Under the pieces are notes generated by a model, which worked only from the letters and a program-made list of their open reading frames with translations, was not told the DNA's origin and did not search any database. Positions 1-64,000 of a DNA stretch of 64,000 nucleotides are shown one piece after another. Positions within the stretch are counted from its first letter, which is position 1. Each line of letters starts with the position of its first letter. The stretch comes from Candidatus Celerinatantimonas neptuna. Lineage in GTDB: Bacteria > Pseudomonadota > Gammaproteobacteria > Enterobacterales > Celerinatantimonadaceae. The translations under genes and the position numbers were made by a program. Location of the stretch: assembly GCA_911810475.1 (NCBI GenBank), contig OU461276.1:3783501-3847500 (forward strand). Reading direction: 5' to 3'.

Positions 1-1
1 C

Positions 2-694
2 GACTCGTATCTTAACTATGACCCTAAAAAACTAGGCAGTATGGCTGATGGCTTTGGCCCCAAACAGAAACAAGGTAAAGGTAATGCTTTTTATGGCTGC
101 CGGGCCTGGGGAAACTCAGATGACGGATTCGATGAATACGAGAGTGATGTCGATGTCACCATCAAAGATAGTTGGGCATTCAATAATGGGGTAGATTCTT
201 GGAATTATGGTAACTTCAGCGGCGAAGGAAATGGTTTTAAATTAGGCGGAAACGGTTCATTAGGTAATCCAACCATTATTCGTTCAATTGCATTCGGAAA
301 TACAGCAAAAGGATTCGATCAGAATAATAACGCAGGAGGCATTACCGCTTATAACAATGTGGCCTATAAAAATGGAAGCAACTTTGCCTTTGGCAATTCA
401 GTAGAAAGTGGTCAAAAACATGATCTGAGAAATAATATTTCATTAAAAGGATCCGTAACTGTATCGAATGCTAAAAGCAGTCACAACAGCTGGCAAAACA
501 TCGGGGTCTCCAGCAGCGATTTTATGAGCCTGAAGCTGAGCAAAGCAAAGGTCTCCCGTAAGAAAAATGGGATGATCCCTTATTCAACTCTATTCCGTTT
601 AACTTCAAGCAGCTCATTAATTGATGCAGGAACAACAACAGGAGAAGCCTATCTTGGCGATGCACCTGATTTAGGTGCTTTTGAGAAAAAATAA
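2..694 (+). CDS. PL9-like pectate lyase, C-terminal part (5' end cut by window edge)
   Basis: The reading frame is open from base 2, so the first ATG at 41 is internal and the gene starts outside the window. The visible 230 residues are rich in Asn and Gly, with the repeating turns of a right-handed parallel beta-helix. The signature ADGFGPK, then GKGNAFYGCRAWGNSDDGFD, resembles the calcium and catalytic region of polysaccharide lyase family 9, whose members cleave polygalacturonate by beta-elimination, usually after secretion. The end LGDAPDLGAFEKK is typical of this fold. Family PL9 is my best assignment; another beta-helix polysaccharide lyase is possible. kdgK at 11.4 kb acts further along pectin breakdown. 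Confidence 0.75.
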   Translation, partial: DSYLNYDPKKLGSMADGFGPKQKQGKGNAFYGCRAWGNSDDGFDEYESDVDVTIKDSWAFNNGVDSWNYGNFSGEGNGFKLGGNGSLGNPTIIRSIAFGNTAKGFDQNNNAGGITAYNNVAYKNGSNFAFGNSVESGQKHDLRNNISLKGSVTVSNAKSSHNSWQNIGVSSSDFMSLKLSKAKVSRKKNGMIPYSTLFRLTSSSSLIDAGTTTGEAYLGDAPDLGAFEKK

Positions 695-729
695 CGCTTA
701 GCGAATAGATATTTTTCCATAAAATGACC

Positions 730-759
730 AGAAGGTATCGGGTTCATCAGATACCTTCT
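730..759. terminator. Bidirectional hairpin between convergent genes
   Basis: There is a perfect 10-bp inverted repeat (730-739 with 750-759) around a 10-nt loop. It lies between the pectate lyase stop and the stop of the convergent nuclease-like gene. There is no long U-tract on either side, so its strength as a terminator is uncertain. Confidence 0.5.
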
Positions 760-768
760 CCAACCGCC

Positions 769-1647
769 TCAATCTGACAATCGAATCAAGATAGGACAAT
801 GATCACTTAAATGATATTTTTCAGCTATTGAAACAGGAACGGTTATTTGTCTGAAACTCCCGCTTTGAACATATCTTTTGACTCTTTGATTATACAAAAT
901 ATGATCAATATATTGCCGGAATTGCTTCATCGCCCCCCAGCTTGTGCGGCTCCAACAATGGCTATGCAAACCTTGAGTTGATAAATAAAGAGAAGTTGAA
1001 TGATGATAATCTGAACGGAGTATCTTTAGAAACCAGTGATGTTTACCATTGGCCATCCTCCGATTAAAATCCCCTAGGATCATAAAAGGGAGTTTCTCTT
1101 TTTTACGATGACGAATCCATTGATTTAAACGTATGGCCTGTAATTTCAATAAATGGCATGAACGAGAAAAATTGTCGCTTTGATAAAAGCAACGGCTCTT
1201 CAAATGAACCGATAAAAGTCTCAGGTAAGGGTGATGCCGTTTATATAAAGTGATATCAACTGCATTCCGTAATTGGTCATCATGATCGACATTAAGCTTA
1301 AGATCAGAGTTTCGCTGATAAACAATCCCGGCTCTGATAGCAAATCCCGTGAATTGAGGATAATATCCTCTACCACGTTGGCTTGCCCGATGTGATATTT
1401 CAATTAAATAATGATTGCCGACGACCCGTCTTAGAACCCGTTTACTACCAACCTCAGAAAAAGCCATAACATCCATATGTGCTCTTCTGAACATATCGGC
1501 CATTTGCAGATAATCATCTTTATGGCGTTTAGGTCCATATGCTGAACTGCCATCAAGCCAGTCCAAATTCCAGCTACCAATGGTTAAAGCAGAAACATTG
1601 AAACTCACTATAAACGATACTACGACACTCACAAATCTTAATTTCAC
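769..1647 (-). CDS. Secreted endonuclease/exonuclease/phosphatase family protein
   Basis: A 292-residue protein with an N-terminal signal peptide (a hydrophobic VSVVVSFIVSFNVSA segment within the first 20 residues). A DNase I-like metal-dependent phosphodiesterase domain follows. The family landmarks appear in order: GSWNLDWL (metal-binding Asn), FSEVGS (metal-binding Glu), LLSVHLKSRC, LGDFNRRM (Asp/Asn pair) and SDHCPIL (catalytic Asp-His) at the C-terminus. It therefore probably acts in the periplasm or outside the cell on nucleic acid or another phosphodiester. The substrate cannot be read from the sequence. It converges on the pectate lyase and has no operon partner. Confidence 0.8.
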   Translation of the reverse strand: MKLRFVSVVVSFIVSFNVSALTIGSWNLDWLDGSSAYGPKRHKDDYLQMADMFRRAHMDVMAFSEVGSKRVLRRVVGNHYLIEISHRASQRGRGYYPQFTGFAIRAGIVYQRNSDLKLNVDHDDQLRNAVDITLYKRHHPYLRLLSVHLKSRCFYQSDNFSRSCHLLKLQAIRLNQWIRHRKKEKLPFMILGDFNRRMANGKHHWFLKILRSDYHHSTSLYLSTQGLHSHCWSRTSWGAMKQFRQYIDHILYNQRVKRYVQSGSFRQITVPVSIAEKYHLSDHCPILIRLSD

Positions 1648-1866
1648 ACTAATCTTCTAAATAATTCAAACAGGTGCAATTCACCATGAAATATTTAAAG
1701 ATACTATTCTATTAGCAATAAAATTAACAGGATACAGCAACCCAATTCCATCAATCTACGAAGCCTGAATTATTCACTTAAAAACGGGTTATATCAAAGT
1801 AAATTCCCCACACACCTTATCAGCTCAACCGCTTAATTTACATCGACACTGACGATATACGATGAT

Positions 1867-2484
1867 TTAGAACTTTAACCCTAATTTTTTCAATTCTTGC
1901 TCACATTGCACAGCATCAGAGAATTGAATGCCAGAGAAACCTAAACGACGGCTTCCCTCAATATTTTTCGACAGATCATCAATAAATACAGATTCCTGAG
2001 GGTCTACTTGATACTGATTAATTAAATGATTAAAAATCTCTGCATCTGGTTTTAAGCAGCCCACTTCTGCAGATACAATAATTCCAGAAAAACAATCCCA
2101 AAAATCGTATTGTTTTTTCAGATAATCAACAATTTCTATCACATTATCCGTTAATGCATACGTTGTATAACCGGCATCAATCAGTTTTTTTAGTAACTCA
2201 GTTGAGCCAAACAACAAAATCAACGTACGACGAATGTAATAAAACAGGCTCTCTGTTATTTCTTTTGGTAAATCAAGAAGATGTTGCAATTGGGCTTTAA
2301 CTTCTTGCTCCGTATACTCTCCCCGGTTCAATCCCCGCCACAATTCACTATGAAAAATCGACTCAGCCAGTGCTTTATGATTAGACGAATCACCAAAAGT
2401 TAGCCGAATAATTTCTATCGGTGACCATCTCACCATCACATTACCAATATCAAAGACAACGTTCCTAATCTGGCAAGAACTCAT
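1867..2484 (-). CDS. HAD-family phosphatase, YihX-like
   Basis: A 205-residue haloacid-dehalogenase-superfamily hydrolase. Motif I is VFDIGNVMVRW, which has Gly where most HADs have the second Asp. This is the FDxGNV variant also seen in E. coli YihX (alpha-D-glucose-1-phosphate phosphatase). A Thr motif (ALTDN) follows, then a Lys-Pro motif (CLKPDAEIF) and the acidic motif FIDDLSKNIEGS. The length fits that family. The substrate is inferred only from similarity. It is a single gene between long intergenic regions. Confidence 0.75.
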   Translation of the reverse strand: MSSCQIRNVVFDIGNVMVRWSPIEIIRLTFGDSSNHKALAESIFHSELWRGLNRGEYTEQEVKAQLQHLLDLPKEITESLFYYIRRTLILLFGSTELLKKLIDAGYTTYALTDNVIEIVDYLKKQYDFWDCFSGIIVSAEVGCLKPDAEIFNHLINQYQVDPQESVFIDDLSKNIEGSRRLGFSGIQFSDAVQCEQELKKLGLKF

Positions 2485-3011
2485 TTTATATCCCTATTAA
2501 AAGTTAGAAATGTTCTTAACGTATGATGTTTAATTTGGGCTCAAATTAAACACATCCGCCTCAAATAAAAGATGCTGTGAAGCCCTACATCCATATACCC
2601 TTCAAAAATAATCTTACCCCTGATTATAAGTCCCCAAAAGTAACCAAACTTTTGTCAATCCACAAACAATCCTGAGCATATATTTTCTCACAAATCAGTT
2701 AAAAGCAGCTCACCGTGCCCAGAATCTCGAGCCAGAAACCAGAAGCCACTAATAAATATACTATTCCTATTCCAAACTTATTTACATTGAAATTTCTTAC
2801 TCAAAAAACAACAGGAATAGAAGCATCTATCACAACCAAAACTCCGTTTAGCATTGCAAACCGTTTCTCCTGTCACAGGATACAAAATCTATAATGGACT
2901 TTTTAACAGATAATACCCCAAAATCAGGGTGCTAGGTTTTCCAAAAGGCTTCCTAGAGTCTGTTTTTGAGTGCTATCCTTTGCTCATATAAAGGAATATT
3001 AGAGTATCCCC
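2485..3011. other. Intergenic stretch, nothing recognisable
   Basis: About 530 bp of AT-rich sequence between the HAD gene start and the antiporter region. I see no RNA gene, strong inverted repeat or conserved coding frame. It presumably holds the divergent promoters. Confidence 0.5.
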
Positions 3012-3220
3012 ATGTCTCACAAGGTAATTGACGATATCAATCCAGACTTCTTCAAAATTAGTTTCATTAAACAACCATATCACAATCTCAATTTTCCAAA
3101 ATACCTCCTTGTCTTCATATCTCAGATGAACAGAGTTTCAGCATTTCTGGCAAAACTTCGGATCGCTCTTAAATTGCCAGCATCTTACTTACTGCCGGTA
3201 AATCTTTTTGAGGAACATCT

Positions 3221-4876
3221 ATGAATACAATGGATAGTATCGTCATCTTAGCAACTGCCGCTGCGTCAGGAATGTTTTTTCAGATTTTAAAACTTCCTCC
3301 TTTACTTGGTTTCTTACTTGCTGGATTTATTCTCAATCTTATTGGAATTCATAGTTCCCCGGTCATTGAAGTTTTGGCAAATCTCGGGATTACCCTATTG
3401 CTTTTTAGCATTGGGCTTAAACTGGATATCCGCACGTTATTAAAACCCGAAGTATTCGGAACATCCATTTTGCACCTATTTTTAAACGGGCTCTCCTTTT
3501 GTCTCATCATCGGATTGTTTAAATGGCTGGCTATTCCGCAATTAGTCGGATTAAGTACTAATACAACCTTCTTGCTTGCTTTCGCCTTAAGTTTTTCAAG
3601 TACCGTTTTTGCAGTTAAAGTTCTTCAGGAGAAAAGCGAATTACAATCATTATATGGCCGTGTCGCAATAGGGATATTGGTCATGCAGGATCTGTTTGCT
3701 GTCATTTATTTAAGTTTTAGTGCAGGGAAATTACCAAGTCTTTGGGCATTATCTCTAATCCTACTCATTCCTATGCGCCGTTTTCTGCTCTTACTGATCA
3801 AAAAAGCAGGTCATGGAGAAGTACAACTTTTAGTCGGATTTTCTTTTGCCTTTGTGGTGGGGTATGGATGGTTTAACAGTGTTCACATTAAACCTGATTT
3901 GGGTGCACTACTGGTCGGTATGCTACTTGCCGGAACACCACAAGCCAATCATTTAGGCAAAGCTCTGTTTGCCTTCAAAGAACTTTTTCTAGTGGCATTC
4001 TTTTTATCTATTGGTATGCACTATTTCCCATCTTACCAAGCACTCCTGACAGCGATTTTACTAAGCCTGTTTTTACCTCTAAAAGGGATTATTTACCTTG
4101 CTCTGTTAATTTTCTTCAGATTAAGAGCACGTACAGCACTTATGGGAACATTAAGCCTGACCAACTACAGCGAATTTGGCTTAATAGTTACGACTATTGC
4201 TGTAAAGCAAGGTGATCTAAATGGGCAATGGTTGGCTATTTTAGCCATTGCTTTAAGCATCAGTTTCATTATTGCTGCGCCGTTAAATCAACATGCCGAT
4301 AAGCTTCACCGCATCCTCCTGCCAAAATTACAAAAATGGCAAAGGCGCAAGCTTCATCTGGAAGATTTGCCGATTGAGCTGGGAAATATGGAAATTGTGA
4401 TACTGGGTATGGGACGAATCGGATCAGGAACGTATGATTTCCTAAGCATGTATTATCCCGACAAGGTCATTGGAATTGATACAGATTTAAATAAAGTTCA
4501 GGCACACATCCGCTCCGGTCGAACAGTCATTCAGGGCGATGCCACCGATTCTGATTTCTGGGAAAAACTTGTCCCCAGTAAAACGGTTCAGCTTATTCTT
4601 CTGACTATGCCTCATCATAACGGGAATGAATATGCCGTCACTCAACTTCGCCGCCGCCATTACCCAGGTAAGATCGCGGCCATCAGCCGTTATGATGAAG
4701 ATCAGGCCAGTTTAAATGAGCTTGGCGTCGATGAAGTTGTCAACCTTTATGATGAAGCAGGTCTTGGTTTTGCTAAACATGTCTATGATGTGCTCATTAG
4801 CCCCTATTCAGAAACCAATATTCATCTATTCAGCAACGATAAGACAGAAGAAAATACTAAGGTTGAAAAATTATAA
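3221..4876 (+). CDS. Kef-type cation:proton antiporter with RCK/TrkA-N domain
   Basis: A 551-residue CPA2-family monovalent cation:proton antiporter. The N-terminal 370 residues form about ten to twelve hydrophobic helices. They include the LANLGITLLLFSIGLKLDI and SFSSTVFAVKVLQE stretches typical of Kef/YbaL carriers. A cytosolic nucleotide-binding RCK domain follows, with the Rossmann motif ILGMGRIGSG near residue 393 and an acidic residue ending beta-2 (IGIDTD). It probably exchanges K+ or Na+ for protons at the inner membrane. The start has a GAGGA ribosome site 6 bases upstream. The glutathione-gating partner typical of KefB/KefC is not adjacent, so the exact role is open. Confidence 0.85.
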   Translation: MNTMDSIVILATAAASGMFFQILKLPPLLGFLLAGFILNLIGIHSSPVIEVLANLGITLLLFSIGLKLDIRTLLKPEVFGTSILHLFLNGLSFCLIIGLFKWLAIPQLVGLSTNTTFLLAFALSFSSTVFAVKVLQEKSELQSLYGRVAIGILVMQDLFAVIYLSFSAGKLPSLWALSLILLIPMRRFLLLLIKKAGHGEVQLLVGFSFAFVVGYGWFNSVHIKPDLGALLVGMLLAGTPQANHLGKALFAFKELFLVAFFLSIGMHYFPSYQALLTAILLSLFLPLKGIIYLALLIFFRLRARTALMGTLSLTNYSEFGLIVTTIAVKQGDLNGQWLAILAIALSISFIIAAPLNQHADKLHRILLPKLQKWQRRKLHLEDLPIELGNMEIVILGMGRIGSGTYDFLSMYYPDKVIGIDTDLNKVQAHIRSGRTVIQGDATDSDFWEKLVPSKTVQLILLTMPHHNGNEYAVTQLRRRHYPGKIAAISRYDEDQASLNELGVDEVVNLYDEAGLGFAKHVYDVLISPYSETNIHLFSNDKTEENTKVEKL

Positions 4877-5000
4877 AAAATATTCCAGAAAAATATCGCT
4901 AATTACTTGCATTATTTGGTGATATTGGCACATTGATAGCTAAGGACAGAGTTGTGAACGATGTCTGTTTTCTTGAGATTAGCGTAACGAAGGGAAAAAT

Positions 5001-6665
5001 ATGTGTTCAATTTTTGGCGTACTTGACATTAAGACAGACGTCTCGGAGCTTAGAAAAGTTGCTCTGGAAATGTCAAAGCGGCAACGTCACCGTGGACCAG
5101 ACTGGTCGGGAAGTTATACATCAGATCATGCTATTTTAGCTCATGAACGTCTTGCAATTGTTGATGTAAATAATGGCGCCCAACCTCTTTATAATGAAGA
5201 CAAAACTCATGTTTTAGCCGTTAATGGCGAAATCTATAACCACAAACAACTACGTGCCAATTTAAATATTGATTACAACTTCGCTACTGAATCTGATTGT
5301 GAAATCATTCTTGCCTTATATGAAGAAAAAGGAAATGCCTTTTTAGATGATCTAAATGGTATCTTTGCTTTTATTCTCTATGATGAAAAACAAGACCGGT
5401 ATCTCATCGGACGCGATCACATGGGAATCATCCCGCTCTACACAGGTTATGATGAGAACGGAAATTTCTATGTTGCTTCAGAAATGAAATCTCTGACTCC
5501 GGTCTGCAAAACAGTGCGCGAGTTTCCCCCAGGACATTTCTTAGATAGTAAAAATGGTGAATTAACCCGTTATTACCAACGTGACTGGGAACAATACGAA
5601 AATGTGGCAAATAATGAGGCTTCAGTTGAAGAACTGCATGAAGCGTTAGAAGCGGCAGTTAAACGTCAGCTTATGAGTGATGTACCGTACGGCGTATTAC
5701 TCTCCGGTGGATTGGATTCTTCAGTTATCTCAGCCATTACAAAACGATTCTCAGATCGGCGAATCGAAGATAATGATCAAAGTGCTGCATGGTGGCCCCA
5801 ACTTCATTCATTTGCGGTTGGTCTGGAAGGAGCTCCTGATTTAAAAGCCGCAAAAGAAGTGGCCGATTATCTGGGAACCGTCCATCATGAAATTCATTTC
5901 ACCATTCAGGATGGATTGGATGCATTAAGAGATGTCATCTACCATCTGGAAACTTATGATGTCACAACTGTACGTGCATCAACCCCCATGTATTTAATGG
6001 CCCGTAAAATCAAGGCAATGGGCATTAAGATGGTTCTATCTGGTGAAGGTTCAGATGAACTATTCGGGGGTTATTTATATTTCCATAAAGCACCTAACGC
6101 AAAAGAATTCCATGAAGAAACCGTCCGAAAACTGTCTAAACTTCATTTATTTGATTGCTTAAGAGCAAACAAAGCATTAGCCGCCTGGGGGCTGGAAGGC
6201 CGGGTTCCTTTCCTGGATAAGGAATTTATGGATGTGGCCATGCGCCTTAACCCAGCTGCAAAAATGTGTGGAAATGGCAAAATGGAAAAACATATTGTTC
6301 GTGAAGCATTTGAAGATTATCTGCCAAAAAGTGTTGCCTGGCGTCAGAAAGAACAATTTTCAGATGGTGTAGGCTATTCATGGATCGACTCTCTGAAAGA
6401 GTTTGTTGAAACTGAAGTCACAGACCAAATGATGGAAACAGCAGAATATCGTTTTCCAATCAATACCCCGGATACTAAAGAAGCCTACTATTATCGGAGT
6501 ATTTTTGAAGAACATTTCCCTCTGGACAGCGCGGCTGAATGTGTTCCATGGGGAAAATCGGTTGCCTGCTCAACTCCTGAAGCCCTAGCTTGGGATGAAA
6601 GCTTTACTAAAAATGCAGATCCATCAGGACGAGCTGTTGCAAATGTCCATCAAAAAGCTTATTAA
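5001..6665 (+). CDS. asnB: Asparagine synthase B (glutamine-hydrolysing)
   Basis: Makes asparagine from aspartate, glutamine and ATP in the cytosol. The 554-residue length matches E. coli AsnB. The protein begins MCSIFGV, so Cys2 after Met removal is the N-terminal nucleophile of the glutaminase domain. That domain also shows RHRGPDWSG and the VNGEIYNH motif. The synthetase domain has the ATP pyrophosphatase loop LLSGGLDSS near residue 234, then SGEGSDELFGGY and LEGRVPFLD. An AGGGA ribosome site precedes the ATG. It is monocistronic and is followed by a clear terminator. Confidence 0.95.
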   Translation: MCSIFGVLDIKTDVSELRKVALEMSKRQRHRGPDWSGSYTSDHAILAHERLAIVDVNNGAQPLYNEDKTHVLAVNGEIYNHKQLRANLNIDYNFATESDCEIILALYEEKGNAFLDDLNGIFAFILYDEKQDRYLIGRDHMGIIPLYTGYDENGNFYVASEMKSLTPVCKTVREFPPGHFLDSKNGELTRYYQRDWEQYENVANNEASVEELHEALEAAVKRQLMSDVPYGVLLSGGLDSSVISAITKRFSDRRIEDNDQSAAWWPQLHSFAVGLEGAPDLKAAKEVADYLGTVHHEIHFTIQDGLDALRDVIYHLETYDVTTVRASTPMYLMARKIKAMGIKMVLSGEGSDELFGGYLYFHKAPNAKEFHEETVRKLSKLHLFDCLRANKALAAWGLEGRVPFLDKEFMDVAMRLNPAAKMCGNGKMEKHIVREAFEDYLPKSVAWRQKEQFSDGVGYSWIDSLKEFVETEVTDQMMETAEYRFPINTPDTKEAYYYRSIFEEHFPLDSAAECVPWGKSVACSTPEALAWDESFTKNADPSGRAVANVHQKAY

Positions 6666-6742
6666 GCTCTTCTGACTAGCTATTTTGGTCATTTAAAGGC
6701 CTTTTTACAAGCCTCTTTAAATACTCTAAGCATTAAAAACCC

Positions 6743-6770
6743 GAGCCTGCTTTATGCAGGCTCTTTCTTA
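6743..6770 (+). terminator. Rho-independent terminator of asnB
   Basis: A GC-rich perfect 8-bp stem, GAGCCTGC pairing with GCAGGCTC (6743-6750 with 6756-6763), around a 5-nt loop and followed by TTTCTT. It lies 78 bases after the asnB stop. Confidence 0.8.
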
Positions 6771-6802
6771 TCTAAACATACGCCAATCTGATTTGAAAAA
6801 TA

Positions 6803-7714
6803 CTAAATCGAATCTAATATATATGAAGGTTTTATATCAGCAGCATCAATGTGTTCTTCTACATTCAACCCTCTTAAAAAACCACTCCCCGTCACGAGGA
6901 CTGTTTTCATTCCCATAATAGCCCCCCCTAAAATATCGGTATGCAGTGTATCTCCTACCATAACCATTCGATTTAGATCCGTAATCCCGGTATGTTCTTT
7001 TGCTCTTCGCATCGCCTTTTCAAAAATAGGTTGAAACGGTTTCCCAAAACAATTTACTTTCTCAAACAGACGCTCATCAAGCATTAAAGTATAACTTCCG
7101 GGTTCCCGGGACACCCCATGTTCTAATGGTGCAATAAGATCCACATTCCCCACCCAGACTGGTCTTGGATGACTATCAAGAGCTTTAACAAATTGCTGTT
7201 GGAGAGACTCATTCCAACATAACGTACTCAAGAATAAAAATTGGTCTGCCTGCCAGAATTTGGGATCCTCGGGATAGACCTCTTGATAAGTGGTGACAGG
7301 ACGAAAATCTGGAGGTGAAATAACACCTAAGATTTGTGTCGATAAATCGGGTTGAATAAGAAACTGCTCAAGCATCACCTCTCGACTATTAATGACCTGC
7401 CATGGTTTAAAATTAAACCCCATCCTTTTATACTTATTCATCAAAGCAGGCATATCTTGTGTTGCAGCATTAGTGACAACAAATACACCTTTATTCGCTT
7501 CTTGCAACTTATGGACATTTTCTACAGCACGTGGGATTGCACTCAGCCCGACATTTAATACACCATAACCGTCAAAGAAAAATACATCGATATCATCAAT
7601 TAAATCTGTAATCTCGGATAGATATACCGGAACAAGGGACTGGGCCGATAACTTTGGTAATCGATCAGTCATTTTTAAATAGGCAGAAAATGCCTCTACT
7701 GGATTCTTGATCAT
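6803..7714 (-). CDS. HAD-IIA family hydrolase, NagD-like
   Basis: A 303-residue class IIA haloacid-dehalogenase hydrolase, related to NagD and other sugar- or nucleotide-phosphate phosphatases. The nucleophile motif is FFDGYGVL near residue 46; the usual second Asp is shifted to a Tyr-Gly arrangement as in some subgroups. The loop FVVTNAATQ follows, then the cap region. The C-terminal acidic motif MVMVGDTLHTDILGG is typical of NagD. It is convergent with asnB, with the asnB terminator between them. The substrate is not known. Confidence 0.8.
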   Translation of the reverse strand: MIKNPVEAFSAYLKMTDRLPKLSAQSLVPVYLSEITDLIDDIDVFFFDGYGVLNVGLSAIPRAVENVHKLQEANKGVFVVTNAATQDMPALMNKYKRMGFNFKPWQVINSREVMLEQFLIQPDLSTQILGVISPPDFRPVTTYQEVYPEDPKFWQADQFLFLSTLCWNESLQQQFVKALDSHPRPVWVGNVDLIAPLEHGVSREPGSYTLMLDERLFEKVNCFGKPFQPIFEKAMRRAKEHTGITDLNRMVMVGDTLHTDILGGAIMGMKTVLVTGSGFLRGLNVEEHIDAADIKPSYILDSI

Positions 7715-8014
7715 TCAATTTGGATGTCATTTCTATTATTGTTTCATCATAGCGGCTTGTGTGAACTAAGCCAATATTAAATAGTTTGAAAAACTACCAT
7801 TTAAAAGAAGCTCTTATTATATTACGCTACTGTATTTACAAAAATTTAATAAACCTAATCATAATGTGTTGCTTTTAATAAAAGGATATTTTAAATATGT
7901 TAAGAGTCATTAATATTTATCAAGAAGTTATATAATTTATTAATACTATTGATGTAGATTTTTAAATAATATAAGCTCAAATATTACCTCCATACAGTTT
8001 AAAGGAATATCATC
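7715..8014. other. Intergenic promoter region between divergent genes
   Basis: About 300 bp of very AT-rich sequence between the divergent NagD-like and chemoreceptor starts. A ribosome site AAAGGA (8001-8006) serves the chemoreceptor. No other structure stands out. Confidence 0.4.
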
Positions 8015-10087
8015 GTGTCTTTTCGCTGGAAGTTGACGCTGTTTACCGGAGTCGCCTTAATCTTCACTATTATCTTACTCATGGTTTCATCTGTGTATTC
8101 ATCCCATCATACACGTATGTTACTCACAGAACAGGCCGGTAAACTATTAAAAAATAATGCCAAAGAGCTGGTTGATACAGAGTTAGAAGGCCGTATAGCA
8201 CAACTCACAACAGCTTTGGAATCAAGACAAAAACAACTGACCTTATTGGCAAATCAAATCATTTCTTCAAAAGCAAATACTCTCAAAAATTATCTCCCAG
8301 GGTCGAATTTACGCTCATCTATTGTAGCAATGTTAAAAACTCAACTTAAAAACGATCCTTTTTCTTCAGAGATAACCGTTATATTCAAGCCTGGAGGACT
8401 TGGTGAAGATGATATTAGCTATATAGGTTCTGACTACTTAGGAAGTAATGATACAGGACAATTTACATCTCGTTGGCTACGGGAAGGAAATAAATTAATT
8501 CACAGGCCAATCAGTTCAAGTGAACTATCTGATAAAAAAACTATGGCTCCTATATTATGTGCCATGAAACAAAATAAAGTTTGTTTAAGCCAAGCCATTC
8601 CTGCTAAGAAAAAAATCCCAGAAGGCTTTTGGATCTCTACCCCATTAGAAGAAAAAGGGAAAGCAATTGGTGTTGCGGCATTACGCGTCAATCTAAACTT
8701 AGTTCAAAGTCAACTAAAGGCAATGGACGAAGCCCTGTATAATGGAATCGGCCACATATTAATCAGTAATGAAGCAGGGGAAATTATTGCCAGAGATACT
8801 AGCAACTATAGTAGCAAAGCAGATATCAAGCAATTGATTGCTGATGATAAAATAGTTAATCAATGGGATAATAAAACACATGAGTTTAATAGTTTTTATC
8901 CAATTCCCCTCAAAAATCTAAATAGTCACTGGGGGATTGTTATTCAATTACCTCAACGCTCTGTACTTAAAGCTCAAGAAGTCATGAATAATCAGCTTGA
9001 ATCAAGTACAGCTCACGCCTTAACCCGCCAGCTTGTCATTGGACTGGTCATCGCTTTAATTATGTTATATTTCACCTGGGCATTATCGGGGCCGTTAGTT
9101 AAACCCCTTCAGGTTTTACGTAATGAACTTGAGAAAATAGCAGATGGTGAAGCCGATTTGACTCATCAAATTCCAGTTAATAGCAAAGATGAAGTCGGAC
9201 AACTCAGCCATGCATTTAATCGGTTTACTCAGTCCTTAGGCAAACTAATCCGAGACGTGATTATCGCTGTAGATGAAATGAAACAAAAAACATCAGAAAC
9301 GACAGGACTCATCAGCAACACATCAAATAATATCAACAATCAATTTTCTCAGATCGATCAGGCTGCGACTGCATCCGAAGAAATGGCGGTGAACTCGAGA
9401 GAAGTCGCAGATAATACGCAACAGACATCATTAGCTGTCGGGCAGGCACAACAAGCCGTTGATGATGGGCAACAGGCTTCTCACTCAACTCAAGAAGCCA
9501 TGAGTGAACTTCATGAACAATTGAACAGCACTCAACAACGTGTTACTCAGCTAGTCACAAGCAGCGAAAATATCAGTGATATTTTACTTGTTATTCAAAA
9601 TATTGCTGAACAAACCAATCTGTTAGCCCTTAATGCCGCAATTGAAGCAGCCAGAGCCGGAGAACAAGGACGAGGATTTGCCGTAGTAGCTGATGAAGTC
9701 CGTTCGCTTGCCAGTCGAACTCAATCATCTGTCGGTGAAATCAAAGAAGTTATTGACACTCTTCAACAAGAGACTCACTCGGTTGTTAATACCATCCAAC
9801 TCGCTAATAAAGCTTCAAAACAGACCAGCGAGAAAGTCAGCTTAACAGCAACAACGTTAGAACAAATTGCCTCAGTTAATGTCCAGATTCGCCAAATGGC
9901 AACTCAAATTGCTAGTGCAGCTGAACAGCAAAGTGCTGTCGCCAATGAAATAAGTCAAAGCGTTAACAATATCAGACAGTCAGGACAGGATGTTATTCAT
10001 TCAACAGAAGAAACGCTCTCTATCAGTCAACAAATGAAAAAAATTGCTGAGCGTCAAAATCAACTGGTGAATCGTTTTAAAGTTTAA
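8015..10087 (+). CDS. Methyl-accepting chemotaxis protein
   Basis: A 690-residue inner-membrane chemoreceptor. It starts at GTG with AAAGGA 8 bases upstream. Residues about 7-29 form the first membrane helix, followed by a periplasmic sensor of about 300 residues, probably Cache-type. A second helix lies near 345-365 ([18 protein letters not shown]), then a HAMP linker ([14 protein letters not shown]). The cytoplasmic coiled coil ends in the near-invariant hairpin tip [20 protein letters not shown], which contacts CheA/CheW. The ligand cannot be deduced. The 3' end runs into a strong shared terminator. Confidence 0.93.
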
Positions 10088-10091
10088 AAAT

Positions 10092-10117
10092 AATTGCCCC
10101 GATTTATCGGGGCAATT
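10092..10117. terminator. Bidirectional terminator
   Basis: A perfect 12-bp inverted repeat (10092-10103 with 10106-10117) with a GCCCCGAT core just after the chemoreceptor stop. The convergent DUF3634 gene ends inside it, with its stop at 10104-10106, so one hairpin can serve both genes. On the minus strand it is followed by ATTATTTTTAAA. Confidence 0.85.
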
Positions 10118-10436
10118 TCCAATCCAGACGCGCATTGCCATACGCAGAATACGGGAATTGGTTGCGTAAATGTTGACGAATATCTTCGCCAACGCCTTTT
10201 GAGAAACTTAACCTAAGCTGTCCATTGTGCCTATCACCACGAATAATCAAAAAATGTCCAGCAGGCGTAATGAACGAAATAGTCTGACATAATGCAATAA
10301 ATGAATCAGGTACACCCCCTTTTAATCTGCGCACCTTTTCAGGTTCAACGACCAGAACAAAAGTATAACGACCTAAATAAAGCCAATAACCTGCGACCAT
10401 AATTATGCAGACTAGCATGATGAATCCAGCTATCAT
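10104..10436 (-). CDS. DUF3634 family small membrane protein
   Basis: A 110-residue protein from the ATG at 10436, chosen because AGAGG sits 5 bases upstream; an earlier in-frame ATG at 10487 lacks such a site. A single N-terminal membrane helix (IAGFIMLVCIIMVAGYWLYL) is followed by a small soluble domain. That domain contains VRRLKGGVPDSF, LRLSFSKGVGEDI and the end NQFPYSA. This pattern resembles the DUF3634 family found in Vibrio and relatives. Function is unknown. The last codons form part of the bidirectional terminator. Confidence 0.65.
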   Translation of the reverse strand: MIAGFIMLVCIIMVAGYWLYLGRYTFVLVVEPEKVRRLKGGVPDSFIALCQTISFITPAGHFLIIRGDRHNGQLRLSFSKGVGEDIRQHLRNQFPYSAYGNARLDWKLPR

Positions 10437-10645
10437 TATGACCTCTCTATCAACAACAATTAACCCTACAGTACACTTTACTAACACCTATTTAGTATAC
10501 GCCAGTTCACATGATCAATAGATAGAATTTTCCAATCGGTTTCATTTGCAAAGACTCAACCTATTGATTTACAAGAATAGCTTTTCAGACATATCAAGAT
10601 TTAATTCTCTTGGCAAAATTTCATATTTTTTGAGCACTATATTCA

Positions 10646-11235
10646 TCACTGATAATCGACAGATTGTTTCTGACGAGATCGAAAAATACGAATCATAGTG
10701 CTAAGATTCACCGATATCATCATTATCTCCAACAGAGTTCCACCATAGAACCAATGGCAACATTATTGATGAGCCAACAACTGAAACCAGCTAAGGATGC
10801 GACTCTCAGAACTATCCATTCCCTGAACAGGGCGAATGTTCCAATACTCATCCCCATGACCAGAGCCATATCTATCGGCTTTGTCGAAAAATAGGGTCCC
10901 GTCCCCAAGATGATCGATATAAAAGAAATTGTCACTATCCAACACTTTGTCTTTACGGATAAAGGTGTGCGAAAACTTGGAAAAACAGAGCTTAGCATTG
11001 ATGTCACAGCACTAAGTAACACATAATGGATCGTATTACAGATATTGAGTACCACCATTAAGAGCTTTAGCCGGCGATCATTTGTTTGGCAAAAACTAGC
11101 CATCCCAAGAAAAAAACTGACCAGGCCAAATAATTGGGCCCAAAAGTGGTTCAAAAAGTGAACTGCTATCATATTAAACACCATCGAATGACCAAAACAT
11201 CTCCAGAATATGGCAGTAAAAAGACAATATTTCAT
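10646..11235 (-). pseudogene. ygjV: YgjV-family inner membrane protein, apparently frameshifted near its 3' end
   Basis: The intact frame (10723-11235, 170 residues) is a multi-helix membrane protein. Segments such as FWAQLFGLVSFFLGM and a C-terminal WLINNVAIGS resemble E. coli YgjV, as I remember that sequence. The frame then ends abruptly as MVELCWR. One frame over, the DNA continues as YGGTLLEIMM...IRIFRSRQ to a stop at 10646. This matches the YgjV tail (GGTMIEGSF...IIRFWRMQ). A single missing base near 10735-10745 would explain it. The true start is unclear: M1, M18 and M22 all lack a good ribosome site. Function of the family is unknown. Confidence 0.6.
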
Positions 11236-11407
11236 TCATGCACAAAAATTTTTATAATCGAAACATTGTTTTTATAAAATCAAATCACCTTTTATGATTA
11301 TTCAAAAATCAGCGCTTAATCAAGATCTTTCATCTCTATTTAAGGTAGAATTCCTGTGCTGATTAGGTACTAAGCTTGCCCATATGTCATCATTTTAGGG
11401 AGTAATC

Positions 11408-12352
11408 ATGAGCAATATGCAGATAGCCATTCTGGGCGAATGTATGGTTGAACTTCAACAACAGCAACCTGGACTATTAAGTCGTAAATTTGGGGGAGAT
11501 ACCTTAAATACGGCTATTTATATGGCTCGTTTAACTCAAAAAGCAGACGTTCAAATTAGTTATTTCACTGGGCTTGGCCACGATACATTCAGTCAGGAAA
11601 TGCTTCTTACATGGAAAAATGAAGGAATAGATACCCGATATGTACAACAAATCGAAGGTAAATTACCCGGGCTTTACTTAATTGAAACAGATGAAACAGG
11701 TGAAAGGCAATTTCGATATTGGCGTAACGACTCTGCCGCCAAATACTTCTTAGAACAGAAAAATAGTGACCAATTAATTCATAGCTTAAGCCAATTTAAC
11801 TGGATCTACTTAAGTGGTATTTCCCTCGCTATCCTCACACCAACCAGCCGTAAAAATCTTTTAGTTACTTTACAAGAGGCAAAGAATAACGGTTCTCATA
11901 TCGTATTCGACAACAATTACCGCCCTGCTCTTTGGGATAATAAAGAACAAGCTCAAAAAGCTTACAGTCAGGTACTCAAATTAACAGATTTAGCCTTATT
12001 AACATTCGATGATGAAATTGCATTATACCAAGAGCATTCTATCGGTGAATGTGTCGAACGAACTCACAATTTTGGAGTTCAGGACATTATTATCAAAATG
12101 GGAGCTGATCCTTGTCATCTTTTTGTAGAAGATAAACATTACACTGTAGCTGCAAATAAACTAGATAAGTCCAAAATCATTGATACAACAGCTGCAGGTG
12201 ATTCGTTTGGAGCAGGATTCATGGCCGCGATGCTTTTAGGAAAGTCTTATCAGGTTGCTGCCAGATGGGGGCATCAGTTAGCCGGAACAGTTATTCAGTA
12301 CAAAGGAGCTATTATAGAAGTCGATGCAATGCCCACTTTAACCGATGATTAA
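11408..12352 (+). CDS. kdgK: 2-dehydro-3-deoxygluconokinase (KDG kinase)
   Basis: Phosphorylates 2-keto-3-deoxygluconate to KDPG, the last step before the Entner-Doudoroff aldolase in pectin, alginate and hexuronate breakdown. It is a 314-residue PfkB/ribokinase-family enzyme and strongly resembles E. coli KdgK from memory: GECMVEL, FGGDTLNTAIYMARL, LPGLYLIETDETGER, YLSGISLAIL and FDNNYRP. The catalytic anion hole and base motif DTTAAGDSFGAG lies near residues 258-269. GGGAG precedes the ATG. It stands alone here; the pectate lyase at the left edge suggests a shared pathway rather than an operon. Confidence 0.93.
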   Translation: MSNMQIAILGECMVELQQQQPGLLSRKFGGDTLNTAIYMARLTQKADVQISYFTGLGHDTFSQEMLLTWKNEGIDTRYVQQIEGKLPGLYLIETDETGERQFRYWRNDSAAKYFLEQKNSDQLIHSLSQFNWIYLSGISLAILTPTSRKNLLVTLQEAKNNGSHIVFDNNYRPALWDNKEQAQKAYSQVLKLTDLALLTFDDEIALYQEHSIGECVERTHNFGVQDIIIKMGADPCHLFVEDKHYTVAANKLDKSKIIDTTAAGDSFGAGFMAAMLLGKSYQVAARWGHQLAGTVIQYKGAIIEVDAMPTLTDD

Positions 12353-12639
12353 AATATCGCTATAAATAATATTGGTTAAAAACTATATCAGTTTATTTTC
12401 ACATATGTTCTGAGAAATGCTAAACAATTTCCAGAAAATATTTTAGTATCAGGAATGATGTACGGGCTTAGTAGCACATATGTTATAAGCTTGGCATGAT
12501 GAATTGTTATTAACAAGTTGCACACGAAACGTTCGATAAATTCTAGGGTGCAAATTAAATAGCAATAAGAACTATCAATAGAAGTGGTTTTTCTATTTAA
12601 ATTCCACTTTCTCAGAGTTAACGCAATAGGTTGTATATT

Positions 12640-13005
12640 ATGACAACTACTCAAAATGAACGAAATGTCTTTATCGCGCTTTATGATAGTTTAAAACCTC
12701 ATAAAGATTGCCATGACCCATTACTAAATCAAAGTGAATATATTGGTCGATATGCCACTCAGGAACAGTTTGATATATATCAATATGGAATTTCACCAGC
12801 AGTCCTTCAGGGAGGAAACACATCCATTCGGGTCGATATTTATGCAATTACACCAGAAGAATTGGAACAATTGGATGAATATGAGAAATACCCCATGATC
12901 CACGATCGTTTCCATACCGAAATTCCAGGTTTTGGCATGGCATGGTTATATGTGATGAGCGAAGGTTATGCTTCTTTAGCGGGCGTCTACCAAAATCCAC
13001 GCTAA
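12640..13005 (+). CDS. Gamma-glutamylcyclotransferase-fold (AIG2/YtfP-like) protein
   Basis: A 121-residue protein from the ATG at 12640; a TTG three codons earlier is possible, but AGG at 12628-12630 fits the ATG. The N-terminal beta strand and loop VFIALYDSLKPH replaces the usual YGTLRxG, and LDEYEKYP carries the Glu normally used as general acid/base. It therefore looks like a divergent member of the AIG2-like / GGCT fold. Some members act on gamma-glutamyl amines; this one's substrate is unknown. It lies between kdgK and greB with no evident operon. Confidence 0.6.
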   Translation: MTTTQNERNVFIALYDSLKPHKDCHDPLLNQSEYIGRYATQEQFDIYQYGISPAVLQGGNTSIRVDIYAITPEELEQLDEYEKYPMIHDRFHTEIPGFGMAWLYVMSEGYASLAGVYQNPR

Positions 13006-13140
13006 TCGCTAAAGGCTCAGTCTATGGTGTAAAAATAAAAACGGGGTAATATCGACGACAAACACAACATGCTTCTTGATATATGAGACTTCTTTGTAGT
13101 AACTTTTATCTGTCTGATACATCATTATATTGTGAATGTC

Positions 13141-13638
13141 GTGAAAGCAAAGCTCATCACCCGTGAAGGGTATAATCAACTTAAACAAGAACATGATTAC
13201 CTGTGGAATAAACGTCGCCCAGAAGTAACAAAAATTGTCAGTTGGGCTGCAAGTCTGGGGGATCGTTCTGAAAATGCTGATTATACACAAAACAAACGAC
13301 TATTACGCAAAATAGACAGGCGAGTTCGCTATCTGAGAAAACAGTTAAGTGAACTAAAAATTGTTGATTATTCACCTCAACAAGATGGACGAGTATTCTT
13401 TGGCGCCTGGGTAGAAATAGAAAATGATCAAGGTGACATAAAAAAATTCAGAATTGTTGGTGGTGATGAAATCTACGGACACAAAAATTACATCTCTATC
13501 GATTCTCCAATGGCCAGGGCCTTACTCAAAAAAGAGGTAGATGACGAAGTAGAAGTCCATACACCAGAAGGTAATAAAATCTGGTTTATTAACACTATAA
13601 GTTATGACTCTTTACCGCCAGAAACGCAGACGATATAA
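13141..13638 (+). CDS. greB: Transcription elongation factor GreB
   Basis: Binds the RNA polymerase secondary channel and stimulates cleavage of backtracked RNA. The 165 residues match E. coli GreB closely: an N-terminal coiled coil containing AASLGDRSENADY with the acidic tip (Asp and Glu), then IDRRVRYL and VDYSPQQDGRVFFGAWVEIEND. The FKBP-like C-terminal domain ends SIDSPMARALLKKEV. I chose GTG at 13141 because the protein then begins MKAKLITREGY, like E. coli MKTPLVTREGY. A GTG at 13132 is the alternative, and neither has a strong ribosome site. Confidence 0.93.
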   Translation: MKAKLITREGYNQLKQEHDYLWNKRRPEVTKIVSWAASLGDRSENADYTQNKRLLRKIDRRVRYLRKQLSELKIVDYSPQQDGRVFFGAWVEIENDQGDIKKFRIVGGDEIYGHKNYISIDSPMARALLKKEVDDEVEVHTPEGNKIWFINTISYDSLPPETQTI

Positions 13639-13682
13639 CCAACTATATATTTATCATTAAGAATTTTTGTTTTTTAAAATCG

Positions 13683-13747
13683 AACCTCAGCTTAGGATAA
13701 GAAATCACAATAATCGTGATTAACCAGTTATAAGGGTTGTTTTCTGA
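13683..13747. repeat. Dispersed intergenic repeat, copy A
   Basis: Bases 13683-13711 match 42841-42869 at 25 of 29 positions (core AGGATAA...TCACAAT). Both copies continue into a similar TTGTTTT-TGAT-T segment about 40-50 bases later. The two copies sit in unrelated intergenic regions, so this looks like a diverged dispersed repeat of about 70 bp. Confidence 0.4.
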
Positions 13748-13877
13748 TATAGGACTTAAGAGCAGATTCGAAACAAATCTGGGCTGCCATAGTCATTCTA
13801 TAGCAGGCAGATTTAACGCGGGAATCGCTCTTAATCGCTCACCGAAAAGAGGCCCTTATCCAAATTGAAGTCCTATA
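13748..13877. repeat. MITE-like structured element with 10-bp terminal inverted repeats
   Basis: A 130-bp segment bounded by TATAGGACTT (13748-13757) and its exact inverse AAGTCCTATA (13868-13877). The outer TA could be a target duplication. Inside, TTAAGAGC (13756-13763) pairs with GCTCTTAA (13827-13834), and AAATCTG (13775-13781) pairs with CAGATTT (13808-13814), so the left half can fold into one long hairpin. There is no coding capacity. It lies between the convergent greB and alr. Confidence 0.45.
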
Positions 13878-13898
13878 AATAATTAAAATACCTTGAAG

Positions 13899-14981
13899 CT
13901 ATTCATTGATATAAGTTCTTTTCACCCGGGGAGCCAACTGAATTAACAGTTCATAACCAATGGTTCCTACCCGTTCTGCAATTTGTTCAACAGGGTTTTG
14001 TGGACCCCATAAAATGACCTGGTCCCCTACACTGTCTTTAGTGTCAGCGCCCAAATCAACCGTTAACATATCCATCGATACACGCCCGACCAGAGGTACA
14101 ATACGACCATTGATCCATACCGGAGTTCCCGAAGGCATTGATCGCGGATAGCCATCGCCATATCCCATTGCAACAACGCCTATTTTAGTATCTTCAGAAG
14201 CATGCCAATTTGCTCCATATCCGACAGGTTCTCCTTGCAAATGAGAACGAACAGCAATCAATTGAGAACGCAATGTCATAACCGGCTGAATCCCTTCATC
14301 TTGCCCACAGCGCCCACTCATTGGCGAAACACCATACATCGCGATCCCCGGACGAGCTTTATCAAAACAAATATCAGGACGAGTCAGTAATGCAGCAGAA
14401 TTAGCAAGACTTTTAGGGCCATTAAATGGTGCGGTTACTTCTTTAAAACAAGCTAATTGTTTATCCGTTTGTGGATCTTGTGGTTCATCCGCCAATGAAA
14501 GGTGACTCACAAATCCGACAGGAAATTGAACGGCAGGCAGAGCAGATAAAATCTCATGTCGACTCGCAACTTCATGCGGATAAAATCCAAGCCGGTGCAT
14601 GCCTGTATCAATCTTCATCCACAATTTTATAGATTGAGCTTGCGAAAGCATTTTTAGCCAACTAATTTGAACGTCATTTTGTACAACAGGCTCTAAATGA
14701 TGCTGCGCGGCCTCTATGGTTTCCTCCTGACTGAAACACCCTTCAAGCAAAATAATTGGTTTTTCAATACCATTCTTACGTAAAATCAGGGCTTCTTCCA
14801 GGCGAGCCACCGCAAAACCATCCGCCTGTTTGTTTAATGTCCTTGCGACCTTAATTGCTCCATGCCCATAAGCATCACCTTTCACAACCGCAATCATTCC
14901 ACTTCCAGGCTGCTTTTTAGCCAAAAAAGATAAGTTGTTTTTCAGCGCCATCAAATCGATAACGGCCTCAGCTGTGATCAT
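13899..14981 (-). CDS. alr: Alanine racemase
   Basis: A PLP enzyme interconverting L- and D-alanine, supplying D-Ala for peptidoglycan or, in DadX-type enzymes, catabolising it. It has 360 residues from the ATG at 14981, chosen because GGAG lies 6 bases upstream; an ATG four codons earlier lacks a site. The PLP lysine is K34 in AVVKGDAYGHG. The substrate-site Tyr lies in ARPGIAMYGVSP, and RVSMDMLTVDLG and IGYELL are family landmarks. The gene is divergent from the D-amino-acid operon that starts 900 bp away. Which of alr or dadX it is cannot be settled here. Confidence 0.93.
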   Translation of the reverse strand: MITAEAVIDLMALKNNLSFLAKKQPGSGMIAVVKGDAYGHGAIKVARTLNKQADGFAVARLEEALILRKNGIEKPIILLEGCFSQEETIEAAQHHLEPVVQNDVQISWLKMLSQAQSIKLWMKIDTGMHRLGFYPHEVASRHEILSALPAVQFPVGFVSHLSLADEPQDPQTDKQLACFKEVTAPFNGPKSLANSAALLTRPDICFDKARPGIAMYGVSPMSGRCGQDEGIQPVMTLRSQLIAVRSHLQGEPVGYGANWHASEDTKIGVVAMGYGDGYPRSMPSGTPVWINGRIVPLVGRVSMDMLTVDLGADTKDSVGDQVILWGPQNPVEQIAERVGTIGYELLIQLAPRVKRTYINE

Positions 14982-15877
14982 GTAAGACTCCAATGTATAA
15001 AAACTTTTTCCTAAATTTTAATTGTTCAAGATAGAGCCAGAGGGTTTACTTCAAAAGTATATATTTGTTAAAACAAACAGTATTGATGTTCTTCTTATGC
15101 TCTGTTTGCAATGACCAACCACTCACAACCATCCGTCTCTTACAATAAAAATGCAGATCCATTTACCAATATTTAAACAGCTATTGATTGTGGCCCGCTA
15201 TATCAAAATAAACACTTTGATATTACCACACGGTATGGGTAACCAATGCTATCCAATTGATTCTCTCTAAAAAACAGCAAATAACAGACCAGATAAATAT
15301 GAGTATTTTCAATTAAAAATAAAACAGCATCATAAACCATTAATTTTCTCATAATCAGTTTATATCACTACATTAATTCTATGTTTTTTGAATATTCTCT
15401 GAAATTACCAACGTTACAGAAGACACCATATTATTAAATTTAAGTTAATTTTTATCCATTACGCACTATAATAATGCCCTGTTTTATTAAAAATGCACTA
15501 TTATTGATCATTGTGTGAGTTTTTTATTTTTCTGATTGTATATTTATGCTCTTAATGCAATAAAATATGCAAAAATATGATTCAGTTTAAAATTTCATTT
15601 ATTTTAATAAATCTAGATAAATAATCTAGACAAAAACAATTCAAAAATATAAAACTTTAATGAATGATGAAATACGATGTCATTAAGCTTACGTTGATTT
15701 AATCCAACGACCTGATAAATCGGGATCTTAGGTAAATTGTCACATTTATTGCTAGGTTTTCCATTACCATTTCATTGATGTGAAAAAGAACAAAACGGAT
15801 ACTTCTGTTCATTGTTCTTTTTTAGAAACTATGACGGATAAAGCAACTATATATCCGTATTTTACAAGGATCTTTCT
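14982..15877. other. Long AT-rich intergenic region between alr and the dgcN operon
   Basis: Nearly 900 bp without a convincing coding frame in either strand. It must hold the divergent promoters of alr and dgcN. The right half is extremely AT-rich. I find no tRNA, terminator with U-tract or long inverted repeat. AAGGA at 15866-15870 is the ribosome site of dgcN. Confidence 0.4.
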
Positions 15878-16879
15878 ATGGAAATTCAAAAGCCTTACTT
15901 ACTTTTTTTGGGCGATGCCCACGATGCATTAGCCGCAAAAGTTGCCCAAGGTATCAAACAGTGGCATCCAGAATATTGTGTGGGGCAATATCGAATGGAA
16001 GGCTGTAAAGCTGATTGTGAATTACCAGATCTCGATATTGCTGCCGCTAAAAAAGCTGGAGTGAAAACACTGGTTATTGGTGTAGCCAACCGTGGCGGTA
16101 TTATTTCAGAACAATGGATCAAAGTATTAAAAGAAGCACTCAGTCAAGGACTCGATTTAGCAGCCGGGCTTCATAATCGTTTAAATGATATTCCTGAGCT
16201 TGTTGAACTGGCCAAACAAAATGGTCGCTCAATGTTTGATGTCCGCTTCCCAACCCAGGATTTTCCTGTCGCTTCAGGAAAAAAACGAAGTGGAAAACGA
16301 GCACTGCCTGTTGGTACCGACTGCTCTGTTGGTAAAATGTATACGGCCCTTGCGATCACTAAAGAACTTGAATCCAGAAATATCCCTGCTGATTTTCGCG
16401 CAACCGGCCAAACCGGTATTCTAGTTAGTGGTGCTGGTGTTTCTATTGATTCAGTCGTATCCGATTTTATCTCTGGCGCTGTTGAAGAATTATCTCCAAC
16501 GAATACTGATGATCATTGGGATGTGATTGAAGGCCAGGGTTCATTATTTCACCCTTCATTTGCGGGTGTCACCACAGGGATCATTCACGGATCGCAGGCT
16601 GACGCATTGATTTTATGCCATGAGCCAACAAGAACTCACATGCGGGGAACGCCTGAATATACAGTACCTGATCTGGGCGAATGTATGGCTTTAAATTTAT
16701 CTATGGCTAAATTAACCAATCCCAATGCTAAGTTTGTCGGTATTTCCGTCAACACATCGAAACTGAGCGAAAAAGATGCCGAAGATCTAATGGAAACCAT
16801 CGAAGCAGAATATGGATTACCTGTTGTCGATCCATTCCGTCAGGGTGTCGCCCGTATTGTCGATCAGATGCTTGCTTAG
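15878..16879 (+). CDS. dgcN: DUF1611 P-loop protein, DgcN-like (D-glutamate N-acetyltransferase candidate)
   Basis: A 333-residue DUF1611-family protein: an N-terminal domain of about 130 residues, then a P-loop-like C-terminal domain with GTDCSVGKM near residue 146. It also contains the conserved segments RATGQTGI, EGQGSLFHPSF and LCHEPTRTHMRG. In the described DgcN-DgcA pathway for D-glutamate use, DgcN is reported to acetylate D-Glu before DgcA racemises the product. This assignment rests on the DUF1611 family plus the adjacent dgcA-like gene 15 bp downstream. Older annotations call such proteins NAD-dependent epimerase-like. A good AAGGA site precedes the ATG. Confidence 0.75.
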   Translation: MEIQKPYLLFLGDAHDALAAKVAQGIKQWHPEYCVGQYRMEGCKADCELPDLDIAAAKKAGVKTLVIGVANRGGIISEQWIKVLKEALSQGLDLAAGLHNRLNDIPELVELAKQNGRSMFDVRFPTQDFPVASGKKRSGKRALPVGTDCSVGKMYTALAITKELESRNIPADFRATGQTGILVSGAGVSIDSVVSDFISGAVEELSPTNTDDHWDVIEGQGSLFHPSFAGVTTGIIHGSQADALILCHEPTRTHMRGTPEYTVPDLGECMALNLSMAKLTNPNAKFVGISVNTSKLSEKDAEDLMETIEAEYGLPVVDPFRQGVARIVDQMLA

Positions 16880-16894
16880 AAACTGGGAGTTGTC

Positions 16895-17872
16895 ATGCAA
16901 TTACAAATCTATCAACAGAGTTGGCCAATTGACGGCGTTTTTGCAATCTCCCGGGGGTCCAGAACCGAGGCAAAAGTTATTCTTGTCGAATTATCTGAAG
17001 GTGGTTTCACCGGTCGGGGCGAATGTGTCCCTTATGCCAGATATAATGAAACGCTTGATAGCGTGACAACTCAGATAAATAATCTCACTTCGGCACTCGA
17101 TAATGAATTAACCCGGGATGAACTAGCAAATTTACTTCAGCCAGGAGCGGCACGTAATGCTCTAGACTGCGCATTGTGGGATTTAGAATGTAAACGCAGA
17201 GGCCAGTCAATCTGGTCAATACTCGGTATCACACCAAAGCCACTGACGACAGCCTACACGCTTTCGCTAGACACACCCGAAAACATGCAACAAAAAGTAA
17301 TCCAGCACAGGGAACGCCCACTGTTTAAACTTAAATTAGCAGGTCAAGGTGATCTGGAACGAGTAAGTGCAGTTCGCCAGGGTGCTCCAAACGCTCGAAT
17401 TATTGTTGATGCAAACGAAGGCTGGGACGAACATATCTACCGTCAGATCGTTCCCGAACTGGTAAAACTCAACGTTGAGATGATTGAACAACCTTTACCC
17501 GCTAAAGACGATTATATCCTTGAAAAACTCGAACACCCTATTCCACTGTGTGCAGATGAATCATGCCATGTTAGCAGCGATCTTCCCCGGCTTATTGGTC
17601 GTTATGAGATGATTAATATCAAAGTGGATAAAGCCGGCGGGCTCACAGAAGCTTTGATTCTCAAAGAGAAAGCGCAACAAGTGGGTTTGGATATCATGGT
17701 TGGTTGTATGCTGGGGACTTCGTTATCGATGGCTCCGGCATTTGTCGCTGCACAAAGCGCTAAAGTTGTTGATTTGGACGGTCCATTATTACTCTCTGAA
17801 GATCGCCCAAATGGCTTTAAATTCTCAAAACAGAGTGAAATGCAGCTACTGAAGCCGCAACTCTGGGGTTAA
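16895..17872 (+). CDS. dgcA: Enolase-superfamily epimerase, DgcA-like (N-acetyl-D-Glu racemase / dipeptide epimerase family)
   Basis: A 325-residue enolase-superfamily enzyme of the muconate-lactonising / dipeptide epimerase subgroup. It has the paired lysines of KLKLAG near residues 146-148. The three metal ligands follow in VDANEGW, MIEQPLP and CADES, then the opposite catalytic lysine in IKVDKAGGL. These residues fit a 1,1-proton transfer that inverts an amino-acid alpha carbon. In the DgcN-DgcA system the substrate is N-acetyl-D-glutamate. By sequence alone, L-Ala-D/L-Glu dipeptide epimerase (YcjG type) is the alternative. The dgcN neighbour favours the former. GGGAG precedes the ATG. Confidence 0.75.
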   Translation: MQLQIYQQSWPIDGVFAISRGSRTEAKVILVELSEGGFTGRGECVPYARYNETLDSVTTQINNLTSALDNELTRDELANLLQPGAARNALDCALWDLECKRRGQSIWSILGITPKPLTTAYTLSLDTPENMQQKVIQHRERPLFKLKLAGQGDLERVSAVRQGAPNARIIVDANEGWDEHIYRQIVPELVKLNVEMIEQPLPAKDDYILEKLEHPIPLCADESCHVSSDLPRLIGRYEMINIKVDKAGGLTEALILKEKAQQVGLDIMVGCMLGTSLSMAPAFVAAQSAKVVDLDGPLLLSEDRPNGFKFSKQSEMQLLKPQLWG

Positions 17873-17899
17873 CCCCCCTTGAAAACAAGGAAAAATTCA

Positions 17900-18757
17900 A
17901 TGAACCGCATCGTTTATATAAATGGCGAATATATTAATGAACATGATGCCCGCGTATCTATTTTTGATCGCGGCTTCTTATTCGCCGATGCTGTCTATGA
18001 AGTGACAGCAGTCGTTAATAGCAAATTAATTGACAATGACGGACATATGGCCCGTTTGAGCCGTTCATGCAATGAACTCGAACTAAATTTACCGGTTTCA
18101 ACCGATGAAATTACCCATATACAAGAAGAGCTAATTCGCCTGAACCAGCTTGAAGAAGGTGGTATTTATCTTCAGCTGTCTCGGGGCTCTGAAGGTGATA
18201 GAGATTTTGCTTACCCCAAAGATACACAACCAACTCTGGTGTTATTTACTCAGTCCCGCTCTTTAATTAACAGCCCGAAAGCAAAAAAAGGAATGAAAGT
18301 TGTCACAATCGAAGACATTCGCTGGCATCGTCGGGACATTAAAACAGTCCAGTTATTAGCTCCTTGTATGGCAAAACAGTATGCGCTGACGCATGGCTAT
18401 GACGATGCATGGCTCACAGAAGATGGCTACATTACTGAAGGTAGCTCAAACAATGCCTATATTGTTACCGATGAACAAACTGTTGTAACCCGCCCACTAA
18501 GCAATGCAATTCTTCACGGGATAACCCGTAAAGCACTGTTGAAATTAGCAGCTGAAGACAATATAAAAATCGAAGAACGGCTATTCACACCAGAAGAAGC
18601 AATGAAAGCTAAGGAAGCTTTTATCAGCTCTGCAACAACTTTTGTCTACCCGGTCATCGAAATCAACGATCAGAAAATAGGTAATGGTAAACCAGGCCCG
18701 ATTGCCGAAAGATTAAGACAAATTTATATTGAATTGGCACTGAGTCAGTCTGCATAA
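17900..18757 (+). CDS. dat: Class IV aminotransferase, D-amino acid transaminase type
   Basis: A 285-residue fold-type IV PLP aminotransferase. It resembles D-amino acid transaminase: YINGEYINEHDARVSIFDRGFLFADAVYE at the N-terminus (partly quoted in family alignments), the PLP lysine K148 in RDIKTVQLL, and EGSSNNAYIV for phosphate binding. It should move the amino group between D-amino acids and 2-oxo acids, making or using D-glutamate. The ATG at 17900 has AAGGA 8 bases upstream; a TTG at 17879 is less likely. It is 27 bases after dgcA, so it is the third gene of the operon. Confidence 0.85.
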   Translation: MNRIVYINGEYINEHDARVSIFDRGFLFADAVYEVTAVVNSKLIDNDGHMARLSRSCNELELNLPVSTDEITHIQEELIRLNQLEEGGIYLQLSRGSEGDRDFAYPKDTQPTLVLFTQSRSLINSPKAKKGMKVVTIEDIRWHRRDIKTVQLLAPCMAKQYALTHGYDDAWLTEDGYITEGSSNNAYIVTDEQTVVTRPLSNAILHGITRKALLKLAAEDNIKIEERLFTPEEAMKAKEAFISSATTFVYPVIEINDQKIGNGKPGPIAERLRQIYIELALSQSA

Positions 18758-18963
18758 TAGAAAATGTAACATAAGTGATTAGGCTGAATGGATGTTTACA
18801 TAATTTTTAAGATTGCTGCCTACCTGAGTGATGGTATGTCATTTATAAAATAATGCTATCTTGGCTCACAATAATTAAGCTAACTCAATCGGGGGATCTG
18901 GTGGCAACGAAAGGGAATAACGTTAAACATCCTCTTCCTTAAATTTACTCTGTAATTTTCAAC

Positions 18964-18988
18964 ATACAGCACCATCTCGGTGCTGTAT
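18964..18988 (+). other. Perfect hairpin upstream of the 436-residue gene
   Basis: A 10-bp perfect stem (18964-18973 with 18979-18988, core CAGCACC) with a 5-nt loop lies 24 bases before the ATG at 19013. There is no U-tract, so it could be a weak end to the dgcN operon transcript or a hairpin in the leader of the next gene. Confidence 0.45.
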
Positions 18989-19012
18989 CAATACATGAAG
19001 AGTCGTTGATAT

Positions 19013-20323
19013 ATGTCTGTATTATCTCCCTCCAGTATTTTTACATCACTTCAACAGGAAGGACCATTTGCAGTCCGCAAATCGGCTATTCAGCCCCATC
19101 CGTTTTCACCGTCAGTCCGCCAATGGGTCAAAGATCTTCGTAAAGATAGCAACCATATTTCTAAATACAGGGCGCTACGCAGTCAGCTCTTTGAATTTCT
19201 TGGAATTGAATGTTTTGCTGAAATTGACCAACTCTTACATGATCCACAACTAAAGCATGAGCGTTCCCAGCGGGCCTTACATCTATTGGGAAATATGTTT
19301 GGGATCTCAGGGACGCTTAAAGAAATTGAAGATCGCGTTCATGAATATGCTCGTACTGCAGACACTGTAATCCATTCTCTAAAGGATAAAATCCTCTCAC
19401 CTTATGCTTCATTCATTGAAACGACCAACGAGATCGAAATGGCTAATAATCCCATTGAGCTCATTTTGATCATGTTCGATGACCATTATCACAAAAAAGC
19501 CCGTTTTGAAGCTCGCCGAAAACTGACACTAATGACCCTGGCCGGAAGTATTGATCAACGTGAACGAGAAACAGAGATAGCAAACAAATTTGCTAATTTT
19601 CTTGCATTTCTGAACAGTTATGTATGGAGCCCTGATTTAAAAATCGGAGAACTCGACCCGGTTTATCTTCATTCAGAACATTCATCCGACGATTTTCACT
19701 GTATTAATGTACAGGTTCTTCTTCCACCAGAAGCAGAGCAACACCAACCAACACCAGGAGAAAAACTCACACTACTTAAACGACGCCGGTTTACGATTGG
19801 TGAACGCCGAATTCCTATTTATGTATCTATTCGGAAAAAACCCCCTGAAGCAAAGGTATTAAAACTACTGAGGAAAAATGAAAAGAATCCAGCCATCGCT
19901 GTGGATGATGAATTGGGATTAATGGCTGTATTAGATAATGTCAGTGACATAAAACTCTTCCAGCAACATCTAACACGCAGTGCAGCACAGGCAAATTCTC
20001 TGATGGTTCTGGAGGATATTTCTGATACGCTTACTGAAAGCAGTATCTACCATGGCCAAGCAGTTGGATCAAGCAAGCAAACACCCATGCTTAAATTTTT
20101 TGCGCGTCTTGGGGGGATGCGGGTCGAACTGATTATCCACACAAACCAGACCTGGCTAAATTATATGTATCAGCAAGATGTTGCGCATAATGAATATGAA
20201 GTAAAACGTATTTTCGATTCAGGAGTGATCGAATTATTATTTCCCCATGACATTTTTCATCTCGATCATCAGAAAACTCGCCAGGAGATGATCCGTTTTT
20301 TCCGAAAACAAATCGAAAGCTAA
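19013..20323 (+). CDS. Protein of unknown function, 436 residues
   Basis: Not recognised. The frame is long, has normal codon use, and has GAAGAG upstream of the ATG, so it is very likely real. There is no signal peptide and no membrane helix. The protein is soluble and highly charged. The middle (ANNPIELILIMFDDHYHKKARFEARRKLTLM) looks helical, and a basic patch LTLLKRRRFTIGERRIPIYVSIRKK follows. The C-terminal third alternates strands and helices (RVELIIHTNQTWLNYMYQ). No catalytic motif is evident. It precedes the AraC regulator by 76 bp but is probably transcribed separately. Confidence 0.7.
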   Translation: MSVLSPSSIFTSLQQEGPFAVRKSAIQPHPFSPSVRQWVKDLRKDSNHISKYRALRSQLFEFLGIECFAEIDQLLHDPQLKHERSQRALHLLGNMFGISGTLKEIEDRVHEYARTADTVIHSLKDKILSPYASFIETTNEIEMANNPIELILIMFDDHYHKKARFEARRKLTLMTLAGSIDQRERETEIANKFANFLAFLNSYVWSPDLKIGELDPVYLHSEHSSDDFHCINVQVLLPPEAEQHQPTPGEKLTLLKRRRFTIGERRIPIYVSIRKKPPEAKVLKLLRKNEKNPAIAVDDELGLMAVLDNVSDIKLFQQHLTRSAAQANSLMVLEDISDTLTESSIYHGQAVGSSKQTPMLKFFARLGGMRVELIIHTNQTWLNYMYQQDVAHNEYEVKRIFDSGVIELLFPHDIFHLDHQKTRQEMIRFFRKQIES

Positions 20324-20399
20324 AAAATGGATATTTACGATATAATCGATTCAAAATGAATATAATTATTAATTAATTGGTTTACATAATTGAGCAAAG

Positions 20400-21191
20400 A
20401 TGCCTTATCAAGTTGAACCTGTAGAACTACAGGCCTTAACTCAACAGGCCTGTTTACATAGCCACGATCACCATCAAATTGTGCTCGGATTACAAGGCTA
20501 TACTGAATTTACAATTGATGGGATTCAAAATAAAGTATCCAAAGGCCAGGGTGTTATGGTAACAGCCGGAAGCGCTCATAAATTTCGCGGAACAAAGCAA
20601 AACAAAATTCTGGTATTCAACCTTCCCCTGAAAAATCACTTCTTTTCAACCGACATATACCAACGAATTCTACCATTATTAAGTAACCCAGGTTATTTTC
20701 AGCTTGATCAACAAATACAAAATGTCATCACCCGTCTTGCTATTGAAATCAGCCATCACCCATATGACACATTACTTAAACGTGCCTGTGGTGATACACT
20801 TTTGTGCCTACTTGAGCACCATTTTTTACCGATTTACCAGAACATCAATAATAAAAACAGCCATAAAAAATTTAATCTGGAATTATTGAATCAATATGTA
20901 ACCAGTCGTCTCGAAGAAACCATCACCGTAGCAAACCTTGCCAGCCATGTTTTTTTAGGGGAAAGTCAATTCTATGCCCGTTTTAAACGGCAAACAGGGA
21001 AAACACCTCTTCGATATGTCACAGGACTACGTATTGAACATGCAAAAACACTATTGGTTGAGAGTGAAGAAAGACTTGAGCAAGTCGCCTATCATTGTGG
21101 TTTCGCCAGTCAAAGTAGCTTTACGCATGTTTTCAGACGACTCACCGGCTATTCTCCTGGCCAATATCGAAAGACCCAATTTTCATCTTAA
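20400..21191 (+). CDS. AraC-family transcriptional regulator, probable proline-utilisation activator (PutR-like)
   Basis: A 263-residue regulator. The N-terminal 90 residues look like a cupin sensor (HDHHQIVLGLQGYTEFTIDG, then GQGVMVTAGSAHKF). The C-terminal 100 residues carry two helix-turn-helix motifs ending in the AraC signature VAYHCGFASQSSFTHVFRRLTGYSPGQYR. It lies 150 bp upstream of putA in the same orientation. In Vibrio an AraC-type regulator, PutR, activates putA/putP, so a similar role is inferred. The PutA here has no DNA-binding domain of its own, which makes a separate regulator more plausible. Confidence 0.85.
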   Translation: MPYQVEPVELQALTQQACLHSHDHHQIVLGLQGYTEFTIDGIQNKVSKGQGVMVTAGSAHKFRGTKQNKILVFNLPLKNHFFSTDIYQRILPLLSNPGYFQLDQQIQNVITRLAIEISHHPYDTLLKRACGDTLLCLLEHHFLPIYQNINNKNSHKKFNLELLNQYVTSRLEETITVANLASHVFLGESQFYARFKRQTGKTPLRYVTGLRIEHAKTLLVESEERLEQVAYHCGFASQSSFTHVFRRLTGYSPGQYRKTQFSS

Positions 21192-21340
21192 AAATGACCT
21201 GAATTAGAAAATTCATATTTCTACACAAAAAAATCAGAGCTTCATTCAACACATTTATAAAAAATTCGCTTTAGAATGGTAACAGTGAGTTCACATCTTT
21301 TCATTCCTTGTGCTCATAGGGATAGACAACAGGAGCATCT

Positions 21341-24300
21341 ATGTTAAAAGCATTACAGGTTTTAGACCGGAATTATCTTAGCCAGTCCCCAAAGATACTA
21401 TGGGACAATATTGCAAAGTTCAGTGCAATGGATGAAGCCGAACTTCTGGAAGAATTACTCATTCTCGCAGAAGAACAATATGATGCACAAAAAACAACAG
21501 ACTTTGCAAAACATCTGGTAGAGCACATTCGATTAGATAAAAAATCTGTTGGAATGTTAGATTCCCTGTTACTTGAATACAGCTTAGATACCCGGGAAGG
21601 GATCCTTTTAATGAGTCTGTCTGAAGCACTCATCCGTATCCCCGATCCACTAACAGCTCAAGCTCTGATTGAAGATAAACTCGCTGCCGGAAATTGGACT
21701 GCGCACCGTGGTAAGTCAGATTCGTTATTAGTCAATACCGTAACCTGGAGTTTATTATTAACCGGAAAATTATTGAACCTGTCTCCAGAGCGCTCTGATT
21801 CTGCCATTCGAAAAATGCTTCATCGCTTTAGTGCCCCGTCAATTCGGAACATGATCCGTCAGTCAATGAAAATTATCGGTCGTCAATTTGTGCTTGGCGA
21901 AGACATTAAAGATGCATTAAAAAATGGCCAGAGCTATCTTAAAAAAGGCTATACATACACATTTGATATGCTTGGCGAAGCTGCTTTAACGCAAAAAGAT
22001 GCCGATGCCTATAAAACCGATTACCTCAACAATATCCAAGCAGCCAGTCAGGCTCAATCACTCCCTAGCAGCCCTAACCCCAGTATCTCCATTAAACTTT
22101 CAGCACTACATCCCCGCTATGATAGCCTTCATGAACACCGCGTCATGACAGAGTTAGTCAGCGCCATACTCGAACTTGTTCAATCAGCCCGTGCTCAGGA
22201 TGTTGCGATTACAATTGACGCAGAAGAAGCAGACCGGCTGGAAATTTCACTTAAAGTCTTTGAACAGGTTTACCGGCACAAAATTTGTCGTGGATGGGGA
22301 AAAATGGGGCTGGTTATCCAGTCATATTCAAAAAGAGCCCTGGCCGTTTTATCATGGCTGTCTTCTCTTGCTTTAGATGTTGGAGATGAAATTCCGACAC
22401 GTCTGGTTAAAGGCGCTTATTGGGATGCAGAAATCAAACTATTTCAGCAAAGAGGATTATCTGACTACCCTGTTTTTACCCGTAAAGAATCAACCGATGT
22501 TTGTTATCTTGCCTGTGCCAGAATGATGCTCAGTGAAGCCACCAAAGGATTAATATCACCTCAGTTTGCCAGCCACAACGCACAGACTATCTCAGCTATT
22601 TTACAAATGCCGGCTTCTCATCCTTTTGAATTACAGCGATTGCATGGCATGGGCGACACCTTATATGATTATTTACTGAGTAATAATCATATTCCTGTAC
22701 GAATTTATGCCCCTATTGGCCTGCATAGTAACCTGCTCCCTTATCTTGTCAGGCGACTGCTAGAAAATGGGGCCAATAATTCATTTGTACACCGGCTGGT
22801 TGATCCCAAATGTTCCATTGAAAATATTATTGAAGATCCGATCAGCAAACTCAAAAATCAGAAAATTCTGCAAAATCCCCGAATTCCGTTGCCCGGGCAC
22901 ATCTATGGCGAAAGTCGTCCTAATTCAAAAGGGATCAACTTACATGAAGATGCCATTTTACAAAGATTCTTAAACGGATGCTCAGAATATCAAAATCATC
23001 AATGGCAAGGTGGGCCGGTTATTGCTGGTAAGCTTATTTTTAATGAAGAAAATGCTCAAACGGTCTATTCTCCACAAGATCAGGCAAACGAATGTGGCTT
23101 AACCAGCACAACCAGCACTGAACTGCTGATGCAAGCACTTGAACACGCAAAAAAAGCACAACCTAACTGGGCCCGGCTTAGTACACAGGAACGAGCAAAC
23201 TGCCTTAGAAAAACAGCTGAGCTTTATGAATCGAATACGGCGGAACTAATCAACCTGTGTCAGTTTGAAGCAGGGAAAACAATTCAGGATGCGATCGACG
23301 AAATTCGTGAAGCCGTTGATTTTTGCAACTACTATGCTGAGCAAGCTGAGCTAAAACTGGCCAAAGCCATGAGTGGCCAGGATTACCTTGGTCGGGACTG
23401 TTGCCTGGCCTATCAAGGCCGGGGGATTTTTGCATGTATCAGCCCTTGGAACTTCCCTCTTGCGATATTTACAGGGCAAATAATGGCTGCATTAGTCACA
23501 GGAAACGCCGTTATCGCGAAACCGGCCCCACAAACAACATTGATTGCCACAAAAGCAGTCATGCTCATGCATGAAGCTGGAATACCCGGAGAAATGATAC
23601 AGCTCGTTACCGGAGCAGGAGAAATCGGAGGCCAATTAGTCGCAGATCAGCGAATTGCCGGTGTTGCTTTTACCGGTTCAACGCTAACAGCCCAAACCAT
23701 TAACAGAACATTAGCAGCCCGTCAGGCTCTTCCCGTTCCGCTGATTGCAGAAACCGGAGGACAAAATGCCATGGTTGTCGACAGCAGTGCATTGCCTGAA
23801 CAAGTCATTAAAGATGCAATTCGCTCAGCCTTTGCCTCAGCCGGACAGCGTTGTAGTGCCCTTAGACTCTTATGTTTACAAGAAGAAATTGCAGATGAGT
23901 TTATTCAACAACTGAGCGGCGCAATGGCCCAGCTAAATGTTGGCGATCCGGCCCAGACCGATACGGATATTGGCCCGGTCATCGATAAAGCAGCCCGACA
24001 AAAACTCAGCGACTATCAGGAACAACTGAGCCAATCCGCCAAACTCATCGCAAAAGTTCCAATCAGCGAAAGCGAAAGAGGATTATTTATCTCACCTTGT
24101 GCTTATGAAATCAGCTCTATAGATGAGTTAAAAGAAGAACATTTTGGTCCGATACTACATGTAATTCGCTATCCGGCTAAAGGATTAAATCAACTGATAG
24201 AACAGATTAATGCACTCGGTTTCGGTTTAACATTAGGAATACATAGTCGAATTGAACATCGCTTCTTAAAAATTGCGCAGCAGGCTCAAATTGGTAATTG

Positions 24301-24448
24301 TTATATCAACCGGGATCAGGTCGGAGCAACCGTCGGTTCTCAGCCATTTGGAGGTCGCGCCTTATCGGGTACCGGCCCCAAAGCCGGAGGACCTCATTAT
24401 CTCTTCCGTTTCAGCCAGAGCATACTGTCATTAAATGAACAGCAATAA
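21341..24448 (+). CDS. putA: Bifunctional proline dehydrogenase / L-glutamate gamma-semialdehyde dehydrogenase
   Basis: Oxidises proline to glutamate in two coupled steps at the membrane face. It has 1035 residues, shorter than the roughly 1320 of E. coli PutA. It lacks the N-terminal ribbon-helix-helix DNA-binding domain and the C-terminal extra domain. The FAD-dependent proline dehydrogenase barrel covers about 100-500 (SIKLSALHPRY, RLVKGAYWDAEIK). The aldehyde dehydrogenase covers about 560-1025 (ISPWNFPLAIFTGQ, AETGGQNAMVVD, catalytic Cys near 838 in AGQRCSALR, and EEHFGPILHVIRY). AGGAG precedes the ATG. The missing tail domain is encoded next door. Confidence 0.95.
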   Translation: MLKALQVLDRNYLSQSPKILWDNIAKFSAMDEAELLEELLILAEEQYDAQKTTDFAKHLVEHIRLDKKSVGMLDSLLLEYSLDTREGILLMSLSEALIRIPDPLTAQALIEDKLAAGNWTAHRGKSDSLLVNTVTWSLLLTGKLLNLSPERSDSAIRKMLHRFSAPSIRNMIRQSMKIIGRQFVLGEDIKDALKNGQSYLKKGYTYTFDMLGEAALTQKDADAYKTDYLNNIQAASQAQSLPSSPNPSISIKLSALHPRYDSLHEHRVMTELVSAILELVQSARAQDVAITIDAEEADRLEISLKVFEQVYRHKICRGWGKMGLVIQSYSKRALAVLSWLSSLALDVGDEIPTRLVKGAYWDAEIKLFQQRGLSDYPVFTRKESTDVCYLACARMMLSEATKGLISPQFASHNAQTISAILQMPASHPFELQRLHGMGDTLYDYLLSNNHIPVRIYAPIGLHSNLLPYLVRRLLENGANNSFVHRLVDPKCSIENIIEDPISKLKNQKILQNPRIPLPGHIYGESRPNSKGINLHEDAILQRFLNGCSEYQNHQWQGGPVIAGKLIFNEENAQTVYSPQDQANECGLTSTTSTELLMQALEHAKKAQPNWARLSTQERANCLRKTAELYESNTAELINLCQFEAGKTIQDAIDEIREAVDFCNYYAEQAELKLAKAMSGQDYLGRDCCLAYQGRGIFACISPWNFPLAIFTGQIMAALVTGNAVIAKPAPQTTLIATKAVMLMHEAGIPGEMIQLVTGAGEIGGQLVADQRIAGVAFTGSTLTAQTINRTLAARQALPVPLIAETGGQNAMVVDSSALPEQVIKDAIRSAFASAGQRCSALRLLCLQEEIADEFIQQLSGAMAQLNVGDPAQTDTDIGPVIDKAARQKLSDYQEQLSQSAKLIAKVPISESERGLFISPCAYEISSIDELKEEHFGPILHVIRYPAKGLNQLIEQINALGFGLTLGIHSRIEHRFLKIAQQAQIGNCYINRDQVGATVGSQPFGGRALSGTGPKAGGPHYLFRFSQSILSLNEQQ

Positions 24449-24457
24449 GGATAAATC

Positions 24458-25180
24458 ATGGACGTACTCAATCATTCGCTATTAGATAGTAAACAGAGTA
24501 ATTTCCCGATGCTCAGCCAGAATGTTGCTGAGCGCCTTAACAAATTGCGTCAATGGAACCAATCATTACGTGAATCACAATCATCAAATGATACACAATG
24601 GAAAGAACTCATTGCCATGATTGATTACCAATGTCAGTGTGTAAAATCTTTCCTACAGGGGATTCATCATCTTCCAGGAGTCACGGGTGAGAGTAATGAG
24701 CTATGGCTTGAACCCAGAGGCGAAACCCTGATTATCATTGATGAAAGCATGCCAGCAGTTGCCTTAGGCGCAGCATTATGTGCTGCACTGGCAAGCGACA
24801 ACCCTGTCAGGTTATCTGTCCATCCTGATTTACAAAGCTATCAGCAAGGCTGCCTTGATCAACTCTTGGGTCGTTTTATAAACAAAGAGCGAGTAGTAAC
24901 ATTCGATTATAACGACTGGAGAAATCAACTCAAAGAGCCTTCGGTGAAGGTAGCATGCATCGCCGCAAAAGAATCGATGTTAATCGAAGCAAATCAGGTA
25001 TTAGCAAATCGAGAGGGCCCGGTTGTCATTTTATTACATGATTCAGACCCTATGTTACCTAGTTTCTCTACCCCCACTTTTTGCCTGGGATTTAACACAG
25101 AGAAAACTTGCACAATCAACACCACCGCTATCGGTGGTAATGCTTCGTTATTGGAAATGGGAGCTGGAATGAAGGTATAA
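24458..25180 (+). CDS. Stand-alone ALDH-superfamily tail domain of PutA
   Basis: A 240-residue protein starting 9 bases after the putA stop, with AAGGA overlapping that stop, so it is translationally linked to putA. It contains a weak Rossmann-like middle (AVALGAALCAALASDNPVRLSV) and ends CTINTTAIGGNASLLEMGAG. That end resembles the terminal segment of type B/C PutA proteins, where a catalytically dead aldehyde-dehydrogenase-superfamily domain with a beta-flap packs on the active enzyme. No catalytic Cys in an ALDH context is visible. I infer a structural or oligomerisation subunit of PutA supplied as a separate chain. Confidence 0.7.
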   Translation: MDVLNHSLLDSKQSNFPMLSQNVAERLNKLRQWNQSLRESQSSNDTQWKELIAMIDYQCQCVKSFLQGIHHLPGVTGESNELWLEPRGETLIIIDESMPAVALGAALCAALASDNPVRLSVHPDLQSYQQGCLDQLLGRFINKERVVTFDYNDWRNQLKEPSVKVACIAAKESMLIEANQVLANREGPVVILLHDSDPMLPSFSTPTFCLGFNTEKTCTINTTAIGGNASLLEMGAGMKV

Positions 25181-25227
25181 CCTGCCAATATTCAACATCA
25201 CAAGTTGCTTCTAAAAGTAGGAGCGAC

Positions 25228-25671
25228 TCATTGAGCCGTTGCGTCAGCCTGTAATTGCAAACTGAAGTGATGGCTGCTAATGCGAAAACCTTCCTGCAGA
25301 TAAAACTTATGCGCACTAAAACGCGAAACACTCGAATTGACATGCAATTCTTTACAACCAAGCTGAAGGCCATGGTGTCTTAGCCATTTTAATAAATGGC
25401 CACCTGCCCCGCTTTGCTGCCATTGCGGAGTCACCATAAGATCTTCAATCAAAAGATAACGACCCCAGGCTAACTTGCATCCTTCAATAAAACCTGCAAC
25501 TCCAACTAACCCAGCTTCTTCATCAAAAACGCCAATGAGTTGATATTGATGCCGGCATTGTTGTTCCTTAATCTGCTCTGACAACTGTTCTGATGAATAT
25601 TTTGGCCGTAGCAGCAACAAAATTTCAACAGCTTTATTTAGATCTTTTTCTTCAATTAGCTCAACATGCAT
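25228..25671 (-). CDS. GNAT-family N-acetyltransferase
   Basis: A 147-residue Gcn5-related acetyltransferase. The acetyl-CoA binding stretch is DLMVTPQWQQSGAGGHLLKWL, a QxxGxG/A-type loop. The C-terminal FYLQEGFRISSHHF is the usual end strand with the conserved Tyr region. The acceptor substrate is unknown. It converges on the putA operon and has no operon partner. Confidence 0.85.
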   Translation of the reverse strand: MHVELIEEKDLNKAVEILLLLRPKYSSEQLSEQIKEQQCRHQYQLIGVFDEEAGLVGVAGFIEGCKLAWGRYLLIEDLMVTPQWQQSGAGGHLLKWLRHHGLQLGCKELHVNSSVSRFSAHKFYLQEGFRISSHHFSLQLQADATAQ

Positions 25672-25895
25672 TGTTCATCCTTATTGATTCGAATATCCAT
25701 ATTCAATATGTACAATAGCGACAAACACCCTAGAAGAAAACAATCTGTAAGACATTTATTCAAAATAAAAACTATAAACAAAACATATTCAATGTGTCCC
25801 GTCATAATAGGCTTTTCTGAAAAGTTCAGCTTTTGAACGAATAGTAAAACAAGAATTAAACTCTCAAGTGCAACACACGCCTATACTGCCTGAGT

Positions 25896-25923
25896 TAATC
25901 CAAGCCATATATGGCTTGGATTA
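25896..25923. promoter_or_regulatory. 28-bp perfect palindrome upstream of the GT9 gene
   Basis: Bases 25896-25909 and 25910-25923 are exact reverse complements, 14-bp arms without a spacer; the centre reads CCATATATGG. It ends 44 bases before the likely GT9 start codon at 25968. The preceding gene points the other way, so it is not needed as a terminator for an upstream gene. It may be an operator or a structured leader. Confidence 0.5.
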
Positions 25924-25967
25924 TTATCTATAATGTAAACAACGGCTTCAGTTTACATGAGAATTCG

Positions 25968-26972
25968 ATGAAAAAAATCGCAGTTATCGCGCCAGCCCGA
26001 CCGCATTTTGGCAATACACTGACTCAGCTTCCTTTTCTGGTTGCATTAAGGAAAGCCTACGGCGATTGCGAAATTACGGTATGGAGTAAATTCGAATCGA
26101 GCCGGATTCTGATCGTCAATCAAGGGGCCAACCGGGTCGTGAATTATCAAGATATGTCCGTTTTCTCATTTCTCCGGGCATTTAACCGCGAACATTACGA
26201 TATTGTGTTTAATTTGCGTCCGGGGTGTGAAAAATCACATGTTTTAATTGGTTTATTGAGTAATGCGAAGAAAAAGTATGCGTACTCAATTAAAAAATAT
26301 AACCGATATTTGTATGATCAGCATCTTTTGTTGCCGAAAGGACAAATTTATATTGCGAATGTCTATTTGCGTTTGCTCGAACGGGTGACACAGCAGCGGT
26401 ATGATGTGTCCGTAATTCAGGATGTAACCGGCCATATCAGTTGCTGTAAAGATACCCTGGTTCTTTTACCGGGAGGCGGAGCTGGTGAATTTAAACGCTG
26501 GCCGGTGGAGCGGTTTGTCGAGGTGATGCATCTAGTGACCCGTACTCCGGCACACGGATTGAAGCGTGTCGTTGTCATTTTGGGCCGGGATGAGCAGGCA
26601 TATCACTCGTATTTTTTTCATTCGGTCAATCAGGTGCCGGTTGAGGTGGTTGATTCTCCCGGGGTAGAGCGTCTGATTGAAATTGCACAAAGTACGAAAC
26701 TTGCCATCGCCAATGATTGTGGTCCGGCACATATATTTCAGATGAACCGTTGTCCGATTATTATGATTTGGGGATATAAGAGAGCAGATCATCCGCCGTT
26801 TCATCAGATGCCGGAATGGTCTCTGCCGACAGAGCATTCGTGGAATATTGTTCCGGATGATGAGTATCAGTCGATCCAGTCTATTTCAGCGCAGAGGGTA
26901 GCTTCACTAGCCGTTGCGCAGTTAAATCATCTAAACGGACACATGGGCAGAGCCGATTTACCCGCAGCATAA
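25968..26972 (+). CDS. Glycosyltransferase family 9 (heptosyltransferase-like)
   Basis: A 334-residue protein from the ATG at 25968 (GAGAA nearby); an upstream in-frame ATG at 25911 lies inside the palindrome and gives an atypical N-terminus. The protein starts MKKIAVIAPARPHFGNTLTQLPFL, the GT9 opening in which GD is often followed by N/L. It has the donor-binding motif LLPGGGAGEFKRWP and the family signature AIANDCGPAHIFQM. GT9 enzymes add heptose or related sugars to lipopolysaccharide core. Its codon use is richer in G and C-ending codons than the neighbours, which hints at transfer. No other LPS genes are adjacent. Confidence 0.8.
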   Translation: MKKIAVIAPARPHFGNTLTQLPFLVALRKAYGDCEITVWSKFESSRILIVNQGANRVVNYQDMSVFSFLRAFNREHYDIVFNLRPGCEKSHVLIGLLSNAKKKYAYSIKKYNRYLYDQHLLLPKGQIYIANVYLRLLERVTQQRYDVSVIQDVTGHISCCKDTLVLLPGGGAGEFKRWPVERFVEVMHLVTRTPAHGLKRVVVILGRDEQAYHSYFFHSVNQVPVEVVDSPGVERLIEIAQSTKLAIANDCGPAHIFQMNRCPIIMIWGYKRADHPPFHQMPEWSLPTEHSWNIVPDDEYQSIQSISAQRVASLAVAQLNHLNGHMGRADLPAA

Positions 26973-27245
26973 GCTAAACCGTCCGTAAGCGGTGAATGTC
27001 TTAAATTTTTTTTTAGTGATTGTACTCACTTAGCCCGGTGTCCAAAGCTATTGGGTCAAATCACTTTTGCCTTTGTTTGCAAGCAGAGTATGACAGATGG
27101 GGCCTGGATTATAGGCACGCTTGATGGAGCATTTTCAATCGGTTTATTCCTCTGTGCGGCTTTAATTGACTTGCACAATAAGAATTAAGAATAACGGGTT
27201 GAATTTAAATAAATAATAAAACGAGAAGACATTTTTAATATGAAG
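26973..27245 (+). other. Gap with a possible gene remnant
   Basis: Between the GT9 stop and the tRNA. A plus-strand frame ending at 27189 encodes a hydrophobic stretch (GAWIIGTLDGAFSIGLFLCA) without a ribosome site or a full-length gene. It may be the end of a decayed membrane protein, or chance. Confidence 0.25.
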
Positions 27246-27333
27246 TGGCGGTGACGGAGAGATTCGAACTCTCGATACGTTGCCGTATACACACTTTCCA
27301 GGCGTGCTCCTTCAGCCACTCGGACACGTCACC
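27246..27333 (-). tRNA. tRNA-Ser (anticodon GGA)
   Basis: An 88-nt class II tRNA on the minus strand. The acceptor stem GGTGACG pairs with CGTCACC, the discriminator is G and the CCA end is encoded (27246-27248). The anticodon loop is CTGGAAA, giving anticodon GGA, which reads UCC/UCU. A long variable arm (GTATACGGCAACGTATC region) precedes the T-loop GTTCGAATC. All features fit tRNA-Ser. Confidence 0.95.
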
Positions 27334-27446
27334 ATAATTACTTCTGAATCGGGGCGTATCTTAGGAAATACGGCCAGGAGTTTCAACCGTTTTTTCCCAT
27401 AAAAAGATTAACTGGCGAGGAAACCGTCAAATTCCATTTTTCGCAG

Positions 27447-28421
27447 CTAACTTTCTAACCGATAACCTAATTCCTGACGTAAAAATGCACTTGCCCCCTG
27501 AAGGCCAGGCTGTTTCGCAGTAATAAGATACACCGGAATTTGGCTACAATAACCATCAAAGCGCCCTTTCTCTTCAAAACGACGTCTGAAGTCACTCACA
27601 AGAAAATAATCTAAAAAGTTACCGATAACCCCACCAGCAATGTATACACCACCAAAGGCACCCAAGGTCAATGCCAGATTTCCACCGAATGACCCCATTA
27701 TCTGGCAAAAAACTGACAATGTCTGTTCGCAGACAGGATGTGTCCCTGTTAAACCAAAATGCGTAATATCTTTAGGTTGAAATTCCTCGTTAACAACGTG
27801 CTGATTAATATGACATAAAGCTTGATAAATGTTGACAAGGCCAGGGCCTGAGAGAACCCGCTCGCTGGAAACATGACCGAAACGACCTCTCAAAAAAGAA
27901 AGGATTTCATTCTCTAACTCAGAAGCCGGAGCAAAATCAACATGCCCTCCTTCTGTGGACAAAGGAATGTACCGACCATTCACAATAACTAAATGTGCAA
28001 CACCAAGCCCGGTTCCGGGGCCATAAATGGAAACAGGCGCTCCAACAACCGCTGATTTCCCTCCTATCTGAATTTTTTGGTTATCTTTAAGCGTCGGCAA
28101 ACTCATTGCATTGGCAGTAAAATCATTAATCACCCAAAAATTATTAAGATTAAGGCATTTTTTTGTATCAGATTGGGAAAAAGACCAGCTATGATTGGTC
28201 ATACTAATTAAATCATGATCAGTGGGACACGCAATAGCGATACAAGCATCCTTTATATGGCACTCAACTGTCGACAGATAATGCAATATGGCCTCTTCGA
28301 TACCAGGGAAATGAGCGCATAGATATTTCTGAATATGATTGATTTCTCCGGTATGTATGTCAACGAGCGCCAAACGAATGTTTGTGCCACCTACATCTGC
28401 AATAAGTCCCATATCGGCCAT
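27447..28421 (-). CDS. glk: Glucokinase
   Basis: Phosphorylates glucose with ATP to glucose 6-phosphate in the cytosol. The 324-residue length and sequence match the bacterial Glk family: LIADVGGTNIRLAL (phosphate 1), VINDFTANAMSLP with the catalytic Asp, YGPGTGLGVAHLV, STEGGHVDFAP and GGVYIAGGVIGNFL. AAGGAG lies 11 bases before the ATG at 28421; an ATG three codons later is the alternative. It is divergent from the HexR-type regulator across a 436-bp region containing candidate operators. Confidence 0.95.
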   Translation of the reverse strand: MADMGLIADVGGTNIRLALVDIHTGEINHIQKYLCAHFPGIEEAILHYLSTVECHIKDACIAIACPTDHDLISMTNHSWSFSQSDTKKCLNLNNFWVINDFTANAMSLPTLKDNQKIQIGGKSAVVGAPVSIYGPGTGLGVAHLVIVNGRYIPLSTEGGHVDFAPASELENEILSFLRGRFGHVSSERVLSGPGLVNIYQALCHINQHVVNEEFQPKDITHFGLTGTHPVCEQTLSVFCQIMGSFGGNLALTLGAFGGVYIAGGVIGNFLDYFLVSDFRRRFEEKGRFDGYCSQIPVYLITAKQPGLQGASAFLRQELGYRLES

Positions 28422-28629
28422 GATATAATTAACTCCTTCTAACTAACTAAAAATGCAAATCTTTATTCCACAAAAGCTATAACCTACTGTTTAATCAAAT
28501 TAATTGATAAGATGAAAAAACAGGTATTCTTAAAAAAGCTCATATAGAGTCAACAGATTAAGTATATCAGCTCACATGAAGACCATATGATACAAGGCTC
28601 TAAAAGTTAAAATAGTTTTGTGAAGAAAT

Positions 28630-28648
28630 TTCGTTATAAAATTACGAA
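28630..28648. promoter_or_regulatory. Candidate HexR operator between glk and hexR
   Basis: A 19-bp near-perfect palindrome, TTCGTTATAAAATTACGAA. Its inner 15 bases agree with the HexR consensus remembered from Shewanella and Pseudomonas-type studies (TGTAATTnAATTACA style) at most positions. A second, shorter palindrome TGTAACTTTACA lies at 28737-28748. Both sit between divergent glk and hexR, as expected for HexR control of glk and of itself. This is inference from motif and position. Confidence 0.45.
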
Positions 28649-28857
28649 AAAATAAAAATAACTGAGAAATTTAGATATAAGTCATACTATATTTATCTTA
28701 AACCAACTAATATGATCCATCTTAAGCTATCTAAAATGTAACTTTACAAAATTTTTATCCCTAATCTTTGGGAACAAGCTGTAGAAAATTCAGCCTGAAA
28801 AAATCTTACATTTAGATCGAAGTTCACTTAAAACGACAACAACATTCAGAAGATTTT

Positions 28858-29700
28858 ATGAATACGCTCGAAAAAATCACCAAAAATATTGACTCATTTA
28901 GTAAATCGGAACGTAAAGTAGCCGAAGTAATAATTGCTTCTCCTCAAACGGCGATCCACTCGAGCATTGCAACTTTGGCAAAAATGGCAGACGTTAGTGA
29001 ACCGACTGTGAATCGCTTTTGCCGACGACTCGATACAAAAGGATTTCCTGACTTTAAATTACACCTAGCGCAAAGTCTGGCAAATGGCACACCTTATGTT
29101 AACCGCCATGTTGAAGAAGATGATGGTCCAGAAGCTTATACAGCCAAAATTTTCGAATCATCAATCGCATGTCTGGAAGCTGCAAAAAATAGCTTAGATC
29201 CGGTTGCTATCAATCGAGCCGTTGATGTATTAACACAGGCAAAACGTATTAGTTTCTGTGGATTAGGAGCATCAGCATCTGTTGCACAAGATGCTTTAAA
29301 CAAGTTTTTTCGGTTTAATGTGCCGGTTACAAGCTTTAGTGATGTTGTGATGATGCGGATGAGTTGCATACTCAGCACTGATGAAGATGTCGTAGTTTTA
29401 ATTTCACATACAGGACGAACCAAAGAGCTTGTCGATATAGCAAAACTGGCCAGGGAAAATGACGCAACGGTTATTGCAATGACAGCAAAAGGTTCACCAC
29501 TAGCCGCCCAGTGCCACTTGCTACTTTCAATGGATGTTCCTGAAGACACTGATGTTTATATGCCAATGGCATCACGGTTGGCACAAATGGCTCTTATCGA
29601 TGTGCTGGCAACAGGCTTTACATTACGCCGAAGTTATAAATTCAGGGAAAACCTGAAAAAAGTCAAGCGCACACTGCGCGATTCCAGAATTGAACGTTAA
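28858..29700 (+). CDS. hexR: RpiR/HexR-family transcriptional regulator
   Basis: A 280-residue protein. The N-terminal RpiR helix-turn-helix domain spans residues 1-77 (SERKVAEVIIASPQ, ATLAKMADVSEPTVNRFCRRL). A SIS sugar-phosphate-binding domain spans about 120-260 (ISFCGLGASASVAQDALNKF, VVLISHTGRTKELVDIA). The sequence is close to HexR, which in gammaproteobacteria represses glucose and Entner-Doudoroff genes and releases DNA on binding KDPG. Divergence from glk supports the name. The end carries a basic tail (RENLKKVKRTLRDS). Confidence 0.92.
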   Translation: MNTLEKITKNIDSFSKSERKVAEVIIASPQTAIHSSIATLAKMADVSEPTVNRFCRRLDTKGFPDFKLHLAQSLANGTPYVNRHVEEDDGPEAYTAKIFESSIACLEAAKNSLDPVAINRAVDVLTQAKRISFCGLGASASVAQDALNKFFRFNVPVTSFSDVVMMRMSCILSTDEDVVVLISHTGRTKELVDIAKLARENDATVIAMTAKGSPLAAQCHLLLSMDVPEDTDVYMPMASRLAQMALIDVLATGFTLRRSYKFRENLKKVKRTLRDSRIER

Positions 29701-29723
29701 AACGTTCTAATCATGTCTCTAAT

Positions 29724-29754
29724 ATAAAGCCCCTGATATCATGGAGGGCTTTAT
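29724..29754. terminator. Terminator between convergent hexR and chemoreceptor
   Basis: ATAAAGCCC (29724-29732) pairs with GGGCTTTAT (29746-29754). The arms include A and T runs, so it can act in both directions. It lies 23 bases after the hexR stop and 25 bases beyond the chemoreceptor stop. Confidence 0.65.
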
Positions 29755-29779
29755 ATTCATTTGCAAAATCTAGACTGTC

Positions 29780-31678
29780 TTAATCTACTTTAAATAAAGC
29801 AATTTTTTCTGCCAGATTACCCGCCTGACGATCTAAATCTTGTGAACCCTGTCTGGACTGCTCTGCAGTCTCTGCTAACTGGTCAACCAAATCTTTAATT
29901 CGGGTGGCATTTTCAGTAATCTCGCTTGTCACCTGCGATTGCTCTTCACCTGCAGTGGCAATTTGTGAATTCATATCACTGATACGTTGAACTGAAGTTT
30001 TAATTTGTTGAAGCGATTCAGATGCATCAGACGCATCGGTGACTGAACTACTTGCCAACTGAGAACTTTGACTCATGATATTTACGGCTTTATCAGTAGT
30101 CTCAAGCAAAATAGTAATTGTATTTTGAATTTCCTTAGTCGAGCCATGAGTACGTTGAGATAACGTTCTCACCTCATCGGCAACAACTGCAAACCCACGG
30201 CCTTGTTCTCCGGCTCTTGCAGCCTCAATAGCGGCATTTAAAGCTAACAAATTCGTCTGCTCAGCAATCCCCTGAATTGCCGACAAAATACCATTAATAT
30301 TCTGAGCATGACCATGCAGTTCACCAATTACATCAGAAGCATTTGTTACAGAGGTTACCAGTTGATTAATTGAATTCTGATTTTTCTGAACCAATTCATA
30401 CCCATACGATGTCATCTCATTTGACTGATTCACTGATTCCAGTGTTTCCTGCGCATGACGCGCTATTTCTTCAGTCGCCGTTGCCATTTCTTCAATCGCC
30501 GTTGCTACTGATGTCACATCCTGCTGCTGTTCAGACAATAAATGTGCTGTTTTTTCAGAGCGGGAATCGGCTACATGACTCTGCTCACGCAACACCTCAA
30601 TTTGAGCTCTTAAATCACAAACCAACGTTTGCATTGTTTGCACAAACCGATTGAAATTAGAGGCTAAAACACCGATTTCATCACCACTAGTTACATGAAT
30701 TCGCTGGGTTAAATCCCCTCCTCCCTCAGCAATTTTTTTTAGCGCTTTTGACACGCTTCCAAGCGAACTAAACAGTCGATGGCTATAAAAGTTGAAACCC
30801 ACGATACAAAGGACAACAACAATCACCGTTGCTAAAGCCTGAAACCACAGAGCTGCAATCAGAGGACTAATAATCGAATCCCGATTAATAATGATCACCG
30901 TATATAACCGGCTATTTTTAATCGGGCTCACATAAACCCAGCTGTCCTGAGCATCTACAATCTGGCGACTCATTGTCCGACTCTTGGCAAGAGCTATAAG
31001 TTGAGAATGACTTAAATCTAATCCCAATTTTTTAACTGGCTGATTCAAAAGCTGAGTATTTTTATAAGCAAAAATACTTCCCTGACGGGTTGCAATAAAA
31101 ATACTTCCTTCCCCAGGTAATTCAGCACTACTTAATAAATTAATAATTTTACTCATGCTCATATCGGCTCCAAAAACAACCGATTGACCATTTATCTCTC
31201 TTTCTAAACCAAACGAAACAACATTTTCTCCAGTTGCTGATGCAATCGTCGGATTATCCATATAAAGTTGTCCAGGCATCTGACTCGCTTTTTTATACCA
31301 TCCCCACTGTCTGGGATCATCATTTCCAGCTGCAAGCGAAACCTGATCGGCATTTTGCTGAGAGCCATCACGATATGCAATGAATACATTAGCAAATCCA
31401 GCACTATTTTTAGCTTGTTTTAGAGTATCAACCATGTATTTTTGCGGTACCGACGCTGGAATCGCTTTTAATACATGACTACGAATCTCCATCCAGTCCC
31501 AGATGTAATGGTTATAGGTTCCACTTAACTCTATTATTTGTTGATTAAGACTACTAACACGTCTTTCAATAGATTTTTGAAACGATATCCCCATAACCAG
31601 CAAACATCCGACTAAAATAGCAGATGTTGCTGCAGCAGAAAGTTTAAATTTGAGCGAAAAATTGTTTTGTTTACTCAT
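29780..31678 (-). CDS. Methyl-accepting chemotaxis protein with Cache sensor
   Basis: A 632-residue chemoreceptor. The first membrane helix is near residues 12-30, followed by a periplasmic dCache-like domain with the motif [16 protein letters not shown] and a downstream GADMSMSKI. Many amino-acid and organic-acid receptors share this. The second helix is near 280-300, then comes a HAMP linker ([12 protein letters not shown]). The signalling hairpin tip is [20 protein letters not shown], identical to the tip of the receptor at 8-10 kb. The sensor parts are unrelated in sequence, so the two receptors probably detect different ligands. Confidence 0.93.
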
Positions 31679-32169
31679 ATACCCAGCCCTTCTATAAGAT
31701 CTGACTTATAGATTATCCCTGATTAAGACGATACATGACCGCCTTACCTAATCTTAGATGAAACAACATCCTTATATCTGAAATATGTCGGTGTTAATGC
31801 CAAATTTTTACAATTTAAATCACCACAATCATGAATCATAAGTCATCAATAAATCACTATTGAGCCATGATGTATCAAAACTATTTCCTGATATGCTACT
31901 CAAGCTAACATCAGAACCACCCTATAGAATACAGATTGAACATTAAAATATCGCCTAATCCCAACCCGAAATAACCACCTCATTCTAAATATGGGCGAAT
32001 ATATTTTTGGTCAGTTTATGGGCTAAACGATTCACATTCTAAATCTGATATATTTCAAACCCGGCAGATACAAAGAAAACTTATCACGCCCATATCGACC
32101 ATTTGGCACAAAAATCACAAGTCATCTACATATGTATCGGCATCTTCAACTAAAACATAATTTTTTTGA

Positions 32170-32267
32170 ATTCATATGAACTTTCACTCTGAGCCGTAGT
32201 CTTAATATATGCCAAGTAATTAAACACAATCCTTAGCCCAGCAATTCGCAGTCGCTGGGTTTTTTTT
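32170..32267 (+). ncRNA. Candidate small RNA with intrinsic terminator
   Basis: CCCAGC (32238-32243) pairs with GCTGGG (32254-32259), followed by eight T residues, a textbook plus-strand terminator. Both flanking genes are on the minus strand, so no plus-strand gene needs it. The T-run is on one side only. A TAATAT box at about 32202 could be a -10 element, but no convincing -35 is seen. The 5' end given is a guess; only the terminator is well supported. Confidence 0.35.
32238..32267 (+). terminator. Orphan intrinsic terminator
   Basis: A 6-bp GC-rich stem, 10-nt loop and T8 tail in a 687-bp gap (31679-32365) between two minus-strand genes. The rest of the gap shows nothing recognisable. Confidence 0.7.
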
Positions 32268-32365
32268 GTCTGAACCAAACACATATTGGACATGGCATAA
32301 ACACTAAGCCTCGATGATCGAGTACATTAATTGCGTTAGAAAAAACTCATAAAAACCAAAATCTG

Positions 32366-33019
32366 CTAATGGCGATTAACCGTCATTGGAATCATTCGCA
32401 GTAAACTAATCATTAAGTCTCTGGATTTCGTTTTTTCAAATGAAAGATGACCATCTGGTAAATACGTTGCATAGTCATTTACTGCACCTTGCCAGAGAGG
32501 ATCCAAAGCCCCTCTACGATAGATGCGCAACAACAATGATAAAGACTGCCTTTGAGTAACAGGTTGTGTATTTGCCCGATAAATTTGATTGAGAGGATCA
32601 GTATTACTCTGTAGAGGTGGGTGATAAAGTGCTGCTGCAAAATACAATGATGCACTAGGACTATTGGCCACCACAAAACCGCGATAACTCAATAGTGAAG
32701 AAAGCTGATTTTCCAGCCATTGATAGTGTTGTTTTAGATCCCCAGACTGCATCGCAACACCTTTAATCATCTGTGGATCAAAACGAATTAAACTCCCCAT
32801 AATCAACGGATATCGACGATCACTGCTGATCATTAATGTTTGAGGCTTAACAGGAGATAAATACGGTTTTTTCACTGTTTCGGTTGTTTTAGTCTTAACT
32901 AAAGAAACATTCTGTTCAGGCATATGAGCCACACAACCACTTAACAACCACAAACAGGGAAAAAGTGCCAGAATACGTATAAAACAATCGCGAAAAATCA
33001 CAAAAATACCAATGCTCAT
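32366..33019 (-). CDS. Putative lipoprotein of unknown function
   Basis: A 217-residue protein with an N-terminal hydrophobic segment ending in the lipobox LLSGC (Cys at residue 29). It is therefore predicted to be lipid-anchored to the inner or outer membrane. The mature part has no catalytic motif I recognise. LENQLSSLLSYRGFVV is reminiscent of DUF4136-type lipoproteins that end in a similar segment, but this is weak. A copy of a 50-bp direct repeat lies just upstream of its start (33048-33103). Confidence 0.65.
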   Translation of the reverse strand: MSIGIFVIFRDCFIRILALFPCLWLLSGCVAHMPEQNVSLVKTKTTETVKKPYLSPVKPQTLMISSDRRYPLIMGSLIRFDPQMIKGVAMQSGDLKQHYQWLENQLSSLLSYRGFVVANSPSASLYFAAALYHPPLQSNTDPLNQIYRANTQPVTQRQSLSLLLRIYRRGALDPLWQGAVNDYATYLPDGHLSFEKTKSRDLMISLLRMIPMTVNRH

Positions 33020-33047
33020 GAACTCAACATGTCACTATGGTATATCG

Positions 33048-33103
33048 AATAAATTAAAACTCAATGGACTCTTCATCTTTATAACTTTTTCATTATTAAC
33101 TAA
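33048..33103. repeat. Direct repeat, left copy
   Basis: About 50 bp that reappears in the same orientation at 34747-34797, with roughly 85% identity over the core (CTCTTCAT-TTTATAACTTTTTCAT). The two copies bracket a 1.65-kb segment carrying the double NTF2-like gene. A weaker, shorter match lies at 42672-42701. Confidence 0.6.
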
Positions 33104-33440
33104 TATCTGGCAGATCATAAGCAGGTTGCAGGTCATTAAGTGGGTGTTTCACCATTTTGAATTCCATAATTTACTTATCACTAATGATGTTTCTCTCTTG
33201 TTATATTTTTGACATAATTATTTATAATAAATGTTAATAACTATTATCTTTTTTCTGATAATCTACATTATGTTCAGATTGTGAACTGAGTAACGTTATT
33301 CCCGGTGTCTATGATCCATGCCGACAGATATTTCTGTACCCGGAAACAAGTACAGTCAAAGCAGTCGCATCTGTCATCATCGTATCAGTGCGCCGGGTCT
33401 ATCCTATCCTACGAAAAATGAAAGAAAATAGGGACACCCA
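33104..33440. other. Intergenic leader of the double NTF2-like gene
   Basis: About 340 bp. The left half is AT-rich; the last 150 bases are visibly richer in GC, as is the gene that follows. No clear coding frame or RNA gene. AGGGA near 33432 serves as the ribosome site. Confidence 0.35.
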
Positions 33441-34358
33441 ATGAAACGTTTTATGCTAAGCCTGTGCTTACTTGCTTCATCATGGTTTGCCGTCGCAACG
33501 CCGATGCCTCAGATACCGTTGACCAATGCCGAGAAAGCGGTTGAAGTTCTGACTTATCTGGGCACAACCAACCAACAGCCACTGAAATATATTCGTTCTG
33601 ATTATATCCAGCATAATTTGTCTGCCCCTACCGAACTCAATGGCCTCAAACAATTTCTGAACAGTTTTCCGGCATCTCCTCAGCCGACTGGGCAATTGTT
33701 ACGTGTGCTAACGGACGGGCCTTATGTTATCGTGCACTCAAAATCAGCTCTGGGATTTGCCGTCTTTGATATTTTCCGCTTTCAGGGCGGCAAGATTGCA
33801 GAGCACTGGGATAATCTGGCGCCTATTTCGACGAAAAAAACACCAAGTGGACATACACAGACAGACGGTTTGATACAGCCTTATGACTTTAGCCTGACTT
33901 ACCCGAATAAATTACTGGTACTGCATGCCATGAATAAAGTTTATGTGGCTGGAAATCCTTCCGCAGCAAATCAGTTTGTGGCACAAAAAGTGATATCCCA
34001 TGAGTTAGGTCTGGCGGATGGTCTTTCCGCGTTTAAACAGTCTCTGCAACAGAAAATTGATGATAACAATCTGATCTATCAGAAAGTTGAGGCGGTACTG
34101 GGAGAGGGTAATATGGTGCTTTCGGTGAGTAGCGGAATGATGAATGACAAACCCATGGCTTTTTATGATCTGTTCCGGGTAACCAGTAACAAGATTGCGG
34201 AACACTGGCAAATCACCGCGGTAATTCCTCCGAAATCTCAGTGGAAAAATCAAAATGGTAAGTTTAATTTCCCATTTGGTGCATTACCTTATGAGGGAGG
34301 CAGCGAAAGTGATCAGTTCCCTTTCTGGGGTAACATGCCGATAACCGCGCAGAATTAA
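33441..34358 (+). CDS. Secreted protein with two tandem NTF2/SnoaL-like domains
   Basis: A 305-residue protein with a clear signal peptide (MKRFMLSLCLLASSWFAVATP). Two homologous halves follow. Each has a domain ending in a strand with a His-Trp pair: FDIFRFQGGKIAEHWDN in the first half, YDLFRVTSNKIAEHWQI in the second. This is the hallmark of SnoaL-like proteins (COG4922 type, wrongly or rightly called aldol-condensation-like). The pocket function is unknown. The gene lies between direct repeats, has codon use richer in GC than its surroundings, and is followed by a very long hairpin; all hint at acquisition. Confidence 0.75.
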   Translation: MKRFMLSLCLLASSWFAVATPMPQIPLTNAEKAVEVLTYLGTTNQQPLKYIRSDYIQHNLSAPTELNGLKQFLNSFPASPQPTGQLLRVLTDGPYVIVHSKSALGFAVFDIFRFQGGKIAEHWDNLAPISTKKTPSGHTQTDGLIQPYDFSLTYPNKLLVLHAMNKVYVAGNPSAANQFVAQKVISHELGLADGLSAFKQSLQQKIDDNNLIYQKVEAVLGEGNMVLSVSSGMMNDKPMAFYDLFRVTSNKIAEHWQITAVIPPKSQWKNQNGKFNFPFGALPYEGGSESDQFPFWGNMPITAQN

Positions 34359-34442
34359 TCCCTACCGACCCCCGGGAACCTGAGTCAGGCTGGTACCAAG
34401 TATTTCCTGAAAAAAAAAGATATTATGACCAGCCATCAACAC

Positions 34443-34485
34443 AAAGATATACGATGTGATGGATTGTTTCACATCGTATATCTTT
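34443..34485. repeat. 17-bp perfect inverted repeat downstream of the NTF2-like gene
   Basis: 34443-34459 and 34469-34485 are exact reverse complements with a 9-nt loop. The stem ends with AAAG/CTTT and holds the GATATACGATGTGA core. No long U-tract follows, but it is the only candidate terminator for the gene upstream. It could equally be an end of a mobile cassette. Confidence 0.55.
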
Positions 34486-34746
34486 ACCGGTGGTATAACT
34501 TGTGTCTGAATGCCTGCCTCTGTAACTATAAGGCCATATTGACAGTGACATATGTGTAAATACTAAAATCAACATTGTTCAGATCAAGCAGCAGTGTCTG
34601 TTTGAAAAGATCGAAAGCAGCTTCGGTGTGCAGGCTTGAAATGCAGATCACCGAGACATGATTTCAGAGCTTCAATCTGTTCGGTATCGGTTTTGAATTT
34701 GAACACAGAGATGAGACAAAGACAGCGTCCCGAAAAACTTTCCTTT

Positions 34747-34797
34747 AAATTGAAACGCAATGAACTCTTCATATTTATAACTTTTTCATCGTAACTC
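34747..34797. repeat. Direct repeat, right copy
   Basis: Right-hand partner of the repeat at 33048-33103. On the minus strand it contains the start of a 62-residue frame (MKSSLRFNLKESFSGRC...) whose first residues resemble the truncated equivalent in the left copy (MKSPLSFNL). The repeat may therefore derive from a gene start. Confidence 0.6.
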
Positions 34798-34841
34798 AAA
34801 TATGAAGAGTTTCAAAAAGAAGCATATGCCTCTTGTTCTAC

Positions 34842-36359
34842 TTATGCATCCTGCATTTGTGCAATTTTCACTTTCCAAACATCGGGTCCTTGTTTATGCA
34901 CATTCTGTCCTTGACTATCGACAGCAACAGTCACTGGCATATCTTCTACTTCAAATTCGTAAATAGCTTCCATTCCAAGATCAGCGAATGCCACGACACG
35001 TGATTTTTTAATTGCTTTAGACACCAAATAGGCCGCACCACCAACAGCCATTAAATAAACCCCCTGTTGTTCACGAATCGATTCAACGGTTTCCGGTCCA
35101 CGTTCTGCTTTACCAATCATGCCGAGTAAACCGGTTTTTTCGAGCATCATATCCGTAAATTTATCCATACGTGTCGATGTTGTCGGACCAGCAGGACCCA
35201 CGGCTTCATCACGCACAGCATCAACCGGGCCAACGTAATAAATAAAGCGGCCATTAAAATCAACACCATCAGGTAATGGTTGACCGGCATCCAGCAACTC
35301 TTTGATCCGTTTATGGGCTGCATCACGTCCGGTCAAGATCTTGCCATTCAATAATAATGTATCGCCAACTTTCCAACTGGTGATTTCCTCACGAGTAATA
35401 TCGTTCAAATCAACCCGTTTAGAACCTTCACTTGAACCATGCTGTATCTGGGGCCAATCACTCAATGGTGGCGGAGTAAATTCGGCAGCACCATGGCCAT
35501 CGAGAGTAAATTCAATATGCCGTGTTGCTGCGCAATTCGGAATAATAACAACAGGTTTTGACGCAGCATGTGTTGGGCATGTTTTGACTTTAACATCGAG
35601 AACTGTGGTCAACCCACCAAGCCCCTGTGCACCAATTCCCAGTTTATTGACACGATCATAGATATCTAACCGGAGTTTCTCTTCCGTAGTTTGGGCCCCT
35701 TTTTCCCTTAATTCATGGATATCACACTGCTCCATCAAAGATTCTTTAGCCATAATTGCTGCTTTTTCAGCCGTACCGCCAATACCAATACCAAGCATTC
35801 CTGGCGGACACCAGCCTGCTCCCATTAAAGGCACTGTCTGTTCTAACCATTCGGCAACATCATCAGATGGATTAAGCATCACCATCTTCGCTTTATTTTC
35901 AGATCCGCCCCCTTTAGCAGCAATACTGACAGTCACTTGGTTACCACTTACCAGTTCAGTATGAACAACTGCCGATGTATTATCTTTCGTGTTTTGACGG
36001 CTTCCGGCAGAATCTGCAACCAGAGATTTACGTAACGGGTTATCTGGATTGGCATAAGCACGCCGGACCCCCTCATCAATAATACTCTGAAGCGACTCAT
36101 CAGTATCCCATTGCACTTGCATTCCAACTTTAACAAACACTGTCACAATGCCCGTATCCTGACAAATAGGACGATGACCTTCTGCAGCCATTCGGGAATT
36201 AACCAAAATCTGTGCAATAGCATCTTTTGCAGCAGAATTTTGTTCTTTTTCATAGGCCTGGGCCATTGCTTGTACAAAATCGCTAGGATGGTAGTAAGAA
36301 ATAAATTGCAGGGCATCGGCGACACTGTCGATGAAATCCTGCTTATGGATGACGGTCAT
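34842..36359 (-). CDS. fumA: Class I (iron-sulfur) fumarate hydratase
   Basis: Interconverts fumarate and malate in the TCA cycle using an oxygen-sensitive 4Fe-4S cluster. The 505 residues contain an N-terminal alpha domain with the cluster Cys in ICQDTGIV. Further Cys residues follow in GAGWCPPGMLGIGIGG and IPNCAATRHIEF. The C-terminal beta domain contains VGPVDAVRDEAVGPAGPTTSTRMD and ends in a DMPVTVAVDSQGQNVHK segment. GGAG lies 9 bases before the ATG. The class is clear; whether it corresponds to FumA or FumB is not. Confidence 0.92.
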   Translation of the reverse strand: MTVIHKQDFIDSVADALQFISYYHPSDFVQAMAQAYEKEQNSAAKDAIAQILVNSRMAAEGHRPICQDTGIVTVFVKVGMQVQWDTDESLQSIIDEGVRRAYANPDNPLRKSLVADSAGSRQNTKDNTSAVVHTELVSGNQVTVSIAAKGGGSENKAKMVMLNPSDDVAEWLEQTVPLMGAGWCPPGMLGIGIGGTAEKAAIMAKESLMEQCDIHELREKGAQTTEEKLRLDIYDRVNKLGIGAQGLGGLTTVLDVKVKTCPTHAASKPVVIIPNCAATRHIEFTLDGHGAAEFTPPPLSDWPQIQHGSSEGSKRVDLNDITREEITSWKVGDTLLLNGKILTGRDAAHKRIKELLDAGQPLPDGVDFNGRFIYYVGPVDAVRDEAVGPAGPTTSTRMDKFTDMMLEKTGLLGMIGKAERGPETVESIREQQGVYLMAVGGAAYLVSKAIKKSRVVAFADLGMEAIYEFEVEDMPVTVAVDSQGQNVHKQGPDVWKVKIAQMQDA

Positions 36360-36570
36360 AACATCATCTCCTCATACAAATTATCTTAGTGAAAAACACA
36401 GCTCCATCGCTGTTATGAATATATATATATTTATTTTTTTAAAATCAGATAAGGTTATTATTTCACTCGTTTTTTCAATGATACACGACCCTATCAGCAC
36501 TTTATGGTACTCTTTCATCCCACTGACAACCAGTTATTACCTTCGCAGAAACGGCTAAAACACGGAAAAA

Positions 36571-37920
36571 ATGATCTATTATCAATCTATTCCTTATAAT
36601 TGTGACTTATTTATCAAAAAACTAGGACAACTCAACTGGAGTCAGATACTACAAAGTGCCCTAGGTTCTGGAGATCAATATAGTATTTATACAGCCGATC
36701 CTGTTGCGACCTTACAAACTTTTGGTCAAGAAACTATTATTAAGCATCAAGGACAATCTCAAAAAAGCAATGATGACCCTTTTTCACTTTGTCACCAATG
36801 GCGTATTGAACTACTTGGTGAAGAATCTCAATGCGATTTACCTTTTTGCGGCGGAATTATTGGATTATTCGGTTATGATTTAGGCCGTCGCTTTGAAAAT
36901 ATTCCAAACCTTGAGAAAACACATCTTGAATGCCCTGATATGTCGGTAGGGATTTATGACTGGGCCCTTATTGAAGATCAATTTACACAGCAAACATGGC
37001 TTGTCGTAAACCATCCCGATGCCCCCACCTACTGGAAATCAAGGTATAACTGGTTACAAGGACAAACTGAATCAAAACTTGGGACTTTTCAACTGGTAAG
37101 TCAGTGGAAAACAAACCTCAACTTTGAAAATTATCAACAATGCTTTAATCAAATCCATGCATTTCTAAAAAGTGGCGACTGCTATCAAATAAATCTCACA
37201 CAACAATTTAGTAGTTCCTTTCAAGGCGATCCAAGAAGTGCTTACCTTCAACTACTACAGGCAAATGGCACACCTTATTCAGCTTATCTGAAATTTCCTC
37301 AATCAACAGTTATCTCGATTTCCCCTGAGCGATTTATTGCTTTAAAAGAACAGCAAATCGAAACAAAACCAATAAAAGGGACTCGCCCAAGAGGCAAAAC
37401 ACCTCAAGAAGACCAATGGCTTGCAAATGAACTTCAGGCATCAACGAAAGATAAAGCTGAAAATGTCATGATTGTCGATTTACTCCGTAGCGACATCGGT
37501 CGTGTAAGCCAACCAGGGACTGTTCGCGTCCCTCAGCTGTTTGCAATTGAAAGCTTTAATGCAGTACATCACTTAGTCAGTACAGTAACGGGAACATTAT
37601 ATGACCATTTATCGGCCGAAGATCTGCTCAGAGCTTGCTTTCCTGGTGGCTCTATCACTGGCGCCCCGAAAGTACGGGCAATGGAAATTATTGAAACCAT
37701 TGAACCTCATCGCCGAAATGCCTATTGTGGAGCAATTGGGTATATCAGCCAAAATAAACGAATGGATACCAATATTACTATTCGAACGCTGGTTACAGAG
37801 CAACAAAACATCTATGCATGGGCTGGTGGAGGCATTGTTGCAGATTCAAAAGTCGACGAAGAATATCAGGAATGCTTAGACAAATTAGGCCGAATATTAC
37901 CGCTACTTCAAGAGGTCTAA
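36571..37920 (+). CDS. pabB: Aminodeoxychorismate synthase component I
   Basis: With glutamine amidotransferase PabA it converts chorismate to 4-amino-4-deoxychorismate for folate synthesis. It has 449 residues of the chorismate-binding family. Conserved segments include GDCYQINLTQQF, ISISPERFI, KPIKGTRPRGKTP, the ELQ...KAENVMIVDLLRSD region and FPGGSITGAPKVRAMEII. The LRSDIGR and PIKGT patterns separate PabB from TrpE (compare trpE at 61.2 kb). The stop overlaps the next start, so the NUDIX gene is co-translated. Confidence 0.9.
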   Translation: MIYYQSIPYNCDLFIKKLGQLNWSQILQSALGSGDQYSIYTADPVATLQTFGQETIIKHQGQSQKSNDDPFSLCHQWRIELLGEESQCDLPFCGGIIGLFGYDLGRRFENIPNLEKTHLECPDMSVGIYDWALIEDQFTQQTWLVVNHPDAPTYWKSRYNWLQGQTESKLGTFQLVSQWKTNLNFENYQQCFNQIHAFLKSGDCYQINLTQQFSSSFQGDPRSAYLQLLQANGTPYSAYLKFPQSTVISISPERFIALKEQQIETKPIKGTRPRGKTPQEDQWLANELQASTKDKAENVMIVDLLRSDIGRVSQPGTVRVPQLFAIESFNAVHHLVSTVTGTLYDHLSAEDLLRACFPGGSITGAPKVRAMEIIETIEPHRRNAYCGAIGYISQNKRMDTNITIRTLVTEQQNIYAWAGGGIVADSKVDEEYQECLDKLGRILPLLQEV

Positions 37921-38510
37921 TGACAGAAAACTGGCTAAGCCATCTACTGCTTAACCCTATGACATCTCACTCATCTCAATTTCATGAGGCCGGAGAGAGA
38001 ATTTCGGCTGCTGTCTTATTGCCAGTTTATTATGATGGTCAAAAATGGCAATTAATGATGATTCGCCGCAGCCTTAAGCTTCGTCACCACGCAGGACAGA
38101 TTGCCTTCCCAGGGGGATGCGTGGAGCCTGGCGATCCAAATCTCAAGACAACGGCATTAAGAGAAACTGACGAAGAAATTGGGATAAAACCATCGCAGGT
38201 TCAAGTGGTTACTCAACTTTCAAATCAGTTGGCAGGGGACCGATTCATCATGACTCCATTTGTGGGTATTGTTACCAGTGACTTAAAGTTATGCGCTAAT
38301 CATGATGAAGTAGATGAAATTATTCATATTCCGTTTCAACCACTATTAATGCCTGAAAATTACCAACATATGCAGATTTTTCGTCATCAACAAACACATT
38401 TAATTCATTTTATAGAAATCAATAAAAAGGTCATCTGGGGAGCAACAGCCAGTGTATTGTACCGGTTGGCAAAATTAATGCCGAATGATAGCGTTAGCCA
38501 GAACTATTGA
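37920..38510 (+). CDS. nudL: NUDIX hydrolase, NudL-type (CoA pyrophosphatase family)
   Basis: A 196-residue NUDIX protein. It starts at the ATG of TAATG, sharing one base with the pabB stop, and AGAGG lies just upstream. The longer frame from 37818 would overlap pabB by 100 bases and is unlikely. The NUDIX box is GGCVEPGDPNLKTTALRETDEEIGI, preceded by RHHAGQIAFPGG, the UPF0035-like signature of NudL / CoA diphosphatases. The same pabB-nudL order is found in enterobacteria and vibrios. The product probably hydrolyses a CoA or nucleotide derivative. Confidence 0.88.
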   Translation: MTENWLSHLLLNPMTSHSSQFHEAGERISAAVLLPVYYDGQKWQLMMIRRSLKLRHHAGQIAFPGGCVEPGDPNLKTTALRETDEEIGIKPSQVQVVTQLSNQLAGDRFIMTPFVGIVTSDLKLCANHDEVDEIIHIPFQPLLMPENYQHMQIFRHQQTHLIHFIEINKKVIWGATASVLYRLAKLMPNDSVSQNY

Positions 38511-38605
38511 TTAGACAAATCCAGAGCTAACGGTAAAGATAACATCAAAGAATAAACGACAATAAGCCCCCGAAAGCCATAACGAGAAGCGAGGATAGTA
38601 ACATT

Positions 38606-39976
38606 ATGATCAGTGTGTTTGATCTATTCACTATCGGTATCGGACCATCCAGCTCCCATACCGTAGGCCCTATGATAGCAGCAAATCAATTTGCGAAGTG
38701 GCTGATTCAACAACCTGAATTTAATGAAAAAGCACAAGTCACAATTGAATTATTTGGTTCACTGGGAGCCACAGGTCACGGGCATGGTACAGGCAAAGCC
38801 ATTATTTTAGGGCTAAGTGGCGAACATCCCGAGCATGTCAATTGCGATAAAGTTGAAGACATGCTTGCTCAAATTAAACAATCGCAAAAAATATCATTAT
38901 CGGGTGAAACCGAAATCCACTTCCCAAACCGGGGGGCACTCACTTTCCATCGTCGTAAATGCCATCCGGGACACAATAATGCCATGACATTTCATGCAAC
39001 GCTCTCAAATAGCACAACAATATCTAAAACCTATTATTCATTAGGCGGTGGATTTATCAGGGATGCAGATGCATCGGATGAAGCCGAACCAACGACACCA
39101 TCCGTTCAGGAAACATATCCTTTTGACAGTGGATTACAGTTACTTGAACATTGCGAACAAGCCGGAATGAGTATAGCCAGTATAGTCCTGGCAAACGAAC
39201 AACAGCTACATGCAACCGATGCTATCGATGATTATTGTGAACAACTATGGAAAACCATGCATCAATGCATCGAACGAGGGATCCATAAAGAAGGGATCTT
39301 ACCCGGAGGGCTTAAATTAAAACGCAGAGCCCCAATTCTATACCAAAAGCTACAAGCCACCCAACAGATCTCATCTGATCCGCTGAATGTGCTGGACTGG
39401 GTAAACCTGTTTGCATTAGCCGTAAGTGAAGAAAACGCAGCAGGTGGCAGGGTTGTCACAGCCCCAACCAATGGTGCAGCCGGTATTATTCCGGCGACAC
39501 TCGCCTATTTTGATCAGTTCATCATGCCAATTTCACGCACACACTGTCGCCAATATTTTCTGACTGCGACCGCTATCGGCAGTTTGTATAAACAGAATGC
39601 TTCAATTTCCGGAGCAGAAGTCGGTTGTCAGGGTGAAGTGGGAGTAGCAGCATCAATGGCCGCCGGCGGATTAGCTGCATTGCTCGGGGCAACCCCTGAG
39701 CAAATCGAAAACGCAGCTGAAATAGCCATAGAACACAACCTAGGTCTCACTTGTGATCCTATCGGTGGACTCGTTCAGGTTCCCTGTATTGAGAGAAATG
39801 CAATGGGCTCAATCAAAGCACTCAATGCCTGCCGACTGGCGCTTAGGGGGACAGGCATGCATACCGTTTCACTGGATAAAGCAATCCGCACCATGTGGCA
39901 AACAGGCAAAGATATGAAAACTAAATATAAAGAAACAGCCCGCGGTGGATTAGCAGTCAATATTATTGAATGTTAA
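38606..39976 (+). CDS. sdaA: L-serine dehydratase (iron-sulfur)
   Basis: Deaminates L-serine to pyruvate and ammonia with a 4Fe-4S cluster. The 456-residue single-chain enzyme matches E. coli SdaA/Sda[23 protein letters not shown] at the N-terminus (beta domain), then [14 protein letters not shown]. The alpha domain contains [22 protein letters not shown]. Cluster cysteines lie in [32 protein letters not shown] and a C-terminal NACRLAL. GAGGA lies about 11 bases before the ATG. It is monocistronic. Confidence 0.93.
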
Positions 39977-40478
39977 ATCATTATGAGATTTATAACGCGC
40001 ACAATTCAATATGGTGTGGCATTAGCTGCGCCATATTAGTGCTACTCAATGTATATAAGCTATTACAGTTCTTATTTAAACTAATTATTACACCTATAAA
40101 AGACATCAGAAATGTACAACTAATGAACGTTTCTACCTCACAGATCCGCTAAAATAATGATAGATTCTCCCGCGATATTGAATTCTATGATCTTTACCCG
40201 ACTAAAAGACTCAAAGAAAAAACAACATATATTGGCAAAAACAGTTCAGATTCAAACCTAAGAAGCCGATAATAGGCTAATCGCCAGCATAAATAATGCT
40301 TAAGTAAATTATCCTGATGATATACTGGTAGAAGTGGTGAATTTGTATCGTCATTTGACTGATTGTTTAACCAGCGTCATATTGTACCGTTATGATTAAA
40401 TAATTGAGCGGCTATTTAACCTAGTATTGACGATTATGGGCTGAATGATAAATAAAACGAAATTAATTCATTCTGACA
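39977..40478. other. Intergenic stretch, nothing recognisable
   Basis: About 500 bp of AT-rich sequence between sdaA and the membrane coiled-coil gene. Short open frames lack ribosome sites and sensible composition. No terminator with a U-tract was found for sdaA. Confidence 0.4.
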
Positions 40479-41273
40479 ATGATAAATCAACGAAAAGGAC
40501 TCCCGTTAGCTGATATGGTTTTTACACTGGTACTTATTGCAATCGGCATTTTACTGTTTTTAGTCATCGGCTATAACATTGTTTTGCAGTATAAACAGAA
40601 ACAGCAGGCAGATCTTCGCTCTGCAGTATCTCGACAAAGAAGAATCATCAGCGAGACAGAGGACCTATTGCTCAATTCTGCCCGCCTACCCTATTCTGTC
40701 ACTCTTATGCTGATTCTTCATAAACGTATGTTCAATGCCATGAATCAGATCCAAAAAGTTTATCCGGAAATGAAAGGCCTGAAAGAACGCCAGGAAGCCA
40801 GCCAAAACCAGATAAACCAGTTACAGGATAAAAATGCAGCAAGTGCCCAGAAATTCAGAGTCCCAGACAACGATGGTGAAGCCATTCAAATGCTCAAAAT
40901 TGTCAAGAGGTTAAGATCGGTTATCCGTTCTGAACATGCTCAGGGAAGAATAGCAACCCCCACGTTCATAGCAGAAGATCGCCGTTTAGAACTCATGATA
41001 TTAAAAGTGAATATTGAAAATACCATTAAACGGGCAATGGAAGCACAGGCTATGCGCCAATGGGGGACAGCCAGACAACTCCTCAATAAGGCCATCAATG
41101 TCATCAATAATATCAGCGATAGAGATGAATATATGGAGCATAAACTAAGTCAGATGCATCAAATGAACAATGACATGAGCGAGAAATTAAACAAAGCGAA
41201 AAATCAGGAAGCCGAAGAACAAAAAGAAAAAGACGATTTGGATATGTTATTCCAACCCAAAAAAAAATGGTAA
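40479..41273 (+). CDS. Inner-membrane coiled-coil protein of unknown function
   Basis: A 264-residue protein. One membrane helix near residues 12-33 (MVFTLVLIAIGILLFLVIGY) is followed by a long, charged, helical cytoplasmic part: YNIVLQYKQKQQADLRSAVSRQRRIISETEDLL, further helices, and a Lys/Glu-rich tail. Similar proteins occur in Vibrio, Aeromonas and Shewanella, where some databases label them DNA repair protein without, to my knowledge, evidence. Length and domain order fit that family. No catalytic motif is seen. It is a single gene. Confidence 0.7.
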   Translation: MINQRKGLPLADMVFTLVLIAIGILLFLVIGYNIVLQYKQKQQADLRSAVSRQRRIISETEDLLLNSARLPYSVTLMLILHKRMFNAMNQIQKVYPEMKGLKERQEASQNQINQLQDKNAASAQKFRVPDNDGEAIQMLKIVKRLRSVIRSEHAQGRIATPTFIAEDRRLELMILKVNIENTIKRAMEAQAMRQWGTARQLLNKAINVINNISDRDEYMEHKLSQMHQMNNDMSEKLNKAKNQEAEEQKEKDDLDMLFQPKKKW

Positions 41274-41437
41274 TCATGCTAAAAACCGTTCATCATTGGT
41301 GCAGTTGTTTACTGCCTATTTTAAAACTCAACCTTGGCTGAAGAAGTTAGTATCCTTGCTCTAGCCGCTCCATGACTCTACTAAACTATGGAACCAACTT
41401 CACATAAAATAGAAAAGAACGACAACGACTCCAATCA

Positions 41438-42412
41438 TTAATAGACAGGTAATTCAATATCATTCAATAATTTTTCAACATAATCACTGTTGCTATTTTT
41501 GAGAATATTTTCCATCAGCTCTTTAGTCAGATGAGGTGCAAATGCACTCAAAAAATCATACATATAATTTTGTAAAATCACATCTTTACTAAAACAGATC
41601 CAAGCCTTACAAGGTTCGAAAATGTGTTCCAGGCTAATCCATTTTAGAGGCATATTTTCAATATCTTTAGCCGCAACAGAAGCAATAATACCTATTCCAA
41701 AGCCAAGTTCGACATAACGCTTAATCAGACCTGCATCCATCGCTGTCATAAAATATTTAGCACTATGACCATGCTCCTGGAACGTTTGATCAACCATATC
41801 CCGCCCTGTTGCACCAGGTTCATAACTCAACAATGGATATTTAGCAATTTGTTCTAGAGTTGGTTTTTCAACCGATGCCAAAGGGTGATCAAATGGAAGA
41901 ACCAACGATAAAGTCCACAGATATGCCGGCAGGATAATAAGGTCAGGATCAGGTGCTACATATTGTGCCACAATAGAAAAATCTGCATGACCTTTACTTA
42001 TCCCCCCCTGCATGACCGAAGGAAGCGTTGAATGGAGATTAAAATTCACATTTGGATGGCGCTTTGTAAACGATGCAACACTTGCGGGCAAAAGATAACG
42101 TGCAATAGTATGCGTTGTATAGATATTAAAAGAACCCGTTCCGGGTGCAACATACTCTTTCGCTATGGCTTTAATTTTCTCTTCAAGGAGCAAGATTTTC
42201 TCAGCTTCCTGAAGGATTTTTTCACCAATGTCCGTTACACCATGTAAATGTTTACCATGTCTTTTAAAGATCCGAACACCGAGTTCCTGTTCCAGTAAAG
42301 AGGTTTGTTTACTGACGCCTGGCTGAGTCGTATACAAAGACTCCGAAGCTGCAGAAATATTCAAATTATTATCCCGAATAGCCTTAATATACTTAAGTTG
42401 TTGCAACTTCAC
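41438..42412 (-). CDS. LysR-family regulator, CysB-like
   Basis: A 324-residue regulator from the GTG at 42412, chosen because GAGG lies 7 bases upstream and the protein then begins MKLQQLKYIKAI, as CysB does (MKLQQLRYIVEV). The winged helix-turn-helix occupies residues 1-65 (LYTTQPGVSKQTSLLEQELG). The effector domain carries CysB-type segments such as IYTTHTIARYLLPASV, GHADFSIVAQ, MDAGLIKRYVELGFGIGIIA and the tail SYMYDFLSAFAPHLT-like NYMYDFLSAFAPHLT. CysB/Cbl respond to sulfur-source intermediates. This may be a second CysB-type paralogue; the target genes are not evident nearby. Confidence 0.85.
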   Translation of the reverse strand: MKLQQLKYIKAIRDNNLNISAASESLYTTQPGVSKQTSLLEQELGVRIFKRHGKHLHGVTDIGEKILQEAEKILLLEEKIKAIAKEYVAPGTGSFNIYTTHTIARYLLPASVASFTKRHPNVNFNLHSTLPSVMQGGISKGHADFSIVAQYVAPDPDLIILPAYLWTLSLVLPFDHPLASVEKPTLEQIAKYPLLSYEPGATGRDMVDQTFQEHGHSAKYFMTAMDAGLIKRYVELGFGIGIIASVAAKDIENMPLKWISLEHIFEPCKAWICFSKDVILQNYMYDFLSAFAPHLTKELMENILKNSNSDYVEKLLNDIELPVY

Positions 42413-42917
42413 GTTATTTCCTCTTTTACCGCAATCGCAAATAATTACGATACATTCATACACGTTACAAGCTGTTGAGATGTTTTCAACTTCAAAAAAC
42501 CCCCAACAAACGATTCAACAATGACACATTAATCTTCAAATAAACGATCAACGAAACTCACGCTGATTCAACTGATCTATCATACATTACAAAACAGAAG
42601 CGATACATCTGTCAATGCGAACTTCATCCAAGCCGAATAAGAGATAAACTCAAGCATTTATAGAGTGTATACATCCTTCATGGTTATAATTTTTCATCCT
42701 AAAAAAGAGTAGACACAGGCATACATAACATACAGCTTAGTCATTAGCCAGTAACTGGCAGCAGAGTACAGAATACGTTTAAATGGAACTCTTAGATAAC
42801 GTTTGTGACAAAACTACCAAAAAAGGAACAACACCTAGATAACCTCAACTCAGGATAAAAAGTCACAATGAATAACGATGGATTCATGATGTGTCAGTCT
42901 TGTTTTTTGATGTGAGA
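42413..42917. other. Intergenic region between the CysB-like and DUF188 genes
   Basis: About 500 bp. It contains a weak third match (42672-42701) to the direct repeats at 33.0 and 34.7 kb and copy B of the dispersed repeat (42841-42912). No gene is apparent. Confidence 0.4.
42841..42912. repeat. Dispersed intergenic repeat, copy B
   Basis: Partner of 13683-13747: 25 of 29 bases agree at the left end, and a similar TTGTTTTTTGATGT block closes it just before the DUF188 stop codon. Function unknown. Confidence 0.4.
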
Positions 42918-43358
42918 TTAAATGGATAATTGCTGAATTTTTTCTGCAAATCTCTGACTATCACGGCCAGACAATGCAGACGGCCCCCCGGTCAATACAC
43001 CACTCTCCCGTAAAACTTCATTAAAATCCCGACGGGAGACCTTGGAGTCAATTGTCTCACGATCAAATAACTCGCCTCTGGGACTAATAGCCATAGCCTT
43101 ACAAGTCAATACAGCCTGAGCAAGTCGCAAATCCTGAGTCACGACAAGATCGCCCTCGCAGGCACGTCTTATAATTTCCTGATCAGCTACATCGATTCCT
43201 TGACTCACCTGCCAGGTACTTACAAAAGAGGAACGTTTTACCGCAACAGGCTGATTGGCAATAAATATAGTTTTGATCTGTTGCTTATTCACAAAACGAA
43301 CCAAAATATCCCGAATAATCGCCGGACAAGCATCAGCATCAACTAAAATTTTCAACAA
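42918..43358 (-). CDS. yaiI: DUF188 / YaiI-YqxD family protein
   Basis: A 146-residue member of the UPF0178 (DUF188) family. It starts MLKILVDADACPAIIRDIL, continues with GIDVADQEIIRRACEGDLVVTQDLRLA, and ends with a RDFNEVLRESGVLTGGP segment. All of these are family landmarks. The fold is PIN-like with conserved acidic residues, so a nuclease-type activity has been suggested for the family, but the function is not established. The upstream gene is followed by a terminator, so it is probably transcribed alone. Confidence 0.88.
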   Translation of the reverse strand: MLKILVDADACPAIIRDILVRFVNKQQIKTIFIANQPVAVKRSSFVSTWQVSQGIDVADQEIIRRACEGDLVVTQDLRLAQAVLTCKAMAISPRGELFDRETIDSKVSRRDFNEVLRESGVLTGGPSALSGRDSQRFAEKIQQLSI

Positions 43359-43400
43359 TCAACCCTTACCTATACCATCTGATAATCAATCATTAAACCA

Positions 43401-43438
43401 TAAAAGCGGACTTTATCACCATAAAAGTCCGCTTTTAT
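43401..43438 (-). terminator. Terminator of the amidohydrolase-DUF3311-symporter operon
   Basis: A perfect 14-bp stem (43401-43414 with 43424-43437, core AGCGGACTTT) lies 44 bases after the symporter stop. The arms end in A and T runs, so it can work as an intrinsic terminator. Confidence 0.8.
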
Positions 43439-43481
43439 TACTCATTAAAAACAAATAAATATTAATCCTTAAACTATCAAA

Positions 43482-44963
43482 TCAGGATAATTCTTCAACA
43501 TTGATCGACTGAGACTCATTCAAAGAGGCTTCAGCCGGATGATGAAGGCTCAATACGATAAACACACCACTATTAACTAATAAGCCAATAAACCCTCCAT
43601 TCCAGTGAAAAGGAGCACTACCACTAAATTGAAAATATAACGCCAGAATTGAACCGGTCGCTAATCCGGTAATCGCCGCTGACGTTGTTGCCCGCTTCCA
43701 CCACAGAGCTCCCACCAACATCGGCAATAACTGGACAATAATGCCATATGCAGCTAACAGCAGTGCCGCTAACGTTGGAATATTTAACATTGCCAATGTA
43801 TAACCGGCCAGAGAAACCAAAACCACACCAATCTTGGTTGATTTAAGCAACTGATGATCGTTCATTTGATTAAACCGGGGAAAATTAAAAAGAATATCGC
43901 GACTAAAGATTGAAGCACTCGTATGAGCCAAATTTGCTGCTGTAGACATTGCAGCAGCAAGCGCCCCTGATAATACGATCCCAATAATCCAAGCAGGAAA
44001 CCCTGCTTTTCCAACAACAAGACTCAATAACACATCATCAGCTTTCGCTAACGGCGCATGTTGAAAGACCAGAATCCCTGCAAAACCAATCAAAATCAAA
44101 GGAATCATGATAAAACTGTACAGAGGATACAGAACAAATACTTGCCTGAGTGTTTTTCCGCTCTGGGCAGTATAGAATTTCATAAAAATATGAGGCCACA
44201 TTACAATGCCCAGCGTACTCACTAAAATTGCTGTTGAAAATGCCCCCCAATCCATATTTTCTGCACCAGGCAAAGTCAAATATTGCGGTACCTGCTGTTT
44301 TATCTGCTCAAACATCGCTCCTACACTACCGAAGAAATGATGGGTAGTTTCAATACCAATATACCAGGCAATCAATACCATCATGATCCCCTGGATCAAA
44401 TTGGTCCAACCTATCCCCCCCAGTCCACTTACAAAAACATAGGTTGCAACAATAGCCGTCGCAATCAAAGCACCAAACCAATAAGGAACAGCGCCCCCAG
44501 TTGCACTATGGAATAAAAGCCCTGCACCGGCAATCTGAATCGTCAGATATGGAATCATCGCCAGTAAACTGACAATTCCAATAAAAATCGCTAGCACTTT
44601 ATTCGGATAACGATCCGTTAAAAACTCAGCCTGCGTCAAAAATCCTTTCTTTCGGCCAACTTTAGAAATCAGTGGACCCATCACCCACCACACAATTGTT
44701 CCCAAAGTTAAATAAGCCATAACATACAATGCTGGAACACCCCGGCTGTAGGCCCATCCGGGGGTACCCAGAAATGCTGATGCAGAAAAACACTCAGCAC
44801 CAAAAATAAAAAACAACACAATGAAACCGACTTTACGACCACCAGCCACATAGCTTTCTAACGTTGATTTCTGACCTCGACGAGCACAAATTCCAACCAA
44901 CAAAATAATAGCGAGATATACAAATGTGATCCCGGTGATAATCACAGAAGACTCATTCATCAT
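43482..44963 (-). CDS. Sodium:solute symporter (SSS family)
   Basis: A 493-residue transporter with about 13 membrane helices. It starts at the ATG at 44963, with AGGGAG 5 bases upstream; a GTG at 44969 is the alternative. Family features include ESYVAGGRKVGF, FSASAFLGTPGWAYSRG, GGIGWTNLIQG and SGALAAAMSTAANLAHTSASIFSRD (helix 8 sodium-site region). It overlaps the DUF3311 gene by 11 bases. The pairing of a small DUF3311 protein with an SSS carrier is seen with PanF-like transporters. The upstream M20 amidohydrolase suggests the substrate is an N-acyl amino acid or related amide, which is an inference. Confidence 0.88.
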   Translation of the reverse strand: MMNESSVIITGITFVYLAIILLVGICARRGQKSTLESYVAGGRKVGFIVLFFIFGAECFSASAFLGTPGWAYSRGVPALYVMAYLTLGTIVWWVMGPLISKVGRKKGFLTQAEFLTDRYPNKVLAIFIGIVSLLAMIPYLTIQIAGAGLLFHSATGGAVPYWFGALIATAIVATYVFVSGLGGIGWTNLIQGIMMVLIAWYIGIETTHHFFGSVGAMFEQIKQQVPQYLTLPGAENMDWGAFSTAILVSTLGIVMWPHIFMKFYTAQSGKTLRQVFVLYPLYSFIMIPLILIGFAGILVFQHAPLAKADDVLLSLVVGKAGFPAWIIGIVLSGALAAAMSTAANLAHTSASIFSRDILFNFPRFNQMNDHQLLKSTKIGVVLVSLAGYTLAMLNIPTLAALLLAAYGIIVQLLPMLVGALWWKRATTSAAITGLATGSILALYFQFSGSAPFHWNGGFIGLLVNSGVFIVLSLHHPAEASLNESQSINVEELS

Positions 44964-45168
44964 CGTCACTCCCTTGTTCTCGATAACAAATGACTAAACC
45001 GACAAAGGTAATGAAAGACCACAAGAGATACCAAAAAATAAAAAAAGGTAATCCCAAAATCATGGGTTCTATTCGATTTGCTAATGTGGCCCCGGGCCAG
45101 ACCATAGCCAGCAGACACACCAGAAAATAAAACATCATTACAAAAGGCATTGCGAATTTGTTTTTCAT
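44953..45168 (-). CDS. DUF3311 small membrane protein, transporter partner
   Basis: A 71-residue protein with two membrane helices: a first hydrophobic segment AMPFVMMFYFLVCLLAMVWPG, then ILGLPFFIFWYLLWSFITFVGLVI. This is the compact DUF3311 pattern with LGLPFFIFWYLLW. It starts 4 bases after the amidohydrolase stop and overlaps the symporter start by 11 bases, so it is tightly coupled to both. It probably assists or forms part of the symporter. Confidence 0.85.
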   Translation of the reverse strand: MKNKFAMPFVMMFYFLVCLLAMVWPGATLANRIEPMILGLPFFIFWYLLWSFITFVGLVICYREQGSDDDE

Positions 45169-45172
45169 CTTC

Positions 45173-46375
45173 TCATCCTTTTCCTTTTGGAAGATAAAGA
45201 GGCTGACTTAACGCTCTAAGCGCTACAGACACGAAAAGCATTGCCCCTTTAGGAATGACATCATCATTAAAATCGAAGGTAGGACTATGAAGCGGCTCAT
45301 CCTCATCGTTTTTTGCACTTCCCAAAAAGATATATGCCCCCCGACATGCATTGAGCATGAAAGAGAAATCTTCACCGCCAAAAGAAGGAAGCACATCGGA
45401 GTCTAATACGCCTTCAGGGAACGTCGCTTCAATCACATCTCTGACTAATTGAGCACATTCAGGATCATTAACTGTAACCGGGTATGAACGCTGATAATCC
45501 ACATCAATTTTTGCACCATACGTTGAAGCAATCCCTTCACAAATACGACGGATTGAACTTTCCATAACATCCTGAAGATCTTTGGAGAAAGTTCTGACGG
45601 TTCCGCTTAAACTGGCTGTGTCAGGAATAACATTAAATGCTTCCATTGAACCAGCATTTAATGAACACAAACTCAATACCGCTTTTTCATGTGGAGGAAG
45701 CTCACGACTAACAATGGTATGAAGTGCATTAACCAAAGAAGCAGAAATACGGATGGGATCAATCGTCAGATGAGGTGAAACACCGCCATGACCACCTCTC
45801 CCGTGAATCATAATTGACAATCGATCGGGAGCTGCCATCGCGGGACCATCTAAAACAGCAATTTTACCGGCCGGAATATAGGGCCAGTTATGAAGCCCAT
45901 AAACAGCATCCATCGGAAAGCGTTCAAACAGTCCATCTTTGACCATTTTATCCGCGCCTCCCAGCCCTTCCTCCGCTGGCTGGAAAATAAAATAAATGAT
46001 CCCGGCAAAATTCCGGTGCAAAGCAAAATATTTGGCGGCAGCAATTAAAATTGTCATGTGTCCATCATGGCCACACGCATGCATGCAGCCATCAATCAAT
46101 GAACAATGATCATGTTTTGACAGCTCTTGCATTGGCAGCGCATCTATATCGGCTCTTAAGCCGACAGCTCTGCCATTATCAGGCAATTTACCTGTTAGTG
46201 TTGCAATAATTCCCGTCTGTCCAATTTCACTGACAAATGGAATATCGAGTTCAGTCAGAATTAATTTGATCTTTTCAGCTGTTTTTACTTCAGCCAGCCC
46301 CAATTCGGGATAGCGGTGAAATTCATACCGAATTGCTTTTAGCTCTTCAAACTGATCTTCAAAAAATGCTTGCAT
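45173..46375 (-). CDS. M20D-family amidohydrolase (hippurate / N-acyl amino acid hydrolase type)
   Basis: A 400-residue zinc peptidase-family M20D enzyme. It contains EFHRYPELGLAEVKTA at the N-terminus, LRADIDALPM, then GCMHACGHDGHMT with metal-binding Cys and His, FIFQPAEEGLGGA with the catalytic and metal-binding Glu pair, and a C-terminal FGGEDFSFML. The dimerisation lid contains GRGGHGG. Members hydrolyse N-acyl amino acids, hippurate or indole conjugates in the cytosol. As first gene of the operon with DUF3311 and the symporter it probably handles the imported amide. Confidence 0.9.
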   Translation of the reverse strand: MQAFFEDQFEELKAIRYEFHRYPELGLAEVKTAEKIKLILTELDIPFVSEIGQTGIIATLTGKLPDNGRAVGLRADIDALPMQELSKHDHCSLIDGCMHACGHDGHMTILIAAAKYFALHRNFAGIIYFIFQPAEEGLGGADKMVKDGLFERFPMDAVYGLHNWPYIPAGKIAVLDGPAMAAPDRLSIMIHGRGGHGGVSPHLTIDPIRISASLVNALHTIVSRELPPHEKAVLSLCSLNAGSMEAFNVIPDTASLSGTVRTFSKDLQDVMESSIRRICEGIASTYGAKIDVDYQRSYPVTVNDPECAQLVRDVIEATFPEGVLDSDVLPSFGGEDFSFMLNACRGAYIFLGSAKNDEDEPLHSPTFDFNDDVIPKGAMLFVSVALRALSQPLYLPKGKG

Positions 46376-46735
46376 AACTCATGTCTATTCCTGGGAGAAT
46401 ACAGACACTCAGGCATAATTTGATCCAATAGAGAAGCTTTACAAATTTTCTTTAACAAAAGAATCAAAATTTGAACATAACAAAAGCTTTGACAAACAAT
46501 CAAATGAAATATAATTATTTGTTTTTAATAGACTATTACCGAAAAAATGATTCAGACTTATTACTTTTCCATTCCCCTTAATCAATTTAAATTCGCATCA
46601 TCACATGAAACCAAACAATCACAATTGATCAACTTTAGGACAAAATGCTTAATGATAGTGCAAATAACAATCAATCCATAGATACCCGAAATAAGGTATC
46701 ATTAAATCAGACAAATCATCTACGGTTCTCAATGA
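46376..46735. other. Promoter region of the amidohydrolase operon
   Basis: A 360-bp AT-rich gap between the operon start and the end of the interrupted phzF. On the plus strand TTGACA (46489) and TATAAT (46510) occur with a short 15-bp spacer, but no plus-strand gene follows. Nothing else is recognisable. Confidence 0.35.
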
Positions 46736-47545
46736 TTAATTCAAATCAAAATGACCCCGCAAAACCGTGACGGCATTCCCGGCCAAAATCACCCGTTGAT
46801 TCGGTAAAACAGATACGACGACACGACCGCCTCGAGATGATGCCTGATAGCCAACCAAACGAGTTTGGTTCAATCGTTTCCCCCAATAATCAGCTAACGC
46901 GCAAAATGCAGAGCCTGTTACAGGATCCTCATTCACGCCAACCCAGGGCGCAAAATACCGCGTTAAAAAATCAAATTCTGGATTTTGAGTCGATGTAGTC
47001 ACAACAATTCCACGACCGGGGATATCCCCCAACTGAGAAAAATTGGGTTGCAACCCAATAAGTTTCGATTCATCGCTCAAAACAATAAAATCTTTTCCTT
47101 CAGAAAACCGCCCTGCCATTTCAATATCACTATCGCTTAAATGGAGTGCCGCTATCTTTAGACCCAGAGTTTCAACAGGGACAGGCTCAACATGAAGTAA
47201 TGGGAAATTAAGCTCTATTTGAGAACCTTGGAATAAACCATAGAGAGTTCCTGACAATGTCTCAAAGCCGGTTTTAACTCCTTCCTCCAATAAATTAAGT
47301 TCCCTAAGAATATGAATCGTCGCCAATGTCGCATGGCCACACAATGAAACTTCTTTATCTGGCGTAAACCAACGCAGTCGATTCTTTTTAAGTGACAAAA
47401 AAGCGGTTTCAGAAACAGCCATCTACCGGGCAATGAGCTGCATATCCGCATCATTTAATGGTTCATCAGTAATACACACACCTGCAGGGTTTCCTGCAAA
47501 AGGCCGGCAGCTAAATGAATCAACTACATACATAGGAACTTTCAT
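46736..47545 (-). pseudogene. PhzF-family isomerase interrupted by an in-frame amber codon
   Basis: Read from the ATG at 47545, the frame encodes MKVPMYVVDSFSCRPFAGNP and continues for 40 codons to MQLIAR. A TAG stop (47423-47425) follows, and the same frame resumes at once as MAVSETAFLSLKK. PhzF proteins normally read IAxEM(N)LSETAF here, so TAG replaces a sense codon, most simply GAG. The rest is intact, including SLCGHATLATIHIL, DPVTGSAFCALADYW and a normal end, 269 codons in all. PhzF-like enzymes isomerise or epimerise small metabolites. The 228-residue piece alone lacks the first strand. Confidence 0.75.
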
Positions 47546-47987
47546 ACAATCACCAATTTAATTAACCTGAGATGAAAAATTTTTGACAGAAGATTAAGCC
47601 TATATCAACAGAGCAGGTAATGCTTTAACAAGCAGCGAATGATACATGATCCTTAAAAATCAACAACCAGACCAAAGCTAAACAGAGTCAATGTTTGATA
47701 CATGATTTTTATCATATTTTTTACCTTTCAATTCACTCTAAACCTGGCCGAATTTTTCAAATTAAGGCAGAATAGACTAACCAGAATCTGTTAATTTGCA
47801 GTAGATTCATTACACACCATTCAGACCATGTCTGCTCAAAATCTGCTACCTGATGATTCTAAATGTGCATAGCTTCTGACAACGCATTTTCACTGTGAAA
47901 TGCATATGACCATCTGAATATTGTTACGTTGTGATTTGCCAACAAAGACGATCATTCAGTCTTTTTAATCCTTATTTGAGGTATTTG
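47546..47987. other. Intergenic region, nothing recognisable
   Basis: About 440 bp between the divergent phzF remnant and MFS gene. It has no stem-loop with a U-tract and no convincing frame. GAGG at 47979-47982 is the ribosome site of the next gene. Confidence 0.35.
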
Positions 47988-49163
47988 ATGTTCACCACTT
48001 TCTGGCGAAACCATTGGACAAAGCAAACCCCAATACTGATGTCATTTATGACATTAACTTTTTTTACTGGACTCGGCGGCGCACTCTTTATTCCTGGATT
48101 AAGCCTGTTTCTGACCAATGAAGTCAAAGTTGAGCCTTTTGAGGTTGGTCTGTTTTACACCATTAATGCAATTGGCGGGATTATTTTCAGTCAGTTAATT
48201 GCCCGCTATTCCGATCGCCATGGTCACCGTAAGCAGATTATCCTGATCTGTCTGGTGATGGGGGCTTTGAATTATCTATTGTTCGACTGGTGTCGAAGTT
48301 ACTTAATCCTGATTACACTCGGGATCTTTCTACTTAGCCTCAGCGCTTCATCTATGCCGCAAACCTTCGCGCTGGCTCGAGATTTCAAAGATAATGTTCA
48401 AGAGCGCTCAGTCATGTTTACCTCATTCATGCGTACCCAGCTATCACTGGCCTGGGTTATCGGCCCGGCCATCGCATTCGCAGTTATTGCTGCTTACGGA
48501 TTTCGAACTTTATTTCTCATTGGAATGGGAATTTATGTTATCAGCTTTCTGATTACGCTACTTAAAGTCCCTGATGTTCCACATCAAAAGCCTTCATCTG
48601 AAACATCTCAGTCACTGCTTACTAATAAAGATGTCCTTCTGTTATTTGTCGCATCAACACTGATGTGGGGTTGCAACAGCATGTATCTTATATCCATGCC
48701 CATCTATATTAGCCATCAACTTCATCAACCTCAAGAATTGGCCGGTTGGATAATGGGAGCAGCCGCTGCATTAGAAATCCCGGTAATGCTGGTTGCTGGT
48801 TATTTCACACGTTTTTGGCGGATGAAAAGTCTTTTAATCGTTGCTTGCTTTTGCGGCATGTTGTTTTACTTAGGGATGCATATTTTCCATGCTCCACACA
48901 TTTTATTTATACTTCAAATCGCGAATGCCGGTTTTATTGGTATTCTGGGCGGTTTGGGGATGATCTATTTTCAGGATCTGATGCCAGGTCAAACAGGGCA
49001 AGCAACCACTTTATTTACAAACAGCCTTTATTCTGGCTCGGTGATAGCCGGAGCCGTCGCTGGAGGAATTGCCCAATGTTATAGTTATGGTGCAACTTTT
49101 TTGGTAGGTTGTGTTTTTACAATGATAGCGGCTTTAATTTTAACCAGGGTCAAACCACTTTAG
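47988..49163 (+). CDS. MFS transporter, sugar efflux (SetA/SetB)-like
   Basis: A 391-residue, twelve-helix major facilitator protein. The ATG at 47988 has GAGG 6 bases upstream; the longer frame from 47931 lacks a site. It has the family loop ARYSDRHGHRKQIIL between helices 2 and 3, a second-half opening VLLLFVASTLMWGCNSMYLISMPIYI, and GLGMIYFQDLMPGQTGQATTLFTN near the end. These segments resemble the sugar efflux transporters SetA/SetB of E. coli. The exported substrate is not certain. It is a single gene. Confidence 0.8.
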   Translation: MFTTFWRNHWTKQTPILMSFMTLTFFTGLGGALFIPGLSLFLTNEVKVEPFEVGLFYTINAIGGIIFSQLIARYSDRHGHRKQIILICLVMGALNYLLFDWCRSYLILITLGIFLLSLSASSMPQTFALARDFKDNVQERSVMFTSFMRTQLSLAWVIGPAIAFAVIAAYGFRTLFLIGMGIYVISFLITLLKVPDVPHQKPSSETSQSLLTNKDVLLLFVASTLMWGCNSMYLISMPIYISHQLHQPQELAGWIMGAAAALEIPVMLVAGYFTRFWRMKSLLIVACFCGMLFYLGMHIFHAPHILFILQIANAGFIGILGGLGMIYFQDLMPGQTGQATTLFTNSLYSGSVIAGAVAGGIAQCYSYGATFLVGCVFTMIAALILTRVKPL

Positions 49164-49403
49164 CCCTTTAATCTTTGAATACAAAACATTCAACATTTCG
49201 CCACCTTTGAAAAAGATATACCTGTTTATCTGTCATGTTTTACGTATAACACCAGATACGATACATAGCATTTATTGTTCGTAACAAGTGCATATAATCG
49301 CCACTTCAAAAATAAATGCTATATCAAAAGTGCCTTATTGAAATAATCAAACCTATCAATAAGTAACACCATCTTTTCACATACTCTTTTAATAATATTG
49401 GCT

Positions 49404-51281
49404 ATGCTTTCTTATAGTCGTCCGCATCTATTAAGACATATGACCTATCATCAAATAAAACCCGGGTGGATAGAATCCACAGGAAGTACTCAGGAAAATC
49501 AGCGGATTAAAGAGCTTTACCGTCTAAATATCCTAGATAGTGAACCAGAAGAGCGCTTTGATCTGTTGCTTTCACTTATCAAACAACTCATAGGTGGTGA
49601 ATTTGTACTCCTGTCACTTGTAGATAAACACCGCCAATGGTTTAAATCAAAAATTGGATTAGAAGAAAATGAACATCCACGCTCATGGTCTTTTTGTGCC
49701 CATACTATAGAACAGCCGGATCATTCTTTGAATGTCGAAGATACACTTAAAGATGATCGATTTTATTCCAATCCGCTGGTCATTAATCCACCCCATATCC
49801 GTTCTTATTTAGGCTGTGCCATAAAAAGTCCAACAGATCAGTCAATCGGTTCAGTCTGTGTATTAGATACCAAACCACGTCAATTTACAGAAAAACAAAT
49901 TCATGAATTAGAAACCATTACCCATATTATTAGCCGGGAAATATGGCGTGATCAGCTTGTCATTGATGAGCAAAATCACCTGATCCAGCAAACCCTGTAT
50001 GATCCATTGACAGGACTTCCCGCTCAGCAGCTATTTATGCACCGTCTTGAAGCTATTTGTGGACAAAAAGCCGATCAGGACTTTCACCTCATTGTCATGA
50101 ATGTTCAGCGATTTCGCGTTGTTAATCGGATGTATGGTCGAATTATTGGAGACCAACTATTGTGTGAGCTTGCATCTAAAATTCAGTCGATTTTACCTCT
50201 GGAGCATTATCTGGCCAAACTTCGCGATGACAGATTTGCCATCTTACTTCGTGGCAGCCGTGAACAGTCCAAATTTTTACTGCGCATGAATATAATTCTG
50301 GAGCAACCGCTCGTCCCATCACACCCCAATCTCATTATCTGTTGTTCGGTTGGTGTCTCGGCAATTACACCTGGATTCTACAATCGCGATGAAGTGTTTA
50401 ATCAGGCTAATAGTGCCATGCGAGCTGCTCCAGAACTCTCTCAAGGAGTTAGTTTTGAAAGTTATGCCCCAAATCAAGAACGGATGCTTGTCAGAGGATT
50501 TGAAATCGAAAATAGACTCCGTGAAGCCATCAAGGAAAATGAATTCGAAATGGTCTATCAGCCGATTGTTCAGGTCGTCGATGGTGAAATGATTGGTGTT
50601 GAAGCGCTCATTCGCTGGCCCTGGAAATCCGGGCAATATTTGTCACCACTTGAATTTATCCCTATTGCAGAAGAAAGCGGGCTGATCCGTTCATTGACAC
50701 GTTGGATCATTAAGACGACATGTCACGAATTTTCTGAAATTTATGAAAAATTCTCTACGCCTCTTTATCTGTCAGTTAATATCAGTAGCGCTGATTTACT
50801 CGACCTTAGCTTTACTAACTATATTCTTAAAACACTCAATGAATATAAACTACCAGCAAGTCGCCTAAAACTTGAGGTAACAGAGCATTCAGTCATTAAA
50901 GATATTGAACTTGCAGTTGCGCAAATGCAAAAACTTCAAGAAGCTGGGGTTTGGTTTGCAATCGATGATTTTGGAACAGGTCATTCATCATTGCGCTACT
51001 TACAACTTCTGCCTGCAACAGTTTTAAAAATTGACCGCTCCTTTATTAATGGGGTCACTTCACTGGAACGGGATGCAACAATTACAAGAGCGACCATTGC
51101 TCTTGCTCATAGCCTCAATAAGAATGTAATTGCAGAAGGCGTAGAAAAACCAGAACAGGCAAAATTCCTACGCGAACATGATGCCGAATATGCTCAGGGG
51201 TGGTTTTATGCCCGCCCAGTCCCCATTAAAGAACTTCTAAATTATCATCCACCTTTTGATTTTCACAAATCAGATGCATAA
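49404..51281 (+). CDS. GAF / degenerate GGDEF / EAL protein, probable cyclic-di-GMP phosphodiesterase
   Basis: About 625 residues without a membrane helix. A GAF sensor spans about 35-190 (VLLSLVDKHRQWFKSKIGL). A GGDEF-like domain spans about 205-355, where the active-site loop reads AKLRDDRFAIL in place of GGDEF, so it cannot make c-di-GMP. A full EAL domain follows with EALIRW near residue 400, VNISSADL, LKLEVTEH, AIDDFGTGHSSL, LKIDRSFI and IAEGVEK. The metal and catalytic residues look intact. The start is uncertain: ATG at 49404, TTG at 49398 and ATG at 49440 are all possible. Its last 19 bases overlap the convergent DUF4870 gene. Confidence 0.88.
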   Translation: MLSYSRPHLLRHMTYHQIKPGWIESTGSTQENQRIKELYRLNILDSEPEERFDLLLSLIKQLIGGEFVLLSLVDKHRQWFKSKIGLEENEHPRSWSFCAHTIEQPDHSLNVEDTLKDDRFYSNPLVINPPHIRSYLGCAIKSPTDQSIGSVCVLDTKPRQFTEKQIHELETITHIISREIWRDQLVIDEQNHLIQQTLYDPLTGLPAQQLFMHRLEAICGQKADQDFHLIVMNVQRFRVVNRMYGRIIGDQLLCELASKIQSILPLEHYLAKLRDDRFAILLRGSREQSKFLLRMNIILEQPLVPSHPNLIICCSVGVSAITPGFYNRDEVFNQANSAMRAAPELSQGVSFESYAPNQERMLVRGFEIENRLREAIKENEFEMVYQPIVQVVDGEMIGVEALIRWPWKSGQYLSPLEFIPIAEESGLIRSLTRWIIKTTCHEFSEIYEKFSTPLYLSVNISSADLLDLSFTNYILKTLNEYKLPASRLKLEVTEHSVIKDIELAVAQMQKLQEAGVWFAIDDFGTGHSSLRYLQLLPATVLKIDRSFINGVTSLERDATITRATIALAHSLNKNVIAEGVEKPEQAKFLREHDAEYAQGWFYARPVPIKELLNYHPPFDFHKSDA

Positions 51282-51652
51282 TCATAATAAGCTCGGTTAC
51301 TTGTCAGCCGGGCCAGTCCACGCAAAATCCGATATGCGGACCAGATCCACACTAACAATAAAATAAGGTAGCCAACCAAAATAATAGATAAGGCAAACCC
51401 TACAATCGCCCACCCGAGCGACCACCAGAAAACAGTTATAATATTCCGATAATGATCTTCAAATAAACTACCTGCCACATCACTGCATTTCACCATAGCC
51501 CATATGGCACCAATAAACCATAAAACGCCGGTGAAAACACCTAAGACCATTAAAATGTAGGCAATCAAAGCATGATTCTTTGCTTCAAGATCGTAACCGG
51601 ATAACATATTAGGAGCATTATATTGCGAACCATAATATCCCATCTTATCCAC
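51263..51652 (-). CDS. DUF4870-type membrane protein
   Basis: A 129-residue protein with three or four membrane helices: ALIAYILMVLGVFTGVLWFIGAIWAMV, then FWWSLGWAIVGFALSIILVGYLILLLVWIWSAYRILRGL. The pattern, with SLFEDHYRNIITVFWWSL between helices, is typical of the DUF4870 / Tic20-like small membrane proteins of proteobacteria, whose function is unknown. Its 3' end overlaps the end of the convergent EAL gene by 19 bases. Confidence 0.75.
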   Translation of the reverse strand: MDKMGYYGSQYNAPNMLSGYDLEAKNHALIAYILMVLGVFTGVLWFIGAIWAMVKCSDVAGSLFEDHYRNIITVFWWSLGWAIVGFALSIILVGYLILLLVWIWSAYRILRGLARLTSNRAYYDYASDL

Positions 51653-51766
51653 CTGCTGCTTGTCTTAGCATCTGTATTAAGTATATACAGATTATCTCAG
51701 GCTGCATTCTTGATGAACACTCTCTCATAATAAGGGAAAAGATTCGGTTTTTCCGATGGGAGGCAT

Positions 51767-52321
51767 CTATTCTTCTGGTGATAAATAGCGCCTACAAATC
51801 TCTGCACTATCCAATGCTTCAATCGACACGCCGAAACTCTCAATAGCAGATAACGTCAGATTATGATGCTGACGGATTTCTACTCCGCTTGCATGTGCTT
51901 TATCATGACTTGTATGTGCATCAGCAGCAAGAGTTACCCGATAGCCTAAACCTGCAGCCCGACGTACCGTTGTATCAATACAAAACTCACTGGAATAACC
52001 TGCGATAATCAAATGACGGACATTTAAGCTGGCAAGAAGCGCATCGAGCGATGTACGAAGAAACGAATCTGGTGTTGTCTTATCCACCCGGTGATCACCT
52101 GGCTCAACAATTAATCTAGAATAAAGTTGCCATCTGGAACTACCTTTCGCAAGGGCATCATCACCCGGTGTATGATGCTGAATAAATATAACGGGACATT
52201 GACTTGCACGGGCCAAAACTGTTAGTTGATTAATTCGTTCAACGACACACTGGCAATCAGCAGGCTCTGGATTAAACAACCCTTGCTGGACATCGATAAC
52301 CAAAACTGCAACATTTTCCAA
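51767..52321 (-). CDS. Isochorismatase-family cysteine hydrolase
   Basis: A 184-residue cysteine hydrolase. The TTG at 52321 is chosen because AAGGAG lies 6 bases upstream and the protein then begins MENVAVLVIDVQ; the longer ATG frame would read through that ribosome site. The catalytic triad is D10 (VIDVQQGLF), K81 (VDKTTPDSF) and C114 (GYSSEFCIDTTV). Family members hydrolyse amides or vinyl ethers (nicotinamide, isochorismate, ureas). The substrate is not predictable. It is divergent, 169 bp apart, from pncA of the same superfamily. Confidence 0.85.
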   Translation of the reverse strand: MENVAVLVIDVQQGLFNPEPADCQCVVERINQLTVLARASQCPVIFIQHHTPGDDALAKGSSRWQLYSRLIVEPGDHRVDKTTPDSFLRTSLDALLASLNVRHLIIAGYSSEFCIDTTVRRAAGLGYRVTLAADAHTSHDKAHASGVEIRQHHNLTLSAIESFGVSIEALDSAEICRRYLSPEE

Positions 52322-52490
52322 AACAGACTCCTTTTTAATAAAAATCCAAACTTTCAATATCCACAGTAAATCTAAGTAATAAGTACCAAAGCGCTTAAAA
52401 GAGATGACACCAGCCTTATAAAATTAGCATGGATGTTTCTCTAAACAAACTTTAGAATGAATCGATTAATATTCCAATGAAGGATTTGTG

Positions 52491-53099
52491 ATGTCCGAGT
52501 ACAATCATGGTCTAAATTTAGCGTCAAATGATGCGTTACTGATTGTAGACCTTCAAAATGACTTCCTCCCGGGAGGCGCATTAGGTATTGAAGGTGCAGA
52601 TGAAATTATTCCGACAATCAATGCTTATATTGAAAAATTTGAGCAAAAACAACAGTGTATTATTTTTAGTCGTGACTGGCATCCTCAAGACCATTGTTCG
52701 TTTAATAATCAAAGTGGCCCATGGCCAGTTCATTGTGTTCAAAACACACATGGAGCAGCTCTTTCTAATATATTAAATTGGCCATCTCAGGCTCTGTTAG
52801 TTTCCAAAGCAAATACCTCATCAGAGGATGCCTATTCAGCCTTTGAAAAAACAGCATTAGCAACCAGATTAAAAAATATGCATATTGAACGCTTGTTTAT
52901 TTGCGGTTTAGCAACCGACTACTGCGTACTACACACAACGCTGGATGCCATAAAAGCAGGTTTTGATTGCTATTTACTCACAGATGCAATTGATGCCGTT
53001 AATATACAATCAGATGACGGTACGAAAGCAATTGAAAAAATGAATCAGGCTGGGGCAACGCCGATCACAATAGGTGAAATTGACACAGTGACTCAATAA
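52491..53099 (+). CDS. pncA: Nicotinamidase
   Basis: Hydrolyses nicotinamide to nicotinate in NAD salvage. It has 202 residues from the ATG at 52491, with AAGGA 6 bases upstream; a GTG directly before it is the alternative. Catalytic Asp is D20 in LIVDLQNDFLPGGAL. The metal site is SRDWHPQDHCSF. The lysine lies in VSKANTSSEDAYSAF. The nucleophile is C145 in GLATDYCVLHTTLDA. All are PncA landmarks. It is probably monocistronic and ends at a shared terminator. Confidence 0.93.
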   Translation: MSEYNHGLNLASNDALLIVDLQNDFLPGGALGIEGADEIIPTINAYIEKFEQKQQCIIFSRDWHPQDHCSFNNQSGPWPVHCVQNTHGAALSNILNWPSQALLVSKANTSSEDAYSAFEKTALATRLKNMHIERLFICGLATDYCVLHTTLDAIKAGFDCYLLTDAIDAVNIQSDDGTKAIEKMNQAGATPITIGEIDTVTQ

Positions 53100-53124
53100 A
53101 ATGAAATCTCAAATATAATTCATA

Positions 53125-53149
53125 AATGCCGCCTATCAAAGGCGGCATT
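53125..53149. terminator. Hairpin between pncA and hsp20
   Basis: AATGCCGCC (53125-53133) pairs with GGCGGCATT (53141-53149), a 9-bp GC-rich stem with a 7-nt loop between the convergent pncA and hsp20 stops. It is probably used in both directions; no strong U-tract. Confidence 0.7.
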
Positions 53150-53161
53150 ACGACTATTCCA

Positions 53162-53587
53162 TTAATGGATATCGATCCGGTGACTTTCTTCCTGTTTCGG
53201 TTCTGTTTTAGGTAGTGTCAGATAGAGCATGCCACTATCAAATTTCGCATCAATAGCAGACTCATCTACATTTTCAGGCAATTGAAAACGCCGGGTGAAC
53301 TGTCCATAAAACCGTTCGCTCAAATGCAGTTTTTCATCACTTTTTTCATGCTTCCGTTCACCACTTAAAATAAGTGCACCATCTTCTATCGCTAATTTGA
53401 TATCCTCTTTATTCATCTCCGGCAATTCAACTTTCAACTGATAATTATCAGCAGTTTCACTGATATCAGTAGCTGGAAGCCAACGCCCATTCGGGCTAGA
53501 AAATGGGCTGGGCCAATTCACCAACGAACCAAAACGGCTAAATAGATCGTCAAACTCTTCAGCAGGATTCCATGGACGTAATTTCAT
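53162..53587 (-). CDS. Hsp20 / alpha-crystallin small heat-shock protein
   Basis: A 141-residue chaperone that holds unfolding proteins. The ATG at 53587 follows the strong site AAAGGAGG; a longer frame from 53623 would begin upstream of that site. It opens MKLRPWNPAEEFDDLFSRFG and has the alpha-crystallin domain WLPATDISETADNYQLKVELP. GALILSGERKHE and the terminal IxI-like DIH tail after RIDIH complete it. A heat-shock-type promoter lies 72-100 bases upstream. Confidence 0.92.
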   Translation of the reverse strand: MKLRPWNPAEEFDDLFSRFGSLVNWPSPFSSPNGRWLPATDISETADNYQLKVELPEMNKEDIKLAIEDGALILSGERKHEKSDEKLHLSERFYGQFTRRFQLPENVDESAIDAKFDSGMLYLTLPKTEPKQEESHRIDIH

Positions 53588-53658
53588 ATTGACCTCCTTT
53601 ATCAGGTGTATACCTAATGTCATTTAACTCAGGCAATATCATTTATCGCCTACTAATG

Positions 53659-53687
53659 ATCTAGGGTAAAGGAACGACTTTTTCAAG
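53659..53687 (-). promoter_or_regulatory. Sigma-32 (heat-shock) type promoter of hsp20
   Basis: On the minus strand CTTGAAA (53681-53687) and CCCTAGAT (53659-53666) are separated by 14 bases. This closely fits the sigma-32 consensus CTTGAAA / CCCCATnT with 11-16 bp spacing, upstream of hsp20. It indicates heat induction. Confidence 0.7.
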
Positions 53688-53710
53688 GGGAATAAAGCGG
53701 AAATTTCACT

Positions 53711-53739
53711 GAAAATAGCCTCCAGAAAAACTGAAGGCT
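53711..53739 (-). terminator. Terminator of the lactonase-dehydrogenase operon
   Basis: On the minus strand AGCCTTCAG (53731-53739) pairs with CTGGAGGCT (53717-53725) with one G-T pair, and ATTTTC follows. It lies 71 bases after the lactonase stop. Confidence 0.65.
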
Positions 53740-53809
53740 TATTCATGGATGTCGCCCTGACATTCAAAGCATTTTTGGTTATCTTCCAAAATAGAATGAT
53801 CTCAAGAGA

Positions 53810-54601
53810 TCAGCTGAAATACTCTGGTGCTTTCTTAAATTCAGCCCAAACCGGAGAGTCGTGTCCGGTCACGACTTTTGCATTATTTTTATTGGCTAAT
53901 GCACGCAATTTCTGGACAGAACGAACCGTCTCAACCGTTGACGCAACAAATCCTGGCAAAGCTTTTTCTTCCCAGTGATCCGTCGTATAAACAGCATCGC
54001 TGGTAATTAACATCGAACCGTTAGCAGCAAGGTTAATCAGAAAAGACATATGGCCTGGAGAGTGGCCAGGAGAAAACACTGTGATTAATGTGCCATCACC
54101 ATAAACATCATAATAATCATCAGAATCTCCATTTAAAAATAACCAGTCCAGCCCAGGTTTGTCAAAATCCTTACGGATATATCCTCCACGGGCAAACCAG
54201 TCTGGCGTAAAGGCATATTCATATTCACTGCGCTGTACAATATGAGTCGCATTAGGAAAACGCCCAATAGCCCCTGTGTGATCAAGATGCAAATGCGATT
54301 GAACCACATATTTAACATCCATTGGATCGATCCCAAGTGCTTTTAACTGAGAAACGCATCCTTCAGATTCATCCATGATTGGCCAGTAAACATCACAGAT
54401 TTTTCCCCAATATCCCCTTGGGTCTAAAGCCGCTTCAACTGCATTACCTCCATCGATAATTGTATGGCCTTTAGGATGAGTAATAAGAAAAAACGGAACA
54501 GGGATCTCACACTCAGCGCCCTCGCCCTGATTCATTTTAATACTATGAACTTTGCAGCGAAGCGAACCACTTTGAAGCATATATAATCGAATACCTGTCA
54601 T
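53810..54601 (-). CDS. Metallo-beta-lactamase-fold lactonase (N-acyl homoserine lactonase / gamma-butyrolactonase, BlcC/AttM-like)
   Basis: A 263-residue lactonase. The zinc motif is SHLHLDHTG with H103, H105, D107 and H108. Downstream ligands are in FSPGHSPGHMS, ITSDAVYTTDHW and VVTGHDSPVW. Length and segments such as PFFLITHPKGHTIIDGG resemble Agrobacterium AttM/BlcC, which opens gamma-butyrolactone and also hydrolyses acyl homoserine lactones. Its ATG overlaps the stop of the alcohol dehydrogenase gene (TAATG), so the two are co-translated. The neighbour favours butyrolactone use over quorum quenching, but activity on both is possible. Confidence 0.85.
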   Translation of the reverse strand: MTGIRLYMLQSGSLRCKVHSIKMNQGEGAECEIPVPFFLITHPKGHTIIDGGNAVEAALDPRGYWGKICDVYWPIMDESEGCVSQLKALGIDPMDVKYVVQSHLHLDHTGAIGRFPNATHIVQRSEYEYAFTPDWFARGGYIRKDFDKPGLDWLFLNGDSDDYYDVYGDGTLITVFSPGHSPGHMSFLINLAANGSMLITSDAVYTTDHWEEKALPGFVASTVETVRSVQKLRALANKNNAKVVTGHDSPVWAEFKKAPEYFS

Positions 54602-55761
54602 TAAAAAGCCTCACGATAGAGTTCAAGTGCACTACCTTGCGTCACTTCAACCGGATTATTAACAAGCAAACGGGTTTGCTTCATTGCTTCTTCGGCGAGC
54701 ATTGGGAGACTCTCTTCTGTCACATTGACATCACGCAAACGGCGGGGAGCGCCACTTTCATCCATTAATTTAAGCATGAAATCAACAAAAGCTGCTGAAC
54801 GGGTCTGTGCATCACCTTCTCCAGGAATACCAACCGCATCAGCCAATTCAGCATACAAAGGAGCTGCAACTTTAGCGTTAAAACGCAAAACCGGGCCTAA
54901 CATCAAGGCATTAGTCAGTCCATGAGGAAGATGAAAATTCCCACCTAACGGATAAGCTAACGCATGAACAGCGGCCACCGGCGAGTTGTTAAACGCCTGA
55001 CCGGCCAACATCGCACCTAATAAAACATTTTCACGGGCCTCACGATTTTGCCCATCCTTACAGGCAGGAATCAGATGATGAGCTAACAAACGCAATGCTT
55101 CCCGGGCCAATGCATCGGATAAAGGATTTTTCTTAAATTTAGATGTATACGCTTCAATGGCATGAACCATAGCATCGATGCCAGTTGCCGAAGTATGAAT
55201 CGCAGGTAATCCAACAGTCAGTTCAGCATCAAGAAGTACAAAATCGGCGTATAGTTGCCGGGCAACTACCCCCATTTTAGTGGTTTCACCAGTTGTAATA
55301 ATTGAAATATTGGTCACTTCTGAGCCAGTTCCTGAAGTAGTCGGGACTAAAGCAAGAGTCACTCGATGGCCGGTTACATTATCAATGCCATACATATCAC
55401 TCAAATCTTGGTCAGAACCAATTAAAACTGAGACCAGCTTAGCGGTATCCAATGATGACCCACCACCAAGACCTAACACAATATCAATTCCTTTAGAACA
55501 GGCAAGTTCTGCACACCCACGAACAATATATTCAGCAGGATCAGCAACAACATCATCATAAACCAAAACATCAAAACCAGACTCTGTCAGTGATTTTTGA
55601 ACAGGTTCAATCAAACCTGCTTTTATCAGTCCGGCATCAGTGACCAACAATAGTTTACGGGCAGCAAATCGTTGACTTAACAAGGCTCCCAGTTGAGATG
55701 CGCCCCCCCATTCAAGATGAATATCAGGAACGGTTGTAAAACTAAACGAATTGAATGACAT
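54601..55761 (-). CDS. Iron-containing alcohol dehydrogenase (possible 4-hydroxybutyrate dehydrogenase, BlcB-like)
   Basis: A 386-residue group III (iron) alcohol dehydrogenase. The nucleotide-binding loop is VLGLGGGSSLDTAKL. PTTSGTGSEVTNISIIT follows, and metal ligands lie in GIDAMVHAIEAY and HALAYPLGGNFHLPHGLTNALML. In Agrobacterium, BlcB of this family oxidises 4-hydroxybutyrate to succinate semialdehyde beside the lactonase BlcC. The same pairing here suggests that role. No succinate-semialdehyde dehydrogenase gene is adjacent, so the third step would be elsewhere. Confidence 0.88.
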   Translation of the reverse strand: MSFNSFSFTTVPDIHLEWGGASQLGALLSQRFAARKLLLVTDAGLIKAGLIEPVQKSLTESGFDVLVYDDVVADPAEYIVRGCAELACSKGIDIVLGLGGGSSLDTAKLVSVLIGSDQDLSDMYGIDNVTGHRVTLALVPTTSGTGSEVTNISIITTGETTKMGVVARQLYADFVLLDAELTVGLPAIHTSATGIDAMVHAIEAYTSKFKKNPLSDALAREALRLLAHHLIPACKDGQNREARENVLLGAMLAGQAFNNSPVAAVHALAYPLGGNFHLPHGLTNALMLGPVLRFNAKVAAPLYAELADAVGIPGEGDAQTRSAAFVDFMLKLMDESGAPRRLRDVNVTEESLPMLAEEAMKQTRLLVNNPVEVTQGSALELYREAF

Positions 55762-56268
55762 TGTGTTTTAATCCTTTTTTATATTTTTACGGTTCATCAT
55801 GCCTAAAACAAGCAGATAAAAAGACAATAATTGAGATTATTCTCATATTGCCAAAGCCTAACCGCTGAAATCCAATCACTAAGGCACTCATTCATAGCTC
55901 TTAGATACATGTCCCTATCCGTCAGAATTTAATGGTTGAGATAAACCATCAAACAAATATGTATATAAGAAAATCTTAATGACCTAAAAATCGTTCCAGA
56001 TAATTTCAGCAGGTCTAAGTTATGAATTTAAAACTAAATATTCAGTCTTTTCGATGTCAAAAAACATCCCAAAACACGCAAAGCACATAACTTTCACTCA
56101 GCAATATAATGAAGCGTCAATACTCACTCTAAATGTTGGGAATAGCACTGATTTGTATCAATAGAAATGAATGAAAAAGGCGTTAAATAGACTCTGTTCT
56201 AGATAATAAATCACATATAGTGGTTATCCATCCATTTTAAAGCAATTTTCCGATTAAGCGTTTTACTC
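55762..56268. other. Intergenic region left of the insertion sequence
   Basis: About 500 bp between the start of the dehydrogenase gene and the IS. It must contain the dehydrogenase promoter on the minus strand. Otherwise nothing is recognisable. Confidence 0.35.
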
Positions 56269-56270
56269 TA

Positions 56271-56287
56271 GGGCGTGTTGGTCTTTG
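56271..56287 (+). repeat. Left terminal inverted repeat of the IS
   Basis: GGGCGTGTTGGTCTTTG, directly after the TA duplication at 56269-56270. Confidence 0.75.
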
Positions 56288-56352
56288 TTTAAAAAGTAAA
56301 CGGCATAACAACAAGGTATAATTAATTTCGCCAAAAAACAACCAAACCTAGA

Positions 56353-57096
56353 GTGGCTATACCTCGGACAATGTTAACAGATAAAAGCTGGGAAAAGCTT
56401 AAAGAATTGATGCTCGATAGGGAGCGGGTTTACAACAAAATTGACCACAGAATGACCTTAGAAGGTATCTTGTATCGAATGCGCACAGGTATTCCATGGC
56501 GAGATTCACCGCCTCATTTTGGTTAATGGAGTATGGTATTCAAACAATTTAATCTTTGGTCCAGAAAGGAGTTTTAAATAATATCTTCAAATGGTTATCA
56601 AAAATATCAGATACCGAATGGTTGTTTATTGATGGCCGTATTGTCAAAGTCCATCAGCATGCCAGCGGTACAGGAGGATCAATCGGGAAAAGTCGAGGTG
56701 GACATTCAACGAAGCTCCATTTAGCTGTAAACAGTCATGGTTTGCCTGTTAATTTCGAGCTAACTGGGGCCACAGAAACGACATAACCATGGCTGAATCA
56801 TCCCCCCGAATTGCGAAATAGCGATTGCTGATAAGGGCTACGACAGCCAGACATTTCGAGATAATGTGAGCGAAATTAAAGAAGCAAAAGCAGTTATCCC
56901 TCGAAGAAAGGACAACACGAAGAAAAATGCTGATATGGATTGGGCCATGTATAGACACCGCCATTTAGTTGAAAATGCATTTGCTAGAATTAAACATTTT
57001 AAAGCTTTTTCAACGAGATACGATAAATCAGAGAGAAATAACTCAGCAATGTTGGTCCTTTCATTTATCATGATTTGGCTTTCAATGTATTGCTGA
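56353..57096 (+). pseudogene. IS5-family DDE transposase, inactivated
   Basis: The gene probably began at GTG 56353 (VAIPRTMLTDKSW). It has an in-frame TAA at 56524-56526 where family members have FG-x-W, a one-base frameshift near 56560-56568, and another change near 56784-56800. The three DDE regions can still be found in different frames: WLFIDGRIVKVHQH (Asp), IADKGYDSQTF (Asp) and HRHLVENAFARIKHF (Glu). The end AFSTRYDKSERNNSAML is typical. The multiple lesions mean it is an old insertion. Confidence 0.85.
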
Positions 57097-57108
57097 GTAA
57101 ATTATGTA

Positions 57109-57125
57109 CAAAGATCAACAGACCC
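57109..57125 (-). repeat. Right terminal inverted repeat of the IS
   Basis: Reads GGGTCTGTTGATCTTTG on the minus strand and is followed by the TA duplication at 57126-57127. Confidence 0.75.
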
Positions 57126-57144
57126 TAGAACATCGACAAAAATG

Positions 57145-57170
57145 ATGAAACACACCGAAGCGTGTTTCAT
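57145..57170 (-). terminator. Terminator of the rnm-yciO-scpAB-rluB operon
   Basis: ATGAAACAC (57145-57153) pairs with GTGTTTCAT (57162-57170). On the minus strand ATTTTTGT follows soon after. It lies 36 bases beyond the rluB stop and just outside the IS. Confidence 0.7.
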
Positions 57171-57205
57171 ACGAACAAGATTTAATCTCCAAAATTCTAT
57201 AGCTT

Positions 57206-58057
57206 CTAACGTTTTGAGGACTTTTGACTTCGATTAATCTGGTGTTTGCGAACAGAACGCCGGATCCTGGCACTGCGATTACGAACTTTATCGCCGGCTT
57301 TAAGCAGCGTCTTTATCTCAGCGGGTAACTGAACCAGCTGACGAAGATAATTGACGGTGTCTAAATCAACTTCTTTCCATGCACTACGCGGTAGCTGCTT
57401 TGGAAGAACGAGCTGCCCATAACGTGTTCTAATCAGGCGACTCACTTGTACCTGTTGTGATTCCCACATTCGCCTGACTTCACGATTACGACCTTCACTA
57501 AGTGTAACTTTCAGCCAATGGTTCATCCCTTCCCCACCTTGACGTTTGATACTCGTAAAACGTGCTACACCATCATCTAATTCCACACCACTCTGAAGTT
57601 TTTGAATAATAGCTTCACTGACTTCGCCAAATACCCGAACAGCATATTCTCGTTCAACTTCAAAGCGAGGGTGCATTAAACGATTAGCCAGTTCACCATC
57701 AGTGGTAAACAGCAACAGGCCTTGCGTATTTACATCAAGGCGCCCCACGGCTATCCAACGACCGGTTCGAAGCATTGGTAACCGATCAAAGACGGTTGGG
57801 CGACCCTGAGGATCATTTCTAGAACAAATTTCACCATCCGATTTGTGATAAATTAATACCCGGCATGGTTCATCGGCCGCGCGTCGTATATCTACGAGTT
57901 GACCATCAAAGCGAATGGCATCTTCGGCCTCTACACGATCACCTAATTTAGCCCTTTGGCCATTAATACTTGCCCGGCCAGCATCAATAGCTGCTTCCAT
58001 CTCACGCCGAGAGCCAAGGCCACATCGTGCAAGGACTTTTTGTAATTTTTCGCTCAT
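57206..58057 (-). CDS. rluB: 23S rRNA pseudouridine 2605 synthase
   Basis: Converts U2605 of 23S rRNA to pseudouridine. The 283 residues have an N-terminal S4 RNA-binding domain ([22 protein letters not shown]) and the RsuA/RluB catalytic domain. That domain has the active-site Asp in [33 protein letters not shown] and [15 protein letters not shown] basic tail ([19 protein letters not shown]) is usual for RluB. It is 25 bases after scpB and last in the operon, the same order as in E. coli relatives and vibrios. Confidence 0.93.
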
Positions 58058-58082
58058 GTCTCTATCCGCTTAAAAAATTGCG

Positions 58083-58646
58083 CTAAGTCTGAAAGTCCTG
58101 AGGAATTTTTTCAAGTAAAGATTGATCCAAATCTGGTAATTCATCGAGACTCTTTAAACCAAAGTAATCTAAAAAGACTTTTGTCGTCGCTAATAATGCT
58201 GGTCTGCCGGGAACTTCTTTATGGCCGACCTCCCTGATCCATTGCCTATCCATCAAAGTACCGATAATCGAACTACTCACCGTTACCCCACGAATGGCTT
58301 CAATTTCACCACGGGTAACCGGTTGCCGATAAGCAATTATCGTTAAAGTTTCAAGCATAGCACGGCTATATCTGGGTTGTTTTTCCTGCCACAGAGAAGC
58401 AAGCTGCAAAGCATACTCTGGCCGACTCTGAAATCGCCACCCATTCGCGACTTCTTGCAATTCCACGCCCCGTTTTTTATACCGCTCACCCAATTCTTCA
58501 AGAATAATAAGAATTTGTCCTTTTGATGCTCCAACACCAGCCAACACAGTTTGTTGTAAATCAGCCACAGTTAAAGGCCGACCAGCGACAAACAAAGCAG
58601 CCTCGACTAAATTCACCAAATCAGGTTTGTGGGTACAATCAACCAC
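58083..58646 (-). CDS. scpB: Segregation and condensation protein B
   Basis: A subunit of the SMC-ScpAB condensin in bacteria that carry it. It has 187 residues from the GTG at 58646, supported by AGGAGG 9 bases upstream; a longer frame to 58682 would start inside scpA with a weaker site. Tandem winged-helix domains are seen with VNLVEAALFVAGRPLT, RYSRAMLETLTIIAYRQPVTRGEIEAIRGV (partly) and VGHKEVPGRPALLATTKVFLDYF, all family signatures. It overlaps scpA by 8 bases. Confidence 0.9.
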   Translation of the reverse strand: MVDCTHKPDLVNLVEAALFVAGRPLTVADLQQTVLAGVGASKGQILIILEELGERYKKRGVELQEVANGWRFQSRPEYALQLASLWQEKQPRYSRAMLETLTIIAYRQPVTRGEIEAIRGVTVSSSIIGTLMDRQWIREVGHKEVPGRPALLATTKVFLDYFGLKSLDELPDLDQSLLEKIPQDFQT

Positions 58647-59490
58647 TAGACTCACCCTCCTGTTGATTTCCCTCAGCCTCATAAAGGATAATTTGGATAG
58701 GCGATAAAGGCTGACTTTGAAGGCAACGAATCAAACTATTTTTAATCAATTCTAAAATAGCCATAAAGCTGACAATCGCTCCCATACGCCCTTCACACGG
58801 TTCAAATAATTCCGTAAACCCTGTTAACTTCCCGGGCGTAAGTTTTGCCATAATGTCACTCATTCGCTGACGGGTCGATAATTGCTGGCGGCTCACTTCA
58901 TGACGAACGAACTGACCAGCCCGTTCTAAAACGTGTGAAAACGCAGCAATCAATTCAGCTAAATCAACCTCAGGATAAATAGTAACATCCGGTAAATCAT
59001 CTGGTTTTCCCAGTTCACTTACAAAAAAGTCGCGCTGAGACCTTGGATGTTTCTCAAGATGTTCTGCTCCATTTTTATACAATTCATATTCTTGCAAACG
59101 ACGAATTAACTGAGCCCTGGGATCGTCTTCCTCATCTTCCTCAATCGGTGGCTTTGGTAACAACAATCTCGACTTAATTTCAGCCAGTAACGCAGCCATA
59201 ACCAAATATTCAGCAGCTAATTCAAGTTTTAAAGACGCCATCGTCGACACATAATTCATATACTGACGGGTAATTTCAACAATAGGCAACTCAACAATAT
59301 TCAGCTTTTGACGACGAATCAGATATAACAAAAGATCAAGAGGCCCCTCAAAACGCTCCAGAATCACCTCAAGAGCATCAGGCGGAATATAAAGGTCGCC
59401 AGGGATCTCAAGCCATGGCTCGCCATCCACTGTTGCCAGAACTAATTGCCGGGGTTGTTCCGGTTCACAATGAGATACCTGATTGACCAT
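58639..59490 (-). CDS. scpA: Segregation and condensation protein A
   Basis: Kleisin-like partner of ScpB and SMC in chromosome condensation. The 283 residues contain the family opening LERFEGPLDLLLYLIRRQKLNIVELPI, then EYLVMAALLAEIKSRLLLP, an acidic linker (EEDEEDDPRAQLIRRLQEYE), and a C-terminal winged helix (IVSFMAILELIKNSLI). No smc gene is in the window. In gammaproteobacteria that use MukBEF instead, ScpAB may be retained; this cannot be judged here. It lies 35 bases after yciO. Confidence 0.92.
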   Translation of the reverse strand: MVNQVSHCEPEQPRQLVLATVDGEPWLEIPGDLYIPPDALEVILERFEGPLDLLLYLIRRQKLNIVELPIVEITRQYMNYVSTMASLKLELAAEYLVMAALLAEIKSRLLLPKPPIEEDEEDDPRAQLIRRLQEYELYKNGAEHLEKHPRSQRDFFVSELGKPDDLPDVTIYPEVDLAELIAAFSHVLERAGQFVRHEVSRQQLSTRQRMSDIMAKLTPGKLTGFTELFEPCEGRMGAIVSFMAILELIKNSLIRCLQSQPLSPIQIILYEAEGNQQEGESSG

Positions 59491-59525
59491 ACGCTATATA
59501 ACGTCCTTAACAATCCATTTGACAA

Positions 59526-60146
59526 TTAACTAAATGGGGTAATATCACCATGTCCATGACGGATAATTTCAACATCACCACCAGATAAATCTACAACGGT
59601 CGTAGGTTGTTCACCAACGACTCCCCCATCAATAATCAGTTCAACCTGTTTTTCTAATTTATCGCGAATCACCTCGGGATCAGATTCGGTAAAATCATTT
59701 CCTGGTAAAATTAAGCTCCCTGATAACATCGGCTCACCCAGAGCTTCGAGCAACGCTAAAGCGATTGGAGAATCAGGTACTCTTAATCCAATTGTCTTAC
59801 GTTTTGCATTCAGCAAGCGCCGCGGAACTTCTTTTGTGCCCCTGAGAATAAACGTGTAAGGGCCCGGAGTATTATTGCGCAATAAACGAAATGCACTATT
59901 TTCGACGCGGGCATAGACAGATAACTCTGACAAATCGCGGCACATTAATGTTAAATGGTGAGACGGTTCAAGTTGCCTGATTCGGATAATTTGCTCCAGA
60001 GCATGCTTATTCACAGCCAAAGAACCTATTGCATAACCAGAATCGGTTGGATAAACAACTACACCACCATCTCGGATAATTGCCGCAGCCTGACTCATCA
60101 GTCTGGTTTGCGGATTGACTGGATGGACCTGAAAAAACTGACTCAT
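59526..60146 (-). CDS. yciO: YciO, Sua5/YciO/YrdC family
   Basis: A 206-residue protein with the threonylcarbamoyl-AMP synthase fold: VVVYPTDSGYAIG, RHHLTLMCRDLSELS-like HHLTLMCRDLSELSVYA, GPYTFILRGTKEVPRRL, TIGLRVPDSPIALALLEALGEPMLSGSL and GEQPTTVVDLSGGDVEII. The gene lies immediately after rnm, and its length fits YciO rather than TsaC/YrdC. The exact activity of YciO is less certain than that of YrdC. GAGGGA precedes the ATG. Confidence 0.9.
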   Translation of the reverse strand: MSQFFQVHPVNPQTRLMSQAAAIIRDGGVVVYPTDSGYAIGSLAVNKHALEQIIRIRQLEPSHHLTLMCRDLSELSVYARVENSAFRLLRNNTPGPYTFILRGTKEVPRRLLNAKRKTIGLRVPDSPIALALLEALGEPMLSGSLILPGNDFTESDPEVIRDKLEKQVELIIDGGVVGEQPTTVVDLSGGDVEIIRHGHGDITPFS

Positions 60147-60156
60147 AAATATTCCC

Positions 60157-60999
60157 TCAGTCGATTAAGCAACCTGTTTCTAATGAAAATTTCTCCCAAA
60201 TAGGAATAATATTTTCAGGCAACGGCAGATAACGACCTAACTCTCGCCAGCGGGTCGGTCGATGGAAATCAGAGCCGACTGACCCAGCTAAATAATGCCC
60301 AATTGCTAATTCAGACAACCAACGCTGGTGATCCGGCTTAATTTGCGAAACACCAATCTCTAAAGCATCTCCACCCGCCTCAGCAAATTCACCGATTAAA
60401 CGACGAAGCCATTTATTCGATAGCTGGTACTGAAGAGGATGAGCTAACACAGCAACACCTCCAGCCTGATGAATCAACTGAATTGCCTGTTCAGTCGACA
60501 TCCATCGATTCGGAACATAACCTGGCTTTCCGCGGCTCATAAATTTCTGAAACACCTTATCAAAACTGCCAACAATACCACGTTCAACAATCACCTTAGC
60601 AATATGCGCCCGGGTAATGCAGCCACCTTTTGCCATTTCCAATACCCGCTCATACACGGGCTCAATACCTATTTTTGACAGACGACAGCTAATTTCGTAA
60701 GCCCTGTCATTCCGCTTTTGTCGTTGGACAACAAGTGATTGCTGCAACTGCTGGTTCGAAATCATAAAATTCAACCCAACAACATGAATTTCAAACCCTT
60801 CCCAGTCCGTTGATATTTCAACACCATTAATGATCAATAGACGCTTAGCCATTGCTTTAGCTACCGCTAATGCATCAGTTGAATCATGGTCGGTTATAGC
60901 CAAATAATCCAGTTGATGATTCTCTGCACGAACAACCAGTTCCTCAGGTGTAAGCTCACCATCTGAAATGGTCGTATGACAATGTAAATCAATTCTCAT
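60157..60999 (-). CDS. rnm: PHP-domain exonuclease RNase AM (YciV/TrpH)
   Basis: A 5'-3' exonuclease of the PHP family, known in E. coli to mature the 5' ends of rRNAs. The ATG at 60999 gives MRIDLHCHTTISDGELTPEELV, matching the usual start; the longer frame to 61032 would run into the trp promoter. Metal ligands lie in DLHCHTTISDG, AITDHDSTDAL, NGVEIST, VLAHPLQY and GSDFHRPT. It heads the minus-strand operon and is divergent from trp, the conserved arrangement behind the old name TrpH. Confidence 0.92.
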   Translation of the reverse strand: MRIDLHCHTTISDGELTPEELVVRAENHQLDYLAITDHDSTDALAVAKAMAKRLLIINGVEISTDWEGFEIHVVGLNFMISNQQLQQSLVVQRQKRNDRAYEISCRLSKIGIEPVYERVLEMAKGGCITRAHIAKVIVERGIVGSFDKVFQKFMSRGKPGYVPNRWMSTEQAIQLIHQAGGVAVLAHPLQYQLSNKWLRRLIGEFAEAGGDALEIGVSQIKPDHQRWLSELAIGHYLAGSVGSDFHRPTRWRELGRYLPLPENIIPIWEKFSLETGCLID

Positions 61000-61015
61000 A
61001 TATTTAAAAATTCTC

Positions 61016-61045
61016 TTGACATCAGTTGGCAATTTCCGTTTAACT
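61016..61045 (+). promoter_or_regulatory. trp operon promoter
   Basis: TTGACA (61016-61021) and TTAACT (61040-61045) with an 18-bp spacer. The boxes are the same as those of the E. coli trp promoter. No clear TrpR palindrome overlaps the -10 box, so repressor control is not shown by sequence. Confidence 0.75.
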
Positions 61046-61074
61046 TAATGGTATCAAATTAATTGAGGATAAGC

Positions 61075-61128
61075 ATGACTACTCTTAACATCATCTCAAA
61101 CCGTTGGTGGTGGCACACTCCAAATTAG
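61075..61128 (+). CDS. trpL: trp operon leader peptide
   Basis: A 17-residue frame, MTTLNIISNRWWWHTPN, with GAGGA 7-11 bases upstream and three consecutive Trp codons (61105-61113). Ribosome stalling on these codons when charged tRNA-Trp is scarce controls formation of the downstream attenuator. E. coli trpL has two Trp codons. Confidence 0.93.
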   Translation: MTTLNIISNRWWWHTPN

Positions 61129-61175
61129 GCGGGTGTGATTTGTTATGCGTATCTAAAAAGCAAAACCAAATTCTT

Positions 61176-61206
61176 AAAAGCCCGCATCTTGCGGGCTTTT
61201 TTATTT
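61176..61206 (+). terminator. trp attenuator
   Basis: AAAAGCCCGC (61176-61185) pairs with GCGGGCTTTT (61191-61200), followed by more T residues. GCGGG at 61129-61133, just after trpL, can pair with CCCGC of the first arm as the antiterminator. CACAC near 61114 can pair with GTGTG near 61134 as the pause hairpin. This is the classic four-segment attenuator. Confidence 0.9.
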
Positions 61207-61222
61207 TAAAGGGGAAAAGAAT

Positions 61223-62803
61223 ATGACAGGGCCAAAACCAACCCTGACCAATATCGTCGAAAAAATTGCTTACGTTGATGATCCCTTAGCACTTTATCAA
61301 CGTTTGCAACAGAATGACCGAGAAAGTGTTTTACTTGAATCAGCCGAAATCGATAGTAAAGCCGATCTAAAGAGTTTATTGCTTACTGACTGTGCCTTAA
61401 AAATCATCTGTCAGGAAAGAGATGTTCACTTCCAGGCCTTAAGTGACAATGGTCAGCAAATTATCTCTGTATTATCAGAGCATTTTCTACCCGCCCTCAT
61501 CACACAGAGCTCTAGTCGCCAACTTTCGTTACATTTTGAGCAGCCCGATCCTGATTTAGATGAGGATAGTCGGTTAAAGGCCCTTTCCCCTGTCAGCGCA
61601 CTACGGGAACTGATTCAATTATATGGACCATTAACTGACCATCCTGAAGGTTTGTTCCTTGGCGGTGCATTTAGTTTTGATTTCATTGCCAGTTTCGAAG
61701 AATTAATTGATGTACAGCCCAGCAACAATATTTTGCCTGATTTTCAATTCTACCTTGCCGAAACACTTTTACACCTTGATCATCAAAATAAAACTGCTGA
61801 GGTCATTGGCAGTCTATTCTCCGAACATCCGGAATACCGACTTACCTTGAACCATCGAATTAAGCAACTTCAGCAAATTTGTCAGGAAGATATAAAAATA
61901 CACGCCACCCCAATTGAAAACTATCAAAGCCACATCACAACAGATATGAGTGACAAAGAGTTCTGTGGATGTGTGAGTCAATTAAAAGAATCCATTATCA
62001 ACGGTGATATTTTTCAGGTTGTTCCATCCCGGGGGTTTTATCTTGATTGCCCACAACCGCTAGCCGCTTACAGGGAACTCAAAAAAACCAACCCCAGCCC
62101 TTATATGTTTTATCTTCATGATCCAAAATTTTCTATTTTTGGGGCATCTCCAGAAAGCGCTATTAAATATACGCCGGAAAATCGCCAGGTTGAAATCTAC
62201 CCTATCGCCGGAACCCGAAAACGAGGTTTTAATTCCGATGGAAGTATCAATTTGGACCTAGATGGCCGCTTAGAATTAGAACTACGCTTAGACAAAAAAG
62301 AAATAGCCGAACATCTAATGCTTGTTGATTTAGCTCGTAACGATGTTGCCAGAATTAGTGAACCGGGAACCCGTCACGTTTCAGATCTTCTCAAAGTCGA
62401 TCGATACAGCCACGTTATGCATCTAGTCTCCAGGGTTATTGGCACGCTGCGCCACGACTTAGATGCGCTCAATGCCTATCAGGCCAGTATGAATATGGGC
62501 ACGTTAACCGGAGCCCCGAAAATCAGTGCAGCCCAATTACTTCGAAAACACGAAGGGAAACGCCGAGGAAGTTATGGCGGAGCAATTGGTTATCTCACAG
62601 GCAATGGAACCATGGATACCTGCATACTAATCCGCTCAGCTTTTGTCAGAAATGATGTAGCCCAGGTCCAGGCCGGTGGTGGCGTCGTTTTTGATTCAAT
62701 CCCTCAGGCAGAAGCCGATGAAAGCCGAAACAAAGCCGCAGCCGTTCTTAATGCGATTGCCCTTGCTCACGGTTCAACACTTGCGGAGGTCTCTCGTGGC
62801 TAA
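61223..62803 (+). CDS. trpE: Anthranilate synthase component I
   Basis: Converts chorismate and ammonia or glutamine to anthranilate, the first step of tryptophan synthesis. It has 526 residues. The N-terminal feedback region contains [11 protein letters not shown], the LLES element that binds tryptophan. The chorismate-binding domain contains [49 protein letters not shown] and [22 protein letters not shown] precedes the ATG. It overlaps trpG by 8 bases. Confidence 0.95.
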
Positions 62804-63401
62804 AACTATTTTTTTACTCGATAATTTCGATTCATTTACTTATAACTTAGTTGATCAGTTCCGTTCAATGGGATATCCGGTCCGAATTTATCGGAATAAT
62901 CTTAGCGCTCAGGCGATTAAGTCACAATTAGATGCAGCTGAGGATCCCGTTTTAGTTCTCTCTCCTGGTCCGGGAAATCCAAGCCAGGCAGGATGCATGC
63001 TTGAACTCATCGGACAATGTAAAGGTGAAATTCCAATCATAGGCATCTGCCTGGGGCAACAGGCTATCGTCGAATATTATGGAGGGAAAGTAGGCAGAGC
63101 CAGTGAAACCGTACATGGCAAAGCATCTCTGGTGGAACATCAAGGTAACCGGATGTTTGAAAATCTGTCGAACCCTCTGCCTGTCGCCCGTTATCACTCC
63201 TTAGTCGCAACACAAGTTCCTCATAATCTGGAAGTTGTCGCAAATTATAAAGAAATGCCAATGGCTGTTCTTAATGAAGCAGATCGGGTGATCGGGTTTC
63301 AATTTCATCCCGAATCCGTTTTAACAAGCCAGGGTGAACAACTCTTACAACAGACATTAGAATGGGTCAGTGGCCAGCTGGAGGGACATGAATATGAATG
63401 A
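62796..63401 (+). CDS. trpG: Anthranilate synthase component II (glutamine amidotransferase)
   Basis: Supplies ammonia from glutamine to TrpE. It has 201 residues from the GTG at 62796, with GGAGGT 5 bases upstream; a longer frame from 62676 lies wholly inside trpE and is not used. It starts [21 protein letters not shown] and has the oxyanion strand SPGPGNP. The nucleophilic Cys lies in [15 protein letters not shown] and the His-Glu pair in [13 protein letters not shown]. It is a stand-alone TrpG, not fused to TrpD as in E. coli. It overlaps trpE and trpD by 8 bases each. Confidence 0.95.
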
Positions 63402-64000
63402 GGTTCTTGAGCAACTCTATCAGGGAAATGATCTCACTCTGGCTCAAAGCCAGCAATTATTCGATCAAATAGTAAAAGGTCAACTCGACCCTATTGTGCT
63501 CTCGTCTTTTCTGACTGCATTAAAAATTAAAGGGGAAACACCGACTGAAATCGCTGGTGCTGCACAAGCATTATTGGAAAATGCAGCCCCATTTCCTACA
63601 CCTGACTATGAATTTGCCGATATTGTTGGAACAGGTGGCGATGGGTATAACACGATCAATATTTCAACTACAGCTGCTTTTGTAACAGCCAGCCTAGGAA
63701 TTAAGATCGCCAAACACGGTAACCGTAGTGTTTCTAGTAAATCCGGCTCATCCGACCTGCTTGCTGCGATGGGGATCAATATTGAGATGTCCCCACAAAC
63801 AGCCAGACAATGTCTCGATGATCTAAATCTGTGTTTTTTATTTGCACCTCAATACCATGCAGGAATTCGCCACGCCATGCCTGTGCGAAAAGCATTAAAG
63901 ACCAGAACCATTTTTAACGTACTCGGCCCGTTAATCAATCCGGCCCACCCAACAATGGAAATCATGGGGGTCTATGATCGAAGTCTGCTTAAGCCGATCG
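63394..64000 (+). CDS. trpD: Anthranilate phosphoribosyltransferase (3' end cut by window edge)
   Basis: Transfers phosphoribose from PRPP to anthranilate. The frame is open from the ATG at 63394 to the window end, 202 codons visible. The N-terminal helical domain is followed by the PRPP site [53 protein letters not shown] and [11 protein letters not shown] are all family signatures. It overlaps trpG by 8 bases. Confidence 0.95.

Follow-up and report, generated by a model that had tools for sequence, protein, structure and literature searches.

Does a D-amino-acid transaminase (DAT) that is encoded directly behind dgcN and dgcA feed the D-glutamate pathway of its neighbours? The question is raised by a locus in the window, i.e. 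the whole stretch of 64,000 nucleotides of Candidatus Celerinatantimonas neptuna DNA that was analysed. On the plus strand dgcN, coding for a putative D-glutamate N-acetyltransferase (DUF1611; 15878..16879; 333 aa), is followed after 15 bases by the adjacent dgcA for a putative N-acetyl-D-glutamate racemase of the enolase superfamily (16895..17872; 325 aa). After another 27 bases dat begins (17900..18757; 285 aa). ATG 17900, with an AAGGA-type ribosome-binding site ahead, is its best start; the mechanical ORF starts earlier at TTG 17879. The alanine racemase gene alr (13899..14993) is located on the minus strand. Its likely ATG at 14981, behind a GGAG, is 896 bases away from dgcN; counted from a TTG the distance is 884 bases. 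A sequence-only reading of this DNA had described three genes head to tail with these two gaps and alr running the opposite way across 900 bp (about 890 bp by our count), and its coordinates, strands and gaps were correct. A site scan detected no terminator-like sites inside the two gaps, and dgcN-dgcA-dat probably is one transcription unit. The divergent intergenic region (14994..15877) is A+T-rich (27% G+C) and presumed to be the control region. Between alr and dgcN, ORFs of at least 90 aa and conserved elements were absent, and only short blocks were in common with a same-genus relative. Neither promoter-like sites (22 found, 22.6 expected) nor ArgR-box-like sites (82 found by consensus, 79 expected from shuffles) were in excess, and across the window Rfam had zero matches at gathering scores. 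The nearest regulator seen was of the AraC-type (20400-21191).

DgcN matched the equivalog model NF041892 over its full length (profile 1-326 of 326; 547.5 bits, cut-off 480), as well as Pfam DUF1611_N and DUF1611_C. Its relative in the PDB is 7xrj (E 3.2e-128). DgcA matched NF042940 (racemase_DgcA), likewise an equivalog model, over its full length (profile 1-323 of 323; 485 bits, cut-off 400), and PDB 4gfi is a relative. From these matches DgcN is predicted to be a D-Glu acetyltransferase using acetyl-CoA and DgcA an N-acetyl-D-Glu racemase. Gene order, adjacency and both equivalog models agree with the DgcN-DgcA D-glutamate pathway as discussed in the available text of PMC12363236 and PMC10845958. 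To this pathway the window adds a D-amino-acid transaminase and a divergent alr. The founding system is said to include a regulator, DgcR, whereas at the window no regulator was seen between alr and dat. The earlier statement that DgcN and DgcA are a known route of D-Glu acetylation and racemisation stands as published. This published route reduces the novelty, and so do public records in which the trio can be seen: plasmid pMA35 of Vibrio tritonius and the megaplasmid of Ruegeria sp. TM1040 both carry the three genes, so annotated, in this order and on one strand. In V. tritonius alr is divergent too, but is separated from dgcN by a sodium:alanine symporter gene, which the window lacks. DgcN and DgcA, the two core enzymes, are thus known already; their link to the third gene is likely. 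No account of a coupling of DAT with DgcN/DgcA was found in the literature searched, a set outside of which the founding DgcN/DgcA paper lies.

Might DgcA instead be an L-Ala-D/L-Glu epimerase whose substrates are murein dipeptides, which would make this a locus for murein peptides? The E. coli epimerase 1jpd is among its relatives (E 2.6e-84), and on the epimerase model PRK15129 DgcA reaches 336.9, just under the cut-off of 343. The two models overlap. The ten DgcA-family relatives scanned all exceed the DgcA cut-off, and three of them (L017, L019, L022) exceed the epimerase cut-off too; as L019 is from a trio locus, the models separate the activities uncleanly. However, the 485 bits of the window's DgcA are far above the DgcA cut-off. 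A paralogue elsewhere in the genome, DgcA2, is more epimerase-like: with 392.5 it stays below the DgcA cut-off of 400 and with 357.6 it exceeds the epimerase cut-off of 343. In addition, no peptidase or peptide importer was present among the scanned neighbours of the trio. On the model scores we set the epimerase assignment aside; in view of their overlap it is retained as highly improbable.

DAT scored 389.3 bits with NF005209, the model of PRK06680 D-amino-acid transaminases (cut-off 320), and failed the canonical DAAT model TIGR01121 (236.9; cut-off 277.45). In common with canonical DAATs such as that of Bacillus sp. YM-1, it has the FxxxxYxV and YxQ motifs and a lysine at the catalytic place, as judged by the motif tables in the accessible parts of PMC8401098 and PMC10671532. 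Lys148, Arg101 and Phe103 are invariant in the DATs of 59/59 trio loci. Unlike canonical DAATs, RxH is changed to RxF in all 59 and Lys35 to Ala or Ser in 56. In the window's DAT the exchanges are His100 to Phe and Lys35 to Ala. Because two canonical residues are replaced, the predicted substrates are not certain. The genome encodes three class IV transaminases, namely IlvE, PabC and the product of the window's dat, which is the only DAT. A role as the main source of D-Glu for the wall was rejected: MurI is present (203.9 bits, sequence incomplete at its end; cut-off 146.65), hence DAT is not needed for making D-Glu.

Is the association of dat with dgcN-dgcA conserved? A search for the trio in other genomes, as the sequence-only reading had proposed, demonstrated that it is widespread and not local. 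Among the 80 closest named DgcN loci, tblastn found all three genes at 51, in Gamma- and Alphaproteobacteria, and in 42 of these 51 dat is at most 200 bp away from dgcA. Ruegeria pomeroyi strain SZCCDBG043 (L112) has the trio with a wide gap between dgcA and dat. For three of the nine wide-gap loci the gene lying in this gap was scanned (two ORFs without Pfam match, one dihydroxy-acid dehydratase). No dat was present at 28 of the 80, and three of those 28 loci end less than 2 kb from dgcN. In a class sample of 274 genomes, own genome included, dat was present in 10, DgcN (counted at E up to 1e-80) in 11 and both in 9 (hypergeometric P 2.6e-14, kinship ignored). In seven of these nine, dat and dgcN are side by side with about 1 kb between them, room for one dgcA. 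Among the genome itself and 40 relatives, DAT with at least 70% identity and DgcN with at least 72% were present in an identical set of 4 out of 41 genomes. The grouping of the three genes is not chance, and the comparison supports dgcN-dgcA-dat as a conserved unit. In a DgcN tree of 100 rows, made by a quick method which leaves 41 of 97 inner branches open, DAT-linked rows clustered (one starred branch comprises 68 rows, 60 with DAT), and 5 label changes, 3 of them forced by starred branches, compared with 31.8 in shuffles. Distances of DgcN and DAT correlate (r 0.84), which shared ancestry alone could produce. Exceptions were seen. Relative L046 has dgcN-dat without an adjacent dgcA and only a 47% homologue elsewhere; in relative L018 dgcA is broken into two ORFs in different frames. 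DATs of the PRK06680 subtype occur apart from dgcN in G295 and G309 and without dgcN in G187, next to neighbours of other kinds.

As the best explanation we propose that the trio is a single transcription unit which disposes of D-amino acids through D-Glu, and assign to this a probability of roughly 60%. DAT would transfer the amino group mainly of D-Ala, and of other D-amino acids, to 2-oxoglutarate, yielding D-Glu and 2-oxo acids. DgcN would acetylate D-Glu with acetyl-CoA to N-acetyl-D-Glu, an essentially irreversible step which would pull the reversible transamination, and DgcA would convert the product to N-acetyl-L-Glu. Finally, ArgE or another M20 deacetylase encoded elsewhere may free L-Glu, or N-acetyl-L-Glu may join arginine synthesis. 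The reactions of DgcN and DgcA follow work on relatives, as far as covered by the excerpts of PMC12363236 and PMC10845958; direction and substrates of DAT and the last step we infer. According to the available portion of PMC11747546, growth on D-Glu and on D-Ala occurs in a Rhodobacteraceae strain that has DAT, EC 2.3.1.312 and EC 5.1.1.25. Comparison supports DAT as the presumptive natural link between the two. The earlier claim that DgcN and DgcA return D-Glu to L-Glu had to be corrected: the endpoint is N-acetyl-L-Glu, and the operon contains no deacetylase. The genome has eight M20 matches, and among the seven scanned one was of the ArgE-type (TIGR01892 345.8, cut-off 297.7; PRK05111 245.2, below 460). 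It is a candidate deacetylase for N-acetyl-L-Glu. Against the disposal route through D-Glu count the 28/80 loci without dat, L046, L018, the DATs away from dgcN and the absence of alr from most loci. Furthermore, Alr, DAT and MurI already permit conversion of D-Glu to L-Glu at no cost of acetyl-CoA. Therefore, the costly DgcN/DgcA route needs a reason, and irreversibility is the one proposed. Marine D-amino acids hold a large stock of organic nitrogen that turns over slowly. The trio is frequent among the Rhodobacterales loci seen and scattered through Gammaproteobacteria. If DAT feeds DgcN/DgcA, one three-gene operon would funnel D-Ala and other D-amino acids via D-Glu into central metabolism, and dgcN counts in metagenomes would report more than D-Glu use.

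What is the source of D-Ala? An alr homologue lies beside 8 of 60 DAT-linked loci, divergently, and is absent near most others; in three of the eight a sodium:alanine symporter is inserted between alr and dgcN. Together, alr and the symporter point to D-Ala as donor. The window's Alr scored 383.3 bits with TIGR00492 (cut-off 168) and is the only Ala_racemase_C match of the genome. As the sole alanine racemase it is a housekeeping enzyme; a catabolic second racemase was rejected. In favour of disposal through D-Glu, the DadA model NF001933 had no match above cut-off in the genome (best 47.5 of 383).

The divergent alr could also be read in the opposite direction. DAT and DgcN/DgcA would then be parallel exits: DAT moves nitrogen from D-Glu to pyruvate, the resulting D-Ala is converted by Alr to L-Ala, and DgcN/DgcA take the remainder. 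This we consider unlikely, and with it the consequence that the whole unit has D-Glu as its substrate rather than as an intermediate. No acetyl-CoA would be spent in the DAT branch. In the parts available of PMC8401098 and PMC10671532, the best amino donor of the Halhy DAAT is D-Glu, and the kcat/Km of BlasaTA is higher with D-Glu plus pyruvate than with D-Ala plus 2-oxoglutarate; both are non-canonical DAATs, only distantly related. Yet most of the trio loci seen have no alr close to dat, and as Alr is the only racemase found in the genome, the placement of its gene need not be functional. An irreversible acetylation next to a reversible transaminase suggests pulling of D-Glu, not sharing. 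Less probable still is an overflow valve in which DAT and DgcN/DgcA balance the D-Ala and D-Glu pools of the wall and prevent D-amino-acid toxicity, with nutrition being secondary. MurI, Alr and DAT are all encoded in the genome, and the family scan found no transporter within the trio. But the patchy spread (DgcN in 11/274 genomes at the E threshold given above) is more in keeping with an accessory catabolic trait than with a housekeeping balance, and in Shewanella psychrophila DgcN-DgcA was judged from transcript levels as the probable main D-Glu route (PMC10845958, available text).

The genome has a second dgcN-dgcA locus. Its dgcN-dgcA pair precedes a Gsi-like peptide importer, an S58/P1 peptidase and an M55 D-aminopeptidase; dat is missing. 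The 'peptidoglycan salvage' envisaged by the sequence-only reading found no support at the window trio: peptide importer and D-aminopeptidase sit with this other copy. Tentatively, and with the odds somewhat against it, dgcN-dgcA may in general drain D-Glu irreversibly, with suppliers that differ from lineage to lineage; the window organism and a same-genus relative would run two such modules, each with its own DgcN/DgcA paralogues. Suppliers may be DAT for D-Ala (with alr and alanine symporter in vibrios), a peptide importer, D-aminopeptidase and epimerase-like DgcA for D-peptides, and a dicarboxylate carrier for free D-Glu; this assignment is just as tentative. Of the 25 loci that have dgcA but lack dat, 10 were sampled by scanning a single neighbour each; no consistent feeder gene emerged, which counts against such a drain as a general rule. 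The ten comprised four GGDEF proteins, one guanylate-cyclase-domain protein, one other enolase-family member, PrpF, a hexapeptide transferase, one weak Asp/Glu/hydantoin racemase match and one protein without family. At peptide-linked loci, i.e. the second locus of the genome and Enterobacter hormaechei plasmid pEh25_5, dgcN adjoins a dgcA-family gene as in the window, in a setting of importer and peptidases instead of dat. The peptide-linked DgcNs belong to a clade separate from the DAT-linked ones. In plasmid searches, relatives of DgcN turned up in 81 records and those of DAT in 142; four stretches were inspected.

The genes dgcN (15878-16879; D-glutamate N-acetyltransferase, position confirmed), dgcA (16895-17872; N-acetyl-D-Glu racemase family) and dat (17900-18757; D-amino-acid transaminase, DAT) form a putative operon, well conserved and otherwise unremarkable, that belongs to a pathway described only recently. 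All three are on the forward strand, head to tail, separated by 15 and 27 bases. Each is preceded by a plausible ribosome-binding site, and a site scan of the window found no terminator-like sites in either gap. The alanine racemase gene alr is divergent from dgcN, the two being separated by about 890 bp of A+T-rich sequence (27% G+C). The coordinates thus bear out the layout proposed in the sequence-only reading. The outer neighbours have other functions: GreB, KDG kinase and a GGACT-family protein at left, a 436-aa protein (19013-20323) and then an AraC-type regulator at right. Neither Pfam nor NCBIfam gave the 436-aa protein a match at E up to 0.001. It is 82% identical to its counterpart in the same-genus relative, which also lies between dat and the AraC-type gene. 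A 1035-aa ORF beyond the regulator we take, by the look of its sequence, to be PutA. Between dat and the next gene a perfect inverted repeat (18964-18988; arms 10, loop 5), with no T run after it, is possibly a transcript end.

The trio was sought in related genomes, as had been proposed, and it recurred. At least 586 DgcN loci were named, and the best 80 were analysed by tblastn; these lie closest to a profile headed by the window DgcN and are hence biased towards its type. Among these 80, dgcA was downstream of dgcN in 76, dat was present in 52 and all three genes in 51, with dat no more than 200 bp from dgcA in 42 of the 51. The remaining 28 were dat-less, and in 3 of them the sequence stops no further than 2 kb from dgcN. 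A class-wide set of 274 genomes including our own, chosen independently of DgcN, had dat (E up to 1e-80) in 10, DgcN in 11 and both in nine (P = 2.6e-14, hypergeometric; kinship ignored, own genome counted). In seven of the nine roughly 1 kb separated the two, enough to hold dgcA; in G295 and G309 they did not lie together. G187 had dat alone, and G056 and G205 had DgcN alone. Among our genome and 40 relatives, DAT of at least 70% identity was present in 4 of 41, exactly those whose DgcN reached at least 72%; the DATs ranking after these (E up to 1e-40) were at most 37% identical.

In a quick tree of 100 DgcN sequences all 60 DAT-linked DgcNs fell within 68 rows under one starred branch. The linkage label changed 5 times (at least 3 forced) versus 31.8 in shuffles. 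The window DgcN grouped with gammaproteobacterial sequences in a set of 16 (support 83), every one of them DAT-linked. Across 59 trio loci DgcN and DAT distances were correlated (r 0.84, a value reached in 0 of 2000 permutations); common ancestry by itself could produce such a correlation too. In Acerihabitans arboris (L046:8001-9867) dat directly follows dgcN with no dgcA between; the best DgcA homologue of that genome is 47% identical. In a same-family relative (L018:8846-9819) dgcA is broken into two ORFs in different frames, the trio being otherwise kept.

With NCBI family models the window DgcN scored 547.5 bits against an equivalog cut-off of 480, and DgcA 485 against 400. Against the L-Ala-D/L-Glu epimerase model DgcA was slightly below the cut-off (336.9 versus 343). 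The DgcA model was passed by all 10 scanned DgcA-family relatives, three of which (L017, L019, L022) also passed the epimerase cut-off; the two models overlap. Related solved structures are 7xrj for DgcN, and 4gfi and 1jpd (E. coli epimerase) for DgcA. The literature also uses both names for unrelated diguanylate cyclases. GGDEF proteins are encoded just 3' of dgcA at four Thalassospira and Caenispirillum loci (L060, L073, L083, L110).

The window DAT scored 389.3 bits against the PRK06680 cut-off of 320; its solved relatives are Bacillus-type DAATs. It was compared with DAAT motifs tabulated in parts of PMC8401098 and PMC10671532. It keeps YxQ, the O-pocket loop Arg, a Lys where the PLP-binding Lys stands, and FxxxxYxV, whose Phe is Met at 31 of 59 trio loci. 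Canonical DAATs have His100 and Lys35, whereas trio DATs carry Phe (59/59) and Ala or Ser (56/59) there. Because the RxF loop also occurs in all four unlinked or dgcA-less DATs of the set, it is a mark of the subfamily rather than of the operon. Genes next to the three unlinked DATs encode argininosuccinate synthase and HolC in G187, LUD-domain and HAD proteins in G295, and UPF0176 and GAF proteins in G309. In G187, where DgcN is lacking, a dat of this subtype is directly 3' of the argininosuccinate synthase gene (L151:4271-6335).

In the proposed route DAT would deliver D-Glu, DgcN would acetylate it to N-acetyl-D-Glu, DgcA would convert this to N-acetyl-L-Glu, and the product would pass to a deacetylase or into arginine synthesis. 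What DgcN and DgcA catalyse is known from published work on relatives; which way DAT runs, and that it is coupled to DgcN, we infer. The earlier proposal that DAT feeds the Dgc enzymes is probably right, a plausible extension of the known pathway, and its peptidoglycan part went too far. So did the return of D-Glu to L-Glu by DgcN and DgcA, as the DgcA product in the best reading is N-acetyl-L-Glu. A section of PMC12363236 describes a pathway that racemises acidic D-amino acids and their amides irreversibly, at considerable energetic cost, and names dgcN as its key gene. For Shewanella psychrophila WP2 DgcN-DgcA is, by transcript levels, very likely the main D-Glu route (PMC10845958, in part). 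A portion of PMC11747546 lists DAT, EC 2.3.1.312 and EC 5.1.1.25 in one strain growing on D-Glu and D-Ala, and draws no link between them there. What is most puzzling is the cost. D-Glu could be converted to L-Glu by Alr, DAT and MurI with no use of acetyl-CoA; therefore acetylation must repay its price, most likely by one-way flow.

An alr homologue was divergent within about 4 kb at no fewer than 8 of 60 DAT-linked loci, a few being cut short upstream (the window, L016, L018, L045, L057, L063, L161 and, at 34% identity, L159). At three of these (L018, L063, L161) a sodium:alanine symporter lies between alr and dgcN. This arrangement hints at D-Ala as DAT donor without proving it. The weight previously placed on alr as D-Ala source was excessive, since the gene is the only Ala_racemase_C match in its genome and thus serves the wall. 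The DadA model had no match over cut-off in this genome (best 47.5 versus 383); DAT may therefore take the place of the usual D-Ala dehydrogenase.

The genome carries a second dgcN-dgcA pair (L015:8371-19782, from G000:C1:1734370). Its DgcN passed the cut-off (506 versus 480); its DgcA was under the DgcA cut-off (392.5 versus 400) and over that for the epimerase (357.6 versus 343), although the counterpart of this epimerase-like DgcA in the same-genus relative (L017) passed both. Then follow a Gsi-like peptide ABC transporter, an S58 peptidase, an M55 D-aminopeptidase, an isoaspartyl peptidase and a LysR regulator. Layouts much like that of the second pair occur in the same-genus relative and on an Enterobacter hormaechei plasmid (L163), and a Sphingobium plasmid has the order LysR-dgcN-dgcA-dicarboxylate symporter. 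These peptide-linked and symporter-linked layouts suggest that dgcNA is a common drain fed by different suppliers, but a scan of one neighbour at each of 10 of the 25 dat-less loci that have dgcA brought out no consistent supplier.
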